This document shows positions 1 to 64,000 of a stretch of DNA of 64,000 nt, piece by piece. The notes under the pieces were generated by a model that was not told the DNA's origin, searched no databases, and was given only the letters and a program-made list of their open reading frames with translations. The position numbers and the translations under genes are program-made. The stretch's first letter is position 1. Every line of letters starts with the position of its first letter. This DNA comes from Goleter apudmare HA4340-LM2 (GTDB lineage Bacteria; Cyanobacteriota; Cyanobacteriia; Cyanobacteriales; Nostocaceae): assembly GCA_019359495.1 (NCBI GenBank), contig JAHHHF010000089.1, positions 1 to 64,000 on the forward strand, in the 5' to 3' direction.

Positions 1-63
1 TGTCTTTGACAATCTTGGGAAATGATTTTATAATCACGTTAAACTAAGATATTTTAGTCCTTC

Positions 64-95
64 GCCCAAAATCTATCATATTTTGGGCTATTTTT
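64..95 (+). terminator. intrinsic terminator-like hairpin
   Basis: A 9-bp perfect stem (GCCCAAAAT at 64-72, ATTTTGGGC at 80-88) with a 7-nt loop is followed by a T-rich stretch on the plus strand. It would end a plus-strand transcript entering from outside the window and may also act on the minus-strand tautomerase transcript, although no T-run follows in that direction. Confidence 0.7.
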
Positions 96-107
96 ATCGG
101 TTTTTTC

Positions 108-305
108 TTAACATTCAACACTTCTGTTTTCCGTCCTATCTTGGGGATAGTAAAAGTCTGTTTTATCTAGTGGGAAAAATCGATGAAAGCGCTTTTCTAG
201 CTGAATTTTTAAAACTCCAATTAGGGTGTTATGGATAGTATCTGAGAGCTTGGTTTTGATTGGATTTATTTTATCTGCCAAACCATAAACTTTGATTTGT
301 ACCAT
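108..305 (-). pseudogene. truncated tautomerase-family protein
   Basis: The 65-residue product begins like the Tautomerase_2 family: the N-terminal strand, the amphipathic helix, and the segment FHRFFPLDKTDFYYPQDR resemble family members of about 125-135 residues. The usual second half (a strand ending GRSVEA, then a helix) is missing. The reading runs straight from DRTEN into RSVEC and a stop, as if about ten residues had been deleted and the frame then lost. It starts 3 bp after the TetR stop codon, so the two were probably one operon. The canonical family uses an N-terminal Pro or similar residue for keto-enol chemistry. Here residue 2 is Val, so activity is doubtful. It may be a relic or a very short derived protein. 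Confidence 0.6.
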
Positions 306-308
306 ACA

Positions 309-896
309 TTAAAGATTACTTTCTAGATATTTATAAAGGTGATTAATTACTCTTTGCATGTGAATTTCATCACCATATAACTTGCTCATCATCATAGCTC
401 CTTCTAAGGTGACAATAATGATAGTTGCGATTTCATCGGACTCAGCTTTAGGTTGAATTTCGCCTTTTTTAATGCCATTGTCAATAATATGACAAATCAA
501 CTGCCGCCAAGAATTCATCGCTTGTTGAGTGCGATCGCGTAATACGGGATAAGCGTCATCACTCTCTACAGCAGTGTTCAACAGTGGACACCCTCCCTTA
601 ATGGGTGGATTGTCTAAGTAACTGCGAGACACATCTATCATGGCTTTGAGACGTTCAACTGCATGACGTTTATTCCGCAACACGGCTCTAGTACGCTGAC
701 TAACACAGGCGATCGCATAATCAAACGCCTGTAGTGCTAACTCATCTTTACTCTGGAAGTGATTGTAAATTCCTCCTTTTTGCAAACCTGTGACCCGCAT
801 GATATCGGAAATAGACGAACCAGCATATCCCTGTTGATTGAACACTTCAGCTGCTTGTCGGATAATCCTAGCTTTTGTTTCTTGACCTTTAGACAT
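309..896 (-). CDS. TetR/AcrR family transcriptional regulator
   Basis: A one-component repressor of about 195 residues. The N-terminal TetR_N helix-turn-helix is clear (TRVTGLQKGGIYNHF-like core, here MRVTGLQKGGIYNHF, about residues 30-45), followed by an all-helical ligand-binding domain with the conserved GGCPLLN segment seen in the LmrA/QdoR-like branch. The reading frame stays open for 8 codons upstream, but the Met of MSKGQETKARII at 896 fits the family start better than the ATG at 920. The downstream gene is the truncated tautomerase. A TetR-type inverted repeat lies about 200 bp upstream. Members of this branch usually repress their own operon and a neighbouring detoxification gene; here the candidates are the tautomerase and perhaps the YqhD-like reductase. 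The ligand is unknown. Confidence 0.9.
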   Translation of the reverse strand: MSKGQETKARIIRQAAEVFNQQGYAGSSISDIMRVTGLQKGGIYNHFQSKDELALQAFDYAIACVSQRTRAVLRNKRHAVERLKAMIDVSRSYLDNPPIKGGCPLLNTAVESDDAYPVLRDRTQQAMNSWRQLICHIIDNGIKKGEIQPKAESDEIATIIIVTLEGAMMMSKLYGDEIHMQRVINHLYKYLESNL

Positions 897-900
897 GCAA

Positions 901-942
901 GGAATTGGGAAATAGGGCAATGGGCATTGGGTATGGGAAAGA
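901..942. repeat. heptamer short tandem repeat (STRR-like)
   Basis: A run of imperfect TGGGNATTG/TGGGAAA units just upstream of the TetR start. Such heptamer repeats are typical of heterocystous cyanobacterial intergenic DNA. A second degenerate run with the complementary CCCATGCCCATTGCC theme lies at about 1340-1385. Confidence 0.6.
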
Positions 943-963
943 TATATTACCAGTCCCTAGCTC

Positions 964-1065
964 CTAGTAGTCTGTCAATTTTGTTTTGAGGGATTTTGTG
1001 TGAGCGTCTCGCTCACGCGGGCAAGATGCCTACAGTCCATCATTTTTATCTTGGCAGACTACTAG
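964..1065. mobile_element. 102-bp MITE-like element with 14-bp terminal inverted repeats
   Basis: The ends CTAGTAGTCTGTCA (964-977) and TGGCAGACTACTAG (1052-1065) are inverted repeats matching at 13 of 14 positions. The interior holds the hairpin modules GTGAGCGTCTCGCTCAC and a partial GCGGGCAAGATGCC. The same interior, inverted, occurs at 21641-21733. There is no ORF, so any movement would need a transposase supplied elsewhere. Confidence 0.75.
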
Positions 1066-1093
1066 TGTCTAATCATGAGAAACAAAATTACAA

Positions 1094-1103
1094 ACCGATT
1101 GGT
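1094..1103. promoter_or_regulatory. possible TetR-family operator
   Basis: ACCGATTGGT, with flanks giving CAAACCGATTGGTCTG, is an imperfect palindrome. It resembles the TAGACC-N4-GGTCTA operators known for LmrA/QdoR-like TetR repressors. It lies in the upstream region of the TetR gene. This is inference from sequence similarity only. Confidence 0.35.
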
Positions 1104-1174
1104 CTGATTTAGATTAGCATGAATCAAAATTGCCAGTCAATTGATAAGTAGAGCGGTGCAAATAAAGCTAACTG

Positions 1175-1256
1175 GTGTACCCCTACGGGGAAGCAAGCTA
1201 CGCGTAGCATCTCCGCTAGGAGATGGTCGGTGTTTGGTGTTTGTTGTTTGGTGTTG
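1175..1256. repeat. palindromic repeat followed by a GTTTGGT heptamer run
   Basis: Positions 1175-1226 contain CCCCTACGGGG plus the arms AAGCAAGCTACGCGTAGC and ATCTCCGCTAGGAGAT. These are pieces of a palindromic repeat that recurs at 21781, 25352, 40245 and 44560. Positions 1229-1256 are a short run of GTGTTTG/TTGTTTG heptamers. There is no gene between 897 and 1384; this interval is regulatory and repeat DNA. Confidence 0.7.
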
Positions 1257-1384
1257 GTAAAGGTTTTGGTAGTGTTTACGCTTGGTAAGATAGTTCGGTT
1301 TATTATTGCCGACTTACTTATTTGGGAATGAAGTTAGGGCAATAGGCAATAGATATTTTCCCATGCCCATTGCCCCATGCCTCA

Positions 1385-2539
1385 TTAGGCAGAAAGAGTT
1401 AAAATCTGCTCGACAACCTGGGGATTGACATCTTGGTGTTCACCCAAGGCGATAAAACCGCGTTGTTCAAAGCGTTCAATAATTACAGGAATAGTTTCCA
1501 CTCCGACGCCGTAGTCAGATAAACGAGTGCGAACACCCACAGACTCGAAGAAATTGCGAGTTTGAGCGATCGCTTCATTTACCCGTTCTTCTTCGCTACC
1601 ATCAACAATCCCCCAAACGCGATCAGCATACTGTAGGAGTTTTTGCCATTTGCGATCGCGTCTAATCGAGAGGGTGCTAGGTAGGACAATTGCCAAAGTC
1701 TGAGCATGATCTAGACCATGTAGAGCTGTCAACTCGTGACCAATCATGTGAGTCGCCCAATCTTGGGGTACGCCGGCACCGATTAAGCCATTGAGTGCCA
1801 AGGTTGCAGACCACATGACATTGGCTCGTGCATCGTAGTCCTGGGAATTAGCCAGGGTTTTTGGCCCCTCCTCAATCAGTGTTTTCAGAATTGATTCCGC
1901 CCAACGGTCTTGTAATGGTGCATTGACTGGGTAGGTCAAATACTGTTCCATCACATGGGTGTAAGCATCGACAATCCCGTTACTAATTTGCCTAGGAGGT
2001 AGGGAAAAAGTGGTTTCTGGGTCAAGTACAGAGAAGCGGGGAAACACCAGAGGACTGCTGAAATAGAGTTTTTCTTGGGTTTCCCATTTGGTGACGACCG
2101 AGTTGGTATTCATTTCTGAACCGGTGGCTGGTAGAGTCAGCACCGCACCCAGTGGTACAGCCGATGTTACAGGTGCGTTCTTGGCTAGGATGTCCCAAGG
2201 GTCGCCGACAAAAGGCACCGCCGCCGCAATAAACTTTGTTCCATCCAGCACCGAACCACCACCTACAGCCAAGAGAAAATCTATGTTCTCATTCCGCACC
2301 AGTTCAACGGCTTTTAACAAGGTTTCTAGGTGAGGATTGGGTTCAATCCCGCCAAACTCAAATACATTCCGTCCAGCCAAAGCCGACTTCACCTGCTCAT
2401 AGACGCCGTTGGTTTTAATGCTACCGCCACCATAGGTAATGAGAATTTTGGCATCAGCAGGAATTTCAGTCCCAATATTGGCTATTTGACCTTTACCAAA
2501 TAGGATTTTGACTGGGTTGTAAAAAGTAAAGTTTTCCAT
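1385..2539 (-). CDS. yqhD: YqhD-type NADPH-dependent iron/zinc alcohol dehydrogenase
   Basis: A 384-residue group III metal-dependent alcohol dehydrogenase. It can be aligned almost end to end with Escherichia coli YqhD (387 residues), including LFGKGQIA, ITYGGGSIK (cofactor loop near residues 35-41), GGGSVLDGTKFIAAA (93-107), LPATGSE (136-142), GLIGAGVPQDWATHM and GHELTALHGLDHAQTLAIVLP. The metal ligands expected from YqhD are all present: Asp191, His195, His264 and His278. It reduces short-chain aldehydes to alcohols using NADPH in the cytoplasm, so aldehyde detoxification is the likely role. It stands alone on the minus strand; the upstream CBS-GGDEF-EAL gene is divergent. Downstream lie repeats and then the TetR gene, which may or may not control it. 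Confidence 0.93.
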   Translation of the reverse strand: MENFTFYNPVKILFGKGQIANIGTEIPADAKILITYGGGSIKTNGVYEQVKSALAGRNVFEFGGIEPNPHLETLLKAVELVRNENIDFLLAVGGGSVLDGTKFIAAAVPFVGDPWDILAKNAPVTSAVPLGAVLTLPATGSEMNTNSVVTKWETQEKLYFSSPLVFPRFSVLDPETTFSLPPRQISNGIVDAYTHVMEQYLTYPVNAPLQDRWAESILKTLIEEGPKTLANSQDYDARANVMWSATLALNGLIGAGVPQDWATHMIGHELTALHGLDHAQTLAIVLPSTLSIRRDRKWQKLLQYADRVWGIVDGSEEERVNEAIAQTRNFFESVGVRTRLSDYGVGVETIPVIIERFEQRGFIALGEHQDVNPQVVEQILTLSA

Positions 2540-2740
2540 GAGTGATTCAGAGCAGGGAATAAGATTTTGCCTTGAGTATTGTAATCAGTTTCACCATTTT
2601 TGTACCCACATCTTTGGTCAATGGGGCATTTTGAGCAGTGACCAGGGGATCATTAAAATTACTTCACCACAAGACTTGCACAAGTGTGATGTTTTTTGAG
2701 ATCAAGCCTGCCAATTTCAAAATTTGGGACATTTACTGAG

Positions 2741-2769
2741 TTGACTATGCTTGTGTAATGGGCATTATA
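2741..2769 (+). promoter_or_regulatory. sigma70-type promoter for the CBS-GGDEF-EAL gene
   Basis: TTGACT (2741-2746), a 17-nt spacer and ATTATA (2764-2769) lie 39 nt upstream of the ATG at 2809. The spacing is ideal and the position fits a short leader. No strong Shine-Dalgarno sequence is visible before the ATG. Confidence 0.5.
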
Positions 2770-2808
2770 AAACCGTCAGGTTAGTCAATTTTCCGTGCCC
2801 GTGTAAGA

Positions 2809-5800
2809 ATGCTCATATCTTCTCATGATTTGACAGCAGCTAATCTCGAATCAGCGATCGTTCGCAATCCACTGATGGTTTCGCCAAATACATCCGTGAG
2901 CGCAGCGATCGCCTTGATGAGTGGTAGTCGTGCTGTGTGTTCATCTTCCAGAGAGGCAGATACAGAAATTGCGGCTTTGCATCTTGAGGCGCGCTCAAGT
3001 TGCGTGTTGATTGTCGAAAAAAATCAACTATTAGGAATTTTTACGGAACGGGATGTGGTTCGCCTGAGTTCGCAGAAGCGATCGCTAGAAAATTTAGCCA
3101 TTGATCAGGTGATGGCACATCCAGTCATTACCTTACAGCAATCGGCATTTACTGATCTCTTTTTTGTTGTCAATCTACTCCAGCAGTATCACATTCGTCA
3201 TTTGCCCTTGCTCAATGAGCAAAATCAAATCCTGGGACTACTTACCCATGAGAGCTTACAGCAATTGTCACGTCCCATCGATTTGCTACATCTTTGCGTC
3301 GTCGCAGACGCCATGACTCCGCAAGTGGTTTGTGCTGCGCCTAGTGTTTCGATGTTAGCTATCACTCACCTGATGGCAGAAAATCAGGTGAGTTCAGTAG
3401 TCCTGATCAAAGAACAAGTCCAAGAGTCACAAGGTAAAGTCTTGCAAATACCAGTTGGTATTGTCACAGAGCGGGATATTGTGCAATTTCAAGCGCTGCA
3501 ACTAGATTTTGAGCATATTCCAGCACAGACTGTTATGAGCACGCCAGTATTTTCAGCTAGCCCCAAGGACTCTTTGTGGTTCGTCCAACAGGTAATGCAA
3601 CAATACTTAGTCAAGCGGATAGTGGTCACTGGTATTCAAGGAGAGTTGTTAGGGATTGTAACCCAGACAAGTATTTTAAAAGTACTCAATCCTCTGGAGT
3701 TAAACAACTTAGTTGCCATCTTAGAAAATCAAGTTTCTCAGCTAAAAGCAGAGAAATTAGAACTGCTAGAAAATCGCAACGCCGAATTAGAGCAGCAAGT
3801 CCAAGAGCGTACAGCTACACTCAAAGCCAAAGCCGAACGGGAGCAAATAATTACCACCATTGCTACCCAAATACTTTCTTCCCTGAACTTGCAAGATATT
3901 CTGGATAGAACAGTAAAAGAAGTCAGATGGCTTTTAAAGTGCGATCGCGCCATGATTTGGCAGTTTCAACCAGACTCGAGCATGGTTGTAGTGGCTGAAT
4001 CAGTAGCCAGTGGATATGTTTCTTACCTAGGTAAACGAATTCACGATACCTGTTATCGCCATAAACAGACCTTAGTCGTATCTGATATCTACACGAAAAA
4101 GATCAGTGATTGCCATCGTCAACTATTAGAAAATTTAGAGACTCGCGCCAAAATTGTGGTTCCGATTATCCAAAGCGATCACCTCTGGGGACTGCTAAAC
4201 GTCGTTGAAAGTCAAGTACCTAGAGAATGGCTTGCTGAAGAAATCACATTATTACAACAAATTTCCACCCATGTAGCGATCGCCATCCAGCAAGCCACTG
4301 CTTACCAGCAACTACAAACCGAACTAAGAGAAAGGCAACGCACAGAAGCCCATCTCCGACAAAGTGAACAAAGGTACGCTTCTTTAGCAGCCGCAACGCC
4401 AGTTGGGATTTTTCATACTGATGCAGAAGGTAACTGTCTTTACGTCAATGAGCGTTGGTGCAAGATTGCCGGACTAACTCCTGAAGCCGTCGCCACCGGA
4501 TGGATTCACGGAATTCACCCCGATGATCGAGAAAAAGTAGCTGCGGAATGGTGTAATGCAGTGGCAGAAAATCGTCCTTTCCAGCTAGAGTATCGCATTC
4601 AACAGCCCGATGGCACAGTAACTTGGGTATTTGGACAAGCTGTTGCTGAGTCCGATGCCGTAGGGCAAATCACAGGGTATGTGAGAACGATCACCGATAT
4701 TAGCAAACAACGAGCTGCACTACGCGATCGCCAACAGGCAGAAGAACAACTAATTTACAACGCCCTACATGATCCTGTTACCAACTTACCCAACCGGAAT
4801 CTGCTGATCAACCGACTGGAGTTAGCAATTAACCGCGCCAACCGCATCGAAACATATCACTACGCGGTTCTGTTTCTGGATATGGATCGATTTAAAATCA
4901 TCAATGACAGCTTAGGACACTTAGCAGGTGATCAACTACTCAACATCATTGCTCAAAAACTCAAATCCAAGATTCGCAAAGTAGATTTAGCTGCTCGCCT
5001 GGGTAGTGATGAATTTGTGATTTTGCTGGAAAATATCGCAGGTATTGAAGACGCAGTATATGTTGCAGAGCGGATCTTAGCAGAATTTCAAACTCCATTA
5101 ATATTGAATGGATATGAAGTGTTAATCACCGCCAGCATCGGTATTGTTTTAGGTAACAAAGATTATCTGCAAGCCTCAGATTTAATTCGGGATGCAGATA
5201 TTGCGATGTATCGAGCCAAGGCTATAGGGAGGAACTGCTATAAAATTTTTGATACTCAAATGCATACTCAAGCACTCACACGACTCAATTTAGAGAGTGA
5301 TTTGCGTAAGGCAATCGAACGGCAGGAATTTATCGTCTACTATCAGCCAATTTTTGATATTAATAGTAACCATCTGATTGGGTTTGAAGCCTTAGTACGC
5401 TGGCAACACCCCACTCGCGGATTCGTCTCTCCCGGAGACTTTGTTCCCATAGCTGAAGAAACAGGGCTAATCGTGCCTTTAGATAGCTGGATGCTTTATA
5501 CAGCTTGTCAGCAACTAGTAACCTGGCAAATTCAATTCCCTAGTCAATTTCCCCTCAAGGTTAGTGTTAACCTCTCAGTGCAAGACCTCCGCAAAATTAC
5601 TTTAGTTAAAGACGTAGCCCAAATTCTTCAACAGACTGGTTTAGATGGTCGCTGTCTGACACTAGAAATTACTGAGAGTATGCTGATTGAAAACATCACT
5701 GAAACAATCAAAATATTAAAGCAATTAAAAGCACTAGGAATTCAAATCAGCATTGATGATTTTGGCACCGGATATTCATCACTCAATTATCTGCATCGAT

Positions 5801-6087
5801 TACCTGCCGATACCTTAAAAATTGATCGTTCCTTCATTAATCAAATGCAAGAAGGCAACCGTAATTGTCAGGTTGTCAAAACTATCATCACCCTCAGCAA
5901 GCAACTCGGACTAGCAGTTGTGGCAGAAGGTATTGAAACACAACAACAACTGCGATCGCTACAACAACTCGGATGTGAATTTGGTCAAGGCTACTTGTTT
6001 TCTAAGCCTCTAAGTGCTAGTGAAATTGAGGTACTTTTGAGCAAAGAAATAATGAATATAAACACAAATTGCCCCCAAAAAACTTGA
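2809..6087 (+). CDS. CBS-CBS-GAF-PAS-GGDEF-EAL cyclic-di-GMP signalling protein
   Basis: A 1092-residue multidomain sensor with no membrane segment. In order: two CBS-pair modules (about 15-155 and 165-295, each with TERD-type motifs), a coiled coil (about 300-345), GAF (about 360-505), PAS with PAC (about 520-640), GGDEF (about 650-815) and EAL (about 835-1080). The GGDEF active-site motif is altered to GSDEF (732-736), although the RxxD inhibitory site just before it (RKVD) is kept. The EAL domain looks complete: E860-A-L, DDFGTGYSSL, KIDRSFI and an EGIET loop. The protein probably breaks down cyclic-di-GMP or is bifunctional. CBS pairs usually bind adenine nucleotides, so energy status is a plausible input. 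The N-terminus resembles that of the hybrid kinase at 25.6-30.0 kb. Confidence 0.92.
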   Translation: MLISSHDLTAANLESAIVRNPLMVSPNTSVSAAIALMSGSRAVCSSSREADTEIAALHLEARSSCVLIVEKNQLLGIFTERDVVRLSSQKRSLENLAIDQVMAHPVITLQQSAFTDLFFVVNLLQQYHIRHLPLLNEQNQILGLLTHESLQQLSRPIDLLHLCVVADAMTPQVVCAAPSVSMLAITHLMAENQVSSVVLIKEQVQESQGKVLQIPVGIVTERDIVQFQALQLDFEHIPAQTVMSTPVFSASPKDSLWFVQQVMQQYLVKRIVVTGIQGELLGIVTQTSILKVLNPLELNNLVAILENQVSQLKAEKLELLENRNAELEQQVQERTATLKAKAEREQIITTIATQILSSLNLQDILDRTVKEVRWLLKCDRAMIWQFQPDSSMVVVAESVASGYVSYLGKRIHDTCYRHKQTLVVSDIYTKKISDCHRQLLENLETRAKIVVPIIQSDHLWGLLNVVESQVPREWLAEEITLLQQISTHVAIAIQQATAYQQLQTELRERQRTEAHLRQSEQRYASLAAATPVGIFHTDAEGNCLYVNERWCKIAGLTPEAVATGWIHGIHPDDREKVAAEWCNAVAENRPFQLEYRIQQPDGTVTWVFGQAVAESDAVGQITGYVRTITDISKQRAALRDRQQAEEQLIYNALHDPVTNLPNRNLLINRLELAINRANRIETYHYAVLFLDMDRFKIINDSLGHLAGDQLLNIIAQKLKSKIRKVDLAARLGSDEFVILLENIAGIEDAVYVAERILAEFQTPLILNGYEVLITASIGIVLGNKDYLQASDLIRDADIAMYRAKAIGRNCYKIFDTQMHTQALTRLNLESDLRKAIERQEFIVYYQPIFDINSNHLIGFEALVRWQHPTRGFVSPGDFVPIAEETGLIVPLDSWMLYTACQQLVTWQIQFPSQFPLKVSVNLSVQDLRKITLVKDVAQILQQTGLDGRCLTLEITESMLIENITETIKILKQLKALGIQISIDDFGTGYSSLNYLHRLPADTLKIDRSFINQMQEGNRNCQVVKTIITLSKQLGLAVVAEGIETQQQLRSLQQLGCEFGQGYLFSKPLSASEIEVLLSKEIMNINTNCPQKT

Positions 6088-6169
6088 AATATCATCATAT
6101 TTAAAAGTAAATCGCCTGCCTGCACTACCTACCTCAATGCAACCTCACAAGAAAATGGGCAACCTAGTT

Positions 6170-6188
6170 TTCCCTATTCCCTATTCCT
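6170..6188. repeat. short TTCCCTA tandem heptamer
   Basis: Two to three copies of TTCCCTA lie next to the 3' end of the deaminase gene, of the STRR type common in heterocystous cyanobacteria. Confidence 0.5.
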
Positions 6189-6190
6189 TT

Positions 6191-6622
6191 TCACTTACCG
6201 ATATCCTCATTCCAAAGTTCTGGATTAGTGGCAATAAACTCACTCATAATCTGCTCACATTCGTCAAGTTCCAGATCAATTACTTCTACACCGTGGGATA
6301 CCATAAAGTCTTTAGCGCCAGGAAAAGTTTTGGATTCTCCCACAATCACTTTTTTAATCCCAAATTGCACAACTGCCCCAGCGCACAAATAGCACGGCAT
6401 TAAGGTTGAATAGAGAGTTGTACCTCTGTAGCTGCCAACTCTACCAGCATTGCGGAGACAATCAATTTCCGCATGGGTGACAGGATCACCTTCTTGCACA
6501 CGCTTGTTATGTCCTCTACCGATAAGTTTGCCATCTTTGACAAGAACCGAACCAATAGGAATTCCACCTTCTTGTCTACCTTGTTTTGCTTCTTGAATTG
6601 CCGCTTGCATAAATTCATCCAT
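6191..6622 (-). CDS. cytosine/nucleoside deaminase, yeast Fcy1-like
   Basis: A 143-residue zinc deaminase of the cytidine deaminase-like fold. The zinc and catalytic motifs are intact: H50-A-E52 and P76-C-Y-L-C80. The sequence resembles yeast cytosine deaminase more than bacterial tRNA adenosine deaminases: EGGIPIG, GRGHNKR, the segment between the zinc motifs, and the C-terminal WNEDIGK matching the yeast WFEDIGE end. It likely converts cytosine to uracil, or deaminates a related base, in pyrimidine salvage. The start codon is only 17 bp from the start of the divergent nucleoside hydrolase, so both starts share a tiny intergenic region. The functional link is obvious: a hydrolase frees bases, a deaminase processes them. 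Guanine deaminase activity is an alternative. Confidence 0.88.
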   Translation of the reverse strand: MDEFMQAAIQEAKQGRQEGGIPIGSVLVKDGKLIGRGHNKRVQEGDPVTHAEIDCLRNAGRVGSYRGTTLYSTLMPCYLCAGAVVQFGIKKVIVGESKTFPGAKDFMVSHGVEVIDLELDECEQIMSEFIATNPELWNEDIGK

Positions 6623-6639
6623 TTTTTAATCCTCCTTGT

Positions 6640-7563
6640 ATGTCAAAACAACTCGTATTAATGGATCACGATGGTGGTGTAGATGATTATCTAGCAACTA
6701 TGCTGCTGTTGACGATCGCTCATGTCGAACTTCTCGGCGTTGTCGTCACTCCAGCTGATTGCTATGTGCAACCGGCTGTGAGTGCTACACGTAAAATCTT
6801 AGATTTGATGGGATTTTCTCATATCCCGGTGGCAGAAAGCACAGTCCGTGGTATCAATCCTTTCCCCTATCTCTATCGCCGTGATTCGTTTGTTGTTGAC
6901 CATCTACCCATTCTCAATCAAAGCGAAACCATTAACACGCCTCTAGTTGCAGAATCAGGGCAAGATTTTATGGTCAAAGTGTTGCGTGAGGCATCTGAAC
7001 CAGTCACACTGATGGTCACGGGGCCTTTGACAACAGTAGCAGTAGCTTTGGAAAAAGCACCAGACATTGCCGCCAAGATGCAAAAGATTGTTTGGATGGG
7101 TGGTGCATTGCATGTCCCTGGCAATGTCGAAAAAAATTGGGAACCAGGAAATGATGGTTCCGCCGAATGGAATGTTTATTGGGACGCCGTTTCAGCCGCA
7201 CAGGTATGGAATACGCAAATTGAAATTATTATGTGTCCTTTAGATTTAACTAATAATGTGCCAGTCACATCAGATATAGTCAAAAAAATGGGGCGACAAC
7301 GCCACTATCCCATCTCTGATTTAGCGGGACAATGTTATGCACTGGCTGTTCCCCAAGATTATTATTTTTGGGATGTGTTGGCTACTGCTTATTTGGGTGT
7401 CCCTGAATTCTATCAATTGCGCGAGTGGGAAACAGAAATTATCACCACAGGCCCTAGTCAAGGAAGAACTAAAGTAGTGCCTGGCGGTCGGAAGATCTAT
7501 GCAATGGATCAGGTAGATAAAGAGGCTTTTTATGCTTATATTTTGCAGCAATGGGCAAGATGA
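6640..7563 (+). CDS. inosine/uridine-preferring nucleoside hydrolase
   Basis: A 307-residue IUNH-family enzyme that splits ribonucleosides into base and ribose. The calcium-binding N-terminal motif is present as DHDGGVDD (residues 9-16), where most members have DTDPGxDD. Other family features are MVTGPLTTVAVAL (about 126-138), IVWMGGAL, and the N-x-x-x-D segment around EWNVYWD. The ATG at 6640 follows the GGAGGATTAAA region that also contains the deaminase start on the other strand. The divergent neighbour is the cytosine deaminase, and together they look like a small nucleoside salvage unit. The substrate range (cytidine, uridine or purine nucleosides) cannot be read from the sequence. Confidence 0.92.
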   Translation: MSKQLVLMDHDGGVDDYLATMLLLTIAHVELLGVVVTPADCYVQPAVSATRKILDLMGFSHIPVAESTVRGINPFPYLYRRDSFVVDHLPILNQSETINTPLVAESGQDFMVKVLREASEPVTLMVTGPLTTVAVALEKAPDIAAKMQKIVWMGGALHVPGNVEKNWEPGNDGSAEWNVYWDAVSAAQVWNTQIEIIMCPLDLTNNVPVTSDIVKKMGRQRHYPISDLAGQCYALAVPQDYYFWDVLATAYLGVPEFYQLREWETEIITTGPSQGRTKVVPGGRKIYAMDQVDKEAFYAYILQQWAR

Positions 7564-7599
7564 ATCAATTCAAAATTCGTCTTGAAAAGTTGAGCCAGT

Positions 7600-7709
7600 T
7601 GCGTGGTGTTAGCGTAGCGTTAGCGAGTCTTCGAGCGTCAAGGGTTTCCCGACTTGTAGACGCCGGAGGCGGCTACTCTACGAGAACGCTTTCAGCGAAC
7701 CCGTAGGGT
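7600..7709. repeat. palindromic intergenic repeat cluster
   Basis: TTAGCGTAGCGTTAGCGAG, TTCGAGCGTCAAGGG and further arms such as CGCCGGAGGCGG and TCTACGAGAACGCTTTCAGCG form overlapping imperfect palindromes. Related pieces occur at 21569, 25496 and 36990. The repeat has replaced the end of the sigma-factor relic, supplying its last codons. Confidence 0.65.
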
Positions 7710-7731
7710 ACAAACTGGCGTTATCCCAGCT

Positions 7732-7980
7732 ATTTGTGTAAGCAGCATAAATAGCTTCTAGCACGGCTGACAACCTTATTGGTAGCTCTCTAGCGTTTGG
7801 TAACTCAAAGGCGATACCAGCGTCTCGAATTTTCGCCTTCGCGCGTACAAGACGCTGACTCATGGTTGCAGGTGCAACTAAAAAAGCGGAAGCAATTTGA
7901 GCCGCGTTCAAACCGAGTACTGTTTGCAACATTGCAGATATAATGAGTGTTTTGACTTTAGGGAAAGTGGCAATGTAAGT
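7732..7980 (-). pseudogene. relic of an ECF42-type RNA polymerase sigma factor
   Basis: About 83 residues match the middle of COG4941/ECF42 sigma factors, which are normally about 400 residues: a sigma70 region 4 helix-turn-helix with LGLNAAQIASAFLVAPATM and QRLVRAKAKIRDAGI, then RLSAVLEAIY. Region 2 and the C-terminal SnoaL/TPR-like extension are absent. Upstream the frame runs into the antisense of an AraC fragment; downstream it ends in a palindromic repeat. Such sigma factors usually sit beside YCII or DGPF-domain genes; none is present. It is a decayed remnant. Confidence 0.7.
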
Positions 7981-8022
7981 CACGCCTGATTCTTGCGTCG
8001 TTTTGTCGAAATCTTGCTCAGT

Positions 8023-8211
8023 GCGATCGCCCAATTTAGCCCCAATTATTTTGTCGTACAGTTTAAGCAATCTACTGGACTCGTGCCGCATCAATACGTT
8101 TTGCACCAACGTATTACCACAGCGAAAACCCTCTTGCTCAATGGACACGAGATTGCCGAAGTTGGCTATCGGGTTGGATTTGCCCACCAAAGATATTTAA
8201 AGAAAGAATAA
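8023..8211 (+). pseudogene. relic of an AraC-family regulator (C-terminal HTH)
   Basis: In the frame ending at 8211, the segment FKQSTGLVPHQYVLHQRI, followed by a helix and IAEVGYRVGFAHQRYL, matches the double helix-turn-helix of AraC/XylS regulators. There is no N-terminal sensor domain and the last helix is cut short (KKE then stop). It abuts the sigma-factor relic on the opposite strand, so the two fragments were brought together by rearrangement. Confidence 0.75.
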
Positions 8212-8222
8212 ACAATGCTAAT

Positions 8223-8255
8223 TTGTTAATACTATTAGTGTAGTGATACTATTTA
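8223..8255 (+). promoter_or_regulatory. promoter with direct repeat upstream of the XRE gene
   Basis: TTGTTA (8223-8228), a 17-nt spacer and ATACTA (8246-8251) form a plausible promoter. The -10 region repeats a sequence 17 bp upstream (ATACTATTAGTG at 8229, ATACTATTTA at 8246), which could be an autoregulatory operator of the small XRE protein. The site is inferred from sequence only. Confidence 0.4.
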
Positions 8256-8274
8256 TTGCATCAGGAGTGAGGTA

Positions 8275-8496
8275 ATGCCAGTGAGAAACAAAATCAAGGA
8301 ATTAGTTGACGGCAAAGGTATTAGTGTTTATCAATTTCGGAAGGATGTAGGCATAGCGCAAAGAACAGCGTATGACCTTTACAACAATCCAGAACAATTA
8401 CCAAACGCCGTAGTCTTAGCGAAAATCTGCGATCACTATGAAATCCAACCCAATGAAGTTTTGGAATGGGTCAAAAAGAATATGGCAGCAGCATGA
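8275..8496 (+). CDS. small XRE-family helix-turn-helix protein
   Basis: A 73-residue single-domain Cro/C1-type DNA-binding protein. The HTH lies at about residues 18-40 (VYQFRKDVGIAQRTAYDLY), followed by LAKICDHYEIQPNEVLEW, the standard last helices of HTH_26-type regulators. The ATG follows a good Shine-Dalgarno (AGGAGTGAGGTA). If the TGA stop were read through, about 35 more plausible residues would follow in frame, so an ancestral longer form is possible. It lies upstream of a coiled-coil protein on the same strand. No toxin partner is apparent. Confidence 0.85.
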   Translation: MPVRNKIKELVDGKGISVYQFRKDVGIAQRTAYDLYNNPEQLPNAVVLAKICDHYEIQPNEVLEWVKKNMAAA

Positions 8497-8615
8497 CAGA
8501 ACCACCACAATCGCATACAAAATCTTTTCGTAGATAAATACCCCGATATAGCTGAAGAATGGACAAAAAATCATGAACGAAAAAGACAAAGTAATCCCAA
8601 AAACTGAACAAGAAT

Positions 8616-9002
8616 ATGACTAACGGACACAATTCCACTCGCTTAGACCGGATAGAAGCAATCCTAGAGCAAGTAGCTAACCAGCAAGCACAGTTGTCAA
8701 TTAAACAAAATCGCACTCAAGACCAAATTATTACTCTGGAAGAGGCTTTAATATCACTAGCAAATCGCCAAGCCAACACCCAAGAACAACTGAATGAATT
8801 GCTAGAGACTGCTACAAACATTTTTAATCGTGATGCTGTGCTTAATGATGTGTTGTTAGAGCTACACCAAAGTCATGAACAGCATCAGATTAGATATGAA
8901 GAACATCAAAGGCGATTTGAGGAAAATCAACGAGCTACAAATGCCGCACTAGAAAGATTTGAAACAATTCTCTTACAACTAATCAGAAGATTCCCAGAAT
9001 AA
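8616..9002 (+). CDS. coiled-coil protein of unknown function
   Basis: A 128-residue, highly charged, Gln/Glu-rich protein predicted to be almost entirely helical, with heptads through RLDRIEAILEQVANQQAQL and again from about residue 75 to 120. Similar short coiled-coil proteins (often with the same RLDRIE...L opening) are common in filamentous cyanobacteria, but no function is known to me. The ATG overlaps the stop of a tiny 16-codon reading frame (8573-8623). It follows the XRE gene by about 120 bp and may be co-transcribed. Confidence 0.7.
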   Translation: MTNGHNSTRLDRIEAILEQVANQQAQLSIKQNRTQDQIITLEEALISLANRQANTQEQLNELLETATNIFNRDAVLNDVLLELHQSHEQHQIRYEEHQRRFEENQRATNAALERFETILLQLIRRFPE

Positions 9003-9037
9003 CTGTGATCGTAGTTTTGAAAACATATTCAATGGAT

Positions 9038-9619
9038 TTATGAACATTGATTAGCAAGCAAATTTAACCCTAAGAAGAGAGCCGCAACTGTTCCTGCTAC
9101 AGAAATCTCACCTTGAGCTACTTTCTCTAAAACTGATTCTACAGGAATTAAAATAACTTCAATATCTTCGGTAATATCAAAGCTTTGCTCTCCAGTTGGG
9201 ATGACATTTTCTGCTATAAATAAATGTATTTGATTAGTATCTTTGCTAGGTTTATCATACAAGGTAGCGATTTTTCTCACATTTTCAGCAACATAGCCAG
9301 TTTCTTCTTGTAATTCTCTGATAGCTGCTGATTCTGCACTTTCTTTAGCTGGGTCAAAATTCCCGGCTGGGAGTTCTATAAAAAAATTCCCTACTGCATG
9401 TCTGTATTGCCGCACAAAAACCACTTCTTTTTTATCAGTTATTGGTAAAATCATCGTGACTTCTGGTTTGATACTGACAAAAAAATCATCAATAATTTTT
9501 CCATTAGGCAACTCTATTTCATCTTGCCTAACCCTACACCAAGGATGATCTAAAACCATTTTAGAACTCAAGATTTGCCATTTTTTTAGGTTATTTTGGG
9601 ACGGATTGATAGACGACAT
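9038..9619 (-). CDS. Nudix hydrolase, ADP-ribose pyrophosphatase type
   Basis: A 193-residue cytoplasmic Nudix enzyme. The strands before the catalytic helix read FVRQYRHAVGNFFIELPAG, the typical ADP-ribose pyrophosphatase prelude. The Nudix box follows, with E then seven residues, then REL-Q-EETGY; the loop between Gly and the first Glu is one residue longer than the strict consensus. This family hydrolyses ADP-ribose or other nucleoside diphosphate sugars to AMP and a sugar phosphate. It is divergent from the epimerase gene, with a perfect-arm inverted repeat between them. The exact substrate is uncertain. Confidence 0.9.
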   Translation of the reverse strand: MSSINPSQNNLKKWQILSSKMVLDHPWCRVRQDEIELPNGKIIDDFFVSIKPEVTMILPITDKKEVVFVRQYRHAVGNFFIELPAGNFDPAKESAESAAIRELQEETGYVAENVRKIATLYDKPSKDTNQIHLFIAENVIPTGEQSFDITEDIEVILIPVESVLEKVAQGEISVAGTVAALFLGLNLLANQCS

Positions 9620-9669
9620 ACTGAGAAAAAATTTAGCAATAAAAGGCGAATGTAAAAAAGTATAACAGA

Positions 9670-9685
9670 TAGATCATTTGATCTA
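9670..9685. promoter_or_regulatory. inverted repeat in the divergent Nudix/epimerase promoter region
   Basis: TAGATCA and TGATCTA are perfect 7-bp arms separated by TT. They lie in the roughly 115-bp gap between two divergent starts, a typical location for an operator. No regulator can be assigned. Confidence 0.4.
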
Positions 9686-9735
9686 AAATTTCCACTTACA
9701 CTGTTTTTTGCCCTCGCCAAAGATTGAGCAGAACT

Positions 9736-10788
9736 ATGCAAGTGGAAGTAAATCTATTTACAGTTAACAAGCGATTTCCCTTGACTATTAGTCGTGGCAC
9801 AACGGCACAGACAACAAATGTATGGGTGAGAATTTTACATGATGGTATTGAGGGCTGGGGGGAAGCATCGCCATTTGGTGTAGGCAATCATGCACAATCA
9901 ACTGATACAATCAAAAACGCCTTACAGCAAATTGCGCCCAGTCTCCAAGCATTCAGTCCATTGCAAAGGCAACAAGTTGAGCAAGTGTTAATCAAACAGC
10001 AGACGCCTTCATCTGTGAGAGCAGCATTAGATATAGCCATGCACGATTGGCTAGGTAAACGTGTAGGATTACCACTTTGGCAACTCTGGGGACTAGATCG
10101 CCATGTAATAGTACCGACTTCGGTGACAATTGGCATCAACTCACCAGCCGCAGCCAAAGCCAGAGTGCGGGACTGGTTAAAATTTATTGATGTTCGCCTA
10201 TTTAAGGTGAAGTTAGGTAGTCCGGATGGTATCACAGCAGACCAGAAAATGTTACTAGCGGTGTGTGAAGAAGCATCAGATTTAGAATTTTTTGTTGATG
10301 CAAATGGGGGTTGGAGTTTGGATGATGCGATCGCAATGTGCAATTGGCTGGCCAAATTAGGTATAAAATATGTGGAACAACCACTACCACGGGGACAGGA
10401 AAAAAGTTTAGCAAAACTTAGGGAGCATTCACCCCTGCCAATTTTTGTTGATGAAAGTTGCTTTCATAGCTCCGATATTCCGCATCTGGCAAACTACGTG
10501 GATGGCATTAATATCAAACTTATGAAATCAGGGGGCTTAACCGAGGCGATGCGGATGGTACATACAGCACGAGCCTATGGGTTACAAGTGATGTTCGGTT
10601 GCTATTCTGACAGTTCATTAGCCAATTCAGCCGCAGCACAGCTGTCGCCACTGGCTGATTATCTAGATTTAGATTCTCACCTGAACTTAATCGATGATCC
10701 TTTTACAGGTGCATCAGTTAAAGACGGGAAAGTTTTACCAAACGATTTACCAGGCTTGGGGGTGCAATACTGTGCGTCTGGCGCTTAA
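9736..10788 (+). CDS. dipeptide epimerase / N-acyl amino acid racemase-like enolase-superfamily enzyme
   Basis: A member of the muconate-lactonizing branch of the enolase superfamily, 350 residues from the ATG at 9736 (a TTG four codons upstream is possible). The capping domain is N-terminal and the barrel follows. The KxK motif is seen as FKVKLG, the metal ligands in FFVDANGGW, EQPL and FVDES, and the second lysine in NIKLMKSGG. This combination is that of L-Ala-D/L-Glu epimerases and of DgcA. The gene overlaps the next gene by 17 bp, so the two are translationally coupled. That partner belongs to the DUF1611/DgcN family, and DgcA-DgcN pairs have been linked to D-glutamate use through an N-acetyl intermediate. 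Murein-dipeptide epimerization is the alternative role. Confidence 0.87.
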   Translation: MQVEVNLFTVNKRFPLTISRGTTAQTTNVWVRILHDGIEGWGEASPFGVGNHAQSTDTIKNALQQIAPSLQAFSPLQRQQVEQVLIKQQTPSSVRAALDIAMHDWLGKRVGLPLWQLWGLDRHVIVPTSVTIGINSPAAAKARVRDWLKFIDVRLFKVKLGSPDGITADQKMLLAVCEEASDLEFFVDANGGWSLDDAIAMCNWLAKLGIKYVEQPLPRGQEKSLAKLREHSPLPIFVDESCFHSSDIPHLANYVDGINIKLMKSGGLTEAMRMVHTARAYGLQVMFGCYSDSSLANSAAAQLSPLADYLDLDSHLNLIDDPFTGASVKDGKVLPNDLPGLGVQYCASGA

Positions 10789-11818
10789 TCAACGAACAGC
10801 TATTTTGCTGCATGAAGGAACTAGTGGTGCTCAAGGCAAAACTGGACTGGCACTTTTACGCTACAGTGAAGCCCCAATTGTCGCCATCATCGATCACGAA
10901 TCTGTCGGCAGATCGTTAACGGAATTAACCGGTATCAAGCGGGATGTACCGATTGTGGGATCAGTAGCCGCAGCCCTAGAATATAAGCCGGAAGTCTTGG
11001 TGATTGGCATTGCGCCTAAGGGTGGTGCTGTACCAGATAGTTATTGGCATGAAATTAAAGATGCTTTGGAAGCGGGGATGTCGCTGGTAAACGGTTTACA
11101 CACACCTTTGGCGACGATGTCAGAGTTGAAAGCACTGCTAAAACCAGGACAATTAATCTGGGATGTACGGAAAGAACCACCAAACTTAGATGTTGCTAGT
11201 GGTTTGGCTCGCACCCTACCCTGTCGGCGAGTGTTGACGGTGGGAACCGACATGGCAATTGGCAAAATGTCAACTAGTTTAGAGTTACATTGGGCATCAA
11301 AATTACGGGGCTGGCGTTCTAAGTTTTTGGCGACAGGTCAAACTGGCATGATGTTAGAGGGGGATGGTGTCGCCCTCGATGCTGTGCGGGTAGACTTTGC
11401 GGCGGGTGCTGTGGAACAAATGGTGATGCGCTACGGCAAAAATTATGACATCTTGCATGTTGAAGGCCAAGGTTCACTGCTGCATCCAGGCTCCACAGCC
11501 ACCTTACCACTGATCCGTGGTTCCCAACCCACCCAATTAGTACTGGTACATCGGGCGGGACAAACTCATAACCGCAATAATCCCCATGTTCCAATTCCAC
11601 CCTTACCTAAGGTGATCCAGCTTTATGAAACTCTCGCCAGTGCTGCGGGGAGTTTTGCGCCCGTACCCGTGGTAGGGATAGCTTTGAATACAGCCCATTT
11701 GGAGGAAACGGCTGCTCAAGAAGCGATCGCTCAAACTACAGCCGAAACCGGGCTACCATGTACTGATGTCGTGCGCTTTGGTGCTGGGGTGCTGTTAGAT
11801 GCAGTGATGCGGAATTAA
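10772..11818 (+). CDS. DUF1611 (DgcN-like) family protein
   Basis: A 348-residue protein of the COG3367/DUF1611 family when started at GTG 10772, which begins VRLALNQRTAILLHEGT, the usual family N-terminus. Upstream codons in this frame lie inside the epimerase and are not needed. An N-terminal Rossmann-like domain is followed by a P-loop-containing domain: VGTDMAIGKMSTSLEL resembles a Walker A region, with FLATGQTGMM and HVEGQGSLLHPG further on. DgcN homologues are reported as D-glutamate N-acetyltransferases acting with the DgcA racemase; the 17-bp overlap with the epimerase supports that pairing here. Whether the cyanobacterial substrate is D-Glu is not shown by the sequence. Confidence 0.85.
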   Translation: MRLALNQRTAILLHEGTSGAQGKTGLALLRYSEAPIVAIIDHESVGRSLTELTGIKRDVPIVGSVAAALEYKPEVLVIGIAPKGGAVPDSYWHEIKDALEAGMSLVNGLHTPLATMSELKALLKPGQLIWDVRKEPPNLDVASGLARTLPCRRVLTVGTDMAIGKMSTSLELHWASKLRGWRSKFLATGQTGMMLEGDGVALDAVRVDFAAGAVEQMVMRYGKNYDILHVEGQGSLLHPGSTATLPLIRGSQPTQLVLVHRAGQTHNRNNPHVPIPPLPKVIQLYETLASAAGSFAPVPVVGIALNTAHLEETAAQEAIAQTTAETGLPCTDVVRFGAGVLLDAVMRN

Positions 11819-11866
11819 CCAACTCGTTGCCAACAGTCTTTTTATCTGCATAATTATGTCAGAAAC

Positions 11867-12577
11867 CTATCCTGGTGGTCTTCCTGGTAAATCAAGATAG
11901 CGAGTCAGCCATAACGCTTCTTGATTTTTTCTTTCTACATAAGCAATGACAGTGAACTCTCCCCAAACATTCAGCCACAGTTCAAACTGATTTTGGGGCG
12001 ACTCAGTGGCAATAATTTGGTTTTTAAAGGAATCATGCAAGCGATAGGTAACGCGATCGCATTCATTAAAATCATCTTCTGAATAGGCTTCTAGCCATAT
12101 CTTCACGCGATAAAGTCCAGGTTTCTCTGGAGTGCTGGGTACAATTACTTCAGCTAGATGAATGAGATAGATACTCTCACAAATACCTGTAGAGTTCTTC
12201 TGGTAATTCAGAACTTTTTCGTGAAGATTTTCAGAAACATTGATACCGTTCACACCTTCTGAAGTTGCGGTGCTTACCTGCTGATTTTTAATCGCTGGTG
12301 GCCCATCTAGCTCTACAAAATTACCGAATTTAATTGGAGAACCATCTTGAATTCTGGCGATTAAAGCACTAAATAAACTACTAATTTGTTGGCTAAAATT
12401 TTTATTAACATAGTTGATGATAAACACCCAGAATACTAACCAGACTATGGTTTGCCAAAAAGGAACCCAACTTGCACCCAGTAGGTTTACCCCTTCTTTT
12501 CCCTGCTGAGGAATGGTTAATGGCGACGGTTCAGGGGTTTGTGCGATATAAATAGCCTGAAAATTAGTTAATTTCAT
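11867..12577 (-). CDS. membrane-anchored pYEATS-domain protein
   Basis: 236 residues from the ATG at 12577; the frame continues 38 codons upstream but those look non-coding. A hydrophobic membrane segment lies at about residues 36-56, followed by an amphipathic stretch and a low-complexity linker. The C-terminal 85 residues match the prokaryotic YEATS domain: YRVKIWLEAYSEDDF, VTYRLHDSF, FELWLNVWGEFTVIAYV and a final strand pair. pYEATS is an immunoglobulin-like fold found in bacterial stress and conflict proteins; its ligand is unknown. The gene is divergent from an M48 protease, with the two starts about 130 bp apart, and convergent with the DgcN-like gene. A surface or thylakoid membrane sensor or adaptor is a reasonable guess. 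Confidence 0.75.
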   Translation of the reverse strand: MKLTNFQAIYIAQTPEPSPLTIPQQGKEGVNLLGASWVPFWQTIVWLVFWVFIINYVNKNFSQQISSLFSALIARIQDGSPIKFGNFVELDGPPAIKNQQVSTATSEGVNGINVSENLHEKVLNYQKNSTGICESIYLIHLAEVIVPSTPEKPGLYRVKIWLEAYSEDDFNECDRVTYRLHDSFKNQIIATESPQNQFELWLNVWGEFTVIAYVERKNQEALWLTRYLDLPGRPPG

Positions 12578-12705
12578 GATACTAGTAAATCTTATGTGCC
12601 CAAAGTCAAGCTGATCACCAACAATAATATAGCGATCGCTGTATACGTATTGCCTCGATTCCCCATACATTAAACACAGAGCCTTTTGCATAAGGGAATC
12701 TCAGC

Positions 12706-14322
12706 ATGAAAGGAAACTGGAAGTCTCTACTGCTAGCTTGTAAATGGATATTGCTGTCAGTTGGTACATCAATTTTGATTATCCTGATGCAACCCACAGC
12801 ACCCACTCCAGCACAAACACCTAGCACAATTGCCACACCAACAGAAACAAGTGAAACACAAAGACTGCGGGAAGTCTTACAACGTTCATCTGAAACTGAA
12901 CAGCCACAACCCACACCTGAAGAAACTGAAGCAAAACCACCAGAACCAACATTAAGTGCAGCAGAAATCACCCGCCAGCTAAAACTAATTGAGGCGGATA
13001 GGCTTTATCTTGCAGGACAAATCCCCCAAGCAGAGAAAATTTATCGCCAGGTAAAGCAGCCGTTTGCTAAACATAGTCCACCTGCACAACGCCGAGCCGC
13101 GATCGCTGATCCGACGCAACTATCCCCAGCAGCTAAGGTATACTGGCGAGAATCAGAGGCAGGGATAGCCAGTAATTTACAAACTAGAACTTTAGTCCCT
13201 CTGCAACTATTAGTTGAGCAGTATCCAGAATTTATCCCTGGACATATCCGATTTGCCGAAGCGTTGAAAAAATACGATCGCACCAAGGAAGCCCTAGATG
13301 TCCTAGAACGTGCTTCTTCCTTGTATCCCAATCAACCAGAACTGATTAAAGCCAGAATCACCGCCCTCGCCGAATCGAAAAAATGGATGGAAGCGTCTTT
13401 GGCGGCGCGTCAATTTGCCATTCTCAACGCTCAAGATCCCCAAGCACCTGAGTTTACCAAGTTAGCCGAGGAAAATCTCAACCGTTATAAATCCTATATT
13501 CAAGCAGAAATTAGAGGCAATGCGATCGCTAATATTATTACGGGTGCATTGGGTTATGCTTTCACTGGCAGTCTACTAGGCCCTGTTTCTGCCCTAGACT
13601 CTACCATATTACTGCTACAGGGTGAACAAGCCATAGGCGAATCGGTAGCCAAGCAGGCAAAAAAACAGCTACCAGTTATTGAAGACGAGGCTGTTGTCGC
13701 TTATATCAATGAAATTGGGCAAAAATTGGTGCAGGTAGCTGGACGTAGTGATTTTAAATATGAGTTTTTCGTCCTTCCCGAACCAGAACTTAACGCCTTT
13801 GCGCTACCAGGGGGCAAAATATTTATTAATGCAGGTGCGATCGCTAAAACTAACTCCGAAGCAGAAATAGCTGGACTCATTGGCCATGAACTTTCCCATG
13901 CAGTTTTATCCCACGGTTTTCAATTAGTCACCCAAGCTAACTTAATCTCTAACGTCACCCAGTATTTGCCTCTCGGTGGTACTATTGGGCAAATTCTGAC
14001 ATTCAACTATAGCCGCGACATGGAACGTCAAGCCGATACTCTCGGTACACGACTGATTGTCGCTAGTGGCTACGCTGCTGATGGCTTGCGTAACTTAATG
14101 GTGACACTAGACAAACAACAGAAAAATGCTCCTCCTAGTTGGCTATCTTCTCACCCTGGTGGCAACGAGCGAGTTAATTATCTAGAAGACTTGATTTCCC
14201 GCAGTCATTACAACCGCTACACTTACGAAGGCGTAGGGCGTCATGCAGAAATTCAAGCCAAGGTAAAACAGCTACTCCAAGAGAAAAAGGAGCAAGCAGA
14301 AAAAAAACAGCGTTCTCAATGA
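12706..14322 (+). CDS. M48-family metalloprotease with N-terminal TPR-like region
   Basis: A 538-residue exported or membrane-anchored zinc protease. An N-terminal hydrophobic segment (about 8-28) precedes a Pro/Thr-rich linker (about 30-85). Helical repeats of the TPR type follow (about 90-260), then the peptidase domain (about 310-510). The zinc motif HELSH is at 394-398, and the third ligand Glu is in SRDMERQAD. The layout resembles BepA-like periplasmic proteases with the TPR placed N-terminally. It probably degrades or matures misfolded envelope proteins. It is divergent from the pYEATS membrane protein and followed 69 bp later by a COP23 gene on the same strand. Confidence 0.9.
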   Translation: MKGNWKSLLLACKWILLSVGTSILIILMQPTAPTPAQTPSTIATPTETSETQRLREVLQRSSETEQPQPTPEETEAKPPEPTLSAAEITRQLKLIEADRLYLAGQIPQAEKIYRQVKQPFAKHSPPAQRRAAIADPTQLSPAAKVYWRESEAGIASNLQTRTLVPLQLLVEQYPEFIPGHIRFAEALKKYDRTKEALDVLERASSLYPNQPELIKARITALAESKKWMEASLAARQFAILNAQDPQAPEFTKLAEENLNRYKSYIQAEIRGNAIANIITGALGYAFTGSLLGPVSALDSTILLLQGEQAIGESVAKQAKKQLPVIEDEAVVAYINEIGQKLVQVAGRSDFKYEFFVLPEPELNAFALPGGKIFINAGAIAKTNSEAEIAGLIGHELSHAVLSHGFQLVTQANLISNVTQYLPLGGTIGQILTFNYSRDMERQADTLGTRLIVASGYAADGLRNLMVTLDKQQKNAPPSWLSSHPGGNERVNYLEDLISRSHYNRYTYEGVGRHAEIQAKVKQLLQEKKEQAEKKQRSQ

Positions 14323-14391
14323 ACTAAAAACAAAATTTTTCGTCAATAAAACTATTAATATCCCTACCTTGTTTCCTCTGGAGGATGATTT

Positions 14392-15183
14392 ATGTCATCA
14401 AAACTGCTAAGATACTCCCTTTTCAGCAGTCTGGGTTTATCTTTGGTTCTCGGTAATTCTGTGGCGTTTGCCCAAGTTGTAGTTCCTACAGACTCAACAG
14501 GTGGTTCATCAGCGCCCGTAAACACACCAACAGGTATACCCACTTCACCCCCTATTGATAGTGTGGCGCGCTTTACTTGCCAATATTATAACGGTCAACA
14601 CACCGTTATGTATCAGCCACAAAGTCAACCCGGTCAATACTTTCCTTGGGCAGCACCTGCGGCTTTAGGTGGTGGTTGGAATTCACAACTACGCTGTACA
14701 ACAATTGCCAGCCGCTTAGAATCCTACCGCTCAGATGGGTTGCAAGAACTACAAACGGCTGTGGAAAATAACGAGAACACTATCTGTGTCACAACACAGG
14801 GCAACCCTACCTGTCGAATTGTACTGACAGTACCACGGGGTCAAGACCCCTTTGTTGTCCGTAATAGTGTCTTCCAAAACTTAACTACTGCTGATAGTGG
14901 ACAACAAACCTTGGCTGTTAACACCTATGCGAATCGCGGTAGGACAGGTGACGAGTTATATAATTTAGGGCGCACCCTGCTCGGAAGTGGTAATAATCGG
15001 GTGTCTTCATCTCGAAGCGGACTGAATCTTCAACCTTTCCTGGATCGCAGAGATGGTGGTACTGGTAGCGGATTAAAGAATGGTGTGGCAATTCGTTCTT
15101 TTTCCAATACCCAAACTGGTGCTGGTAAAAAGCCTAACAATACTCCTAATCCCAAACTCGATCCTAATAGATTTCGTCGGTAA
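14392..15183 (+). CDS. COP23-domain secreted protein
   Basis: A 263-residue protein with a signal peptide (cleavage after AFA, about residue 27) and a COP23 domain (circadian oscillating polypeptide family, about residues 58-185): FTCQYYNGQHTVMY, four cysteines in the CTT / CVTTQGNPTC pattern and a basic tail (about 200-263) rich in Ser, Asn and Arg. COP23 was described as a membrane-associated rhythmic protein in cyanobacteria; biochemical function is unknown. A strong Shine-Dalgarno (TGGAGGATGATTT) precedes the ATG and a canonical terminator follows. The upstream M48 protease is on the same strand. Confidence 0.88.
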   Translation: MSSKLLRYSLFSSLGLSLVLGNSVAFAQVVVPTDSTGGSSAPVNTPTGIPTSPPIDSVARFTCQYYNGQHTVMYQPQSQPGQYFPWAAPAALGGGWNSQLRCTTIASRLESYRSDGLQELQTAVENNENTICVTTQGNPTCRIVLTVPRGQDPFVVRNSVFQNLTTADSGQQTLAVNTYANRGRTGDELYNLGRTLLGSGNNRVSSSRSGLNLQPFLDRRDGGTGSGLKNGVAIRSFSNTQTGAGKKPNNTPNPKLDPNRFRR

Positions 15184-15206
15184 ATAATCGTCATGTTTTG
15201 CTACTG

Positions 15207-15241
15207 AAACGCGCTGCAAAGGTTTTGTCAGCGCGTTTTTT
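15207..15241 (+). terminator. intrinsic terminator after the COP23 gene
   Basis: ACGCGCTG (15209-15216) pairs with CAGCGCGT (15229-15236), extended by AA/TT and followed at once by a T-run ending at 15241. The hairpin is GC-rich and well placed 24 bp after the stop codon. Confidence 0.88.
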
Positions 15242-15257
15242 GTGTTCTATTTCTTTT

Positions 15258-15446
15258 TTATTGTCCAAACTCCAGCCTTGCTTGTTCTACCAACTCTGCT
15301 GTCACAATATCTTGTCCTGCTTGACGGGCGAGCTGTTCCACTCGCGCCTTCGCTTGGGTGCGGACAAAAAAGGGAATATTTTTGAGTTTTGTCTTAGCTT
15401 CCGGTGTCCACCGCAAAGTATCTATAAAATTTGAGTCGTTGATCAT
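15258..15446 (-). CDS. PCP_red-domain mini-protein
   Basis: A 62-residue stand-alone version of the domain found at the C-terminus of ChlB/BchB (light-independent protochlorophyllide reductase): [33 protein letters not shown], then an acidic/hydrophobic helix. Cyanobacteria often carry such free PCP_red proteins, and they are annotated only by domain. The protein could touch chlorophyll precursors or help another reductase, but its job is unknown. It is convergent with the COP23 gene. Confidence 0.85.
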
Positions 15447-15493
15447 TACTAAACCTTTCCTTTAGAGATCATTTATAAAGTAAATCTTAAATA

Positions 15494-15752
15494 GTGGACT
15501 GACACGACTAAAATGTTGCAAACAATTTGGGAGCATCCCAAATGTGTAAATTTATTTTTTTGTAGTGATGGCTCTCTAGCCCGCTTCCTGGACATTAGGG
15601 AGCAAGATGCTCCCACTACAAATTTTATTTTTGCAAAATTGGGATGCTCCCAACAATTTCCTTGTGGTGCGGGCATCTTGCCCGCTAATTAGAACGGGCA
15701 GGATGCCCGTTCTACAAGAGATTGTTAATACACAAAATTAGCTTAGACACGC
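15494..15752 (+). mobile_element. non-autonomous repeat element, full-length copy
   Basis: It begins near GTGGACTGACACGACTAAAA and ends at TTAGACACGC. Inside are the long inverted repeat TTGGGAGCATCCCAA / TTGGGATGCTCCCAA, then GCGGGCATCTTGCCCGC and AACGGGCAGGATGCCCGTT hairpins. The first half recurs inverted at 25035-25204; the start and second half recur at 30466-30592. It has no coding sequence (a 67-codon open frame inside is only a by-product). It fills most of the gap between PCP_red and the GH65 gene. Confidence 0.75.
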
Positions 15753-15813
15753 TACTACAATAATTTTATTTTAACTTTATAAATAGTCTCTTATGTAAGG
15801 AGTTTGAGATTTT

Positions 15814-15919
15814 ATGACATCAAAGTTCATCTTCTAATTTAGCAACGCTTATTTTTTCAGTAGCGATTATTGTAGCAACTAGCGTTGCATTGTCGTGGGA
15901 CGCAACACAAATTATCTAG
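15814..15919 (+). pseudogene. frameshifted small membrane-protein ORF
   Basis: A good Shine-Dalgarno (TAAGGAGTT) precedes the ATG at 15814, which opens MTSK. After one extra T the other frame continues SSSSNLATLIFSVAIIVATS and VALSWDATQII to a TAG at 15917. Dropping one base gives a 35-residue protein with one membrane helix. The end overlaps the tail of the convergent GH65 gene by 8 bp. It could be a recent frameshift, a sequencing error or chance. Confidence 0.35.
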
Positions 15920-18842
15920 CAACTTCGTTTAATGTGACTGTGATGTCTACCCATGTGACACCTGCGAGGCTGGGAAAGACTACATGAGCAGCTCCTACTC
16001 GTTCTGGTGGGCCGAGTCCTATAGCCCACATACCGGCGGCAATCGCTGCTTCAATACCAGCTGCGGCGTCTTCTATCACTACAGATTGGGCTGGTGAGGT
16101 TCCTATCAGCTGGGCGGCATGAAGAAATAGGTCAGGGGCTGGCTTGGGTTGCTGTACACTGTAACCATCAGCGATCGCATCTACTCGATCAGCAATTCCC
16201 AGTTTTTCTACAACTGTGCGGGCATTTTTACTAGCGGAACCAATAGCGATTTTAATCCCTTGTTGCCGTAATTCATCCAATAGGGCGATCGCTCCTGGTA
16301 ATAAATCCTTGGTGGTGATGTTTTGGATGGATTCTACATAATAGCGGTTTTTCCGCTCCATCATCTCTTGGATTTGTGCTTCTGAATACTGCCTATCGCC
16401 GATGATCGCCATCAGTGAAGCCCGACGAGAGACACCTCGTAGGGCTTCGTTGTCCTCCCGATTAAAGGGTATCCCCTCTTCATCTGCTAGCTGCTGCCAA
16501 CCTAGATAGTGGTATTCTGCTGTATCTGTGAGCACACCATCTAGGTCAAAGATGACTCCCCGAATATCAAGGGATTGGGGATGGGAGATTGGGTATGGCG
16601 TAGATTCTGCCTGCATATTTAGTCCCCAGTTCTGATTCTCTAGGTTTTGGCGTAAATCAAACTCATGCCATTCACCCCGCCAGTGCAACTGGAATTTGAG
16701 GCGCGTCCAACCGGGTGGTAGTTGGGGATGAGCTACAGGGCCTTTGTCTGTCATGCGGATACCACCGAAACCCAAAACTACAGCTTGCCAGACTCCACCT
16801 GCACTAGCCCCGTGAATCCCGTCACTAGTGTTACCCCTCAAGTTTAAGAGATCCACCATTGCCGCTTGCGTAAACCGTTCGTAAGCTATGGTTAATTTGC
16901 CCGCATCTGCGGCTAAGATGGCGTGAATAGATGGGCCTAGGGATGAACCGTGGGTAATGTCAGTGCGGGGTGCGTAGTAATCCCAGTTAGCCTGTAAAAC
17001 TTTTTGGTTGTAGGGAAACTCTTCTGAGAGTCGCATCAGATAGAGCAGCATGAGCACATCTGGCTGCTTGAGTACCTGGCGCTTGTTGGTGGCTTCAATA
17101 CTGAGGATAGCTTGGATCGAGCGATCGCGCGGCTCGAACTCTGGCAAGTTGATGTCTTGTAGTTGGAAAAATCCCTCAAATTGCTCAATCATTCCCGTTT
17201 CTGGATCGTAGGGAATCCAGATATTGTTGATGATATCTTGCCAGCGAGTCCGTTGCTTGTCTGTTAGGTGCAGTTTTGCTTTTAGTTCTGTCGCTCGTTC
17301 CGGGAAGTTTTTATCAAGCCAGTCATTGATTACGAGTGCTTTTTCTAAATTCCATTGCACCATGCGGTTAGTAAAGGCGTTGTTGTGTACAAACTCGTGG
17401 TATTCATCAGCGCCAATCACGCCCCGAATCTCGTACCGTTCAAACTGGGAATTAAATTCCACCCGACTACCCCAGAAAATCGCCGTATCGAGGATAATTT
17501 CAGCCCCGCGATCGCGCATCCACTCGTCATCACCAGTTGCTTGCCAATAATACCAAGCCGCGTAGGCAATATCTGCACTAATATGAATTTCGCGATCGCG
17601 GCACCAAATCCGCACGTCTTCTCCGTAATAATCGCTAGGTAGTGACCAACGAGGTGTCACTTCATCACCTGTTACAGCGCTTTCCCACGCATACATCGCA
17701 CCCCGATAACCGTAATGTGTGGCCTTGCGTCGCGCTCCTGCTAAGGTGTGATACCGATAACTGATTAAGTTGCGGGCTATTTCTGGTTGGTTATAAATAA
17801 AAAATGGCAGGATAAAAATTTCTGTATCCCAAAATATATGCCCGTGATAGCCAAACCCAGAAAGGGTTTTAGCGGGAATACTCATCTGGTCATTGTGTTT
17901 TGGCCCAGCAATCAGCAGTTGAAACAGATTGTATCGGATAGCAAACATGGCTGTACTATCGCCTTCAATCACAATGTCGCTTCTTTGCCATACCTGATCC
18001 CATGTCTGTTCATGGTCATTGAGCAACGTGGCGTAGTCTGGTAGTGCAGCGAGTTTATTGCGTGCTGCTGGGGCTGGTGAATCAATTTCCTGTGAGGTAA
18101 AAACTGTGACTACCTTCTCTACCGTCACTGTCTGTTCTGAAACCGCCAAGAATGTCGTACTCAAGGTGGGATAACCAGGGGCACTACTGACTTGTAACGC
18201 CGCCTCTACACCAAAAATTTCCATCCTCGCAGCCATGCCAATATCAATTTGAGAGCTACGGGTGCGGCGGTGTAGCCAAATGCCTGCATCGGTTTTGCCT
18301 TGGTCTAATTCTTGCCAGTGATTAAAACCTGCATTTTCAGGATAGCCGTTGATGCTCGCCTGGATTTCGATCAAACCGTCAAAGTTGAGGGGTTTGATTT
18401 GCAAACGCTGTCCTAACACATGCTGATCAGCGAGACTAGCAAAGCGTTCAAATTGCAGGTCTATGGTATTGCCATTGGGACTACGCCAACGTATGGAGCG
18501 AGCCAAAATACCTTGGCGTAAATCCAGCTGGCGATCGTATTTTAATATTTCTCCTTGATCCATCCGAAAGCGATCGCCATTAATAATAATTACCAATGGC
18601 AACCAGTCAGGACAGTTGACCAATTCTGTATAAACTACAGGCACATCATTATAGACACCGTGGATCAAGGTAGCAGGTAATCGCCGACTATAACCTTCCT
18701 CAAAACTGCCCCGTGTTCCTAAGTAACCGTTGCCAATTGTAAAGATAGTTTCTCTAGCTTCTAAATGCTCAGGAGCAAACTGGGTTTCGATTAATATCCA
18801 GTCTGTATAAAGAAAATGGCGAGAATTACCTTTAATATCCAT
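15912..18842 (-). CDS. GH65 disaccharide phosphorylase fused to beta-phosphoglucomutase
   Basis: A 976-residue bifunctional cytoplasmic enzyme. Residues about 1-745 are a glycoside hydrolase family 65 phosphorylase (kojibiose, maltose or trehalose phosphorylase type): an N-terminal beta-sandwich (NGYLGTRGS), a linker, and an alpha-toroid with HIFWDTEIFILPFF and the catalytic acid Glu480 in GADEYHEF. Residues about 760-970 are a HAD-family beta-phosphoglucomutase with the nucleophile D766-L-D768-G and the distal GSASKNA and DAAAGIEAA motifs. A disaccharide plus phosphate would give glucose and beta-glucose 1-phosphate, which the second half converts to glucose 6-phosphate. The next gene upstream on the same strand is sucrose synthase, separated only by a heptamer repeat, so the two probably serve sucrose and disaccharide use. 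Disaccharide specificity is not clear from the sequence. Confidence 0.92.
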   Translation of the reverse strand: MDIKGNSRHFLYTDWILIETQFAPEHLEARETIFTIGNGYLGTRGSFEEGYSRRLPATLIHGVYNDVPVVYTELVNCPDWLPLVIIINGDRFRMDQGEILKYDRQLDLRQGILARSIRWRSPNGNTIDLQFERFASLADQHVLGQRLQIKPLNFDGLIEIQASINGYPENAGFNHWQELDQGKTDAGIWLHRRTRSSQIDIGMAARMEIFGVEAALQVSSAPGYPTLSTTFLAVSEQTVTVEKVVTVFTSQEIDSPAPAARNKLAALPDYATLLNDHEQTWDQVWQRSDIVIEGDSTAMFAIRYNLFQLLIAGPKHNDQMSIPAKTLSGFGYHGHIFWDTEIFILPFFIYNQPEIARNLISYRYHTLAGARRKATHYGYRGAMYAWESAVTGDEVTPRWSLPSDYYGEDVRIWCRDREIHISADIAYAAWYYWQATGDDEWMRDRGAEIILDTAIFWGSRVEFNSQFERYEIRGVIGADEYHEFVHNNAFTNRMVQWNLEKALVINDWLDKNFPERATELKAKLHLTDKQRTRWQDIINNIWIPYDPETGMIEQFEGFFQLQDINLPEFEPRDRSIQAILSIEATNKRQVLKQPDVLMLLYLMRLSEEFPYNQKVLQANWDYYAPRTDITHGSSLGPSIHAILAADAGKLTIAYERFTQAAMVDLLNLRGNTSDGIHGASAGGVWQAVVLGFGGIRMTDKGPVAHPQLPPGWTRLKFQLHWRGEWHEFDLRQNLENQNWGLNMQAESTPYPISHPQSLDIRGVIFDLDGVLTDTAEYHYLGWQQLADEEGIPFNREDNEALRGVSRRASLMAIIGDRQYSEAQIQEMMERKNRYYVESIQNITTKDLLPGAIALLDELRQQGIKIAIGSASKNARTVVEKLGIADRVDAIADGYSVQQPKPAPDLFLHAAQLIGTSPAQSVVIEDAAAGIEAAIAAGMWAIGLGPPERVGAAHVVFPSLAGVTWVDITVTLNEVAR

Positions 18843-18844
18843 TT

Positions 18845-18912
18845 TGTCATTTGTTGTTTGTTGTTTGTCGTTTGTTGTTTGTTATTTGTCATTTGTCATT
18901 TGTTGTTTGTCA
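18845..18912. repeat. heptamer tandem repeat TTTGTTG/TTTGTCA
   Basis: About nine to ten heptamers in near-perfect register lie between sucrose synthase and the GH65 gene. This is a classical STRR of heterocystous cyanobacteria. It sits in the probable operon gap, so copy-number variation might affect coupling of the two genes. Confidence 0.85.
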
Positions 18913-18929
18913 CTCCCATGCCCTATGCC

Positions 18930-21344
18930 TTATTTCCCCAGATGTTTTTCTAATATCTTTTCGGCTCTGGGTTTGAAAAATAGATGAAATAAGGTTTCCA
19001 TGTAGCGCAGTCTAGCTTCCTTGTTGTCTGGGGCAACAAAGTTCCAGAAGCTGAAGATTTTAGCAAGTAATACTAACTGACTGGTGTGTAAATGCCAATT
19101 GTATTTTTGATGAATTCGCTGGTTCATCCATCCTGAAACTTCACACCAATATTCAGAATGGGTATCACAGCGCTCTAGGAATTCCAAAATCTTCTTCGCT
19201 GTGTCTTCAAAGTCTGTAGGATTGAGATAGAATTCATCTCCTTGATCGTTGATAATTTCTAAGGCACCGCCAAATTGCGTAGCAAAGGTTGGTAATCCCG
19301 AAATCATCGCCTCTAAAATGCTCCGCCCAAAGGCTTCAAAATGGGCAAAGTGGATATATATTCCCTGATAGTCGGCAACTACACGGTAAACTTCACCAAT
19401 GTCATGAATAGGGATACGCATCCCTACCCAACGGATATTACCGTGGAGATTATATTGATTAATAATGTCATGGAGTTTTTGAATTTCGCTGGCTTCTTCT
19501 GGGTTTGTAGCTGCTTCTGGATGTAGTTTACTGGTGAGGATAATTAAGTTGCAATGCTGTTGTAAAGCTGGACTTTTGCCAAAGCATTCTGCCAAGCCAG
19601 TGAGATTTTTAATTGAAGTGATGGGAGCAACGCTTAATATTGGGCGTTTTTTAGAGTTATTTAAATAACCAAAAATATGAGGGTCTTCACGTGCAAAGAG
19701 TAGATCATTGATGTGTGTGCGAAGTCCGGGATCTCGGTCTGATTTTTGGCTGTAATGGAAGAATATGTTCTCATTTACTCCCGGCGGCACCACGTTGAAT
19801 TTGGGACTAAACAGATCAATCCCATCGACGACATGATACAGTTTGGGCATGGTAAAACACTTATAAGACTCATACTGTCCGATGGTGTCTGGTGTACCCA
19901 AGATTTCTTGGTATGAGGAAGTAATGATGATGTCAGCTGCATTCATGCTGATCAAATCGGCGGTATACTGTGCCGAGAAGTGATATTGATCTTCAAAGTC
20001 TTGCCAGTAGAGATTACTAAATAAATATTTTGGCTTTTCTAGGGAGTGAGCAATGTTGCAGTTGGTAATTTTGAAACGACGGGCAAGCAGAAATGCCACT
20101 AAGTTACCATCGCTGTAGTTGCCCACGATTAAATGTGGATTTCCCTGGAATTGAGCTAGTAGTTCTTTTTCTGCATCTAGAGCAAATCTTTCTAGATAGG
20201 GCCAAATCTCAAATTTAGAAATCCAGTTGTCGGTAAATTCCTGTTGGGAATCGGTAAAGGGAACACGTAAAATCCAGGCATTTTCTGTACCTTGAAGTTT
20301 TTCGAGGCGGAGGTTACAGAATGTGCCTTCGCAGTTAGGAATGAGGCGGGTGAGTATGATTACATGGGGTTTGATGCCTACGAGATCAAGTCCAGCAAGT
20401 TGGATTTCTGCACGCAATTGGTTTTCTAGGTTGCGGGCTTGTTCTAGAACATAGATCACTTGACCGAGTGTTTCATCCCGTCCTAGCACATCTTCTTGAG
20501 CCACCCAACCGTGAATAGAGACGAGGACGACACGAAATATTGCCGGGATGCGGCAAACAAAGGCTTCGAGGATGGCAGGGTGCGGGTTGTCAATCAGTTT
20601 TTGCAGGAGTTGTAGGGTTTCGCACACACGGGCGGCGGTGTTCCCCCAACCAGGTTCAAAGCCTAGTTCTTGCAGGTGAGAATAAAATTTTTCACAGGGT
20701 TGGTTATCAGGCTGTTCACAAAGAAACTTGATGGCTTGGGGAATTTGCTGGGCTAGGTGAGTACCTGATTGAATGCGATCGCTGATTAGTAGGCTAATAC
20801 CATCGTAGTGCAGTTTATGTAGTAGTTGAAATAATAAATCTAAAAAATATAGAGAATCACTCAACACTTGAGTGCAGAGGTAACGGTTGAGGAAGGCTAG
20901 ACCTTGACCAATATTTCTGGAGTCACTAATTGATGGAGAATCTTTATAAAAGGAGCTGAGGTCAATTTCCAGGATATCAGGTTGGGAGCAATTGACTAAG
21001 CGATCGCTCACTTCTAGATATGCTTGAGGTGGCATCAGATCGAGCCTAGTTAAATCTGCTGTTAAACGCCAATATTGTTGGCTGGCAATCTTGGGACGGA
21101 CAACAAACCAAGTCCCCTCCTGTGCCAAAATCATTTCATGGGTGTAGTGAATGAGTTTGCCAACATGAGAAGAGTAATAAAAATAGTGAGGCTTTTGAGA
21201 TTGCTTACAGTAATCAGCAAAGGCTTGCAAAATTTCAGTTCTCAAGAAGTAGCGCTTGCCCACAGCAGTTAACGCATAGATCAACTGACGCAGAGCAGTT
21301 TTTTCTTCACTATCGTCTAAGATAGCTTGAACTAGTTCATGCAT
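18930..21344 (-). CDS. susA: sucrose synthase
   Basis: An 804-residue GT4 enzyme that reversibly converts sucrose and a nucleoside diphosphate into NDP-glucose and fructose. The length and N-terminus (cellular-targeting and ENOD40-like regulatory domains, about 1-260) match cyanobacterial SusA. The catalytic half shows NLVAFLLARRF, DGIDLFSPKFNVVPPGVNE, SVAPITSIKNLTGL and the E-x7-E nucleotide-sugar motif in EAFGRSILEAMISGLP. The N-terminal Ser phosphorylated in plants has no clear counterpart. In heterocystous species SusA mainly cleaves sucrose and affects carbon flux to heterocysts and glycogen. The GH65-phosphoglucomutase gene lies downstream on the same strand. The start at 21344 opens MHELVQAIL, typical of the family. 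Confidence 0.95.
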   Translation of the reverse strand: MHELVQAILDDSEEKTALRQLIYALTAVGKRYFLRTEILQAFADYCKQSQKPHYFYYSSHVGKLIHYTHEMILAQEGTWFVVRPKIASQQYWRLTADLTRLDLMPPQAYLEVSDRLVNCSQPDILEIDLSSFYKDSPSISDSRNIGQGLAFLNRYLCTQVLSDSLYFLDLLFQLLHKLHYDGISLLISDRIQSGTHLAQQIPQAIKFLCEQPDNQPCEKFYSHLQELGFEPGWGNTAARVCETLQLLQKLIDNPHPAILEAFVCRIPAIFRVVLVSIHGWVAQEDVLGRDETLGQVIYVLEQARNLENQLRAEIQLAGLDLVGIKPHVIILTRLIPNCEGTFCNLRLEKLQGTENAWILRVPFTDSQQEFTDNWISKFEIWPYLERFALDAEKELLAQFQGNPHLIVGNYSDGNLVAFLLARRFKITNCNIAHSLEKPKYLFSNLYWQDFEDQYHFSAQYTADLISMNAADIIITSSYQEILGTPDTIGQYESYKCFTMPKLYHVVDGIDLFSPKFNVVPPGVNENIFFHYSQKSDRDPGLRTHINDLLFAREDPHIFGYLNNSKKRPILSVAPITSIKNLTGLAECFGKSPALQQHCNLIILTSKLHPEAATNPEEASEIQKLHDIINQYNLHGNIRWVGMRIPIHDIGEVYRVVADYQGIYIHFAHFEAFGRSILEAMISGLPTFATQFGGALEIINDQGDEFYLNPTDFEDTAKKILEFLERCDTHSEYWCEVSGWMNQRIHQKYNWHLHTSQLVLLAKIFSFWNFVAPDNKEARLRYMETLFHLFFKPRAEKILEKHLGK

Positions 21345-21566
21345 GACGAATTCCCGAACCTCTGTTAGATCATGACCTCAACTCTCTCCTCAAAAACTTT
21401 AATTCTCAATGCGATGCGTATTTATAGGTACATTTCACCTTTTATCCTAGACAAATGCCAAAGCTCTGTGCTTCTAGCTTTAGGATGAGAAGCCAAAATT
21501 TTTTCTGTGATTTTTGCCTCACCACGCCACTCCTCCTTGTGGGTGGCTGTATTTAATTTTGAATTT

Positions 21567-21843
21567 TGTTAGCGCAGCGTTAGCGAGTCCACGTTCGGTT
21601 TTAGCGTCTCGAAGAGAGCATCATTTTGAATTCGGAGCGTACTGTCAAGATAAAAATGATGGACTGTAGTGCGGGCATCTTGCCCGCGTGAGCGAGACGC
21701 TCACACTACCAAAAATCCCTCAAAACAAAATTGACTGTAGTGCGGGCATCTTGCCCGCGTGAGCGAGACGCTCACACTAGTACCCCTAAGGGGATCTTGC
21801 TACGGGTAGTGTCTCCGTAGGAGAAGCGACGTAGACGGTAGGT
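21567..21843. repeat. cluster of palindromic repeats and a rearranged MITE copy
   Basis: Positions 21641-21733 are the inverted counterpart of the 102-bp element at 964-1065, without its outer TIR. The module CTGTAGTGCGGGCATCTTGC plus the GTGAGCGAGACGCTCAC hairpin occurs twice, at 21664-21718 and 21734-21779. Flanking pieces at 21569-21620 (TTAGCGCAGCGTTAGCGAG) and 21781-21843 (CCCCTAAGGGG, TCTCCGTAGGAGA) belong to the other palindromic repeat family. Between 21345 and 22187 I see no gene other than these repeats and the likely long leader of the HetP-like gene. Confidence 0.75.
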
Positions 21844-22187
21844 ACTCAAATTTTCTGGAGATAAGTAATTTTTTCAAAAAAGTGCCAATTTGGCTAAATA
21901 GGTCGCCAAGACGGAGTATTCTGTATATGAGTACATTCTCAATGCGTCATCCAATACTACAGATTTTTACCTACTGTGGATGCATACAGATATAGACATA
22001 GCAGTTAGCAAGCACCACTCAAGCTAAAAAATAGAAAGTTTCTTCAGTACTAGTGCCGAAAGCAGACATAGCAAAGCAGAATCAACAAAAATATTCATCT
22101 GGATGATCAGGCTGCTCAATTGCCAATTAAAGCATGTGAAAGTGACTTTGCCATACCTCAGTTAAGAGCTAGCAAAAGGAACTCAAT

Positions 22188-22298
22188 ATGAACACTATGG
22201 GTGCATCTGCTGAGGTAACTTCAATTTCGCATTGCAGACATCATACTCGACCCTATCAAGCAACTGCAAAAGGGTGGGATCAACTGATAAACCTCTAG
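22188..22298 (+). CDS. short upstream ORF in the HetP-like leader
   Basis: ATG at 22188 is preceded by a good Shine-Dalgarno (AAAAGGAAC) and opens a 36-codon frame ending 26 bp before the preferred start of the HetP-like gene. The peptide (MNTMGASAEVTSISH, then a His/Arg-rich part) matches nothing I recognise. It may be a regulatory leader peptide, a degraded gene or chance. The ribosome site upstream of it is better than the one in front of the main gene, which favours translation coupling. Confidence 0.4.
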   Translation: MNTMGASAEVTSISHCRHHTRPYQATAKGWDQLINL

Positions 22299-22324
22299 AT
22301 AAACAAGTTAAATTAGGGTTGCTT

Positions 22325-22756
22325 ATGAATTACAACATTACTTCCTCTCAAAAAAATTACCAAAAAGCTATTAGTCCAGAACAATTAAATCAAATTGTCG
22401 AAGCGATCGCTGATGGCAGATATTCTTGGGCTTGTGTGCTGATTTTACGTTTTGTCGGTTACAATCCACTCCATTTTATTCCCCAACGGACTTACAGCCG
22501 TTTGATGAAGGAAAATAGTCAAATTCAAAACACACCTATATCTACCAGTAGGAATATACCAACTAGTATTCCATCTTCTGTTAACAGATCTAGCAATCGG
22601 GCTACTACTGAGGTTCTCAATCAAATGAACGACGTAGATTATTTAGAAACATCTGATAAAAAACAAGCCCGTCTCCAGGGAGATAATAAACCACATCATT
22701 TAGAAACTAAGAGTAAGCCACGCTATTTATCAGATTCTCATAGACTATATAATTAG
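22325..22756 (+). CDS. HetP-family heterocyst commitment-like protein
   Basis: A 143-residue protein from ATG 22325. The core from about residue 15 to 65 (ISPEQLNQIVEAIADGRYSW, ACVLILRFVGYNPLHFIPQR, TYSRLMKEN) is the HetP-family signature; HetP and its paralogues (Asl1930, Alr2902 and Alr3234 in Anabaena PCC 7120) control commitment to heterocyst differentiation. The C-terminal 80 residues are polar and poorly conserved. The long repeat-filled upstream region and the short upstream ORF suggest regulated expression. I cannot say which paralogue this is, so I leave the symbol empty. An in-frame TTG at 22232 would add 31 unlikely residues. Confidence 0.85.
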   Translation: MNYNITSSQKNYQKAISPEQLNQIVEAIADGRYSWACVLILRFVGYNPLHFIPQRTYSRLMKENSQIQNTPISTSRNIPTSIPSSVNRSSNRATTEVLNQMNDVDYLETSDKKQARLQGDNKPHHLETKSKPRYLSDSHRLYN

Positions 22757-22774
22757 TGTTTTTTAGGTTTTTTT

Positions 22775-22826
22775 CTCCATGATTTGATTGTCATGGAGTA
22801 GGGGCACAACAATTTTGTGCCCCTAC
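22775..22826. terminator. two adjacent hairpins between convergent genes
   Basis: CTCCATGA/TCATGGAG (22775-22798) is followed directly by GTAGGGGCACAA/TTGTGCCCCTAC (22798-22826, perfect 12-bp arms). They lie between the HetP-like gene and the convergent gene at 22833 and probably end both transcripts. The second hairpin is also a widespread cyanobacterial repeat. Confidence 0.65.
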
Positions 22827-22832
22827 ATTAAC

Positions 22833-23189
22833 CTAGCCAAACCAATCAGATGGGACAAAACCTGGAGCGGCTATTTCTGGAATATGTCGTCTAACTTCTT
22901 CTGCTTGTTCGTTTAAAATTGCCTCAATGCCTTGACGAATGATTGCTTCCATTTGAGATATTTGTCCTACATATTGATGTAGATAATCCGCAGATATTAA
23001 TATTTGTTCTTCCGGGTCAACTGATATATAGTTGTTGGGGACTCTAGTCAAAATATAAGCAATTAAACTTTGCCTCAAGTCAGCATTAGCATAAGCCTCT
23101 TGATATGGATGAAGAGGATATGTTTCCAAAATCATCTCTATTTCTTGAACAACTATTTTTTCGGTTAGATTAACGAGAGTTTTAGACAT
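22833..23189 (-). CDS. conserved cyanobacterial protein, possibly ComFB-like
   Basis: A 118-residue acidic, helical protein from ATG 23189 (a GTG at 23198 is possible). The pattern KIVVQEIEMIL then LIAYILTRVPNNYISVDPEEQ recalls late-competence ComFB-family proteins of cyanobacteria (an EEI...AYALNRLPP pattern), but the similarity is partial. The C-terminus PEIAAPGFVPSDWFG looks conserved in relatives I recall from Nostoc. It is convergent with the HetP-like gene; upstream is a phosphatase-like gene on the same strand, about 115 bp away. Function is unknown. Confidence 0.65.
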   Translation of the reverse strand: MSKTLVNLTEKIVVQEIEMILETYPLHPYQEAYANADLRQSLIAYILTRVPNNYISVDPEEQILISADYLHQYVGQISQMEAIIRQGIEAILNEQAEEVRRHIPEIAAPGFVPSDWFG

Positions 23190-23303
23190 TTCAAACACCC
23201 TGTTTATTTTAAATGCGTTTATATTAATGATATCTCTAAATACTTTTTTTGACAGCTTAACTCATAGTGTATTCAAGTTAGTTTTTCTTGAGAAATGCTA
23301 TAA

Positions 23304-23687
23304 TTAAAGCAAGCCTAAGTTTATGGTTTGTTGCAGTGCATTATCAAATGTAATTCCTTGTTTTGTAGCTATATATATTAATACTATCGCAGCTGAACGT
23401 ATTGAATTGTCACAGTGTATCAAAATTGGCTTGGGCAATTCATTAATTGCTTGAGATACAAGTAGTACAGCTTGATGGTTAATTCCTTCAGCTTTAATTG
23501 GCAGATTGATGTAGCGCAATTCTAAAAACTCTGTTTTTTCTTGTTCGTACTCAAGGCAACCTGTTTCATCTGATGAGCGCAAGTTAAGTACAGATTTATA
23601 ACCCTCATCAGCAATCTGTTGTAGCTGTTCTAGCGTAATTTGTCCAGCGATCGCTAACTGATCATTAATCTTCCTAACAGTATTCAT
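23304..23687 (-). CDS. dual-specificity phosphatase-like protein (DUF442/BLH type)
   Basis: A 127-residue protein with the fold and motif pattern of the phosphatase domain of beta-lactamase hydrolase-like proteins: LAIAGQITLEQLQQIADEGYKS, VLNLRSSDE, LPIKAEGINHQ and the active-site loop IHCDNSIRSAA, with the Cys-x4-Arg spacing of DUF442. Most members have CxxGxRS; here the Gly is replaced by Ser, which may affect activity. The usual fused hydrolase domain is absent. Substrate is unknown; roles in sulfide metabolism or protein dephosphorylation are suggested for relatives. Confidence 0.8.
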   Translation of the reverse strand: MNTVRKINDQLAIAGQITLEQLQQIADEGYKSVLNLRSSDETGCLEYEQEKTEFLELRYINLPIKAEGINHQAVLLVSQAINELPKPILIHCDNSIRSAAIVLIYIATKQGITFDNALQQTINLGLL

Positions 23688-23775
23688 TGTATTAACATTT
23701 CCATCAATCGGTGAGCAGTTAAAAAATCTGATGCAATTTCAAGTATGGGCGATATTTTAAGTACCTGTGTCAACT

Positions 23776-23902
23776 TAAGCCTTGGCGAATAGAATTCGCA
23801 GCTATACAGACAAAGTCCGCGGAGGCAGACTAACACAAAATCAAGGTTTTCAACCCACGAAGGTGGGTTTTGCCTGTGTAGCCGCGACTTCCAGTCGCCT
23901 GG
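23776..23902. repeat. ~125-bp dispersed repeat, copy 1
   Basis: It starts TAAGCCTTGGCGAATAGAAT, contains CAAAGTCCGCGGAGGCAGAC, a CCCACGAAGGTGGG hairpin and ends with the arms GCGACT/AGTCGC. An almost identical second copy follows after 33 bp. The family is common in Nostoc-type genomes. Confidence 0.8.
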
Positions 23903-23935
23903 GCTAGTATTAAATTAGACTTTTCAAACACCCTC

Positions 23936-24060
23936 TAAGCCTTGGCGAATAGAATTCGCAGCTATACAGACAAAGTCCGCCTCCGCGGACTAATGCAAAA
24001 TTAAGGTTATTAAACCCACGGAGGTGGGTTTTGTTTGTGTAGAAGCGGTTTCTAACCGCC
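23936..24060. repeat. ~125-bp dispersed repeat, copy 2
   Basis: Same orientation as the copy at 23776. The hairpin is now CCCACGGAGGTGGG and the terminal arms are GCGGTT/AACCGC, so the stem has changed on both sides while pairing is kept. This compensatory pattern points to selection on, or copying of, a folded structure. Confidence 0.8.
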
Positions 24061-24119
24061 GATTTATCGTTAAGTTGACACCAATGTATTTTAAATCGCC
24101 CATACCGATGTCCAATATT

Positions 24120-24287
24120 TCAAGCATCAGCACTATCTCCTTCAAAAGGTTGAATTCCTGTTGCTGGATAGTCATCATCTCTAGGGCTAAAAATCCTCGC
24201 GGCGGCAACGGAAATATAGTTGATTACTTTTTGAGTTACTTCTTGAATAGCTTGAATGATTTTCTCTAAGACTTTGGCGATAGACAT
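24120..24287 (-). CDS. 55-residue cyanobacterial small protein
   Basis: ATG at 24287 has a strong Shine-Dalgarno (CAGGAGATAAAATT before it). The product is an amphipathic helix (MSIAKVLEKIIQAIQEVTQK and following residues) and an acidic C-terminus SPRDDDYPATGIQPFEGD. The tail pattern (DDDYPATG-QPFEG) is one I associate with short proteins in filamentous cyanobacteria, whose function is unknown. The stop lies 60 bp beyond the tandem repeat. The gene is between the phosphatase-like and GerMN genes, all on the minus strand. Confidence 0.7.
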   Translation of the reverse strand: MSIAKVLEKIIQAIQEVTQKVINYISVAAARIFSPRDDDYPATGIQPFEGDSADA

Positions 24288-24336
24288 AATTTTATCTCCT
24301 GATTTTACTGATTAGATCAAAGTGGCAACTATTTAA

Positions 24337-25008
24337 CTAATTTCTAGCGAGATCAAAATCTTCTAAAAATTGTTTTCGTGTGATTGGCTGTCTCAAAATT
24401 ATCCCTTCTCCGCCTAATGGATGATCCGCATCAATTCTTTGTCCATCAACTGAGATAAAAACTTGAGCTTGGGGGTCAAGACTAGTAGCAGTATAGATAA
24501 TCTGCGCTACTCGATAGGTCATAGAAGTACTACCACCACCTTGCTTAAATTCAGATGATAAATTCACATAAATTCCATCTGGGGTAACTTGTAAACTCAG
24601 TAATCGAGTCCCAACTGGTATCGTGCTAGTTAAAGTAGAAGTCTGAGGGATGCTAAGGAGATTATTTAGTGCTTCTCGTAAGGCAACTTCCGCCGTTACT
24701 CCCGACTTAACAGTAATCTGTTGAGGTGTTAAGTGAATCTTGTTATCTGCAATTTGTAACCAATAAATTTGTGGTCGCAACTGTACTGTTGTTAGAGTTA
24801 ATTTTGAGTTTAATCTCTGTGCTGCTTGCGGAGTAATAACTTTGGGATTAACTTTCTCTGGCTGTGTAGCAATTGGTTTTTGGTTAACGGTGGTAGGCTT
24901 TGTAGTTTGCCAATTCCACCAGCCAGTTCCTCCTGCTAACATTAACGCTACTAGGGCAAACCCATACATGACTTCTCTATGTACAGGATGAGTATTTTGG
25001 GTTCTCAT
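24337..25008 (-). CDS. GerMN-domain membrane-anchored protein
   Basis: A 223-residue protein from ATG 25008, which has a strong GAGGAG ribosome site; the frame continues 15 codons upstream without need. A single membrane segment (about residues 13-30) is followed by a Thr/Pro/Gln linker and a GerMN domain (about 75-215): VALREALNNLL, IPVGTRLLSLQVTPDGIYVNL, SMTYRVAQIIYTAT, VFISVDGQ and a terminal HPLGGEGIILRQPITR. GerMN domains occur in spore germination and in envelope proteins that act with amidases in many phyla; in cyanobacteria the role is unknown. A mobile repeat lies right upstream. Confidence 0.87.
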   Translation of the reverse strand: MRTQNTHPVHREVMYGFALVALMLAGGTGWWNWQTTKPTTVNQKPIATQPEKVNPKVITPQAAQRLNSKLTLTTVQLRPQIYWLQIADNKIHLTPQQITVKSGVTAEVALREALNNLLSIPQTSTLTSTIPVGTRLLSLQVTPDGIYVNLSSEFKQGGGSTSMTYRVAQIIYTATSLDPQAQVFISVDGQRIDADHPLGGEGIILRQPITRKQFLEDFDLARN

Positions 25009-25034
25009 TGCTAACTCCTCTAAATATTCTGACA

Positions 25035-25204
25035 AGAAAATTGTTGGGAGCATCCCAATTTTGCAAAAATAAAATTTGTAGTGGGAGCATCTTGCTCCCT
25101 AATGTCCAGGAAGCGGGCTAGAGAGCCATCACTACAAAAAAATAAATTTACACATTTGGGATGCTCCCAAATTGTTTGCAACATTTTAGCCTTGCCACGC
25201 CACT
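25035..25204 (-). mobile_element. non-autonomous repeat element, inverted partial copy
   Basis: Reads as the reverse complement of the first 165 bp of the element at 15494: end GGCGTGGCAAGGCTAAAATG, the TTGGGAGCATCCCAA arms and the central GCTCTCTAGCCCGCTTCCTG block. The second hairpin module is missing. It is placed just upstream of the GerMN gene, within 30 bp of its start, so it may have displaced the promoter. Confidence 0.75.
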
Positions 25205-25633
25205 AGAGAGTTAACCAATCGACCAATGGAGATGAAGTATTACTGGCGCTCTCTATGCTCCTAATTTAAGAGAACAATTTGAGGAACTTGTGAGGGCAAC
25301 CCCATAATTTTGATTTGATCCCAACTTGAAAAAAGAATGTTGCAGATAACTTGTAGGGGCGTAGCTTGCTTCTCCGTCAGGAGTACGGTTGTTCGCCCTA
25401 CCCTGATCACCGATCAATCTGTCGCAAATCCTATTTACAGCAGTTTTCATGTATTTAGACCACGCACTGATATCTGTATTTCTTTCTGCCTTTGCGCCTT
25501 CTCTACGAGACGCTACGCGAATGCGCCTACCCTGCGGGAACGACTTCGTCGAATGCGTGAGATATAAAGATGTGTTTCATTTAGCTGAAAATTGCTGTAA
25601 ATTGATTTGAATTAGGGATTGGGAGATGACGAA
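25205..25633. repeat. gene-free gap with palindromic repeats
   Basis: Positions 25352-25400 (TGTAGGGGCGTAGCTTGCTT and the arm AGTACGGTTGTTCGCCCT) are nearly identical to 44560-44606. Positions 25496-25561 hold further palindromic pieces (GAGACGCTACGCGAATGCG). No gene is supported here; two short frames at 25219-25290 look gene-like but have no start. Confidence 0.6.
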
Positions 25634-28600
25634 CTACCTAAGTATCTGATGCAACTTGTTTAATAAATCATTAGCTGTGTAGGGCTTTGATAAAATCTCT
25701 GGGACTGCTAATTCAGAGGTTTGAGTGCAAGACTCATGATAACTCAGTCCACTAGAGGCGATGACTTTAACTAGTGGGTTCATTTTTTGTAAGGCGCGAA
25801 TGGCGGTGATCCCATCCATCTCTGGCATCATCATATCCATTAATACTGCACCGATTTGATACTTATGTTGGGCGTAGAGAGCGATCGCTTCGATGCCATT
25901 ACTAGCTGTGAGAGTTTGGTATTGATGTTTTTCTAGGATGATGGTGGTAATCTCACGGATTTGGGCTTCATCATCGACAACTAAAATTACTTCTCCATTT
26001 CCTGTGGGCAATTCTAAATCTTCTACATCTGGTGCTTGAGTTGCCTCCACAGCTGGCAAGAAGAGTTTAAATTGGCTACCTCTGTCAACTTGGCTAGTGA
26101 CATTCACAAAACCACCGTGGCTTTTAATGATCCCCAGCACGGTAGAAAGGCCGAGTCCCGTACCTGCACCGACATCTTTTGTGGTAAAGAATGGCTCAAA
26201 AATACGATCTAAGACTTCTGGGGCCATGCCAATACCCGTATCAGCGATCTGAATCACAATGTAATTGCCAACTTTGGCATCAATATGCATTCTGGCATAG
26301 GCTTCATCAATAAACTTATTTTCAGCCACGATTTTGATGTTACCGCCTTCTGGCATGGCATCACGGGCATTGACTACCAGGTTCATCAGCACTTGATGTA
26401 GTTGGGTGGCATCGCCAAAGACAGCGTTTAAATGTTCTGGGATAGCTACAGAAAATTCGATAGATTTGGGAAATGTCTGCTTGGCAATGTGGGTAATTTC
26501 TGTAATCAAATGCTTGAGTTGGACAATTGTGCGCTCTCCTTGAAATCCCCGCGCAAATGACAACACTTGCTTCACCAAAGCAGCTCCCCGTTTGGCATTA
26601 TTGCCGATAATTCCTAGCAGTTGTTGGTAGCGTTCTTTGTCTTGGACGTACCTTAAATCTAATAGTTGTGATGCTGCCAAAATCGGTGTCAATATATTGT
26701 TTAAGTCGTGGGCAATACCGCCTGCGAGGGTTCCTAGACTTTCCAATCTTTGGGCACGGAAAAACTGTTGTTCGAGCTGTTTCTTTTCTGTGATGTCGGT
26801 ATCCACCGCCAAGATAGATGTGGGTTGTCCTGTAGCATCACATACTAGTGTCCAGCGACTTTCTACGATTACTTCTTGACCAGATTTGCGTAATTTACTC
26901 AACTCACCATGCCATGAGCCTTGTTCAAGGACGGTTTGCATAGCAGTTGCTATTTGAGGTGAATTTTCTTGGTATAAAAACTGGCTCGCTTTTTTTCCAA
27001 GAATTTCTTGCTGCTGCCAACCATATAGATGCTCTGCACCTTTATTCCAGAATGAAATCTGGGTTTGCAAATCTCGGACACAAATCGCGTCTGTGGCGAT
27101 GTCAAGTAGGGCTGCTTGTTCTTGGATTTTTTGTTGGGCTTGTTTGCGATCGCGCCGCGCAGCTTGCTGTTCGGTGATATCAGTAAATGAAGCGACTACT
27201 GCATAGGGTGTGAGTTCATGGTCTCGGAATAGTGGTTGGGAATTAATGGAAACCCAATTTAATTGACCGTTGGGCGTGTAGACTCCCATCACCACGTTCA
27301 AGCAAGGTTCACCTGTGCGTAAAGTGACTGTTATGGGATAAGCATCACAGGTAAAGGGAGATTGATCTTCGTGAATACTCTGCCAATTATGTTGCCACAG
27401 ACCTTTGCCGATCATCTGGTCAGCACTCAAACCCAGAATCCTTTCTGCACTGCCATTACAGGTAACTACCACACCATCAACATCCACGAGCATCACACCT
27501 TCACGCATGGCGGTAACAACTGAACGATAGCGTTCTTCGCTTTCTCTCAGCGCCTGTTCTGCTTGTTTGCGGTCTGTGATGTCCCTAGTTGTACCAATCA
27601 TCCGGAGGGGCTGACCGAGTTCGTTACAGTAGATTTGTCCTCTGCCACCTAACCAGTGGATACTGCCATCAGGCCAGATGACCCGAAATTCTAGGGCATA
27701 TTCAGTTCCTGCTTCAATACTGCTAGCTATCACCTGAGACAGATATTGCTGGTCTTCTGGATGAATTAAATTGAGGAAGTCTTCGATATCAGAACACAAG
27801 GAATGATTTGGTAAGCCATATATCAGCCCCATATTTGGCGACCAAACTGCTTCGTTGGTGAGGAGGTTCCAGTCCCATATCCCCATTTGGGCAGCTTCTA
27901 GAGCTAAACTTAAGCGTTCTTCACTTCGGCGTAATGATTCTTCTGCCTGCTTGCGTTCTGTGATGTCTTCAGCAATGCCACCATAGCAGTAAATCTCTCC
28001 TTGCTCATTGTGGATGGCAAAGCCCCGATCCCAGATCCAGCGTATTGAGCCATCCGGTCGCAAAATTCGGTATTCTACTTGACTAGACTCACGACTGAGC
28101 TGTCGCTCTACTGTTGTCAAGACAAGGTGGCGATCCTCTGGATGCACAGTCTCTATCCACGTATCCGGCTGTTCCAGCAAACTTTGGCAGGAGCGTCCCC
28201 AAATTTTTTCATAGGCAGGATTTACATACAAGGTGCGAAATGAATCTGGGCTATTAATCCAGATGACTGCGTGGATATTCTCGGCAAAATGGCGGAACTT
28301 CTCTTCGCTTTCCCGCAGCGCTTGTTCCATTTGCTTGCGATCGCTAATATCTCTGCCTACTGTTTGATACTCAACAACTTCTTCTGTACCGTTAAGAATT
28401 GCGGTCACGTTCCATTCAAACCAGCGCAAACCGCTGACTGTGAATATGCGGCGCTCACCACTTTTTTGCTGATGGCGTGAGGATGCCAAAGCTCTCATAT
28501 TGGCTACCACTTTAGGCAAATCATCGGGATGGACAAACTGAAATAATGATTGACGGCGTAACTCCTCTATTGATAAACCCAATGTTTGACAAACTGCTAA

Positions 28601-29962
28601 GTTGGCAAAGTTAGTTTGCCCTTGAGCATCAAATCGGATGACTAATTCAGTTTGGCTTTCTACCAAATCACGATAGAGTTTCTCACTTTGGCGCAAAGCT
28701 GCTTCCATCTGTTGGCGTTCGGCAATTTCTTGTTGTAAACGTGCATTGGCATAACATAGTTCTGCCGTGCGTTCTGCCACGCGCATTTCTAATTCGTCGT
28801 GGGCGCGGCGGAGAGTTTCTTCGGCTTGTTGACGTTGGTGCTGGGTTGCAATGCGATCGCTAATGTCATTGAGCAACCAGCGCCAGCCAATCAACTCTCC
28901 CTGGGAATTTTTTACAGCCCCTACCCTGATGCTAACCGGGAATGTTTCACCTCCCCGTGGCTGTAAGTAAATTTCCCTCGTCTGTAACTGCTGCCAATGA
29001 TGCAGTTGATTCATCAACGAATGACGCTCTGGTTGAGCAATAAACACAACTAGGGGCTTGCCCACCAAATACTGCTGATTCACACCCAGCATGGTTGATG
29101 CTGCTTGGTTAGCTTCTTTGATCACACCTATAGCATCAGTGACTAAGTAACCATCTGGTGCAAACTCAAATAAATCCTGATAGCGCTGGCGCTGTAATTC
29201 TGCCATCTCACGGGCAGAGGCTAGTTCTTCGTTTTGTTGCCGCACTTCCTCTTCTGCTACCTGGAGTTCTTCCAAAGTTGCTCGCAGTTCCTCACAGGTT
29301 TGTTTGAGTGTCGTAGATTGTTTCTCTAGCTGTTGGTTTAACTGTTGGTATGTTTGGTGACGCACCTGTTCTAGCTGCTGGCTTTCGGGAATGGCGGTAG
29401 AGTGCTGAATTTCACTTAATTCACTTGATGATGATTGTAAATATTGCTGTACTGCTACAGTAATGCCAACTATCTTTACCAGGTCAAATGCTTGCAGCAA
29501 GCTAGCCTGAGTCACTATTCCTACTAATTGCTTGTGGTCATCCACAACTGGTAAATGACGAATTCCATACTGATGTAATAGCAATAAAGCTGTCACAATA
29601 TCTTGTGATTGGTTGAGGGTCACTAGTTGATGTGTCATGACCTCAACCACTTTCACTTGAGACAAATTGATGTCAGAAGCGATAATTCTAACTATATCTT
29701 TTTCTGTAATAATGCCTAATAGATGTGTTTCCTCGACTACTAATATATAGCTAGTTCCTTGCTGATTCCCAACATGAGAATTGAACTGCAAATTAGGATC
29801 ATTCAACCCTAAACTCATACTTCCTTGACTCATCAAAGCAACAGCATCGACTAGATAACTATCAGGGCTAATCGTCAAAGGAGAATGATCAATAACATGA
29901 TGTAAGTTAGGCAAATCAATTAGCGGATCGTTTAATCGCATAGTTAATTCGTCGATTCTCAT
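25634..29962 (-). CDS. CBS-PAS hybrid sensor histidine kinase
   Basis: A 1442-residue soluble hybrid kinase. Order: CBS pair (about 15-175), coiled coil (about 190-260), six PAS modules, most with PAC motifs (starting near 260, 430, 557, 686, 812 and 952), HisKA with phospho-accepting His1085 (GGIAHDLNNILTP), HATPase (DTGIGM, GLGLSTVLGI, about 1185-1305) and a C-terminal receiver (about 1320-1440) with Asp1376 in VLMDMMMPEMDG. The H-box with DLNN is typical of kinases that often feed other receivers. No membrane segment is seen, so inputs are cytoplasmic: adenine nucleotides through CBS and small molecules or light through PAS. No partner regulator is adjacent. The N-terminal CBS pair resembles that of the c-di-GMP protein at 2.8-6.1 kb. 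Confidence 0.93.
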   Translation of the reverse strand: MRIDELTMRLNDPLIDLPNLHHVIDHSPLTISPDSYLVDAVALMSQGSMSLGLNDPNLQFNSHVGNQQGTSYILVVEETHLLGIITEKDIVRIIASDINLSQVKVVEVMTHQLVTLNQSQDIVTALLLLHQYGIRHLPVVDDHKQLVGIVTQASLLQAFDLVKIVGITVAVQQYLQSSSSELSEIQHSTAIPESQQLEQVRHQTYQQLNQQLEKQSTTLKQTCEELRATLEELQVAEEEVRQQNEELASAREMAELQRQRYQDLFEFAPDGYLVTDAIGVIKEANQAASTMLGVNQQYLVGKPLVVFIAQPERHSLMNQLHHWQQLQTREIYLQPRGGETFPVSIRVGAVKNSQGELIGWRWLLNDISDRIATQHQRQQAEETLRRAHDELEMRVAERTAELCYANARLQQEIAERQQMEAALRQSEKLYRDLVESQTELVIRFDAQGQTNFANLAVCQTLGLSIEELRRQSLFQFVHPDDLPKVVANMRALASSRHQQKSGERRIFTVSGLRWFEWNVTAILNGTEEVVEYQTVGRDISDRKQMEQALRESEEKFRHFAENIHAVIWINSPDSFRTLYVNPAYEKIWGRSCQSLLEQPDTWIETVHPEDRHLVLTTVERQLSRESSQVEYRILRPDGSIRWIWDRGFAIHNEQGEIYCYGGIAEDITERKQAEESLRRSEERLSLALEAAQMGIWDWNLLTNEAVWSPNMGLIYGLPNHSLCSDIEDFLNLIHPEDQQYLSQVIASSIEAGTEYALEFRVIWPDGSIHWLGGRGQIYCNELGQPLRMIGTTRDITDRKQAEQALRESEERYRSVVTAMREGVMLVDVDGVVVTCNGSAERILGLSADQMIGKGLWQHNWQSIHEDQSPFTCDAYPITVTLRTGEPCLNVVMGVYTPNGQLNWVSINSQPLFRDHELTPYAVVASFTDITEQQAARRDRKQAQQKIQEQAALLDIATDAICVRDLQTQISFWNKGAEHLYGWQQQEILGKKASQFLYQENSPQIATAMQTVLEQGSWHGELSKLRKSGQEVIVESRWTLVCDATGQPTSILAVDTDITEKKQLEQQFFRAQRLESLGTLAGGIAHDLNNILTPILAASQLLDLRYVQDKERYQQLLGIIGNNAKRGAALVKQVLSFARGFQGERTIVQLKHLITEITHIAKQTFPKSIEFSVAIPEHLNAVFGDATQLHQVLMNLVVNARDAMPEGGNIKIVAENKFIDEAYARMHIDAKVGNYIVIQIADTGIGMAPEVLDRIFEPFFTTKDVGAGTGLGLSTVLGIIKSHGGFVNVTSQVDRGSQFKLFLPAVEATQAPDVEDLELPTGNGEVILVVDDEAQIREITTIILEKHQYQTLTASNGIEAIALYAQHKYQIGAVLMDMMMPEMDGITAIRALQKMNPLVKVIASSGLSYHESCTQTSELAVPEILSKPYTANDLLNKLHQILR

Positions 29963-30465
29963 TATTTTAATGACATCAGGACGCTATAGCGAAAGTTATA
30001 GCCAGCAAAATCTTGATAATTTAGTCTTATTTCAATAAAATTGGTTTTTAATCAAGTTTCCTGATGAATAGCCCTGTGCTGATTACAAAGCACTGTCCAC
30101 AGTTTATCTTTTAAATTTAGTACCCACACTGGGGTATTGATATAAATTTTTTGGTGTCAAACTTATTCTATTGTCAAATGAGGAAAAATGATCTATCAAT
30201 TAATTCAGATTACTCTCAAGTGATGGTTTTGATTATCATTGTGGGATAACATCTAGGAAATAGAGTCATCTGGAATCGGCGATCGCCTACCACAATCTTA
30301 TGTGGCTTCCAATTGAAGGCCCACTGAACAAGCATCATCTCCTTTACCAAGAATATCAGAGCCGGGGAATGCAATGCACCAGGGGGCAAGACCTACAAAA
30401 TTATTGAGTTAGAGACAACTATAGGAATCCGATTTGATATCTGAAAAAATCTCAGTATGTGTAGG
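29963..30465. other. gene-free upstream region
   Basis: No gene is supported here. The probable promoter of the hybrid kinase lies in the first part. On the minus strand, 30298-30407 carries a 36-codon frame after a stop that looks protein-like but has no start codon. Confidence 0.5.
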
Positions 30466-30592
30466 GTGTGACAAGACTAAAATGTTGCAAAAAATTTTCT
30501 TGTGGTGCGGGCATCTTGCCCGCTAATTAGAACGGGCAAGATGCCTGTACTACAAAAGATTGCTAATACACAAAATTAGCTTAGACACGCCA
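30466..30592 (+). mobile_element. non-autonomous repeat element, short copy
   Basis: Left end GTGTGACAAGACTAAAATG, right end TTAGCTTAGACACGCC. The interior keeps the GCGGGCATCTTGCCCGC hairpin and CTAATTAGAACGGGCAAGAT of the 15494 copy, while its central 130 bp are missing. It sits at the left edge of another palindrome: GTAGGGTGTG is found at 30461-30470 and again at 30593-30602. Confidence 0.7.
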
Positions 30593-30671
30593 GTAGGGTG
30601 TGTTAGGCGCAAGCCGTAACGCACCGAAAGCTTTGGGGGGGGTGCGTTACGCTGTCGCTAACACACCCTAC
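30593..30671. repeat. 79-bp palindromic repeat
   Basis: GTAGGGTGTGTTA at the left and TAACACACCCTAC at the right are perfect 13-bp inverted arms, with inner arms CGTAACGCACC / GGTGCGTTACG around a short core containing eight G. This is a well-known type of cyanobacterial intergenic palindrome. From here to 30956 the DNA is AT-rich and I see no gene. Confidence 0.8.
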
Positions 30672-30956
30672 GTATCTGTTCAAAAATCAAATATGAGTCC
30701 TATAATATAGTTTAATGTCAAGTATTAAATTTTATTATTATTTTCGGTATATTGTTATATTTAATGCCAGTTGTCGTATTTTCTAGGAAAGGCAAATATC
30801 AACAAAATATCAGTTGTAGAAGTAGTAAACAAAGAAGCGTAACAATTTATATAGATGAAATCTAGTTATGTAAAGATTCAAAGTAACAACCATGTGGTTA
30901 TTAATACTAACAGTCTAATTCCAGATCAAAATTTTACGTAGGAGTAAACAAGTCTT

Positions 30957-31157
30957 ATGGATTTTCAAGACTTTCTCAGACATAAATTTGCTCATGTTGC
31001 GATCGGTGAATTCAAACCTGGCAAATTTGCGATCGCTAAACAAATTTACGAGGAAGCAGTATCAACTTACACAACAGGTTTTAAGGGAGTAAGGTACACC
31101 CGTAGGGGCACGGCACTGTTCCCTACACGCGACTATATAATGTTGTACCGCATCTGA
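30957..31157 (+). pseudogene. N-terminal fragment of a small conserved protein, cut by a repeat
   Basis: The first 43 residues (MDFQDFLRHKFAHVAIGEFK then PGKFAIAKQIYEEAVSTYTT) look like the start of a family of about 100-residue cyanobacterial proteins with an antibiotic-monooxygenase-like fold. The frame then enters a short repeat beginning GGTACACCCGTAGGGGCACG and ends after 66 codons. GGTACA and TGTACC flank that insert. A ribosome site (TAGGAG) is present, so a truncated peptide could still be made. Confidence 0.55.
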
Positions 31158-31186
31158 ATGGGAAACGTTATAACAGAACCATATTG

Positions 31187-31960
31187 TCAGTGGAATACGT
31201 GCCTCTGATAGATTTCTGGTAGTTGCCACCAAGGAATATGGGGATACTCATGATGTTCTTCGTGGTAGCCGAAATGATAGCAAGTGATAAATGACCACAG
31301 AATGGGACGCTTGATTGTTCTGGCCCTATGAACATTCGTATAACCCCCTTTTGGCTGTCTATGGGGTAGAAAAGTACCAAAATAAAACAACTGTAGTGAA
31401 CTTAAAAGGGAAGGAATTACCCAAAAATAAGTGAGATTATCACTCGGTATATGTAGTGCGTAATGGGCAATATTATAGATAATTGTCAAAGTAATAATTT
31501 GTCGCCAACTCCAGTAACCTTTCATAAAGTAAACATACCAGACAAACAAACTTTCGTGTTTGCCATCATGGAAGTCTGGATCTAGTTCACTAGCTGGATT
31601 ATGGTGGTGCAACCAATGTTTTTTTAGTAATTTTTTATACGATAAAAGACCGTAAAGAGATAGACAAAGCGAACCAATAAAATGGTTGATTTTGGAGTTT
31701 TGTCTAAATACTATGCCATGCATAGCATCATGGGCTGTAATAAATAATCCCGTATATAAAAATGTTTGCCAGAGTATGATGGGCAATAATCTCCAAAATC
31801 CGCCGAATTGAGGAATGTTAAGGGAAAGTAAGAAAACCAGGCTCAGTGCCCACACGCTAATAATAGTAATAGCAATGAAAATACCTTTAAATGGTGATTT
31901 ATTTTTTACAACAGGGGTGAGTTTTATTTGATGAATAGGTGGTTTCTCTAACTCGATCAC
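31187..31960 (-). CDS. crtW: beta-carotene ketolase (CrtW type)
   Basis: A 257-residue membrane di-iron enzyme of the fatty acid hydroxylase/desaturase superfamily that adds keto groups to beta-ionone rings (echinenone, canthaxanthin or ketomyxol routes). The histidine boxes are complete: H77-DAM-H81, H115-WL-HH, and HFGYHEEHHEYP near residue 235. Length and the TGLFITAHDAMHG and YFGTFLPH segments match Nostoc CrtW proteins, not the CrtO type. There are four hydrophobic stretches. The gene is monocistronic; a hairpin with T/A runs lies about 55-100 bp upstream of its start. Upstream of 32064 to the SRPBCC gene I see nothing. Confidence 0.95.
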   Translation of the reverse strand: MIELEKPPIHQIKLTPVVKNKSPFKGIFIAITIISVWALSLVFLLSLNIPQFGGFWRLLPIILWQTFLYTGLFITAHDAMHGIVFRQNSKINHFIGSLCLSLYGLLSYKKLLKKHWLHHHNPASELDPDFHDGKHESLFVWYVYFMKGYWSWRQIITLTIIYNIAHYALHIPSDNLTYFWVIPSLLSSLQLFYFGTFLPHRQPKGGYTNVHRARTIKRPILWSFITCYHFGYHEEHHEYPHIPWWQLPEIYQRHVFH

Positions 31961-32012
31961 TTTTTTACTCTCCGGAGAATGCAGATGAAAATTCCCAAGT
32001 TATGTACACAAT

Positions 32013-32063
32013 AAAAAGCACTAACAGCCAGCCGAATGACTCTAGCAATGGTTAGTGTTTTTT
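32013..32063. terminator. hairpin with A/T tails upstream of crtW
   Basis: AAAAAGCACTAAC (32013-32025) can pair with GTTAGTGTTTTTT (32051-32063). It reads as a terminator in both directions. It lies in the 5' region of crtW, so it either isolates crtW from upstream transcription or acts in its leader. From 31961 to 32300 nothing else is seen. Confidence 0.45.
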
Positions 32064-32300
32064 ACTGTGCAGTGCCAAAAAACTAGAAATATTGAGAAAT
32101 ATTAAGTTACTTTACATAGTATTACACAAACAACTATCTTTCCAAAAACTGTTTTTAGGCAGAGATTGGTTTATCTAAATAGTCGTAGTGCTAGATGATA
32201 TACTTAAAACTGTGAGGCTACTGTGTGTATCTTGTGAACAACTGGAGCCTACAACTCAATACAGTTCACTTAAAACGATATTTAACTCACAACTACCTAC

Positions 32301-32750
32301 TTATCGTAGTTCGCACTCTCGCTTAGTCACATAATGGCGGTAGCGAAACATCGCTTCTAATTGTGCTTGCACTAACCAACCACTAAAAAATTCAATTGTG
32401 TCTCCGCCGGGTATAGAAAAGGAAATGGCGTCAGTTAATTTGGTTTTGCCATTTTCTAGTTCAAATTCATGTCGATGTATCCAAGACTCAAAAGGCCCGG
32501 ATATTTGCTCATCGGTAAAAAAGTGATATTTTTCGTATTCAGTGTGACGCGCTAACCAAGTTAAAGGCAAAGGGCCGAGAAAGAGGCGAAATTCTGTAAT
32601 TGCACCCGCTTTAAGTCCTCCCTCACGGCGGATGACTTGAACGGGTTGCCAAGGTGGAGTTAGTAGTTGCAAAATATCTGGTCTTTCATGAAATTTCCAA
32701 ACTACTTCTGGTGATGCATCAATGATGGAGGAATGTTTAAAGTGCAGCAT
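32301..32750 (-). CDS. SRPBCC (START/Bet v1-like) family protein
   Basis: A 149-residue protein with the helix-grip fold pattern of cyclase/dehydrase-like SRPBCC proteins: HSSIIDASPEVVWKFHERPDIL at the N-terminus, LLTPPWQPVQVI, a beta-sheet region and a final long helix. Proteins of this type bind hydrophobic ligands; some are polyketide cyclases, and many cyanobacterial ones are annotated as cell-division inhibitor-like. It lies 32 bp downstream of the CPXCG gene on the same strand and is probably the last gene of a three-gene operon starting with the radical SAM protein. Confidence 0.82.
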   Translation of the reverse strand: MLHFKHSSIIDASPEVVWKFHERPDILQLLTPPWQPVQVIRREGGLKAGAITEFRLFLGPLPLTWLARHTEYEKYHFFTDEQISGPFESWIHRHEFELENGKTKLTDAISFSIPGGDTIEFFSGWLVQAQLEAMFRYRHYVTKRECELR

Positions 32751-32782
32751 GGAAAGAAAAGTTTAACAGAAAAACCTCAAAA

Positions 32783-32971
32783 TTAGCCTTCGTATTCGGT
32801 ATCAATCTCGATGTCTAGGGTGTCTTCATCAACCCGCACATACAGAATATTGGGGTGACAGCATACTTGACAATCTTCTACATAAGATTGCTGTCCGCCT
32901 GCACTCAAATCAATAAAGGTTAAGTTTGGTTCGCCGCAATAAGCGCAGTAATACTCAGCTGTGTTTTGCAT
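32783..32971 (-). CDS. CPXCG-motif cysteine-rich protein
   Basis: A 62-residue zinc-ribbon-like protein of the Cys_rich_CPXG family: YYCAYCGEPN and VEDCQVCCHPNILYV provide two Cys pairs, followed by an acidic tail (RVDEDTLDIEIDTEYEG). The ATG at 32971 is preferred to the preceding TTG. It lies 11 bp after the radical SAM stop, so they are an operon. Function is unknown. Confidence 0.88.
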   Translation of the reverse strand: MQNTAEYYCAYCGEPNLTFIDLSAGGQQSYVEDCQVCCHPNILYVRVDEDTLDIEIDTEYEG

Positions 32972-32982
32972 CAAGTTTTAGG

Positions 32983-34629
32983 CTAGGAATTCAATGGCTG
33001 TAATTGCTGTACAGAAGAGTCGAAATGACTGGTAGCATCAGCCAAGTGTTTCAGTAGTGTAGACTGTGGTAGCGGCCCTTGCAAGTGATTCCAAGGTAAT
33101 AGCTGCTCTGTTGACCAGTTAGTGTAGACATAGTAATCTAAATCGGGAATTTGTCCTTTGAGTTGTTTAAAAGCGCGTTTGTAGCTACCCAGAGATTCAC
33201 CAAAGTCGCGTGTCAGTTCTAGTAGTTGGGAAAGTCGGCGATCGCCCCTCGACAACAAAGCCTGTATAATTGACCAATTATAGCTTTCTGGGCGAAACTC
33301 TATGCCTTGGGGTTTTAGCTGCTTTTGTAGTATTTGCAACCTCTTTTCAGCTTGTCGGTTCACCCCAAACCATTGAAATGGTGTGTGCGCTTTGGGTACA
33401 AAGGTGCTACATCCTAGTGTTAACCGCAATCCAGGTACTGCTTTTTTTATACTACGCATCATTGCCACAGTCTGTTCTAAATCTTCTGGTTCCTCGCCAG
33501 GTATCCCCGCCATTCCGTAGAGTTTCAAACTAGACAAGCCACCAGCTTTAGCGTTTATGGCTGCTTGGATAATTTCATCATTATTGAGTTTTTTATTGAT
33601 GATTTGGCGGACTTTTTCTGAACCACTTTCTACAGCTATGGTAAGCGATCGCGTGTCTCGTTTCGCTAAAGTTTCTGCTAGCTGCACTGTGACGGTATTG
33701 GTGCGTACTGAGGCAATACTCAACCGCACATTATCATACTTTGGCTGACTAATATAATCTAATAGCGTTGCAAACTCTGGATGCTGAGTTACAGAAGCGC
33801 CCAACAACCCCAGACGTTTTGTAACTTGTAAACCCCTTTCAATCGCGGGAATTAATGAACCTTCCAAGCTAGCAGTTCTAAAAGGTAATGTGAGATAACT
33901 CGCCAAACAGAAACGACACATTTCTGGACAACTCCTCACTACTTCCACCATGTAGATATTTTCCCATGCCGCTTTTTCTGTGACTACCGTGGAAGTTGAA
34001 AGGGTATTTCCCCGGTAAGTTTGTTTTTGCACAATTGTGGGAATTTCTGCGTCAATTGGTTTAATTGACTTTAACGCGCCATCTTTTTCCTGATATTCCA
34101 CTTCATACAAACTCGGAACATAAATTCCTGGAATTTGTGCCAGTGTTTTAAGTTGAGTTTCTCGGTGAGCATTTCTAACTTCTTTATAAGTAGTAATGAA
34201 ATCTCCTAGTAGATTTTCCCCATCACCCAATAAAATCACATCAAAAAAATCGGCAAAAGGTTCAGGATTGGCTGTGAGAACAGGCCCGCCACCAAAAATG
34301 ATGGGATGATGATCACCACGAGCAGATGCTCTAATAGGAATATCTAAAGATTCCAGTAAATTTAAAATATTCACATAATCCAATTCCCATGAAATTGAGA
34401 AACCAACAATTTCCGGTTTTCTAGGCAATTGTTCGTGAATATCAGTAAATAAGCGACTTACCTGCACATCATCACGCATAGCCAAAGTTGCCCACACCAC
34501 CTGATAACCTAGGCTAGTAATACCCACGCTGTATTCATTAGGAAAGGCAAAAATTAGTGGGATAGCGTCGGTGTTAGGGGTGGTGGGGGTGAATAAAAGA
34601 TGTTCGGGGGCGAATGGAGATGATGTCAC
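32983..34629 (-). CDS. B12-binding-domain radical SAM protein
   Basis: A 548-residue protein with an N-terminal cobalamin-binding-like Rossmann region (about 20-150, with FGGGPVLTANPEP) and a radical SAM domain with the cluster motif C234-x3-C238-x2-C241. It resembles the TIGR03960-type YgiQ-like group found next to TIGR03936 proteins in many bacteria, with an unknown substrate. It leads an apparent operon with the CPXCG and SRPBCC genes. The upstream SemiSWEET gene is only 18 bp away on the same strand and may be part of the transcript. Confidence 0.87.
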   Translation of the reverse strand: MTSSPFAPEHLLFTPTTPNTDAIPLIFAFPNEYSVGITSLGYQVVWATLAMRDDVQVSRLFTDIHEQLPRKPEIVGFSISWELDYVNILNLLESLDIPIRASARGDHHPIIFGGGPVLTANPEPFADFFDVILLGDGENLLGDFITTYKEVRNAHRETQLKTLAQIPGIYVPSLYEVEYQEKDGALKSIKPIDAEIPTIVQKQTYRGNTLSTSTVVTEKAAWENIYMVEVVRSCPEMCRFCLASYLTLPFRTASLEGSLIPAIERGLQVTKRLGLLGASVTQHPEFATLLDYISQPKYDNVRLSIASVRTNTVTVQLAETLAKRDTRSLTIAVESGSEKVRQIINKKLNNDEIIQAAINAKAGGLSSLKLYGMAGIPGEEPEDLEQTVAMMRSIKKAVPGLRLTLGCSTFVPKAHTPFQWFGVNRQAEKRLQILQKQLKPQGIEFRPESYNWSIIQALLSRGDRRLSQLLELTRDFGESLGSYKRAFKQLKGQIPDLDYYVYTNWSTEQLLPWNHLQGPLPQSTLLKHLADATSHFDSSVQQLQPLNS

Positions 34630-34647
34630 AGTTTATTCAATACAGGT

Positions 34648-34902
34648 TTATCTATATTTAATTTTAAGCCATAGAATTATCAGGTTAAAAACGAATGTCA
34701 CACTATTAGCAAGAATCACTGGCAAAGATTTGAGGTAAATCCCGTAAATTAACCATAGAAATAAACCACTCATAAATGTAATCAGCATGGTGTAAGATAC
34801 ATCTTTGGCTGACTTGGTGCGCCATGTTTGCAACATTTGTGGCAAAAAAGCGATCGTTGTGAGGGTAGCAGCAGTTAATCCCAGAATTGTCAGAAAATCC
34901 AT
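34648..34902 (-). CDS. SemiSWEET-type sugar transporter
   Basis: An 84-residue three-helix membrane protein of the MtN3/PQ-loop family: FLPQMLQTWRTKSAKDVSY holds the PQ motif and the conserved loop, and TFVFNLIILWLKIKYR forms the third helix. SemiSWEETs act as dimers and carry sugars by facilitated diffusion. The ATG directly follows the stop of the Rpn-like relic. The usual pore Asn is present in ILANSV. Confidence 0.9.
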   Translation of the reverse strand: MDFLTILGLTAATLTTIAFLPQMLQTWRTKSAKDVSYTMLITFMSGLFLWLIYGIYLKSLPVILANSVTFVFNLIILWLKIKYR

Positions 34903-35190
34903 TTAATGAAACCTATCAATTAATTCTTCACGGGATAATTGCAGTAGTAAAGGTGTAAACTCTTCTGGTGATAGTGCTAATAATGGTTCAATAATTGCTT
35001 GTAATTGATTATCTATTTCTCCAAAGCGGACTTTGAGTAAATTTTCTACTACCGAGCGTTCTCGTGTTTGAATTCCTCGTTGTTCTGCTTTTTGTATCGC
35101 CTGTTCTCGGTCTTGTTGATAAAGTGGTGCTAATCGCATAAGTAATTCCCTGTCTTCTTCGTCTTGATTTTGAGTGATTTGTAAAACCCA
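34903..35190 (-). pseudogene. C-terminal relic of a Rpn/DUF4351 family nuclease-like gene
   Basis: The reading frame from about 35190 contains an ISWVLQITQ-type segment, then EEDRELLMRLAPLYQQDREQ and a DUF4351 tail ending LSREELIDRF. These proteins are normally about 280-320 residues with an N-terminal PD-(D/E)xK nuclease domain, which is missing here. The open frame from the ATG at 35139 gives 78 residues. The 5' side is replaced by the DUF29 gene. It might still be expressed as a small helical protein. Confidence 0.7.
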
Positions 35191-35192
35191 GC

Positions 35193-35630
35193 TTATGAGA
35201 AGTTTGGATCAATTATTTGTTCAATTGTAAAAGGACATTCAGTAGGAAAAGTTTCGATAGATTTTTGCGTTTCTTTAGCAGCGTCTCGACAGGCACGGCG
35301 GTAATATTTTTGTATCCACGCTGGGTCTTGAATAAAACGTTGCAAACTAGGAGTATCTTCCAAACAATCTTGAATTTTATCTCGACAGTTGGAGATGCTA
35401 TGATCCCAGCTTTTAGTTCTGCGTTCAGGTTGATACTGGCATTTAAGCAAGTGCATTAATAGCACTTGCAAATAACTGCCAAGTTCTTTCTGTTCGCTAC
35501 GACCCAAAGCCTCCAGTTCCTCTACCAAGTTGGCAACATCTAACTCAGCCCAATACCCTTTCTTTAAATACTCGGCTTGTTGTTGTGTCCACAATAAAAA
35601 GTCTTTTTTGTAGCTCGTTGCTTCACTCAT
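35193..35630 (-). CDS. DUF29 family protein
   Basis: A 145-residue protein from ATG 35630 (one codon after a TTG). The family pattern is clear: KKDFLLWTQQQAEYLKKGYW, LDVANLVEELEALGRSEQK, LLMHLLKCQYQPERRTKSW and a terminal TFPTECPFTIEQIIDPNF. DUF29 proteins are widespread in cyanobacteria, often in many copies near nuclease-like or toxin-antitoxin-like genes; function is unknown. A relic of a Rpn nuclease gene lies immediately downstream. Confidence 0.92.
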   Translation of the reverse strand: MSEATSYKKDFLLWTQQQAEYLKKGYWAELDVANLVEELEALGRSEQKELGSYLQVLLMHLLKCQYQPERRTKSWDHSISNCRDKIQDCLEDTPSLQRFIQDPAWIQKYYRRACRDAAKETQKSIETFPTECPFTIEQIIDPNFS

Positions 35631-35716
35631 CAACGATCGCCCTTATTTGCTCAATACCACGCTGTACTAGATATCTTACATTGTCAAGCAATGGTCTAGC
35701 GATCGCCAAAAATTAC

Positions 35717-36805
35717 TCAAAGCACCTGACATTGCCCATGATTGCGTAACAAATGGTCACATAGCACCAACGCCACCATTGCTTCCACCATTGGGACTGC
35801 ACGGGGTAACACACAAGGATCATGTCTTCCTTTGGCTGCTAATACTGTTTCTTCACCCGCATTAGTCACAGTTTTTTGCTCTTTTCTAATCGTCGCCGTT
35901 GGCTTAAACGCAACGCGCAAAATGATATTTTCCCCATTAGAAATTCCGCCTTGAATCCCTCCAGAACGGTTGGTGACGGTGCGAATTTCACCTTGTTCAT
36001 CAATATAAAATTCGTCGTTGTGTTCAATTCCTGTGAGTAGTGTCCCCCCAAAACCAGAACCGATTTCAAAGCCTTTGCTAGCGGGGAGAGACATCACAGC
36101 TTTCGCAATATCTGCTTCTAATTTATCGAATACTGGTTCACCCAAACCTTTAGGCACATTCCTCGCTACACATTCCACCACACCACCGATAGAGTCACCT
36201 TTTCTACCAGTTTGCTCAATTAATTCAATCATGCGATCGCCTATTTCAGCATCGGGACAGCGCACGATGTTGCTTTCTACTTGTTCTAAGGTGACGGTGT
36301 TGGGGTCAACGACACCTTCCAAGTCCTTGATGCGCTTGACGTAGCCGATGATTTCCACATTCGCTACTTGACGGAGAATTTTTTTAGCGATCGCACCTGC
36401 GGCTACTCTGCCAATTGTCTCACGGGCTGACGACCTACCGCCACCTTGCCAATTGCGAATGCCATATTTAGCATCATAAGTAGCATCGGCGTGGGAAGGG
36501 CGATATTTCTGCGCCATCTCGTCGTAGTCTTGGGGACGAGTGTCTTTGTTCCGTACTAAGATTGCTATGGGTGTTCCCAGTGTTTTGCCCTCAAACACCC
36601 CAGATAATATCTCACAGCTATCTGCTTCCTTGCGAGGCGTCGTAATCTTACTTTGTCCCGGACGCCGCCTATCTAACTCAAACTGTATTTCCTCTGTAGA
36701 AATTTCTAGTCGCGGAGGACAACCGTCAATCACAACTCCCACACCACCGCCGTGGGACTCGCCAAAAGTAGTAACGCGAAACAGATTGCCAAAAGTGTTG
36801 CCCAT
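35717..36805 (-). CDS. aroC: chorismate synthase
   Basis: A 362-residue FMN-dependent enzyme that eliminates phosphate from 5-enolpyruvylshikimate 3-phosphate to give chorismate, the last step of the shikimate pathway. Signatures: [17 protein letters not shown] (about 16-32), [49 protein letters not shown] and [14 protein letters not shown]. It is complete and typical in length. The upstream 430 bp contain a MITE-like element and no gene. Confidence 0.97.
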
Positions 36806-36896
36806 GATGTTGAGGAGATACAGTCTGGAATATGTATTTTACTTCAAATCGGATTGCTACATAGCGTTTCTTAATCTACTGAGGTACATAATTATT

Positions 36897-37078
36897 AGGA
36901 CTTACGCAAGCATCATATTTTTTTTCGTGTAGGTTGTCCAGAGTCAAAAGTCCAAAGTCCAAAACCTTGATTTTTGACCCTTGAGTACAGACGCGTAGAC
37001 GCTCGTAGAGCGGCTTCTCGTCAGAGTATAATTGCGTCTCTTCTCCCAGAAAATATGTGTGCCAGTTGCGTAAGTCTT
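36897..37078. mobile_element. 182-bp MITE-like element with 13-bp terminal inverted repeats
   Basis: AGGACTTACGCAA at 36897-36909 and TTGCGTAAGTCTT at 37066-37078 are inverted repeats with one mismatch. Inside are an AAAGTCC heptamer run (36951-36975) and palindromic arms (GCGTAGACGCTCGTAGAGCG). There is no ORF. The element lies in the upstream region shared by aroC and the gene at 37242; 36806-37241 has no gene. Confidence 0.7.
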
Positions 37079-37241
37079 GATGATGATAAAAGCGGATTAT
37101 TTATTAGTAAAAAAATTCAAGTTTCAAAAATTGTATTAATGTGATTACATTTCTATTTCTACAATTATTCATAAGTTGAGATTAGGTGGTAATATTATTT
37201 GCATCGCTTTGTTTTTGAGCGCTAAAAAAATCTAACATCTA

Positions 37242-37676
37242 ATGAGTAAGCCAATTATTTGGGTACATGGAGACTGTCTGAGTCCCCACAACCCCGCACT
37301 CCAAGAATACCCCGATGCTCCAGCTATTTGGGTTTGGGACGATGCTTTAATAGAAGAATGGCAGATCAGTTTCAAACGCCTCACTTTTATTTATGAATGC
37401 TTGCTAGAATTACCTATCGAAATTCGTCGTGGGAATGTAGCCCAAGAAATTTTAGCCTTTGCTCAAGAACATCATGCCGACTTAGTGGTAACAGTAGACA
37501 GTCCCAGCCCCCGATTTGATGATATCTGCAATCAAATTGAGCATTCCTTAGCAATAGAAGTGTTGGCAGTAGAACCATTTTTTGACTACGACGGACACAT
37601 TGACCTCAAACGATTTTCTCGCTATTGGAAAGTAGCCCAGAAGTACGTTATGGAATCAGGGAATGAGGAGAAATAA
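37242..37676 (+). CDS. photolyase-like Rossmann-fold protein of unknown function
   Basis: A 144-residue protein resembling the N-terminal alpha/beta (antenna) half of DNA photolyase/cryptochrome: PIIWVHGDCLSPHNPAL, then APAIWVWDDALIEEWQISFK, followed by FIYECLLEL and ILAFAQEHHADLVVT. The FAD-binding half is absent. Short proteins of this kind are common beside tldD in cyanobacteria. It precedes tldD by 97 bp on the same strand. Nucleotide or chromophore binding is possible but unproven. Confidence 0.75.
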   Translation: MSKPIIWVHGDCLSPHNPALQEYPDAPAIWVWDDALIEEWQISFKRLTFIYECLLELPIEIRRGNVAQEILAFAQEHHADLVVTVDSPSPRFDDICNQIEHSLAIEVLAVEPFFDYDGHIDLKRFSRYWKVAQKYVMESGNEEK

Positions 37677-37773
37677 CTCATGAACCTTGACAAATGACAA
37701 ATGACCACTAAGTAGCAAAAATTGACCAAATAATAGCAAAATAAATGGAGTTCGCCATTGAGAATGCTGAGAG

Positions 37774-39168
37774 ATGCCGACTACATTTGCTGACGTCCAA
37801 AATTTACTTTCTGACCTCATTGCCCGTTACTCATCTCAAGTAGATTATCTGATGATTCGCCTGGAAGAAGCAGAAGGAACTGATATCTTGTTACGTGGCG
37901 ACAAGGTAGAAACTTTAAGCGAGGGTATCTCAATTGGTGGACATATTCGCGCTTGTTATAGAGGCGGGTGGGGGTTGAGTTGCTTTAACCAGCTGGCTAG
38001 TATTAAAGAGCGCATAGAAGAAGCGATCGCCGCAGCGCGAATTGTGGGTGATGAAGAGACTTTACTAGCTCCCATTGACCCAGTGCAAGCCGTCTGTAAG
38101 CTACCACTGACAGGTACTGACCCCCGTCAAGTTTCCTTGAGTCAAAAAAAAGAATTGTGCGATCGCTATTCACATTTACTCAAAAGCGTAGACCCCCGCA
38201 TTACCACTACTTCGGTGCGCTACGGCGACAGTTCCCAACGAGTGATCATCGTCACCTCAGAAGGCACTTTAATTGAGCAATCTTGGGTAGATATGGAAAT
38301 GCGCTTTGCCGCTACGGCTAGAAATGGTGACACTGTGCAAACTGGTAGAGAAACCACAGGTTCCCGCAAAGCCTATGAAGATTTAACTGCTTTGGATGCA
38401 CAAGTTAAAAGCGCCGCTCAAAGAGCCGTTGCAGCTTTAGCTTTACCAACTGTCAAAGGCAATACTTACACTGTAGTCATTGACCCAGTACTCACTGGTT
38501 TATTTGTCCATGAAGCTTTTGGACATCTTTCGGAAGCTGATATGGCTTACGAAAACCCAGATTTATTGGAAGTTATGACTATTGGTCGTCGTTTTGGCCC
38601 TGAAGCACTGCAAATTTTTGATGGTGCGGCTCCTGAAGGGCATCGCGGTAGCTATTTTTACGATGACGAAGGTACACCCGCTACCACTACCCAACTGATT
38701 CAAGATGGGGTTTTAGTCGGGCGTTTACATTCCCGTGAAACTGCTGGGAAGTTAGCAGAAACACCCACAGGTAATGCCAGATGTCTTAATTATCACTTTA
38801 CGCCAATTGTACGGATGACCAACACCTGGATTGAACGAGGAACAACCCCTGTTACAGACTTGTTCACCGATATCAAAGAAGGAGTATATGCCCGTAACTG
38901 GTTGGGTGGCATGACAAATGGGGAAATGTTCACCTTTAGTGCTGGCGAAGCCTGGATGATTAGAAACGGCAAAATCGCTGAACCCGTGCGCGATGTCACA
39001 CTTTCTGGCAATGTTTTTCAGACCTTAGCAGATATTGAGGCAATTGGTGAAGATTTTTACTGGGATGAATCTGGTGGTTGTGGTAAGGGTGGACAAAACG
39101 GTTTACCTGTAGGCTGTGGTGGCCCTAGCCTACGCATTCGAGATGTAGTAGTTGGAGGAGAAATTTAA
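37774..39168 (+). CDS. tldD: TldD/PmbA family metalloprotease
   Basis: A 464-residue TldD-like protein. The active-site motif HEAFGH (residues 246-251) is the expected HExxxH, with further conserved regions at RKAYEDL, GAAPEGHRGSYFYDDEGTPA and ARNWLGGMTNGEMFTF. In E. coli TldD works with PmbA (TldE) to trim modified peptides and antitoxins such as CcdA. No pmbA gene follows here; cyanobacterial genomes usually carry it elsewhere. It probably forms an operon with the preceding photolyase-like gene. The 340 bp after it (39169-39510) show no gene. Confidence 0.93.
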   Translation: MPTTFADVQNLLSDLIARYSSQVDYLMIRLEEAEGTDILLRGDKVETLSEGISIGGHIRACYRGGWGLSCFNQLASIKERIEEAIAAARIVGDEETLLAPIDPVQAVCKLPLTGTDPRQVSLSQKKELCDRYSHLLKSVDPRITTTSVRYGDSSQRVIIVTSEGTLIEQSWVDMEMRFAATARNGDTVQTGRETTGSRKAYEDLTALDAQVKSAAQRAVAALALPTVKGNTYTVVIDPVLTGLFVHEAFGHLSEADMAYENPDLLEVMTIGRRFGPEALQIFDGAAPEGHRGSYFYDDEGTPATTTQLIQDGVLVGRLHSRETAGKLAETPTGNARCLNYHFTPIVRMTNTWIERGTTPVTDLFTDIKEGVYARNWLGGMTNGEMFTFSAGEAWMIRNGKIAEPVRDVTLSGNVFQTLADIEAIGEDFYWDESGGCGKGGQNGLPVGCGGPSLRIRDVVVGGEI

Positions 39169-39424
39169 AAAGTTGAGCCACTTCCTACAACGGAGGGAAC
39201 CCTCCACAATTCTGATGCCTGAGGTAATACCAATTCACTAAAATCAAGCAACAGGTACAAACCCTGAAATCCAGCTATCATCTGATTTTCTGAATTTTCA
39301 ATTGGCATCAGATTTCTCTCCACGTTTAATCCTACCTTTTGATAGAGTTCAAGGTTGAAATTATTCAGTTGGATAGAAAGTGTTATGTCTTGTTAACTAA
39401 TTTCTTCGACTAAAACAGATTTTC

Positions 39425-39449
39425 CCTGATAAATATTTTGAGAATCAGG
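39425..39449 (+). promoter_or_regulatory. small stem-loop in the leader of the DUF4383 gene
   Basis: CCTGAT (39425-39430) pairs with ATCAGG (39444-39449), with further A/T pairs outside. It lies about 60 bp before the ATG. Function is unknown. Confidence 0.3.
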
Positions 39450-39510
39450 AAATTTTAGTTAGCATTTACTATTTTCTACTAATTGAAGTATATCAGGAGT
39501 CAGAAAGAAT

Positions 39511-39993
39511 ATGGAAAACATCCAGACCGCAAAAATGGTAGAACGTTACTGTGCTTTGACCATTGGGATTCTCTTTTTAATATTAGGTTTGGCAGGATTT
39601 ACACCTGCTTTGGTATCTTTACCAGGAACAAATGAATCTTTCATTCCTTTAGATGCATCTCCTAATGCCTACGCTGCCGGGTTTGGTTATATATTCGGGT
39701 TATTTCCTACCAATTTTTTGCATAATTTGGTAAGGTGTGCTGTCGGACTATTAGGAATTACCTCTTATAGCAGCGCTAGCAGTGCGCGTTTATTTAATCG
39801 CATCTTTGCAGTTGCTTATGCTGTATTGGCAATTATGGGGTTGTTGCCTTTTGCTAAAACATTTTTTGGCTTGATGCCACTCTTTGGTAATAATGTTTTG
39901 GTCAATGCCCTATCAGCGATCGCTGCTGTTTACTATGGCATTGTCATTCCACCGAAAGTAATGGGTGCTAACATATCACAAAATCTTTCATAA
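39511..39993 (+). CDS. DUF4383 membrane protein
   Basis: A 160-residue integral membrane protein with four predicted helices (about 15-35, 55-80, 88-112, 122-145). The pattern ERYCALTIGILFLILGLAGF, then NFLHNLVRCAVGLLGI and SARLFNRIFAVAYAVLAIMG is typical of DUF4383. A ribosome site (CAGGAGTCAGAAAGA) precedes the ATG. A PsaJ-like gene follows 58 bp downstream on the same strand and could be co-transcribed. Function is unknown. Confidence 0.88.
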   Translation: MENIQTAKMVERYCALTIGILFLILGLAGFTPALVSLPGTNESFIPLDASPNAYAAGFGYIFGLFPTNFLHNLVRCAVGLLGITSYSSASSARLFNRIFAVAYAVLAIMGLLPFAKTFFGLMPLFGNNVLVNALSAIAAVYYGIVIPPKVMGANISQNLS

Positions 39994-40051
39994 TACGAAA
40001 AATGTAACAACGAATAAATTGTTGTGACTTGGATTATGTCGGGAGTATTGT

Positions 40052-40201
40052 ATGCGGACACAAAACAAAGAAAAAGCATTTTTCCTGAGATATCTTTCCC
40101 TAGCACCAGTTATAGCTATTCTTTCAATATCAGTTGCCTTGTCTACCTGGATAATTTTTAATTACTTTTTCCCCGATCTTCTCTTCCATCCTATGCCATA
40201 G
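40052..40201 (+). CDS. psaJ: PsaJ-like photosystem I small subunit (paralogue)
   Basis: A 49-residue protein with a single membrane helix and the PsaJ hallmarks: FLRYLSLAPVIA near the N-terminus (PsaJ: F-S-T-A-P-V) and FNYFFPDLLFHPMP at the C-terminus (PsaJ: F-N-R-F-F-P-D-L-L-F-H-P-L-P). The Shine-Dalgarno GGGAG lies 9 nt before the ATG. In ordinary PsaJ the helix end reads IEFNRF, where the Glu binds a chlorophyll; here this reads IIFNYF, so Glu and Arg are replaced by Ile and Tyr. Canonical psaJ follows psaF; here there is no psaF and the neighbour is DUF4383. It may be a conditional or cell-type-specific PSI subunit. Confidence 0.8.
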   Translation: MRTQNKEKAFFLRYLSLAPVIAILSISVALSTWIIFNYFFPDLLFHPMP

Positions 40202-40242
40202 CTAAAATTGCCCAACAACTTTAATTCGCTAGGCACTAAGCT

Positions 40243-40330
40243 TGTCGTACTCCTGCGGAGAAGCAAGCTACGCGGAGGGTCTCGTCGGCGCAGTCTCTCG
40301 TAGAGAAGAGAACTGTTCCCTCCGCACGCC
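40243..40330. repeat. palindromic repeat cluster after the psaJ-like gene
   Basis: GTCGTACTCCTGCGGAGAAG, CAAGCTACGCGG and TCTCTCGTAGAGAAGAGA form nested palindromes. The first part is the inverse of the repeats at 25352 and 44560. It separates the psaJ-like gene from the convergent pentapeptide gene. Confidence 0.65.
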
Positions 40331-40385
40331 ATAAATTTCAGAAATCAAATCGGATTGCTATAGATAATTGATTTTGCAAGACTAC

Positions 40386-40895
40386 TTACGGGCAAAACAA
40401 GGTATCGCGGGTGTCTCTACCAGTGGTGGGATTAGTGCCTTTAGCCACCTTGCACAATTTTTTTTGCTCATCCTGACGTAGCAGCACGTCAGTAAAATCT
40501 GCCCCATCCACAATCGCACCATCAAACTTAGCACTAGCAGCAAATGCACCTTCTAATAAAGCATTGGTCAAATTTGCTTTGATGAAGCGAGCCGAGTCTA
40601 AAGTAGCGTTTGTGAGATTCGCTCCTTCTAAATTTGCTGACTCCAAATTGGCAGCAAAAAAACTCACACCACTCAAGTTAGCATTGCTGAAGTTACTCTG
40701 GCGGAGATTGGCTTTGGTAAAGCTGGAGTCTGTTAAATCACGTCCTGAAAAATCAGCTTCAATTAAAATTTCTTTATTGTATTCGAGTGCCAAAGCTGTA
40801 GTTGTACCGCCCATAATTGCTGTGATGGCGACCACCACCCAAAGCAATACACTGAGTATTGTTACCCAAATCTTATGGCTTAATCTAAAATTCAT
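40386..40895 (-). CDS. pentapeptide-repeat protein with N-terminal export signal
   Basis: A 168-residue protein from ATG 40895. The N-terminal hydrophobic segment (about 8-35, ending TTALALEYN) looks like a signal peptide or anchor, and about 13 pentapeptide repeats of the A(D/N)Lxx type follow (residues about 45-140), ending in a Cys-containing tail (LCKVAKGTN ... LFCP). The right-handed beta-helix is probably in the thylakoid lumen or periplasm. It is divergent from yraN, with starts about 17 bp apart. Function is unknown. Confidence 0.88.
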   Translation of the reverse strand: MNFRLSHKIWVTILSVLLWVVVAITAIMGGTTTALALEYNKEILIEADFSGRDLTDSSFTKANLRQSNFSNANLSGVSFFAANLESANLEGANLTNATLDSARFIKANLTNALLEGAFAASAKFDGAIVDGADFTDVLLRQDEQKKLCKVAKGTNPTTGRDTRDTLFCP

Positions 40896-40912
40896 ATGAT
40901 TATTTCTAGCCA

Positions 40913-41416
40913 ATGACGAACTCTCCTCCATCCCATTATCCCGATATTGGTCAATTAGGTGAAGACCTAGTAGCACAATGGCTACAATCTTCTGGCTGGT
41001 TAATTCTGCATCGGCGCTTTTCTTGCCGTTGGGGAGAAATAGATATTATTGCCCAATATCAGGGCACTCAAGGCAAGCACGCAGTTAATTGTGTCCCTAC
41101 TCAAAAATCGACCTTGGCATTTGTGGAGGTGAAAACCCGCAGTGCAGGCAATTGGGATGCAGGAGGGAGAAGTGCCATAACTCCCAAAAAGCAAGCTAAA
41201 ATTTGGCGCACGGCAGGGATGTTTTTCGCCAATTACCCTGAACAGGCAGATTATCCATGCCGATTTGACGTTGCTATTGTTTATTGTCAGAAAATCACAC
41301 AACAGTTCTCTGGGGAAATATTTACCCAGGAACTCCTAGCTAGTTCATCTGTAGGTGGTTATCAACTCCAACTACAAGAATACATCCCAGCAGCTTTTGA
41401 CTCGGTAATTGATTAA
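40913..41416 (+). CDS. YraN family (UPF0102) predicted endonuclease
   Basis: A 167-residue protein with the PD-(D/E)xK-like fold of UPF0102: GQLGEDLVAQWLQSSGWLIL, CRWGEIDIIA, LAFVEVKTRS and FDVAIVY. A roughly 15-residue insert lies between the first acidic motif and FVEVK. Proposed roles are in recombination or DNA repair, largely by fold. It is divergent from the pentapeptide gene and convergent with the gene at 41502. Confidence 0.93.
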   Translation: MTNSPPSHYPDIGQLGEDLVAQWLQSSGWLILHRRFSCRWGEIDIIAQYQGTQGKHAVNCVPTQKSTLAFVEVKTRSAGNWDAGGRSAITPKKQAKIWRTAGMFFANYPEQADYPCRFDVAIVYCQKITQQFSGEIFTQELLASSSVGGYQLQLQEYIPAAFDSVID

Positions 41417-41424
41417 GCATAATC

Positions 41425-41460
41425 GGTCACAAGTAATGGATGAAATAATTACTCATGACC
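41425..41460. terminator. hairpin between convergent genes
   Basis: GGTCA (41425-41429) pairs with TGACC (41456-41460), and AGTAAT (41432-41437) with ATTACT (41448-41453). It lies between yraN and the convergent gene at 41502. No T-run follows directly. Confidence 0.4.
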
Positions 41461-41501
41461 AACTACCGATAATTTTGTAGCAGCATTTGCAGGCAGCCTG
41501 A

Positions 41502-41891
41502 TTAAGCCAGAGTTTCTGGACAATAGCCCAAACCCCTGACAAACTGTTGGCGGAATGCTTCAATTTCTTCTTTCTCTGGGCTACCATGAGAAACGATCGC
41601 TACTTGGTAGCGACGCATGACGTCCACAGGGCATTGTCCCGCTTCCAAACTCCACAGTGCCATTTGCACCCGCATTGGCGGCTCATGGCTAATTCCTAAC
41701 TCATTGAGAAAAGCCCGAAAGTCGCCATCAACTTGGGGTGAGACTTGTCCTTTGAGTTTGACCCTAACCACCCACCCATCTATCTGATGAATGACGGTAA
41801 CGAACGAAACGGGCATCTGGGGTCTGGCGTGCAGGTGTTGAACGACCCTCAGAGTTAAACTGGCATTTGCCAGGTAATACAGGTATTCCAT
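41502..41891 (-). CDS. conserved cyanobacterial protein of unknown function
   Basis: A 129-residue protein I do not recognise by domain. It has an alternating strand pattern (PVSFVTVIHQIDGWVVRVKL) and an acidic helical end (SPEKEEIEAFRQQFVRGLGY). There is no signal peptide, membrane helix or catalytic motif. It is convergent with yraN; the next gene upstream (queA) is divergent and 240 bp away. Confidence 0.75.
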   Translation of the reverse strand: MEYLYYLANASLTLRVVQHLHARPQMPVSFVTVIHQIDGWVVRVKLKGQVSPQVDGDFRAFLNELGISHEPPMRVQMALWSLEAGQCPVDVMRRYQVAIVSHGSPEKEEIEAFRQQFVRGLGYCPETLA

Positions 41892-41958
41892 GTTTGGTGT
41901 TTGGGATCAAAGCCAATCCTACATCTCTATATTCGTCAATAAATAGTGATTCCCGGTA

Positions 41959-41996
41959 GGGTAAAAGCCCCCGTTTTTAGATAGGGAGGTTTACCC
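41959..41996. other. strong stem-loop upstream of queA
   Basis: GGGTAAA (41959-41965) pairs with TTTACCC (41990-41996), and an inner CCCCC (41968-41972) faces GGGAGG. It sits in the divergent gap between the unknown gene at 41891 and queA at 42133. It may be a regulatory leader or a dispersed repeat; its position and stability are all that can be said. Confidence 0.45.
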
Positions 41997-42132
41997 AATT
42001 TTCATACAGGTGTTTCCGTGTTACCTAATAGTATCAATCTAAAAGTCTAGGGATTAAATTGAGCAGTGATCCCTTAAACTTCTTTGAGCAAGGTCAAATC
42101 AAGTCAGCTTGTTGAAGTCAGTACAGATTTAA

Positions 42133-43323
42133 ATGGAGAAACAAATTACACCACCAAATTTGCAACAAACCTCTAACTCTAGGGATAAGGATGTTGAATT
42201 AGACTGTTCATTAATTGGTTATGAATACGAACTCCCAACGGAACTAATTGCCCAAAATCCAGTAGTTCCAAGAGATAGCTCTCGTTTACTGGTAGTAAAT
42301 TATCGCAATACAGGCAACGAAACAGCACCTCTAAACCACGTTTTCCGTGAATTGCCAGAACTATTGTGTCCGGGAGATTTACTAGTCATGAATAATACTA
42401 AAGTCATGCCTGCCCGCTTGTATGGTCGTAAGTCCACAGGTGCTGAGATTGAGGTGTTGCTGTTGGAGGAGCGACAGTACAATTGTTGGTTAGCTTTGGT
42501 CAAACCAGGAAAACGCTGCAAACGGGGATCAAAGATTATTTTTGACTTGAGGACAAGGAAAGATGGAGGAGAAAGTTCTTTCTCATCTTCCACCCCCTCC
42601 TTAACAGCTACAGTACTGGAAATCGACAAGGCGACTGGGGGGCGTCTGCTGCAATTTGACGTCCCAGAGGGCATGTCTTTAGTGCAACTGTTGGAGATAT
42701 ACGGCGAAGTGCCTTTACCACCCTATATCAGCACCTCGGAAGCTGATGACGAACAATATCAAACAGTTTACGCCCAACAGCCAGGAGCGATCGCTGCTCC
42801 TACAGCTGGGCTACATTTTACCCCAGAATTATTGGCTAGATTGCGCGATCGCGGCATTAATCAAGCCTTTGTGACCCTCCATGTCGGTGTGGGGACTTTT
42901 CGCCCTGTGGAAGTAGAAGATGTCACCACCCACCAAATGCATGAAGAGTGGATGGAAGTGCCCCTAACAACAGTAGAACAAATCCGGGCAACTAAAGCAG
43001 CTGGTGGTCGAGTGATTGCGGTGGGAACTACAGTAGTGCGGGCTTTGGAAGGGGCTGCGCCATCGGGAGATTTGCAACCCTTTTGCGGGAAGACCGACTT
43101 GTTTATTTACCCAGGCTATCAGGTGCGGGTAGTGGAGGGACTAATTACCAACTTTCATTTACCCCGTTCTAGTTTATTGATGCTGGTGAGCGCCTTTATT
43201 GGTAGGCAAAGGTTATTAAATATATACCAACATGCGATCGCTGCTCGCTATCGCTTTTATTCCTTTGGGGATGCCATGCTAATTTTGCCGGCTGCTGTAT
43301 TACCCAGGGCTGAGGGTTTTTAA
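42133..43323 (+). CDS. queA: tRNA preQ1(34) S-adenosylmethionine ribosyltransferase-isomerase
   Basis: A 396-residue enzyme of queuosine synthesis that transfers and isomerizes the ribosyl moiety of SAM to preQ1 in tRNA. Family motifs: [69 protein letters not shown] and [17 protein letters not shown]. It is longer than usual because of a roughly 23-residue N-terminal extension and a loop at about 137-152 rich in Ser, Glu and Lys ([12 protein letters not shown]). A preQ1 riboswitch was not recognised upstream. Next is a TPR protein on the same strand. Confidence 0.95.
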
Positions 43324-43410
43324 ATTTTTAATAGGGAAGTTTTAATTTTTCATGTAGTAGTGGGTACTCTCATTTATAAGGATCTAACAACAAGTACAGG
43401 CCTGCCGCTC

Positions 43411-44517
43411 ATGTCTGAAAAATATCTACTTCATCAGTGGTTTCACGGTTTATCTAGGGCAGCACTATTCTGTTCTTCGGTATTTTTAGTATTGGCTGCA
43501 CCAACAATAATTGATTTCCCAAGAAGTAAGTTACTAGCACAAACTGCTGTTTCTCAAGATTTAGAAGCAGCCAGCTTTTACCAGCAGGGAGTCACACGCT
43601 ACAACCGTCAGGACTTGCAAGGTGCAGAATCTGCCTTTCGTGCAGCGTTACAGCGAGACTCTAGCTTAGGAATGGCCAGGAATTATCTGGGGAATATTTT
43701 CTTACAACAAAACCGCCTGGATGAAGCAGTACAAGAATATGCAGAGGCGATTGGAATTAATCCTAATTCTGCTGAGGCTTATTACAATTTGGGGTTAGCT
43801 TTGCACCGACAAGGGCAAAAAGAAACCGCAATTACTGCTTATCGCCGCAGCCTAGTGATTAATCCGACAATGGCAGCAGTACATTACAACCTCGGTTTGA
43901 TACTCTACGAACAGGGACAGATACCAGAAGCGATCGCCGCATACCAGCAAGCGGTTACTTTTGATAGCAGTAATGCCAATGCCTATTTTAACTTAGCGAT
44001 CGCCCTACAAGACCAAGGTCAAACAACAGAAGCGATCGCCAATTATCGGCAAGTCCTAGAACGAGATCCCCAAAATGCCACAGCCTACAATAATATGGCA
44101 GGTCTAATGGCAATTCAAGGTCAAGCTGCTGAGGCTATCTCTGTTTATCAACAAGCTATTCGCCAAAATCCTAAAAATGCTGCCGCTTACTATAATTTGG
44201 GCGTAACTTTATATAATCAGGGCGATATCAAAAAAGCTAATGGAGTCTTGAATCGCGCCCGCAACGAATACCGCGAGCAAGGAAACACTGAACAAGCCCA
44301 GAAAGCTGAACAACTCATCGAACAAATTGCCCAGCAAACCCAAAAGCAACCCCAATCTGGACAAACACCTAGTTCTGCTGAGACTCCCAAGCCACCAGAA
44401 GTTCCTACAGAAACACAAGTTAATCCCACTGATGTACCAATTTCCATTGAACAACAGCCTTATGTAATACCAGATGTTCCTACAAAAACCCCAGGTACAT
44501 TTGGCGGTAACAGTTAA
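43411..44517 (+). CDS. exported TPR-repeat protein
   Basis: A 368-residue protein from ATG 43411; a GTG at 43360 would add 17 residues. A signal or anchor segment (about 18-38) is followed by seven or more tetratricopeptide repeats (about 50-300) with consensus such as AYYNLGLALHRQGQKETAI, and a low-complexity tail rich in Gln, Pro and Thr (about 300-368). TPRs mediate protein contacts. Lumenal or periplasmic location is likely. It follows queA on the same strand by about 90 bp. The partner is unknown. Confidence 0.85.
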   Translation: MSEKYLLHQWFHGLSRAALFCSSVFLVLAAPTIIDFPRSKLLAQTAVSQDLEAASFYQQGVTRYNRQDLQGAESAFRAALQRDSSLGMARNYLGNIFLQQNRLDEAVQEYAEAIGINPNSAEAYYNLGLALHRQGQKETAITAYRRSLVINPTMAAVHYNLGLILYEQGQIPEAIAAYQQAVTFDSSNANAYFNLAIALQDQGQTTEAIANYRQVLERDPQNATAYNNMAGLMAIQGQAAEAISVYQQAIRQNPKNAAAYYNLGVTLYNQGDIKKANGVLNRARNEYREQGNTEQAQKAEQLIEQIAQQTQKQPQSGQTPSSAETPKPPEVPTETQVNPTDVPISIEQQPYVIPDVPTKTPGTFGGNS

Positions 44518-44559
44518 TATACACCTCGAAAAATTAATTCTGCATTACCCAAAATCCCC

Positions 44560-44606
44560 TGTAGGGGCGTAGCTTGCTTCTCCGTAGGAGTACGGTTGTT
44601 CGCCCT
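44560..44606. repeat. palindromic repeat between convergent genes
   Basis: Nearly identical to 25352-25400: TGTAGGGGCGTAGCTTGCTT, then TCTCCGTAGGAGTACGG and TTGTTCGCCCT. It lies between the TPR gene and convergent ktrA. Confidence 0.75.
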
Positions 44607-44632
44607 GAATCCAGATGCTCATCAGTACTGGA

Positions 44633-45328
44633 CTAAATTGGCAAACGATTAATATCTTTATTACATCCAATAATTACCATCGCGGAACCCCGCTCTAAAC
44701 GCTTAGTTGGATTGGGATTAATTTGAAATTTACCATCTTGACTCACTGCCAACAAATTTACGCCATAGCGGTTACGCAGTTGGAGTTCAGTGATAGTTTT
44801 ACCATGAAATTCATCCGGCACAATGACTTCGACAATGCTATTATCTGGATCGAGTTCAAACCGCTCTAGGATTGACGGTTTGGTGAGTGTGCGTGCCAGA
44901 GCACAACCTGCTTCAAATTCAGGAAAAACAACATGATCTGCACCCACGCGCTTTAACAGCTTGTGGTGAACTTCACTAGAGGCTTTAGCAACTACATGGG
45001 GTACACCACCCTCTTTCACATTTAAGGTAGTAATGATGCTTTCTTGAATGTAGTTACCAATGGCGACAATTACCGTGTCAAATTCAAAAATTCCAGCTTC
45101 TTTGAGTGCAGCCGGCTCTGTCGAATCTAATTGCAAAGCATGACCAACCATTTGCTCAGTCAATGCTGCTGATACTCGTTTCTCATCAATATCTGTAGCT
45201 AGCACCTCATAGCCTAATTTATGAAGTGTAGAACAGACAGAACGACCAAATCGACCTAGACCAATTACGGCAAATTGGTGGTTATCTTTACGTAAACTGC
45301 GAAAAAAGCCTAAAGATGAGAGATTCAC
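44633..45328 (-). CDS. ktrA: KtrA/TrkA-type K+ channel regulatory subunit
   Basis: A 231-residue RCK protein from the GTG at 45328, chosen for its ribosome site (AAGGATAACAA) and the family start NLSSLGFFRSLRKDN; a GTG seven codons upstream is also open. An N-terminal Rossmann domain (FAVIGLGRFGRSVCSTLHKLGYEVLATDID) binds nucleotide, followed by a TrkA_C domain (about 140-231). It gates the KtrB translocator. ktrB lies upstream on the same strand (147 bp apart), so this is the usual ktrBA unit. In cyanobacteria Ktr-type K+ uptake is important after salt or osmotic upshock. Confidence 0.93.
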   Translation of the reverse strand: MNLSSLGFFRSLRKDNHQFAVIGLGRFGRSVCSTLHKLGYEVLATDIDEKRVSAALTEQMVGHALQLDSTEPAALKEAGIFEFDTVIVAIGNYIQESIITTLNVKEGGVPHVVAKASSEVHHKLLKRVGADHVVFPEFEAGCALARTLTKPSILERFELDPDNSIVEVIVPDEFHGKTITELQLRNRYGVNLLAVSQDGKFQINPNPTKRLERGSAMVIIGCNKDINRLPI

Positions 45329-45496
45329 ACTTGTTATCCTTACTAGCACTCCCTATATCTAGGGCAAAAAACTGCTATCTAGAACTAATTAAGAAATTTA
45401 ACTTTTCCCAGATAGCGTCTATTTTAACAGGTGATTTCATCATTAATACTTAATAGTCGATAGTTAAAATTTCTTCCCTCTTGCGCCCTATTTTAA

Positions 45497-46858
45497 CTAA
45501 CCTACAAGTAAATTTTCTTCAGGGTAATGAACTCTGCTAGGACGAGGGTCTCCTAGTACAGCCGACATGAGTAATAAAATGCCGACTCGCCCAATATACA
45601 TTGTGGCAATTAATATTAGCTTCGCTGTTATAGATAAGCCACCTGTAATACCTGTAGAAAGACCAACTGTCGCAAAAGCTGACACGACTTCAAACAGAAT
45701 TTGAATAAAATCCAGTTTTGGATCTGTAAGAGCAATTAAAATCGTAGCTAAAATCACAGTGCCTACGGAACCTACTAACACACCTACAGCTTTCAAAATT
45801 AAAGATATTGCTACCTTGCGTTCGTATAGTAGAACTTCTTCTTTACCTTGGAGAATTGCCTTTGTGCAACTTGTGAGGACTCGCAAGGTTGTGGTTTTAA
45901 TACCACCTCCTGTACCACCTGGACTTGCACCAATAAACATCAAAGCAATGGTGATGAATAAACCCGCAGTTGTCATTTTGCCAATGTCTATGGTGTTAAA
46001 GCCAGCAGTTCTGGGTGTCACTGATTGAAACCAAGCTAGTAATAATTGGTCTCGAAAATTGAGAGAGCCAAAGGTTTCTGGGTTCCTGATTTCTATAGAT
46101 AAAAATGCTATTGTGCCTATAAACAAAAGTATCAATGTGGTGCTGGTTGCCACTTTAAAATCTAAAGTAAATATTTGGGCGGTTGTTTTTTTGAGGAAGC
46201 GATCGCGCAGCCAGAGGTACATTTCCAAAATTACCTGATAACCAATTCCTCCAAAAATAATTAGTCCTGTGATTGTGAATACGACTAAAAAAGATGACTG
46301 ATAGCCAATTAAACTATCTTTAAATAGACTAAACCCCGCATTATTCCAAGCATTAACACTATGAAAAATCGCCAACCATAATCCTTGACTCCAACCATGA
46401 TTAGGCACAAATGCTGGCAGGAGTAATAATACTCCCGTGATTTCAAAAATCATTGTAGTGGCAATGATTGAGCGAATAACTTGGGCACTACCACTCATGC
46501 CTGGACGGTCTAAAGCTTGTTGAATTGCGATTTTTTGTCGCATGTCAAATCTTCGTCCAATCAGCAAAATCAAGAAGGTAGTGGTCGTCATGTAGCCCAA
46601 ACCACCAATCTGAGCTAATAGCAGAATGAACAACTGACCCCAAAAGGAAAAATCAGTACCAGTATCAACGACAGCTAAACCTGTGACGCAGACTGCGGAT
46701 GTTGAGGTGAACAGTGCCACAACCGGGTCATTCCAATTACCACTACTAGTTGAAAAAGGCATCATCAGTAGGACAGCACCTAAAGTGATAACAGCCAGAA
46801 ACCCTAAACAAATCGTGCGAGCAACCGTCATAAACAATTCAAAATTTAGTTTTTGCAA
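45497..46858 (-). CDS. ktrB: KtrB/TrkH-type K+ uptake membrane subunit
   Basis: A 453-residue membrane protein of the Trk/Ktr/HKT superfamily with four MPM repeats. Selectivity-filter regions are visible: TSTSAVCVTGLAVVDTG, AFHSVNAWNNAGFSLF-like segment (here FHSVNAWNNAGFSLFKDS), SVTPRTAGFNTIDI and VVSAFATVGLSTGI. The first glycine of some filters is kept (VTGL, NAGF, TAGF, TVGL), fitting a K+/Na+ symporter. The ATG at 46858 gives nine residues before the MTVART alternative at 46831. ktrA follows. Confidence 0.94.
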   Translation of the reverse strand: MQKLNFELFMTVARTICLGFLAVITLGAVLLMMPFSTSSGNWNDPVVALFTSTSAVCVTGLAVVDTGTDFSFWGQLFILLLAQIGGLGYMTTTTFLILLIGRRFDMRQKIAIQQALDRPGMSGSAQVIRSIIATTMIFEITGVLLLLPAFVPNHGWSQGLWLAIFHSVNAWNNAGFSLFKDSLIGYQSSFLVVFTITGLIIFGGIGYQVILEMYLWLRDRFLKKTTAQIFTLDFKVATSTTLILLFIGTIAFLSIEIRNPETFGSLNFRDQLLLAWFQSVTPRTAGFNTIDIGKMTTAGLFITIALMFIGASPGGTGGGIKTTTLRVLTSCTKAILQGKEEVLLYERKVAISLILKAVGVLVGSVGTVILATILIALTDPKLDFIQILFEVVSAFATVGLSTGITGGLSITAKLILIATMYIGRVGILLLMSAVLGDPRPSRVHYPEENLLVG

Positions 46859-47066
46859 GCATCTCGTCTGCTGATTGTATTTAACCTAAAGCAGTTTTAC
46901 CTGAGTGAGTCCAGGTTTCCTAGGGGGAACAACTGTGTAGCAGTACAGAATTGCGATAAATGTGAAATAGCTTCATCAAGGGAAAGTTCATAAATTTACC
47001 CAGGAAGGATAAACTAAGTTTGCCCTCACTGAACGCAAAATACCCTTATTTAATTAAAAACACACA

Positions 47067-47079
47067 TGGTAGCCTACCA
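47067..47079. promoter_or_regulatory. inverted repeat upstream of the tocopherol methyltransferase gene
   Basis: TGGTAGCCTACCA is symmetrical around its centre (six-base arms) and lies about 45 bp before the ATG at 47124. It could be a regulator site; none is known to me. Confidence 0.3.
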
Positions 47080-47123
47080 GTATGTTTATTTAAATTTTGC
47101 TTCAATTCAATACTGCTTTCTCC

Positions 47124-47966
47124 ATGAGCACAACACTATATCAGCAAATTCAGCAATTTTATGATGCTTCCTCTGGTCTGTGGGAACAGATTTGGGGCGA
47201 ACACATGCATCATGGCTACTATGGGCCAAATGGCACGCACAGAAAAGACCGCCGTCAGGCTCAAATTGATTTAATCGAAGAACTGCTCAAATGGGCAGGA
47301 GTGGAAGCACCAGAGAATATCCTGGATGTAGGTTGTGGTATTGGTGGCAGTTCTCTGTACCTAGCAGAAAAGTTTCATGCCAGGGCAACAGGAATTACTC
47401 TCAGTCCAGTACAAGCCGCTAGAGCCACAGAACGCGCTCAAGAGGCTAATTTGAGTACTAGAAGTCAGTTTTTAGTGGCGGATGCCCAAGCAATGCCCTT
47501 TGCTGACAATTCTTTTGATTTGGTGTGGTCACTAGAAAGTGGTGAACACATGCCAGATAAAACCAAGTTTCTGCAAGAGTGTTACCGGGTCTTAAAACCT
47601 GGCGGTAAGTTGATTATGGTGACTTGGTGTCATCGACCGACAGATACATCACCACTAACGGCAGATGAACAAAAGCATTTGCAAGAAATTTATCGAGTTT
47701 ATTGTTTGCCATATGTGATTTCGTTACCGGAGTATGAAGCTATTGCGCGTCAACTCCCATTACAAAAGATCCGCACTGCTGATTGGTCAACCGCCGTTGC
47801 CCCGTTTTGGAATGTGGTTATTGATTCAGCTTTTACTCCCCAAGCAATTTGGGGGTTACTGAGTTCGGGTTGGACGACAATTCAAGGGGCACTGTCGCTA
47901 GGGTTGATGCGTCGTGGTTATGAGCGTGGGTTAATTAGGTTTGGGTTGTTGTGTGGAAATAAGTAA
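47124..47966 (+). CDS. tocopherol (gamma-tocopherol-type) methyltransferase
   Basis: A 280-residue SAM-dependent methyltransferase from ATG 47124. Motif I is ILDVGCGIGGSSLYLA, followed by QAMPFADNSFDLVWSLESGEHM and VLKPGGKLIMVTWCHRP. It closely resembles Nostoc/Synechocystis gamma-tocopherol methyltransferases, which convert gamma- to alpha-tocopherol (plant VTE4). The homogentisate phytyltransferase follows on the same strand 30 bp later, which supports the assignment. It acts at the membrane surface. Confidence 0.92.
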   Translation: MSTTLYQQIQQFYDASSGLWEQIWGEHMHHGYYGPNGTHRKDRRQAQIDLIEELLKWAGVEAPENILDVGCGIGGSSLYLAEKFHARATGITLSPVQAARATERAQEANLSTRSQFLVADAQAMPFADNSFDLVWSLESGEHMPDKTKFLQECYRVLKPGGKLIMVTWCHRPTDTSPLTADEQKHLQEIYRVYCLPYVISLPEYEAIARQLPLQKIRTADWSTAVAPFWNVVIDSAFTPQAIWGLLSSGWTTIQGALSLGLMRRGYERGLIRFGLLCGNK

Positions 47967-47996
47967 CAAACCACAGAGACGCAGTGAGGGGAGAGA

Positions 47997-48929
47997 ATGA
48001 GTCAGTTTTCTGGGCAAGAGTCTCCTGATGTTCAGGGGAGTTGGTTTGATGCTTTTTGGAGATTTTCTCGTCCACACACGATTATTGGTACTAGTTTAAG
48101 TGTGTTGGCTTTGTATTTAATTGCTGTGGCCGTGGGCAATGGGAATTACTCGCTATTTTCATTTTTGGGGGGTTGGATTGCCTGTCTGTGTGGCAATGTT
48201 TATATTGTGGGGCTGAATCAACTCGAAGATGTCGAGATTGATAAGATTAATAAGCCTCATTTACCTCTGGCATCAGGAGAATTTTCTCAAAGACAAGGAC
48301 AAATAATTGTTGCCATTACTGGTATTTTGGCGCTAGTTGTAGCTTTGTTAACTGGGCCATTTTTGTTTGGGATGGTGGCTATCAGTTTGGCGATTGGTAG
48401 TGCTTATTCTTTGCCACCAATTCGTTTGAAGCGTTTTCCTTTCTGGGCAGCTTTGTGTATTTTCTCAGTGCGGGGAACTATTGTTAATTTAGGGCTATTT
48501 TTGCACTTTAGTGGACTACCGCTAGAAAACCCTGCGGTGCCACCTACTGTCTGGGTGTTGATGGTATTTATTTTGGTGTTTACGTTTGCGATCGCTATCT
48601 TTAAAGATATCCCTGATATGGAAGGGGATCTTCGTTACAATATCACTACTTTCACCATCCAACTTGGTGCCCAGGCAGTGTTTAATCTGGCTCTGTGGGT
48701 ACTAACTCTCTGTTATTTAGGGATGATTCTGGTCGGAGTACTGCATTTAGCAGCAGTTAACCCACTATTCTTGGTGATTAGTCACTTAGTAGCCCTAATT
48801 TGGATGTGGTTGCAAAGTTGGGCGGTAGACTTGCAAGATAAAAATGCGATCGCTAATTTTTATCAATTTATCTGGAAGCTCTTTTTCGTGGAATATCTGA
48901 TTTTCCCTATTGCCTGTCTTTTGGCTTAA
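47997..48929 (+). CDS. hpt: homogentisate phytyltransferase
   Basis: A 310-residue UbiA-family prenyltransferase with about nine membrane helices. The Asp-rich motifs are NQLEDVEIDKINKP (about residues 74-87) and KDIPDMEGD (about 204-212). It joins homogentisate and phytyl diphosphate, the first committed step of tocopherol synthesis (slr1736/VTE2 counterpart). It lies between the tocopherol methyltransferase and a TPR gene, with gaps of 30 and 5 bp, so all three are probably one operon. Confidence 0.95.
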   Translation: MSQFSGQESPDVQGSWFDAFWRFSRPHTIIGTSLSVLALYLIAVAVGNGNYSLFSFLGGWIACLCGNVYIVGLNQLEDVEIDKINKPHLPLASGEFSQRQGQIIVAITGILALVVALLTGPFLFGMVAISLAIGSAYSLPPIRLKRFPFWAALCIFSVRGTIVNLGLFLHFSGLPLENPAVPPTVWVLMVFILVFTFAIAIFKDIPDMEGDLRYNITTFTIQLGAQAVFNLALWVLTLCYLGMILVGVLHLAAVNPLFLVISHLVALIWMWLQSWAVDLQDKNAIANFYQFIWKLFFVEYLIFPIACLLA

Positions 48930-48934
48930 TCACA

Positions 48935-49393
48935 ATGCTAGGAACTTTGCAAACAACTGAAATTTTAGCTGTTGCTGTTGTAGTTTTCAGTATTACTTTG
49001 CTGATTTATTTAGCTGCTAAAACCTTGATTACCTCCAACTTTTTTCAAACAGGTGTCAATCTCTATCAACAAAAAGATTATCAAGGTGCCCAAACAGCAT
49101 TCCGGAAAGTCATTTCTATGAACTCTACTAATGATGTGGTGCGCTTGATGTTGGGTGATGTTTTAAACCAGCAAGGCCAAGTAGAGGAAGCAAAGGAATG
49201 GTTTAAGGAAGTGATTCGCCGCAGTCCTAAAAATCCCCAAGGTTACTTGCGTCTGGCAAACGTTCTGATGCAGGAAAATCAGTTGGCAGCAGCTAAAACT
49301 AATTTGCAACAAGCCCAGGAATTGCTGCAAAAACAGCGCCAACCAGAAAAAGCTGCACAAATCTCTCGGATTTTAGATAAGATGAGCGTCTGA
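48935..49393 (+). CDS. membrane-anchored TPR protein
   Basis: A 152-residue protein with an N-terminal membrane segment (about 7-28, ILAVAVVVFSITLLIYLAAK) and three TPR units (about 36-140, for example GVNLYQQKDYQGAQTAFRKV). It starts 5 bp after the phytyltransferase stop. It may help organise tocopherol enzymes at the membrane, but that is inferred only from position. Confidence 0.85.
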   Translation: MLGTLQTTEILAVAVVVFSITLLIYLAAKTLITSNFFQTGVNLYQQKDYQGAQTAFRKVISMNSTNDVVRLMLGDVLNQQGQVEEAKEWFKEVIRRSPKNPQGYLRLANVLMQENQLAAAKTNLQQAQELLQKQRQPEKAAQISRILDKMSV

Positions 49394-49438
49394 AGCCTGG
49401 GGCGAAGAGGTTATTGATTAAGTAACAATTGCTGCTTA

Positions 49439-49469
49439 GATACCCGATTTTCTTGAGGAGTCGGGTATC
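49439..49469 (+). terminator. hairpin after the tocopherol operon
   Basis: GATACCCGA (49439-49447) pairs with TCGGGTATC (49461-49469), and a T-run occurs about 11 nt later. It lies between convergent genes and may serve both. Confidence 0.6.
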
Positions 49470-49485
49470 TTAAAATTGCTGTTTT

Positions 49486-50826
49486 TTATAGTCCACACAT
49501 TGACAGGATTTGCCTCACGATCATCACTAAGGCAATTGCAATCATCACCATTAATGTCACCTTACCACCAGGAACAAATGGTTGATTAATTGGATATGAT
49601 AATTGCTGCTGTTCCCGATGTTTCCAGGTCATTAACGCTGGAATTATCCCTCCTAAAACAGAAACACTGAAAGTTCCAGCGTAATCTAAAGCGGTAAAGA
49701 AAATACCGGGATTGAGTACTCCAAAACTCATAGAAGGTAAAAGAATTATCGAATAAAGTGGTAGACGGTGAGAAGATTTACTCTGTGTTACTAAGGAAAC
49801 ATCTCGGAAGAAATCCAACAAACCGTACATAAATCCAATGAATGATGTCACAATCGCAAACTCGGAAAACACAGATACTAGCAATCCTAACCATTCCCCT
49901 GCACCACCCGCTCGCAAAATTTGCAGAGGGTCAAAAATAGTTTTACTGTCAAAAGCTTTCTGGATCATCTCAGGACTGGCGCTGCCCAAAATCACCGCAT
50001 TCCATGCCAAAAACATGATTAAGGGAATTACAGAACCAATCACAATCGATTGCCGAATTTTCTGGCGATCGCCTTCTAGCTGGTTTACAACCATCGGGAC
50101 AACGTTATGATAAAACAATGCCACAAACATCACTGAAACAGCACTACCAAGGGCACTCCAGTTTTGAAAGAGGAATTGTGTACTCTTAACTTGTCCTCCA
50201 GCCAGTAATAATAGTCCCAAAAATGACACCAGGACAATAGCAACAAAAGCGCTATTCAGTTTCTCCACCAACCTTTCTCGCCCCAGATACATGAGTCCGC
50301 CAAATAAGAGTGTGAAAGTCATTGCGCCTACCCATCCAGGTAGAACCTGCTGCACACCGAAAACTTTAGCGATCGCAGATCCTAAAATATCTCCACCTTC
50401 AGCGATGTATGCTATCAACAAGGCATAGTGCAAGAACAAATAAGCCCCACCAGCCATTCTCGCGCCAAAACACCCCAAAGTGTTCTCCACCATTGCCAAC
50501 ATATTGACATTGGGACGCCCCACAAGACGCATGGTGTTGACAGTCGCCTCGGCAATTAATAACCCTGCAACTAAAGCGTAAACCCAAGCCCCAATCATCA
50601 ACACTGTAGATGGCACAACACCAGACGAAATAGTCACCGCAGGCAGTGCTAAAATACCAGCACCAACTGTTGTACCAGCAATCAAAGCAGTGCTTCCTAA
50701 AATACTACCTGGTTGATGACTTAGTTGCTTGCCATCAAATTCTAGGTGAGAAAATAGGCGAGTGACTTGTTCTTCTTTTGACTGAGGAATGCTCTGGATA
50801 GGATTAATGCTCAAGTTTGTGCCCAA
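49486..50826 (-). CDS. aromatic amino acid permease (HAAAP family)
   Basis: A 446-residue membrane protein with about eleven helices, in the hydroxy/aromatic amino acid permease family (TyrP/Mtr/TnaB-like): GSTALIAGTTVGAGILALP near residue 45, FVALFYHNVVPMVVNQLEGD in the middle and ALDYAGTFSVSVLGGIIP near the end. The substrate is probably Tyr or Trp. The open frame begins with TTG at 50826; no ATG is available near the N-terminus and no clear ribosome site is seen, so the start is uncertain. It is convergent with the tocopherol operon, whose precursor homogentisate comes from tyrosine. Confidence 0.85.
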   Translation of the reverse strand: MGTNLSINPIQSIPQSKEEQVTRLFSHLEFDGKQLSHQPGSILGSTALIAGTTVGAGILALPAVTISSGVVPSTVLMIGAWVYALVAGLLIAEATVNTMRLVGRPNVNMLAMVENTLGCFGARMAGGAYLFLHYALLIAYIAEGGDILGSAIAKVFGVQQVLPGWVGAMTFTLLFGGLMYLGRERLVEKLNSAFVAIVLVSFLGLLLLAGGQVKSTQFLFQNWSALGSAVSVMFVALFYHNVVPMVVNQLEGDRQKIRQSIVIGSVIPLIMFLAWNAVILGSASPEMIQKAFDSKTIFDPLQILRAGGAGEWLGLLVSVFSEFAIVTSFIGFMYGLLDFFRDVSLVTQSKSSHRLPLYSIILLPSMSFGVLNPGIFFTALDYAGTFSVSVLGGIIPALMTWKHREQQQLSYPINQPFVPGGKVTLMVMIAIALVMIVRQILSMCGL

Positions 50827-50915
50827 ATTGAAAGCTTAATGTTAAGTTGTGTAACTAAAATCCTAGCAAAAACTTTGTATATACTTTTTTAGCCGAAATA
50901 ATACTGACAAAATCA

Positions 50916-50947
50916 TTGTAGAGAAGAGAAACTTTATTTCTCTACAA
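50916..50947 (-). terminator. hairpin overlapping a gene 3' end
   Basis: TTGTAGAGAA (50916-50925) pairs with TTTCTCTACAA (50937-50947). The last codons of the minus-strand reading frame ending at 50934 lie in the stem. A T-rich stretch follows on the minus strand. Confidence 0.55.
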
Positions 50948-51142
50948 CATAATTTACATTTTGCTTCAGCAAGTTTTTCGCCAAAAATTGTATAGCATCA
51001 ATTTCCATCTTAAACCTGCGATCGCTGTGAATCACATCAGTTTTTTCATCATTTAACTTTTTAGTTAGGTTGATGATTTCTGTTGCACAAAGGAGACAAT
51101 AATAATCCCAATACCTAATGTCCACATAGGTAGAAAAGCCAA
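50934..51142 (-). pseudogene. small protein, probably frameshifted
   Basis: Two frames each look protein-like over adjacent halves. From the TTG at 51142 or ATG at 51127, with a GGAGGA ribosome site ahead, one frame gives LAFLPMWTLGIGIIIVSF, a membrane helix, then stops. The second frame from about 51060 gives NLTKKLNDEKTDVIHSDRRF and a helical tail to 50934. One indel would join them into a roughly 65-residue membrane protein. The continuous frame alone (GTG 51125) has a poor N-terminus. Confidence 0.4.
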
Positions 51143-51166
51143 TTGTCCTCCTCCCTCAGCACTTAA

Positions 51167-51352
51167 CTATCGCTTGTACTGGCTCAAAGCTGGTTTTTGC
51201 AAGCGATAAATGATATCTATCAATATCAGCATCACCCCAGCGATGACAGTAATAACAGTCACATTCCCAGATGCAACTAATCGCCCAACGACGTTTCCCA
51301 TCACTGCGGCTGTAAACAAAAATAGGATGCCAATCAAGTTAATGCGATACAT
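51167..51352 (-). CDS. small membrane protein of unknown function
   Basis: A 61-residue protein with two predicted membrane helices (about 5-25 and 31-50: MYRINLIGILFLFTAAVMG and VITVIAGVMLILIDIIYRL) and a basic end. It precedes the frameshifted small gene by about 25-40 bp on the same strand. I do not recognise the family. Confidence 0.6.
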   Translation of the reverse strand: MYRINLIGILFLFTAAVMGNVVGRLVASGNVTVITVIAGVMLILIDIIYRLQKPALSQYKR

Positions 51353-51552
51353 AGATGATCGTGCCGAAATCGTTATAAATACAGTTTTCCCATTGGAGAC
51401 TGCTAGATAACATGGCTGTTGATGCTCAAAACCCCAAGCGCCAAATCAAAAATGCGATCGCTGGTATACTTTGTTGTTATATTCTGCCGAGTTGAAACTG
51501 AAGTAGGTAGAGCGATACTCAAGAATGAATCCTATCTTTGAGCGAATCAAGG

Positions 51553-52032
51553 TTAATTATCAGACGATTTTAAAGCCTGATCTAAAACTTGCCGTGCCTG
51601 TTCTGCTCTAGCACGCGCTTCTTGATAACGCAGGTTAGCTTGAGCAAAACTTTTGAGAACCTTAAAACCTTCCTTGAGACGAGTAATTTCTTCCTCAGTC
51701 ACTGACTCATCCGAGAACAGAATATCAATTGCCTGGCGAATTTCTAATGCTTCAGTGCGCGATTCTTGAACTTTCAGCTTGAGGGTAGCCAGGTTACTCA
51801 GAATCTGGACAGCTTGTGTAATACCATCTTCGCCGCTAGGCGTTTCAATGTTGGATTCCTTGACTTCAATTAATTGTTGAGGGCCAAATCCTTCTTCTAG
51901 TTCCGTTGGTAGCTTACCTGCATCCATCAGTTCTATCAGCTGATCCATTGCTTTTTCGCGGGCTTTGGCTGAATCTTTGCCAGAAACAGTGAGGATGATT
52001 TCTGGACTTTGAGCAAGAGTATACTGAACCAT
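51553..52032 (-). CDS. conserved cyanobacterial coiled-coil protein
   Basis: 159 residues from ATG 52032; a TTG at 52068 would add 12. The first part (YTLAQSPEIILTVSGKDSAK) is beta-like. From about residue 70 on, the protein is helical with coiled-coil character and ends in a KSSDN tail. Similar proteins exist across cyanobacteria with no known function. No enzyme motif or membrane segment is seen. Confidence 0.7.
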   Translation of the reverse strand: MVQYTLAQSPEIILTVSGKDSAKAREKAMDQLIELMDAGKLPTELEEGFGPQQLIEVKESNIETPSGEDGITQAVQILSNLATLKLKVQESRTEALEIRQAIDILFSDESVTEEEITRLKEGFKVLKSFAQANLRYQEARARAEQARQVLDQALKSSDN

Positions 52033-52148
52033 ATTTAAGGTAGGGAAGTTGCTGGTTAACCAGTCCAAGGGAAATCATCTTAACATGCAGAGAGTGGCAA
52101 CTAAAAACTATGGTAATTAAAAATAATCTTTGAGAACTGAGGAGAGCA

Positions 52149-52259
52149 ATGGCTCCCCATCCCACCATCATGCAAGCTGTTGAACCACGGGACTACCGCG
52201 TCACTGTTGGTGATGTCGTCACAAAAACATTGCCAAGAATAATTGTTTATGAGCTTTAA
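52149..52259 (+). pseudogene. partial copy of the start of the gene at 53523
   Basis: The 36-codon frame reads PTIMQAVEPRDYRVTVGDVV, matching PIMQAVEQLGYRVTVGDVAT of the membrane protein 1.4 kb downstream, at both protein and DNA levels. After GDVVTK the similarity is lost. It is a duplicated and decayed N-terminal fragment on the same strand. Confidence 0.7.
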
Positions 52260-52279
52260 AAGCGCGACATTTCTAGGAA

Positions 52280-52930
52280 TTACTCACTATCTAGACGTTG
52301 AAACACTACTGAAAGATTATTCGCTGGCATTTGGTAAATCTGTTTCAAAGTGAGATTTTGTGCGCTAGCTGCTGCCACGACATCATCTAAGTTACGCACA
52401 CCCCACTCTGGATTTTGGGCACGTAAATATTCGTCAAAAGTGGCATTACTCGCTGCTGTATGTTCTCCATTTTGTTTGAAGGGACCATACAAATACAGGA
52501 TACCTCCTGCTTTGAGAATACGACCTGCCCCTGCCATTAACCCCAGACAAGCTGACCAAGGCGAAATGTGAATCATATTAATGTTGACAATGGCGACAAT
52601 TGGCTCGCTCTCAAGCCACTGAGCTACTGCGCCTCTCTCCACTGCCCAAACTGGTTCTCTTGCATCTAGCTCAAGTGGTGCATGAACGTTATCACATACA
52701 TTGTGTTCAGTCCATGCAATAATGCTGGCTCTTGATTGCGGATTTGCATCTGTTGGTAGCCACAGACAATTCCTGAGCCTAGACGCAAAAAAAACTGCGT
52801 GTTCACCAGTACCACTTGCTATTTCTAAAATAGTGCCACTTTCCGGCAACACTTGTAAAAGTACTTCTATAATTGGTTCGCTATTCCGCGCAGTTGCTGG
52901 TGCGTATTGTCGTGCGTCTTCTGGTGCCAT
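52280..52930 (-). CDS. DUF938 SAM-dependent methyltransferase-like protein
   Basis: A 216-residue class I methyltransferase-like protein of the DUF938 family: YAPATARNSEPIIEVL, motif I in ILEIASGTGEHAVFFA, WLPTDANP, INMIHISPW and GGILYLYGPFKQNGEHTA. The substrate is unknown. It is transcribed away from the large membrane protein gene at 53523; between them lie repeats and an HsdS-like relic. Confidence 0.9.
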   Translation of the reverse strand: MAPEDARQYAPATARNSEPIIEVLLQVLPESGTILEIASGTGEHAVFFASRLRNCLWLPTDANPQSRASIIAWTEHNVCDNVHAPLELDAREPVWAVERGAVAQWLESEPIVAIVNINMIHISPWSACLGLMAGAGRILKAGGILYLYGPFKQNGEHTAASNATFDEYLRAQNPEWGVRNLDDVVAAASAQNLTLKQIYQMPANNLSVVFQRLDSE

Positions 52931-53032
52931 ATGTATCGTTATATTTAATAATTAACTATGAATCAATGGATAGATTCCAAATATCAAACGAAGAACTCTA
53001 TTTGCTATTTATAAAATATTTTCACAGAACTA

Positions 53033-53140
53033 TTAAAAGAATATCGCACCGCCCTCATCACCAACGTCGTCACAGGTAAAATCTTCATCAATTGGTTAAA
53101 CCAACAAAATTGGTGGAATATTCATACGATATATATCTGA
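53033..53140 (+). pseudogene. relic of a type I restriction S-subunit C-terminus
   Basis: LLKEYRTALITNVVTGKIFI matches the characteristic end of HsdS proteins (EYRTALISxVVTGKIDVR). Only about 35 codons remain open, and a stop lies just upstream in this frame. Nothing else of an hsd locus is present. The match is short but distinctive. Confidence 0.5.
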
Positions 53141-53210
53141 AAAGTTATATAAAAAGTAGGTTGGGTTGATGTAAGCGTAGCGCACCCTGCATATACTACT
53201 TTTAAACGCA

Positions 53211-53247
53211 GAGTCTCGCGGAGGTAAACGCAGAGGTACGCAGAGTT
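53211..53247. repeat. short ACGCAGAG-type tandem repeat
   Basis: AACGCAGAG, GGAGGTAAACGCAGAGG and TACGCAGAG recur within 37 bp, a motif spread widely in cyanobacterial intergenic DNA. From 53141 to 53522 no gene is seen; at 53370-53400 a small hairpin (GAGGAAACCTC) occurs. Confidence 0.6.
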
Positions 53248-53522
53248 TTTGTTCAGGTTTTCGCTTTGAGTTTATGCAATGGTGCAAATTTTAGAGATTA
53301 GCTGTTTGGAGTATAATTTAATGACACATTGGCAGCGATCGCCGATTGCTAAAATTAATCTTACATCCTGTGTGGACTGAGGAAACCTCACAGGACACCC
53401 CGTTCTGAACAGGTTGACATAGGGTAACTTAGAGCAGCCATCTGAATACCCCAGGTAATTTGTGTTAACTTGAGCTAAGGGAGAGTACCAGCGTTATTCC
53501 TGGGTTGCTTGGAGGATGTCAA

Positions 53523-54824
53523 ATGCCAGTGAACAGCATAAATAAACCCATCATGCAAGCTGTGGAACAACTGGGCTACCGCGTCACCGTTGGTGATGTC
53601 GCCACCCAGGCAGGATTAAATGTTGCAGAAGCTGGGCAAGGCTTATTAGTCCTAGCGTCAGATGCTGGCGGACATTTGCAGGTAGCAGAATCTGGTGATA
53701 TTGTTTACCAATTTCCGCAAAATTTCCGGACTATTTTAAGAAACAAGTATTGGCAATTGCGGTTGCAAGAATGGTGGCAGAAGCTTTGGAGTGTTCTGTT
53801 TTACCTGATTCGCATTTCCTTTGGAGTATTATTAATTGTTTCTATCGCCCTGATTACAATCACTATTATTATCATCATTACTGCGGCTAACTCAGATCGT
53901 GACGGTAATAATCGGGGTGGTAACTCTAGTGGTTTTAGCGGGTTTTTCTTCTTCCCAGATTTATTTTGGTATTTTAGACCAGATTATAGTAGAAACTATC
54001 AGGAAAGACGGCGTGAAAGACGTCAACAAAGTGAGCTAAATTTCTTTGAGGCTGTATTTTCGTTTTTATTTGGTGACGGTGATCCTAATTACAACTTAGA
54101 AGAACGTCGTTGGCAAGAAATCGCTACTGTAATTCGTAATCATCGTGGTGCAATTGTCGCCGAACAAATTGCCCCCTACTTAGATAATCTTGGTGAAAGT
54201 TATCAACAAGAGTATGAGGACTATATGTTACCCGTACTCACAAAATTCAACGGGCAGCCGGCAGTAAGTCCAGAAGGGCAAATTGTCTATTACTTTCCTG
54301 AGTTGCAGGTAAAAGCCACGAAAAAGCGCCGTCAGTCAGTACCAGCGTATTTGGAAGAATTCCCTTGGCGTTTTAGTGCCGCTAGTTCTGGACAAATTAT
54401 GCTGAGTGCAGGGTTGGGCGCGGTTAATTTGGTTGGTGCTTTAGTATTGGGTGGTTTATTGCGAGATGGGACAGTTGCCGCCCAAATAGGGGGGCTGGTA
54501 GCTTTTGTACAAGGTATTTATTGGTTACTATTGGCTTACGGTATTGGTTTTTTGGGCATACCATTAGCGCGTTATTTCTGGATTAAATGGCGGAATAAAA
54601 CACTTTTTACCCGTAACCGCGATCGCCTCTCCCGCGCTAGAGTATTAGTCAACTCAGATGCGGCTTTAGAACAAAAAATTGCTTACGCCAGTCAGTTTGC
54701 GGCGGAAAAAGTGATCGGAAAAGAAGACTTGGTGTATTCTAGCGAAACTGACTTACTGGAACAAGAAGCTGAACGTTCTGCACAAATTGATGCTGAATGG
54801 CAACGGCGATTGGATCAGTCTTAA
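53523..54824 (+). CDS. conserved cyanobacterial/plastid membrane protein (At5g03900-like)
   Basis: 433 residues from ATG 53523, which has an ideal GGAGG ribosome site. The N-terminal domain (about 1-75) resembles a winged-helix-like cytoplasmic module (MQAVEQLGYRVTVGDVATQA, GLNVAEAGQGLLVLA). Membrane helices lie at about 95-122, 295-318 and 325-350. A glycine/phenylalanine-rich loop (about 130-150) and a charged helical region (about 155-270) are between them. The C-terminus is highly charged. It looks like the cyanobacterial relative of a chloroplast protein family of unknown function that includes Arabidopsis At5g03900. A decayed copy of its start lies upstream at 52149. Confidence 0.75.
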   Translation: MPVNSINKPIMQAVEQLGYRVTVGDVATQAGLNVAEAGQGLLVLASDAGGHLQVAESGDIVYQFPQNFRTILRNKYWQLRLQEWWQKLWSVLFYLIRISFGVLLIVSIALITITIIIIITAANSDRDGNNRGGNSSGFSGFFFFPDLFWYFRPDYSRNYQERRRERRQQSELNFFEAVFSFLFGDGDPNYNLEERRWQEIATVIRNHRGAIVAEQIAPYLDNLGESYQQEYEDYMLPVLTKFNGQPAVSPEGQIVYYFPELQVKATKKRRQSVPAYLEEFPWRFSAASSGQIMLSAGLGAVNLVGALVLGGLLRDGTVAAQIGGLVAFVQGIYWLLLAYGIGFLGIPLARYFWIKWRNKTLFTRNRDRLSRARVLVNSDAALEQKIAYASQFAAEKVIGKEDLVYSSETDLLEQEAERSAQIDAEWQRRLDQS

Positions 54825-54875
54825 GCTCGACTTAATCCAAAATTAAGAACTTGGTTTTCCTTATAAAGCAAAAAC

Positions 54876-54912
54876 TTATTCTATGTCACTGAGCATCAGT
54901 GACATGGAATAA
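54876..54912. terminator. bidirectional terminator between convergent genes
   Basis: TTATTCTATGTCACTGA (54876-54892) pairs with TCAGTGACATGGAATAA (54896-54912) across a 3-nt loop, with a single G-U pair. It is flanked by A/T-rich tails and lies midway between the genes ending at 54824 and 54988. Confidence 0.85.
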
Positions 54913-54987
54913 ATAAAATCACATTCATGCCAATGTTTTAGTTATGCGATCGCCTTTTTGAAAAACTGATTCTATATTCCATATAGA

Positions 54988-57834
54988 CTATAAATATTGT
55001 TCTATAAACATTTTGAGATGCTTAATTTGAAAGCCCTTAGCGAATTTAGTAATTTGTTGAGTAAATGGAGAAAACTCACTATTTAGATTTTCAATTCTTG
55101 CTAGTTCTTGAAGTAAATCGTTAACCAAACCTTTGCGGCTTAACTCATAAAGTAAAACCAGATCTTCATGACATGGTGGTACAATTTTAGCAGCATCTAT
55201 AGCAATTTTTTTCTGTTGGCGATTATTTTTTCCCTCCAAAGCTTCCTCATATATCCACTCTAGTTGTAGATGTATGCTTAATGCTTCTAATAGGCTATCA
55301 ACCTGCACAGGTTTAGGTAAAAATTCATTAGCTCCAGCCTCTAAACTTTTATGCTTATCTGATTCAAATACGCTGGCTGAAGACACAACAATAGGTAAAT
55401 TCTGGAATATAGGTGATTGTCGCAGATTTGTGATCATTTGATAACCATCCATAACTGGCATAGCAATATCAGTTATAATCAAATCCGGTTTGAACTCGAC
55501 AGCCTTTTCAATGCCTTGTTTACCGTGTTCTGCTTCCTGCATTTCAAAGCCGATAGGCTCCAGAAGATTGACAATAAATGAGCGATTTTCCCAGCGATCA
55601 TCAACAATTAAAACTTTTCGTTTTACACCAGTAAAACCAATAATTTGTCCTTCTTGAGAAACAGAGGTTATCTTTTGCCAATCTTGAGATTTTGCTAATT
55701 CAACATCAAACCAAAAAGTGCTTCCTTTCCCTAGTTGGCTAGTTACTTCTAAAGTGCTACCCATCATCTGGATAATCTTTTGACTAATCGCTAAACCTAA
55801 TCCGGTTCCTTCTGATTGCTTGTTGACATTTCCAACTTGTTCAAATGGTAAAAAGATAGTTTCAATTTGATCTTGAGCAATACCAATACCAGTATCTTTT
55901 ATTTCAAAACAAATTTGATATATTGGATTTTCTTGTAAAGTAAAGCTTTGAACGTTTTGGCATTTCACGGAAAAAACTACTTTCCCAGTGTCTGTGAATT
56001 TGATAGCATTACCGATTAAATTAATTAGCACCTGCCGCAATCTTTTTTGATCTGCATAAATAGCTTCGGGAAGCCCAGCATCTAATTGATAAATAAAATC
56101 GATACCTTTTTGTTCAGCTTTAATACTACAAATCTCAACAACACCTTGCAAGAACGAATGAAAATGAAAATCTACAGCATGTAATTCCATTTTCTGAGCT
56201 TCAATTTTAGAAATATCTAGAATATCATTGATTAATGTGAGCAGATGGGATGCACATTGACTAATAATACTAATACCTTTTTGTTCTTTATCTGCCAAAT
56301 TTTTTGAGCGGTTAAGAATTTGAGCATATCCTAAAATGCCATTGAGAGGAGTACGCAATTCATGACTCATATTTGCTAGAAACTCACTCTTGGCTATGTT
56401 TGCCTGATCGGCTGCCTCTTTGGAATTTTTCAGTTCTTTAGTACGTTCTTCAACTCTAATTTCCAGTTCCTCATTAGTTCTAGCTAGTTTAGCAAAAGAT
56501 TCTCGTAATTGCTGGGACATCTTGTTGAATAAATATCCCAAACGACCTAATTCATTGGGACAGTTTACATCAACTTTAATGTCTAAATTACCAGTAGAAA
56601 CAGTCTCAGTTGCTGCCATGAGTTTATTTAATGGAGTAGCGATTTGATGATGTAAAATCAAGAACACTACTATAATTTCAGTCACAAGTGCGCCTAGTCC
56701 CAGCAATAGAATTAAACGTGCTGCAGCAAAGGCTTCTTGAGTTAACAGAGATTTAGGCAAAACTGTGACTAAATACCAATCTGGCTCGTCAATTGTAGTC
56801 ACAGCTAGGTATTCGTCATACTCAGAGTTGTCAATTACGCGGTTTACTGATGTATTAGTGACTAAGTGAAAAATTCGACGTAGATGAGCATCACCCGATT
56901 GCCCAATAGAAAACTGACCATTTGTCTGTTTAATCTCTTGTATCAGAGCAGGATGGACTACTAAACGTCCATCTTTTCTAAAGATTATGTTGTATGTACC
57001 TTTAAGCACATCATTCAGCGTGCGATCGCGCAACTCAGCAATCAAAATATCATGTCCAAGTGTGGCGATATGCTTACCATCTACATCCAAGGGCGTTACA
57101 CAAGATGCCATCCAAGCAGCAGCTACTTGGTCGTAATAAATCCCCGTCCAGACGGTTTTGCGCTCAGGACTATAAATTGGTCGGGTAATTTGAAAGGACT
57201 CATCATCGGTGACGAGGAACGACTCTCTGGAGGGTGCCTTCAATGCCCATGGATACTCGTGCATGTACATTACCATTCCATTCTCTGGAATTTGGGTGTA
57301 GCTGTTGGCAAAGCGATTGCGCCATGCAGGTCCATAAGCGCTGAGAGTATCGTAATACGCTAAGACTCGGCGGCGCATATCAGCATCGACTTTGACATTT
57401 TTACCCAGAAACACACCTGGAGTTTTGTCAAGTTTAAATATTTCAGGACGGTTGCGAATCGTACCGTCCTTGTATGTGGTAAATAACCGATCAAACTCAA
57501 CTTTGGGATCGCGATTGCCTAGTCCTTTGAGTCGCTCTAGTAAGGACTGCTTTAACAAGACATGATTATCTTCAGCCAGGGTAAATATTGATCTCTCGCG
57601 CTGCGCTCTTAGCTTTACATATTGTCTAAGCTGTACTAGAGACTGATCTGTCACTCGTGAAATCACTTGGAAGTAACCAATTCCAGTTGATGCAACTATG
57701 ACTATACCCATGCTAATTGCTGTTTTAATTAGCGTTTGTTGAGTCAGAGATCCTTTATGCTTGCTTTGCTCATCACTTTCAACCTGCTTAACAGATACAG
57801 GTGATTTAAAATTTTTCAACCAACGTTTGTTCAT
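54988..57834 (-). CDS. membrane hybrid histidine kinase (Cache-HAMP-HisKA-HATPase-REC)
   Basis: 948 residues from ATG 57834 (TTG at 57846 possible). A first membrane helix (about 34-55) and a second (about 365-390) enclose a dCache-like extracytoplasmic sensor (about 60-360, with [14 protein letters not shown] near its end). HAMP follows (about 390-450), then a coiled coil, HisKA with His491 ([20 protein letters not shown]), HATPase ([25 protein letters not shown]), a receiver with Asp789 ([13 protein letters not shown]) and a 105-residue helical tail. The ligand is probably a small external molecule. It starts 51 bp after the NRPS-like gene on the same strand, which suggests co-expression. 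Confidence 0.93.
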
Positions 57835-57884
57835 TCCGACATCCAAAAAATTTTTCTTTAAAGTACAAATCTACTAAAATATTG

Positions 57885-60800
57885 TCAAATTACCTGACTA
57901 TTTATGAGTGAACTCTCTTGAGTTAAGAAACCGCAACGCATGAAATAGGACAAATAAGCCTTGAGCACAGAAGAGTTAATTGGAGGACAGATAATATCAC
58001 TTCCCGCCAGCCCTAATTGTGTGTTACTGGAATCAAACACTTGGGATGATGCCAGGGCTGTTGTCTCAATAAAAGTTTGTTGCTTATTTAATACCTTCTG
58101 AGTAAACAAAGATGCCATCGGTGTTAAAGCATTCTCTTGAGGCATATCAAGTAGTTTTGCCTGCCATTGGTGGAAAGGAATAGAAGTAACCGGATATCCC
58201 AGTGAGTTAAGGTCTGCCGCTAGCTGGTTGATCGATAATGCATAAGGACTTAATAAATGAAATGTTTTGCCATAGCACTCTGGCTGACGTGACAAATATT
58301 CTACTGACCGAGCCACATAGTCTACAGGAGCAAGGTTCATATTCAGATCCCATTTAGGTGCACAACCCATTTGGATGAACCCTTTGATCATTCTGCTAAT
58401 CATGTTACTGGGCTGGAAGGCACCCGTTTGACTATGTCCTGTAATCATTCCCAAACGATAAATACAGACAGGTAAACCGCGATCGCGTGCTGCCATAACT
58501 AATTTTTCAGCAACCCATTTACTTTGGGAATAACCATCTAAATATCCTTCACCACTGAGAATATCCTCTGTTTCTAAAATTAATTTCTTCTCCTCATATT
58601 CTGAGGATTGAAAGACATCTAAAGTCGAAATATGGTGAACTGGAATGGTTTTTGCATGAACTGCTAGACGCAACACTTCCCTCGTGCCAACAACGTTTGT
58701 TTCCCGCAAAGCAATGTAGGGATAAACCAAATTTACATACGCACCACTGTGATAAATTACCTCAATCCGATCTGCTAACTCCCTAAACTGCACCTCTGAT
58801 AGTCCTAACAAAGGCTTTGATAAATCTCCTACCACAGGGACAATTCTGGAGCCAAAAGTCTCCTGCCAAATTTCATAACTTTCTAGACTTTTACGCAGTC
58901 GAGTACTAGCTGCTTCTAAACTATTAGCACGGACTAGACAGTAAACAGTTGCCTGTGGATTCTGACATAGCAATTCGTTTAGAAGAAAAGCACCAATAAA
59001 GCCTGTTGCACCAGTCAAGAAGATGCGCTGAGGTTTAGTCTGGGCAATAGTTAGCGGGTGAATTGTTTGTTCTAAGATTGCATCAGCCCGCATTTCGTCG
59101 AGGTTAGTTTCAAATTTAGCCGCAGAATTAGAAGTTGGAACAGCCTGAATTATTTCAGCTAATTCAGCAATTGTAGGCGCTTTAAATAAGCAATCTAAGG
59201 GCAATTCCATTTTTAGTATTTCATGTATGCGGTGCAATAACAAGGCTGAAGTGAGTGAATCACCTCCCGATTCAAAAAAGTTTTGGTAAACACCAACTTC
59301 CACACCTAAAATAGCAGCCCAAATTTGGCTCAGTTGTCTCTCTATCTCTGTTCTAGGAGATACAAATTTCTCCATTAAATCCAGGGTTGGAACTGGTAAT
59401 GCTCGACGATCAACTTTACAGTTAGGAGTTAGTGGCAACTTATCCATAAAGACCACAATGGCAGGAACCATGTAATCAGGTAGTTTTTCTTTCAGCCATC
59501 CCCTTAACTGTGCTGGATGTATATTTTTTTCTTGCGAATTCAACACTACATAGGCCACTAAACGCAGATCTCCAGGAGAGTCTTCTCTAGCGACTACTAC
59601 ACATTCCTGTACTTGAGGATGCTGCGATAGTGTTGCTTCAATATCTCCTAATTCAATCCGATACCCACGAATTTTTACTTGATGGTCCATCCGTCCAATG
59701 ATGAAAACACTACCGTTTGGTAAATAACGAGCTAAATCACCTGTTTTATAAAGACGGGCAGTTGGATCATTGCTAAAAGGGTCAGTAACGAACTTTTCAG
59801 ATGTGAGTTCAGGACGATTCCCATAGCCTCGTGCTAGTCCCAAACCACCTATATAAAGTTGTCCTTCATCTTCGCCAACTACAGGTTCTAAAGTGTCATC
59901 CTTGCGGCGAGCTGGTTCTTTAATTACATATATTTGAGTATTTAAAATAGGGTGGCCAATAGGTATTGGTTGGTCACCAGGCTCCACCTGATAAACGGTT
60001 GACCAAATAGTAGTCTCTGTTGGACCATACATATTCCAAACCGAAGAACTCCTTTCTAATAACTGATTTGCCAGATGACGAGTCAGAGGTTCTCCGCCAC
60101 AAAGAATTTTCAGATTTTGATTGCCTTGCCAACCAACTGCTAACAACATACGCCAGGTTGCTGGTGTAGCTTGCATGACGGTAGCATTAGATTTATTGAT
60201 GATTTTAGACAGTTGAATTGCGTCGGTTGCGACTTCACGGCTCACTATAACAGTGGTAGCTCCTACAATCAGGGGCAGGAAGAGTTCTAAAACAGCAATA
60301 TCAAAAGAAATAGTAGTCACTGCCAGAAGAACATCTTGATCTGTCAAGCCAGGCTCTTGTTGCATAGAGAGCAAGAAATTAACAACCGCCGCATGAATAA
60401 TTTGTACCCCTTTAGGTTTCCCGGTCGAGCCGGAAGTGTAAATGGTATACGCCAAATTATTGGAGGACACTAAGTTGATTGGATTTTCCTTGCTACAGCA
60501 AGCGATCGCTTCCCCATCACTATCTAGAGCAACGATTTTAGCTGAGTGTTGAGTAAGTTTGTCTGACAAATGCTGCTGAGTGATCAAAACAGGTAGTTGC
60601 GAGTCTTCTAACATAAAAGCTAGGCGCTCTGAGGGATAAGATGGATCGAGAGGAACGTAGGCACCGCCTGCTTTCAGGATTGCCAACAAGCCAATTACCG
60701 TCAAGAGCGATCGCTCCACGCAAATACCCACTAATGTTTCTGAGCCAACTCCTAAGGATTGCAGATAATGTGCTAGTTGGTTAGCTTTTTCATTTAGATC

Positions 60801-60911
60801 TCGGTACGTTAATTGCTGATTCTGAAAAATAACAGCGACTTTATCAGGTGTTAGGGATACTTGGCTCTCAACTAATTGATGAATGCTCAAGTTTTTATCA
60901 TTAATTAACAT
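57885..60911 (-). CDS. NRPS-like A-T-R enzyme (adenylation, thiolation, thioester reductase)
   Basis: A 1008-residue single-module megasynthase. The adenylation domain (about 10-510) has YTIYTSGSTGKPKGVQ, NMYGPTETTIWST, KTGDLARYLPNG and KIRGYRIELGDIE. The carrier domain (about 520-595) has the phosphopantetheine Ser552 in FFESGGDSLTS. The C-terminal SDR-type reductase (about 625-985) has FLTGATGFIGAFLLNELL and the YSQSK catalytic pair. No condensation domain is present. The nine binding-pocket residues read as D-I-L-Q-L-G-M-I-W, close to the known glycine code (D-I-L-Q-L-G-L-I-W). The enzyme would load an amino acid, possibly glycine, and release it as an aldehyde or alcohol. The neighbours on both sides are sensor kinases and a diguanylate cyclase. 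Confidence 0.9.
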   Translation of the reverse strand: MLINDKNLSIHQLVESQVSLTPDKVAVIFQNQQLTYRDLNEKANQLAHYLQSLGVGSETLVGICVERSLLTVIGLLAILKAGGAYVPLDPSYPSERLAFMLEDSQLPVLITQQHLSDKLTQHSAKIVALDSDGEAIACCSKENPINLVSSNNLAYTIYTSGSTGKPKGVQIIHAAVVNFLLSMQQEPGLTDQDVLLAVTTISFDIAVLELFLPLIVGATTVIVSREVATDAIQLSKIINKSNATVMQATPATWRMLLAVGWQGNQNLKILCGGEPLTRHLANQLLERSSSVWNMYGPTETTIWSTVYQVEPGDQPIPIGHPILNTQIYVIKEPARRKDDTLEPVVGEDEGQLYIGGLGLARGYGNRPELTSEKFVTDPFSNDPTARLYKTGDLARYLPNGSVFIIGRMDHQVKIRGYRIELGDIEATLSQHPQVQECVVVAREDSPGDLRLVAYVVLNSQEKNIHPAQLRGWLKEKLPDYMVPAIVVFMDKLPLTPNCKVDRRALPVPTLDLMEKFVSPRTEIERQLSQIWAAILGVEVGVYQNFFESGGDSLTSALLLHRIHEILKMELPLDCLFKAPTIAELAEIIQAVPTSNSAAKFETNLDEMRADAILEQTIHPLTIAQTKPQRIFLTGATGFIGAFLLNELLCQNPQATVYCLVRANSLEAASTRLRKSLESYEIWQETFGSRIVPVVGDLSKPLLGLSEVQFRELADRIEVIYHSGAYVNLVYPYIALRETNVVGTREVLRLAVHAKTIPVHHISTLDVFQSSEYEEKKLILETEDILSGEGYLDGYSQSKWVAEKLVMAARDRGLPVCIYRLGMITGHSQTGAFQPSNMISRMIKGFIQMGCAPKWDLNMNLAPVDYVARSVEYLSRQPECYGKTFHLLSPYALSINQLAADLNSLGYPVTSIPFHQWQAKLLDMPQENALTPMASLFTQKVLNKQQTFIETTALASSQVFDSSNTQLGLAGSDIICPPINSSVLKAYLSYFMRCGFLTQESSLINSQVI

Positions 60912-61095
60912 GTTTTCCTAATTAAAATTACTAAAATTTGCTAGTCAAATACGCCGCACGAGCCACTAAAAGTTAGCCATGTTTTTTTTGTGCGATTTTT
61001 AAGTAAATTCGCATCTTTTCCATTCCATATCCCGCATAATCTTTTTTACATTTCAAAAAACTAGTTAATAAATATCATGCAATTCAAGTTTGATA

Positions 61096-62526
61096 TTAGA
61101 TAATTTGCAATATCTCTGTTTTTTTATCTTGCTGATTATCATGCTTTATTTTGCAAGGAAGGTTAATAACAAATTCTGTTCCTTTTCCTATTTCTGAACA
61201 GCAAATTAACTGTCCTTGATGCTTTTCCACAATGATTTTATGACTAATAGATAGTCCTAGTCCTGTTCCTTTACCAACTGGTTTAGTGGTAAAAAAGGGA
61301 TCAAAAATCTTTGACTGTAAGTCTGCTTTTATGCCTATTCCATTATCAGTAATGCATATTTTTACCCAATCTTGATGCTGTTTTTCCGTTTTAATCCAGA
61401 TAGTCGGATGCTCTTTTTTATTACGCAATAATAGTTGAGAATTTTGTTCTTCTAAAGCATCGATGGCATTTGCCAACAAATTCATAAAGACCTGGTTTAA
61501 CTGACCAACATAGCACTCTACAGGTGGTAATTCCCCATATTCTTTTATTACTTGAATTTCTGGTTGTTCTACTCTACCTTTTAGTCGCTCTTGTAAGATT
61601 AACAGCGTACTTTCAATACCTTCATGTATGTCTATGGTTTTTTTATCAGCTTCATTCAAACGCGAGAAGTTGCGTAGAGATAGGACAATCTGACAAATAC
61701 GTTCAGCCCCGACCTCCATTGAAGATAAAAGCTTAGGTAGGTCTTGTTTTAAGTAGTCGAAATCAACTTTTTCCAGAAAAAACTTAATTTCACTAGGTAA
61801 ACTGGAAAAGTTTTTCTGACAAAGTTCTAGCAGTGTCAGCAAGTTTTGATTATATTCCATTGCATATTGCAGGTTTCCATAAATGAAATTCACAGGATTA
61901 TTGATTTCATGGGCGATACCAGCAACTAGTCTTCCTAAAGAAGACATTTTTTCATTGTGTACGAGCTGAACCTGGGTTTGTTCTAACTTCTGCAATGCTT
62001 GAGAAAGTTCAACAGTCCGGTTATGCACTCGCTGTTCTAATTCATGATTCAGTTTCTGCAACAAGTTTTCTGCTGTTTTGCGTTGCTGAATCTCCTGTTT
62101 CAACAACAGGTTTTGAGTTTCTAGAACTTTATCCAGGTTACGTAACTTCAAATGAATTTTGATTCTTGCTAGAACTTCTTCACATTGAAATGGTTTAGTA
62201 ATATAGTCAACCGCACCTATAGACAGCCCAGTAACTTTATGGGTAGTATCAGATAATGCAGTTGCAAAGATGATGGGAATATCACGAGTTAGAGGATTTG
62301 CTTTAAGACGTTTACAAGTTTCAAATCCATCAATACCAGGCATCATCACATCTAGTATGATTAGTTCTGCTTGATAATATTTAACTTGCTCTAGTGCGGT
62401 TTCTCCATCCAGTGCAACTGCAACCTGAAATCCAGCAACAGTTAAAGTATCTGATAAAACTTCTAAATTGGTGGGATTATCATCGACTATAAGAATAGAT
62501 CCGTTGTAGTTTTTTCGTGAGAGCAT
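61096..62526 (-). CDS. REC-histidine kinase (receiver N-terminal)
   Basis: A 476-residue cytoplasmic kinase: an N-terminal receiver (about 10-125) with Asp59 in [15 protein letters not shown], a coiled coil (about 140-195), HisKA with His206 ([16 protein letters not shown]) and HATPase ([22 protein letters not shown], about 320-455). Receiver-first kinases are usually intermediate in phosphorelays and receive signals from another kinase. It lies 184 bp upstream of the NRPS-like gene on the same strand and 450 bp downstream of the REC-GGDEF gene. Confidence 0.93.
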
Positions 62527-62976
62527 AAATTTCTGAATTTTTTTGGTTGTTCAGCATTTGTGATATCAAATCTTTAGGTAAACATCAATACTTGACTTAA
62601 AAATTAATGTCTAGAATCTTAGACAGGAAAATCTATTGTTATTATTCATTAATTATGCTGCTCAACTTCTTTTGGGTTTTTATTTATCCTATAAAACTAA
62701 ACATGGGCACTTTTAGGTTTTAAAATTTAGTTTTTTATCTCTTAAATTATCGCAGCATAAATTAACACACCGCAGGAGTAAAATTACTGAAATTTAGACT
62801 TTCTGCAACCTACTGATCAAAATTTAAAATTTATCAAATGGCTAAAATTTATTCACAAATAAATTACGATCAGGTTGTAATTCATGAGGGTTTACAGAAA
62901 TTTATCAGCCTAAACAAGCTCAGTTTCTGGTTCGATATCTAGCAAGACTATATGTGTGCCTGTGCAAATATGCATC
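62527..62976. other. AT-rich gene-free gap
   Basis: No gene, repeat or clear hairpin is seen in this interval between the REC-GGDEF and REC-kinase genes. It probably holds the promoter of the REC-kinase. Confidence 0.5.
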
Positions 62977-63999
62977 TTAGTCAGAGACAATGCGATCGCG
63001 TCCTGCGGCTTTTGCTTGGTACAGTGCTTGATCTGCCTTCACAATCAAATCTGAAGGTGATGAATCCCAAGTGGGAACCATAGTTGCTACTCCCAAACTC
63101 AAGGTAACATATTGATTAATGGCAGATCCTTGATGAGTAATTCGCAAATCTCTGACTCCAGCTTGGATCATTTGGGCAACATGAACAGCACCAGCAATAT
63201 GAGTGTTGGGCATAATTACAGCAAATTCTTCACCGCCGTAACGGGCTACTAAATCCTGATTTTTTTGGGCATGGCGCTTTAAAGCATGGCCTACCTTTTG
63301 TAAGCAGATATCTCCAGCCGGATGACCATATTGATCATTATAAAATTTAAAAAAGTCGATATCACATAAAATCAGTGACAGAGGTGATTCCTCTTGTGCC
63401 GAATTAATCCACTGGGTATGAAGATAATCATCAAAGCGGCGACGATTTGCCAAGTCGGTTAAACTATCGACAGTTGCAAGTTGCTGCAATGCTTGATTTG
63501 CGGCTTCTAATTGTTTGTAAACTTGTGCTTGTTTCAGCAGTTGTCGCAACCGCAGCCGCAACACTGTCAATTGAATTGGCTTGGTAACATAATCAGTTGC
63601 ACCCACATCAAAGGCACGATTTACAGAATCTTCGTCATCCAGATTAGTAATCATCAATATGGGCGTGCGTTCCCATAGTTTTGCAATCACAGTGTTGCCT
63701 AGAGCCGAGTCGGTATTAAAATTTGTGAGTGCTGAGAGCAAATTATTCCTAGCAACTTGCAACAGCTGCTTGCAGCAAGTAAAACCATCCATGACAGGCA
63801 TCATAGCATCTAACAAAACGATATCTGGTTTGACAGTTTCGTAAGCATCTAAACACTGCTGACCATCACAAACTTCGACTACTCCATAGCCTTCACGTTC
63901 CATAATTCTACGCAGCAGCCGTCGGACTGATTTGTCATCATCAGCTACTAAAATCACAGGGGGTTGCGAGGAAAGGGGAGATAAGCTTATGGCTGACAT
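62977..63999 (-). CDS. response regulator with GGDEF diguanylate cyclase domain
   Basis: 340 residues: a receiver (about 14-155) with Asp64 in IVLLDAMMPVMDGF and Lys140 in DYVTKP, and a GGDEF domain (about 175-340) with the active motif GGEEF at 255-259. The receiver contains an unusual insert of about 20 residues between the helix after Asp64 and TPILMITNL (near residues 83-107). The inhibitory RxxD site is degenerate (KNQD). It should synthesise cyclic-di-GMP when phosphorylated. The ATG lies one base from the window end, so a longer N-terminus cannot be excluded, although the family usually begins here. It is the first of four minus-strand genes with the REC-kinase, the A-T-R enzyme and the Cache kinase. 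Confidence 0.92.
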   Translation of the reverse strand: MSAISLSPLSSQPPVILVADDDKSVRRLLRRIMEREGYGVVEVCDGQQCLDAYETVKPDIVLLDAMMPVMDGFTCCKQLLQVARNNLLSALTNFNTDSALGNTVIAKLWERTPILMITNLDDEDSVNRAFDVGATDYVTKPIQLTVLRLRLRQLLKQAQVYKQLEAANQALQQLATVDSLTDLANRRRFDDYLHTQWINSAQEESPLSLILCDIDFFKFYNDQYGHPAGDICLQKVGHALKRHAQKNQDLVARYGGEEFAVIMPNTHIAGAVHVAQMIQAGVRDLRITHQGSAINQYVTLSLGVATMVPTWDSSPSDLIVKADQALYQAKAAGRDRIVSD

Positions 64000-64000
64000 G

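Follow-up and report, generated by a model that had tools for sequence, protein, structure and literature searches.

PsaJ-A, a conserved subfamily of cyanobacterial PsaJ lacking two chlorophyll-ligand residues of the canonical protein

A second psaJ gene in Goleter apudmare

We analysed a 64,000-nucleotide stretch of the Goleter apudmare HA4340-LM2 genome (contig JAHHHF010000089.1, positions 1 to 64,000; hereafter the window). It contains a short gene, here termed psaJ-A, that lies downstream of a DUF4383 gene and a conserved upstream element (Table 1). The translation of psaJ-A, MRTQNKEKAFFLRYLSLAPVIAILSISVALSTWIIFNYFFPDLLFHPMP (49 aa), matches the Pfam family PSI_PsaJ (PF01701) with 39.8 bits (E 6.4e-10; curated cut-off 22.4; 38.9 bits in the genome-wide search), but scores 43.2 bits against the NCBIfam equivalog for canonical PsaJ (PRK02733), below the cut-off of 69. 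Its most hydrophobic 19-residue stretch is LAPVIAILSISVALSTWII. An initial annotation, made from the letters of the DNA, had read the 49-codon frame as a PsaJ paralogue next to a DUF4383 and a pentapeptide gene; the Pfam score of 39.8 bits bears out the identity, and both neighbours were found as described: DUF4383 shares the strand of psaJ-A, and a pentapeptide-repeat gene converges on it from 184 bp downstream. The DUF4383 gene and psaJ-A are probably co-transcribed.

Table 1 Features of the psaJ-A locus, in window coordinates
Feature	Position	Strand	Description
Conserved upstream element	39331..39405	+	Aligned among relatives with different flanking genes
Core of upstream element, TTGATAGAG-N21-TTGGATA	39339-39375	+	Conserved
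DUF4383 gene, 160 aa	39511..39993	+	PF14325, 121.8 bits; 58 bp 5′ of psaJ-A
GGGAG, Shine-Dalgarno-like	40041..40045	+	6 bases 5′ of the psaJ-A ATG; read in the sequence
psaJ-A	40052..40201	+	49 codons, ATG start; Pfam PSI_PsaJ match

A T. elongatus-type PsaJ chain aligns with the window protein without gaps, revealing the substitutions Thr22 to Ala (residue 29), Glu28 to Ile (residue 35) and Arg31 to Tyr (residue 38), with His39 retained (residue 46). Position 26 is occupied by Trp (residue 33), and Asn30 corresponds to Asn37. The canonical ligand set Thr22/Glu28/His39 thus reads Ala/Ile/His. The losses of Glu and Arg had been recognised from the start; that of Thr22 had gone unnoticed.

The genome assembly (6.7 Mb, 113 contigs) holds two PF01701 matches above the cut-off, the window gene and a canonical psaJ of 72.1 bits on contig C72; two further matches, at 14.1 and 12.1 bits, fall below it. 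The annotation had proposed looking for a second psaJ behind psaF, and the canonical gene is indeed located there, between psaF and psaL on C72, so the window gene is a second copy. As C72 carries the sole psaF match of the genome, psaJ-A is unlinked to psaF, as had been claimed, and the alternative that it is a relocated canonical gene and the only psaJ of the genome is rejected. The two PsaJ proteins share 44% identity. We found one full psaA, one full psaB plus an 18-position psaB fragment with stops, and one psaF; there is therefore no far-red set of those genes in this genome, and PsaJ-A would need to share the single PsaF.

PsaJ-A is a conserved family with its own residue signature

Homologues were sought with the window protein as query. 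Matches at E ≤ 1e-11 were obtained in 74 of 217 Nostocaceae genomes; removal of G067, whose match is a psaF-linked Val28-type PsaJ, left 73 genomes with PsaJ-A, and none was found at this threshold in the other 144. The class sample gave matches at E ≤ 1e-10 in 24 of its 388 genomes, of which G494 and G528 were removed (Glu28 PsaJs). Three of the remaining 22 are Nostocaceae already counted, and the 19 additional genomes fall in families f43 and f51. The three rejected loci (L265 in G067, Val28-type; L285 and L286 in G494 and G528, Glu28) are all PsaJs behind psaF. For the analyses below we assembled 95 PsaJ-A loci encoding 91 different proteins. The two surveys supplied 92 of them, that of the window among these, and L048, L051 and L055 were added; the three non-members and the repeat contigs L041, L047, L053 and L072 were left out. 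One of the added loci, L048, comes from a bin titled Tatlockia sp. (Legionellaceae); its contig carries psaF, psaJ-A and psaL, so the DNA is cyanobacterial and the title wrong.

The annotation had also called for a PsaJ tree. A maximum-likelihood tree built from 144 PsaJ rows places every one of the 91 PsaJ-A rows, the window protein among them, on one branch (support 98/97), and seven PsaJ2-type rows form their own branch (100/100) apart from it. The PsaJ2-type rows were set apart by their QYGTF insertion alone, which agrees with the Tyr40 and His45 given in the portion of PMC7002129 available. Two odd sequences, L294 and L015, join the tree beside PsaJ-A, and long branches drew a warning from the program. 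A thinned tree of 92 rows, from which 12 long or odd rows (six of them PsaJ-A) were taken out and in which PsaJ-A was halved, again separated PsaJ-A (99/98) and PsaJ2-type rows (100/98), with a bootstrap that had not settled. The inner branching order is uncertain because the alignment has only 49 columns.

Four marks characterise the family: Ala22, Trp26, a hydrophobic residue 28 and Asn30 (T. elongatus numbering), all present in the window protein (Ala29, Trp33, Ile35, Asn37). Across the 95 loci, residue 22 is Ala in 94 and Thr in one, residue 26 is Trp in 93, and residue 28 is always Ile, Val, Leu or Phe and never Glu. Asn30 is retained throughout and His39 in 89 loci (Tyr in five, Ser in one), and both ends of PsaJ (YLS..PV and PDLLFHP) are nearly unchanged. 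The canonical rows used for comparison were picked by the IEFN motif, so their Glu28 (29/29) is present by construction. Over 35 codons, PsaJ-A genes have a median dN/dS of 0.14 (10–90% range 0.07–0.26); only pairs with dS from 0.3 to 1.5 entered this figure, 2133 out of 4465. Between the window gene and seven relatives, dN is 0.10–0.16 and dS 0.37–0.66. The family is conserved, evolves under purifying selection and stands apart from both canonical PsaJ and far-red PsaJ2. A chance open reading frame or pseudogene is rejected on account of the PSI_PsaJ match, the family of 73 Nostocaceae genomes and the dN/dS values.

The annotation had suggested a role in heterocysts. Most members were found in Nostocaceae, as expected of a heterocyst-specific photosystem I subunit, although this is the family searched most densely. 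Carriers beyond it include Leptolyngbya FACHB-321, Stenomitos rutilans and Tildeniella nuda, whose genera are not known to form heterocysts, and the 144 Nostocaceae genomes in which PsaJ-A was not found argue in the same direction. We therefore regard heterocyst specificity as very improbable. In Anabaena variabilis microarrays, psaJ shows no heterocyst difference, as far as the accessible text of PMC4046671 reports.

PsaJ-A occupies the psaF-psaL operon in four genomes

Sixty-three of the 73 Nostocaceae genomes with PsaJ-A were also covered by a PF01701 survey, in which no more than 37 candidates were scored per genome. Two or more PsaJ matches were found in 60 of them and a single one in three (G004, G112 and G119). 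In G004 and G112, and likewise in G594 and G595, the gene order is psaF, psaJ-A, psaL (4 of 95 loci), PsaJ-A is the single PSI_PsaJ match of the genome at E ≤ 0.001, and there is one psaF. The gap between psaF and psaJ-A measures 38–40 bp in G594 and G595. In G004 and G112 it is 264–343 bp and contains a small open reading frame on the same strand. G112 is 99% complete with 4% contamination and G004 is a 95% complete draft; G594 and G595 are metagenome bins that come with no completeness figure, where a second psaJ copy may have been missed. G119 was dropped as a fifth such genome, since psaF was also not found there and the psaF-psaL stretch is thus probably absent from the assembly.

The psaF-linked PsaJ-A sequences form a small nested group in the tree (88/85), which suggests that PsaJ-A probably took over the operon place within that group. 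G081, from the genus of G004 and G112, has an unlinked PsaJ-A and a Val28-type PsaJ behind psaF. The occurrence of PsaJ-A as a psaF-linked, sole PsaJ in four genomes is the best sign that it can perform the normal job of PsaJ, and a photosystem I role for PsaJ-A is likely.

Two of three chlorophyll ligands are missing

In T. elongatus photosystem I, PsaJ residues Thr22, Glu28 and His39 coordinate three chlorophylls, according to the consulted sections of PMC7002129. In far-red PsaJ2 the Thr22 and Glu28 ligands are lost, the His is shifted by an insertion, and no chlorophyll is seen at any of the three sites (PMC7002129 and PMC10694217, in the parts available). PsaJ-A lacks Thr22 and Glu28 but has no insertion, and would accordingly be expected to keep one chlorophyll. 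Reduced pigment binding by PsaJ-A is thus a reasoned prediction, and a water molecule or a backbone group could still hold pigment.

Like canonical cyanobacterial PsaJ (PF01701; 1jb0 and 6jeo chains), PsaJ-A has one hydrophobic helix and a similar length, and both share conserved APV and PDLLFHP stretches and His39; unlike it, PsaJ-A has Thr22, Glu28 and Arg31 replaced, has lost Trp18, carries Trp at 26, and is linked to psaF in just 4 of 95 loci. Far-red PsaJ2 (FaRLiP cluster; 6pnj_J, 7lx0) resembles PsaJ-A in the loss of Thr22 and Glu28, but its His is displaced by five inserted residues that include Tyr40, and it is accompanied by PsaA2, PsaB2 and others. That insertion, QYGTF in the PsaJ2-type rows, is absent from the window protein, His39 is kept in most PsaJ-A loci, and no second full PsaA, PsaB or PsaF gene, as would be expected with a far-red PsaJ2, was found in the Goleter genome. 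The shared ligand losses could be taken to mean that PsaJ-A is the far-red-light PsaJ2 or part of a far-red photosystem I. We reject this identity, to which next to no probability attaches, given the separate branch, the missing insertion and the single psaA/psaB/psaF set; moreover, PsaJ-A, canonical PsaJ and PsaJ2-type genes coexist in several genomes.

A third type, the Val28-type operon PsaJ, is represented by 7qco_J, the PDB chain that the window protein matches best (43.5 bits); this chain carries Val28 and retains Thr22. Like PsaJ-A, the Val28 type lacks Glu28 and Arg31, with Tyr31 common. The comparison set contains 15 Glu28-less rows outside PsaJ-A; unlike PsaJ-A, these have Thr22 in 13 and Leu26 in 14 cases, and 14 lie on the canonical side of the tree. 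Glu28 is replaced in PsaJ rows L311, L312, L313, L314, L315, L317, L321 and L347–L349, and several Nostocaceae have a Val28-type PsaJ (or one with Ile, Leu, Met, Thr or Gly) in place of the Glu28 PsaJ. In all three Nostocaceae genomes checked (G067, G081 and G017) a Glu28-less PsaJ lies directly behind psaF, so this chlorophyll-ligand Glu is variable in ordinary operon PsaJs. Absence of this Glu is by itself no sign of a special paralogue: the residue is missing from PsaJ-A, but also from the psaF-linked PsaJs of these three genomes and from 7qco_J. The paper on the TS-821 tetramer (PMC8760143) deposits 6QWJ, and neither 7qco nor PsaJ ligands were found in the portion of its text available.

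Gene neighbourhood, DUF4383 and an upstream element

A DUF4383 gene lies directly 5′ of psaJ-A in 14 of the 95 loci (27–172 bp, same strand) and directly 3′ in two (45 and 143 bp). Three of the genomes with adjacent DUF4383 belong to family f51, so the link is either old or has been rebuilt. These 16 loci, with both gene orders and in two families, are what would favour a function of PsaJ-A outside photosystem I, for instance with the DUF4383 membrane protein. Set against this are the nearly unchanged PsaJ ends and the four genomes in which PsaJ-A holds the psaF-psaL operon place as the sole PsaJ found, and we consider such a function improbable.

The upstream element has the form of about CCTACCTTTTGATAGAGT, a spacer, then GTTGAATAGAAAGT across loci. 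It stands 111–230 bp 5′ of DUF4383 in ten loci and 257–258 bp directly 5′ of psaJ-A in three loci that lack DUF4383 there, and presumably serves the DUF4383-psaJ unit as a promoter or regulator site. When up to two mismatches are allowed, the left block has 18 matches over the 1.02 Mb of the 95 loci, and 15 of them lie no more than 900 bp 5′ of psaJ-A and on its strand; with three mismatches there are 45 matches, many evidently due to chance. A strict two-block pattern occurs at 35 places in 31 of 211 genomes, including one in the Goleter genome, against 12 places for a reversed control. Thirty of the 35 places were read together: 15 adjoin DUF4383 and/or psaJ-A, and 15 have none of six genes sought nearby. 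A 31st place (G086:C469, L196) has both genes, and four were left unread. These counts do not support a wider regulon for the element, and no known regulator was identified. At four of the places read (G128, G064, G170 and G062), the element is followed by DUF4383 while the stretch has no psaJ-A, so DUF4383 may be the gene that it primarily serves. Behind the element in G184 (L383), counted among the 15 places with these genes, is only a 16-residue psaJ-like piece, and G121 (L380) has an 83-codon DUF4383 match; both look like decaying remnants of the DUF4383-psaJ unit.

Other neighbours recur. Of the 95 psaJ-A loci, 15 have an SDR gene and 7 a YflT-type gene in the 3 kb upstream, one representative of each having been identified by Pfam. 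In five Nostoc genomes (L200, L221, L222, L223 and L227) psaJ-A converges on psbA at 117–123 bp; one of these neighbours was identified by Pfam, and several of the five contigs end inside psbA. The SDR, YflT-type and psbA genes hint faintly at stress-related use. Of the special roles initially proposed, use under particular conditions is plausible because psaJ-A and DUF4383 share a conserved element and some relatives have the stress-type SDR/YflT cluster.

A possible one-subunit variant of photosystem I

The explanation of PsaJ-A that we favour, at a probability of roughly 0.6, is an alternative PsaJ that sits beside PsaF in photosystem I, binds fewer pigments and is perhaps used under stress together with DUF4383. 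PsaJ-A would take the place of PsaJ next to PsaF, docking through the conserved ends YLS..PV and PDLLFHP, and would hold one chlorophyll, at His39, in place of three. The PsaF/PsaJ edge of photosystem I would then carry fewer pigments, and energy from outer antennae would be passed on differently. More speculatively, in genomes with two psaJ genes PsaJ-A might be made with DUF4383 under particular, perhaps stress, conditions. The variable neighbourhood counts against this explanation, DUF4383 being adjacent in only 16 of 95 loci.

The chief alternative sees in PsaJ-A an interchangeable second copy that plays no special part in pigment binding or regulation, its ligand changes being tolerated drift in a permissive helix. 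PsaJ-A can be the sole PsaJ of a genome, its gene neighbourhoods are diverse, and Glu28 is replaced in other, psaF-linked PsaJs, so that losing a ligand may be tolerated and need not bring a new role. Yet 60 of 63 PsaJ-A genomes keep at least one further PsaJ, and the near constancy of Ala22, Trp26 and a hydrophobic residue 28 in 95 loci is not what drift would give. We judge this alternative unlikely, while giving it real weight.

Exchange of photosystem I subunits has precedents: six of them are replaced as a set in far-red light, and PsaB3 is another case. A widespread variant that concerns one subunit and lacks two chlorophyll ligands would be a small, testable switch at the edge through which outer antennae supply the photosystem. 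A structure of photosystem I with IsiA places carotenoids of two IsiA subunits at 4.6 and 5.8 Å from two chlorophylls of PsaJ, and these carotenoids may pass energy into the photosystem I core (PMC7214436, in the passages available); a PsaJ without those chlorophylls would alter this energy route. A tentative extension is that cyanobacteria without a far-red photosystem swap in the chlorophyll-poor PsaJ under stress, with two pigments fewer at the PsaF/PsaJ edge and entry from IsiA or the phycobilisome weakened or re-routed. Exchange of this single 49-residue protein would then be a minimal remodelling of photosystem I; we regard this as possible, but doubtful. Strains in which PsaJ-A is the sole PsaJ found open the pigment prediction to cryo-EM without engineering, and structural work on genera with PsaJ-A must pick the correct PsaJ sequence.

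PsaJ-A is a real, conserved PsaJ subfamily and, as far as we found, one that has so far gone undescribed: no description turned up in the open-licence literature, among the matches listed (titles, abstracts and partial text), and there was no paper in it on a second psaJ copy in Nostoc or on DUF4383 in cyanobacteria. The fullest survey of photosystem I subunits found (PMC10694217) describes the resolution of its PsaJ tree as poor and treats a third PsaB; no further PsaJ is mentioned in the sections examined. That third PsaB, PsaB3 of Nostocales, is like PsaJ-A a non-far-red photosystem I paralogue, with a patchy distribution in Nostocales and Leptolyngbyales according to the same sections of PMC10694217; unlike PsaJ-A, it is a core subunit and is reported there to be made constitutively, and the Goleter genome has one psaB.

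Other unusual psaJ genes

Several arrangements outside the PsaJ-A family were noted in passing. Microseira wollei NIES-4236 (L065) has tandem psaJ genes, at 4677-4790 (with Glu28) and 5007-5144 (without it), and the single-cell genome of Prochlorococcus AG-402-O21 (L073 / L305) has two psaJ-like genes, one of them without Glu28 (IIVFNYFFPDLLFHPMS). A plasmid of Fischerella sp. NIES-4106 carries a lone psaJ2 with QYGTF (L287 5998-6150; AP018300.1:30326-30478) among transposases and hypothetical genes. In a Trichormus bin (L121, G086:C286), PsaJ ends in FFPDALVFPFL, which we take to resemble an algal plastid PsaJ and which presumably points to plastid contamination of the bin.
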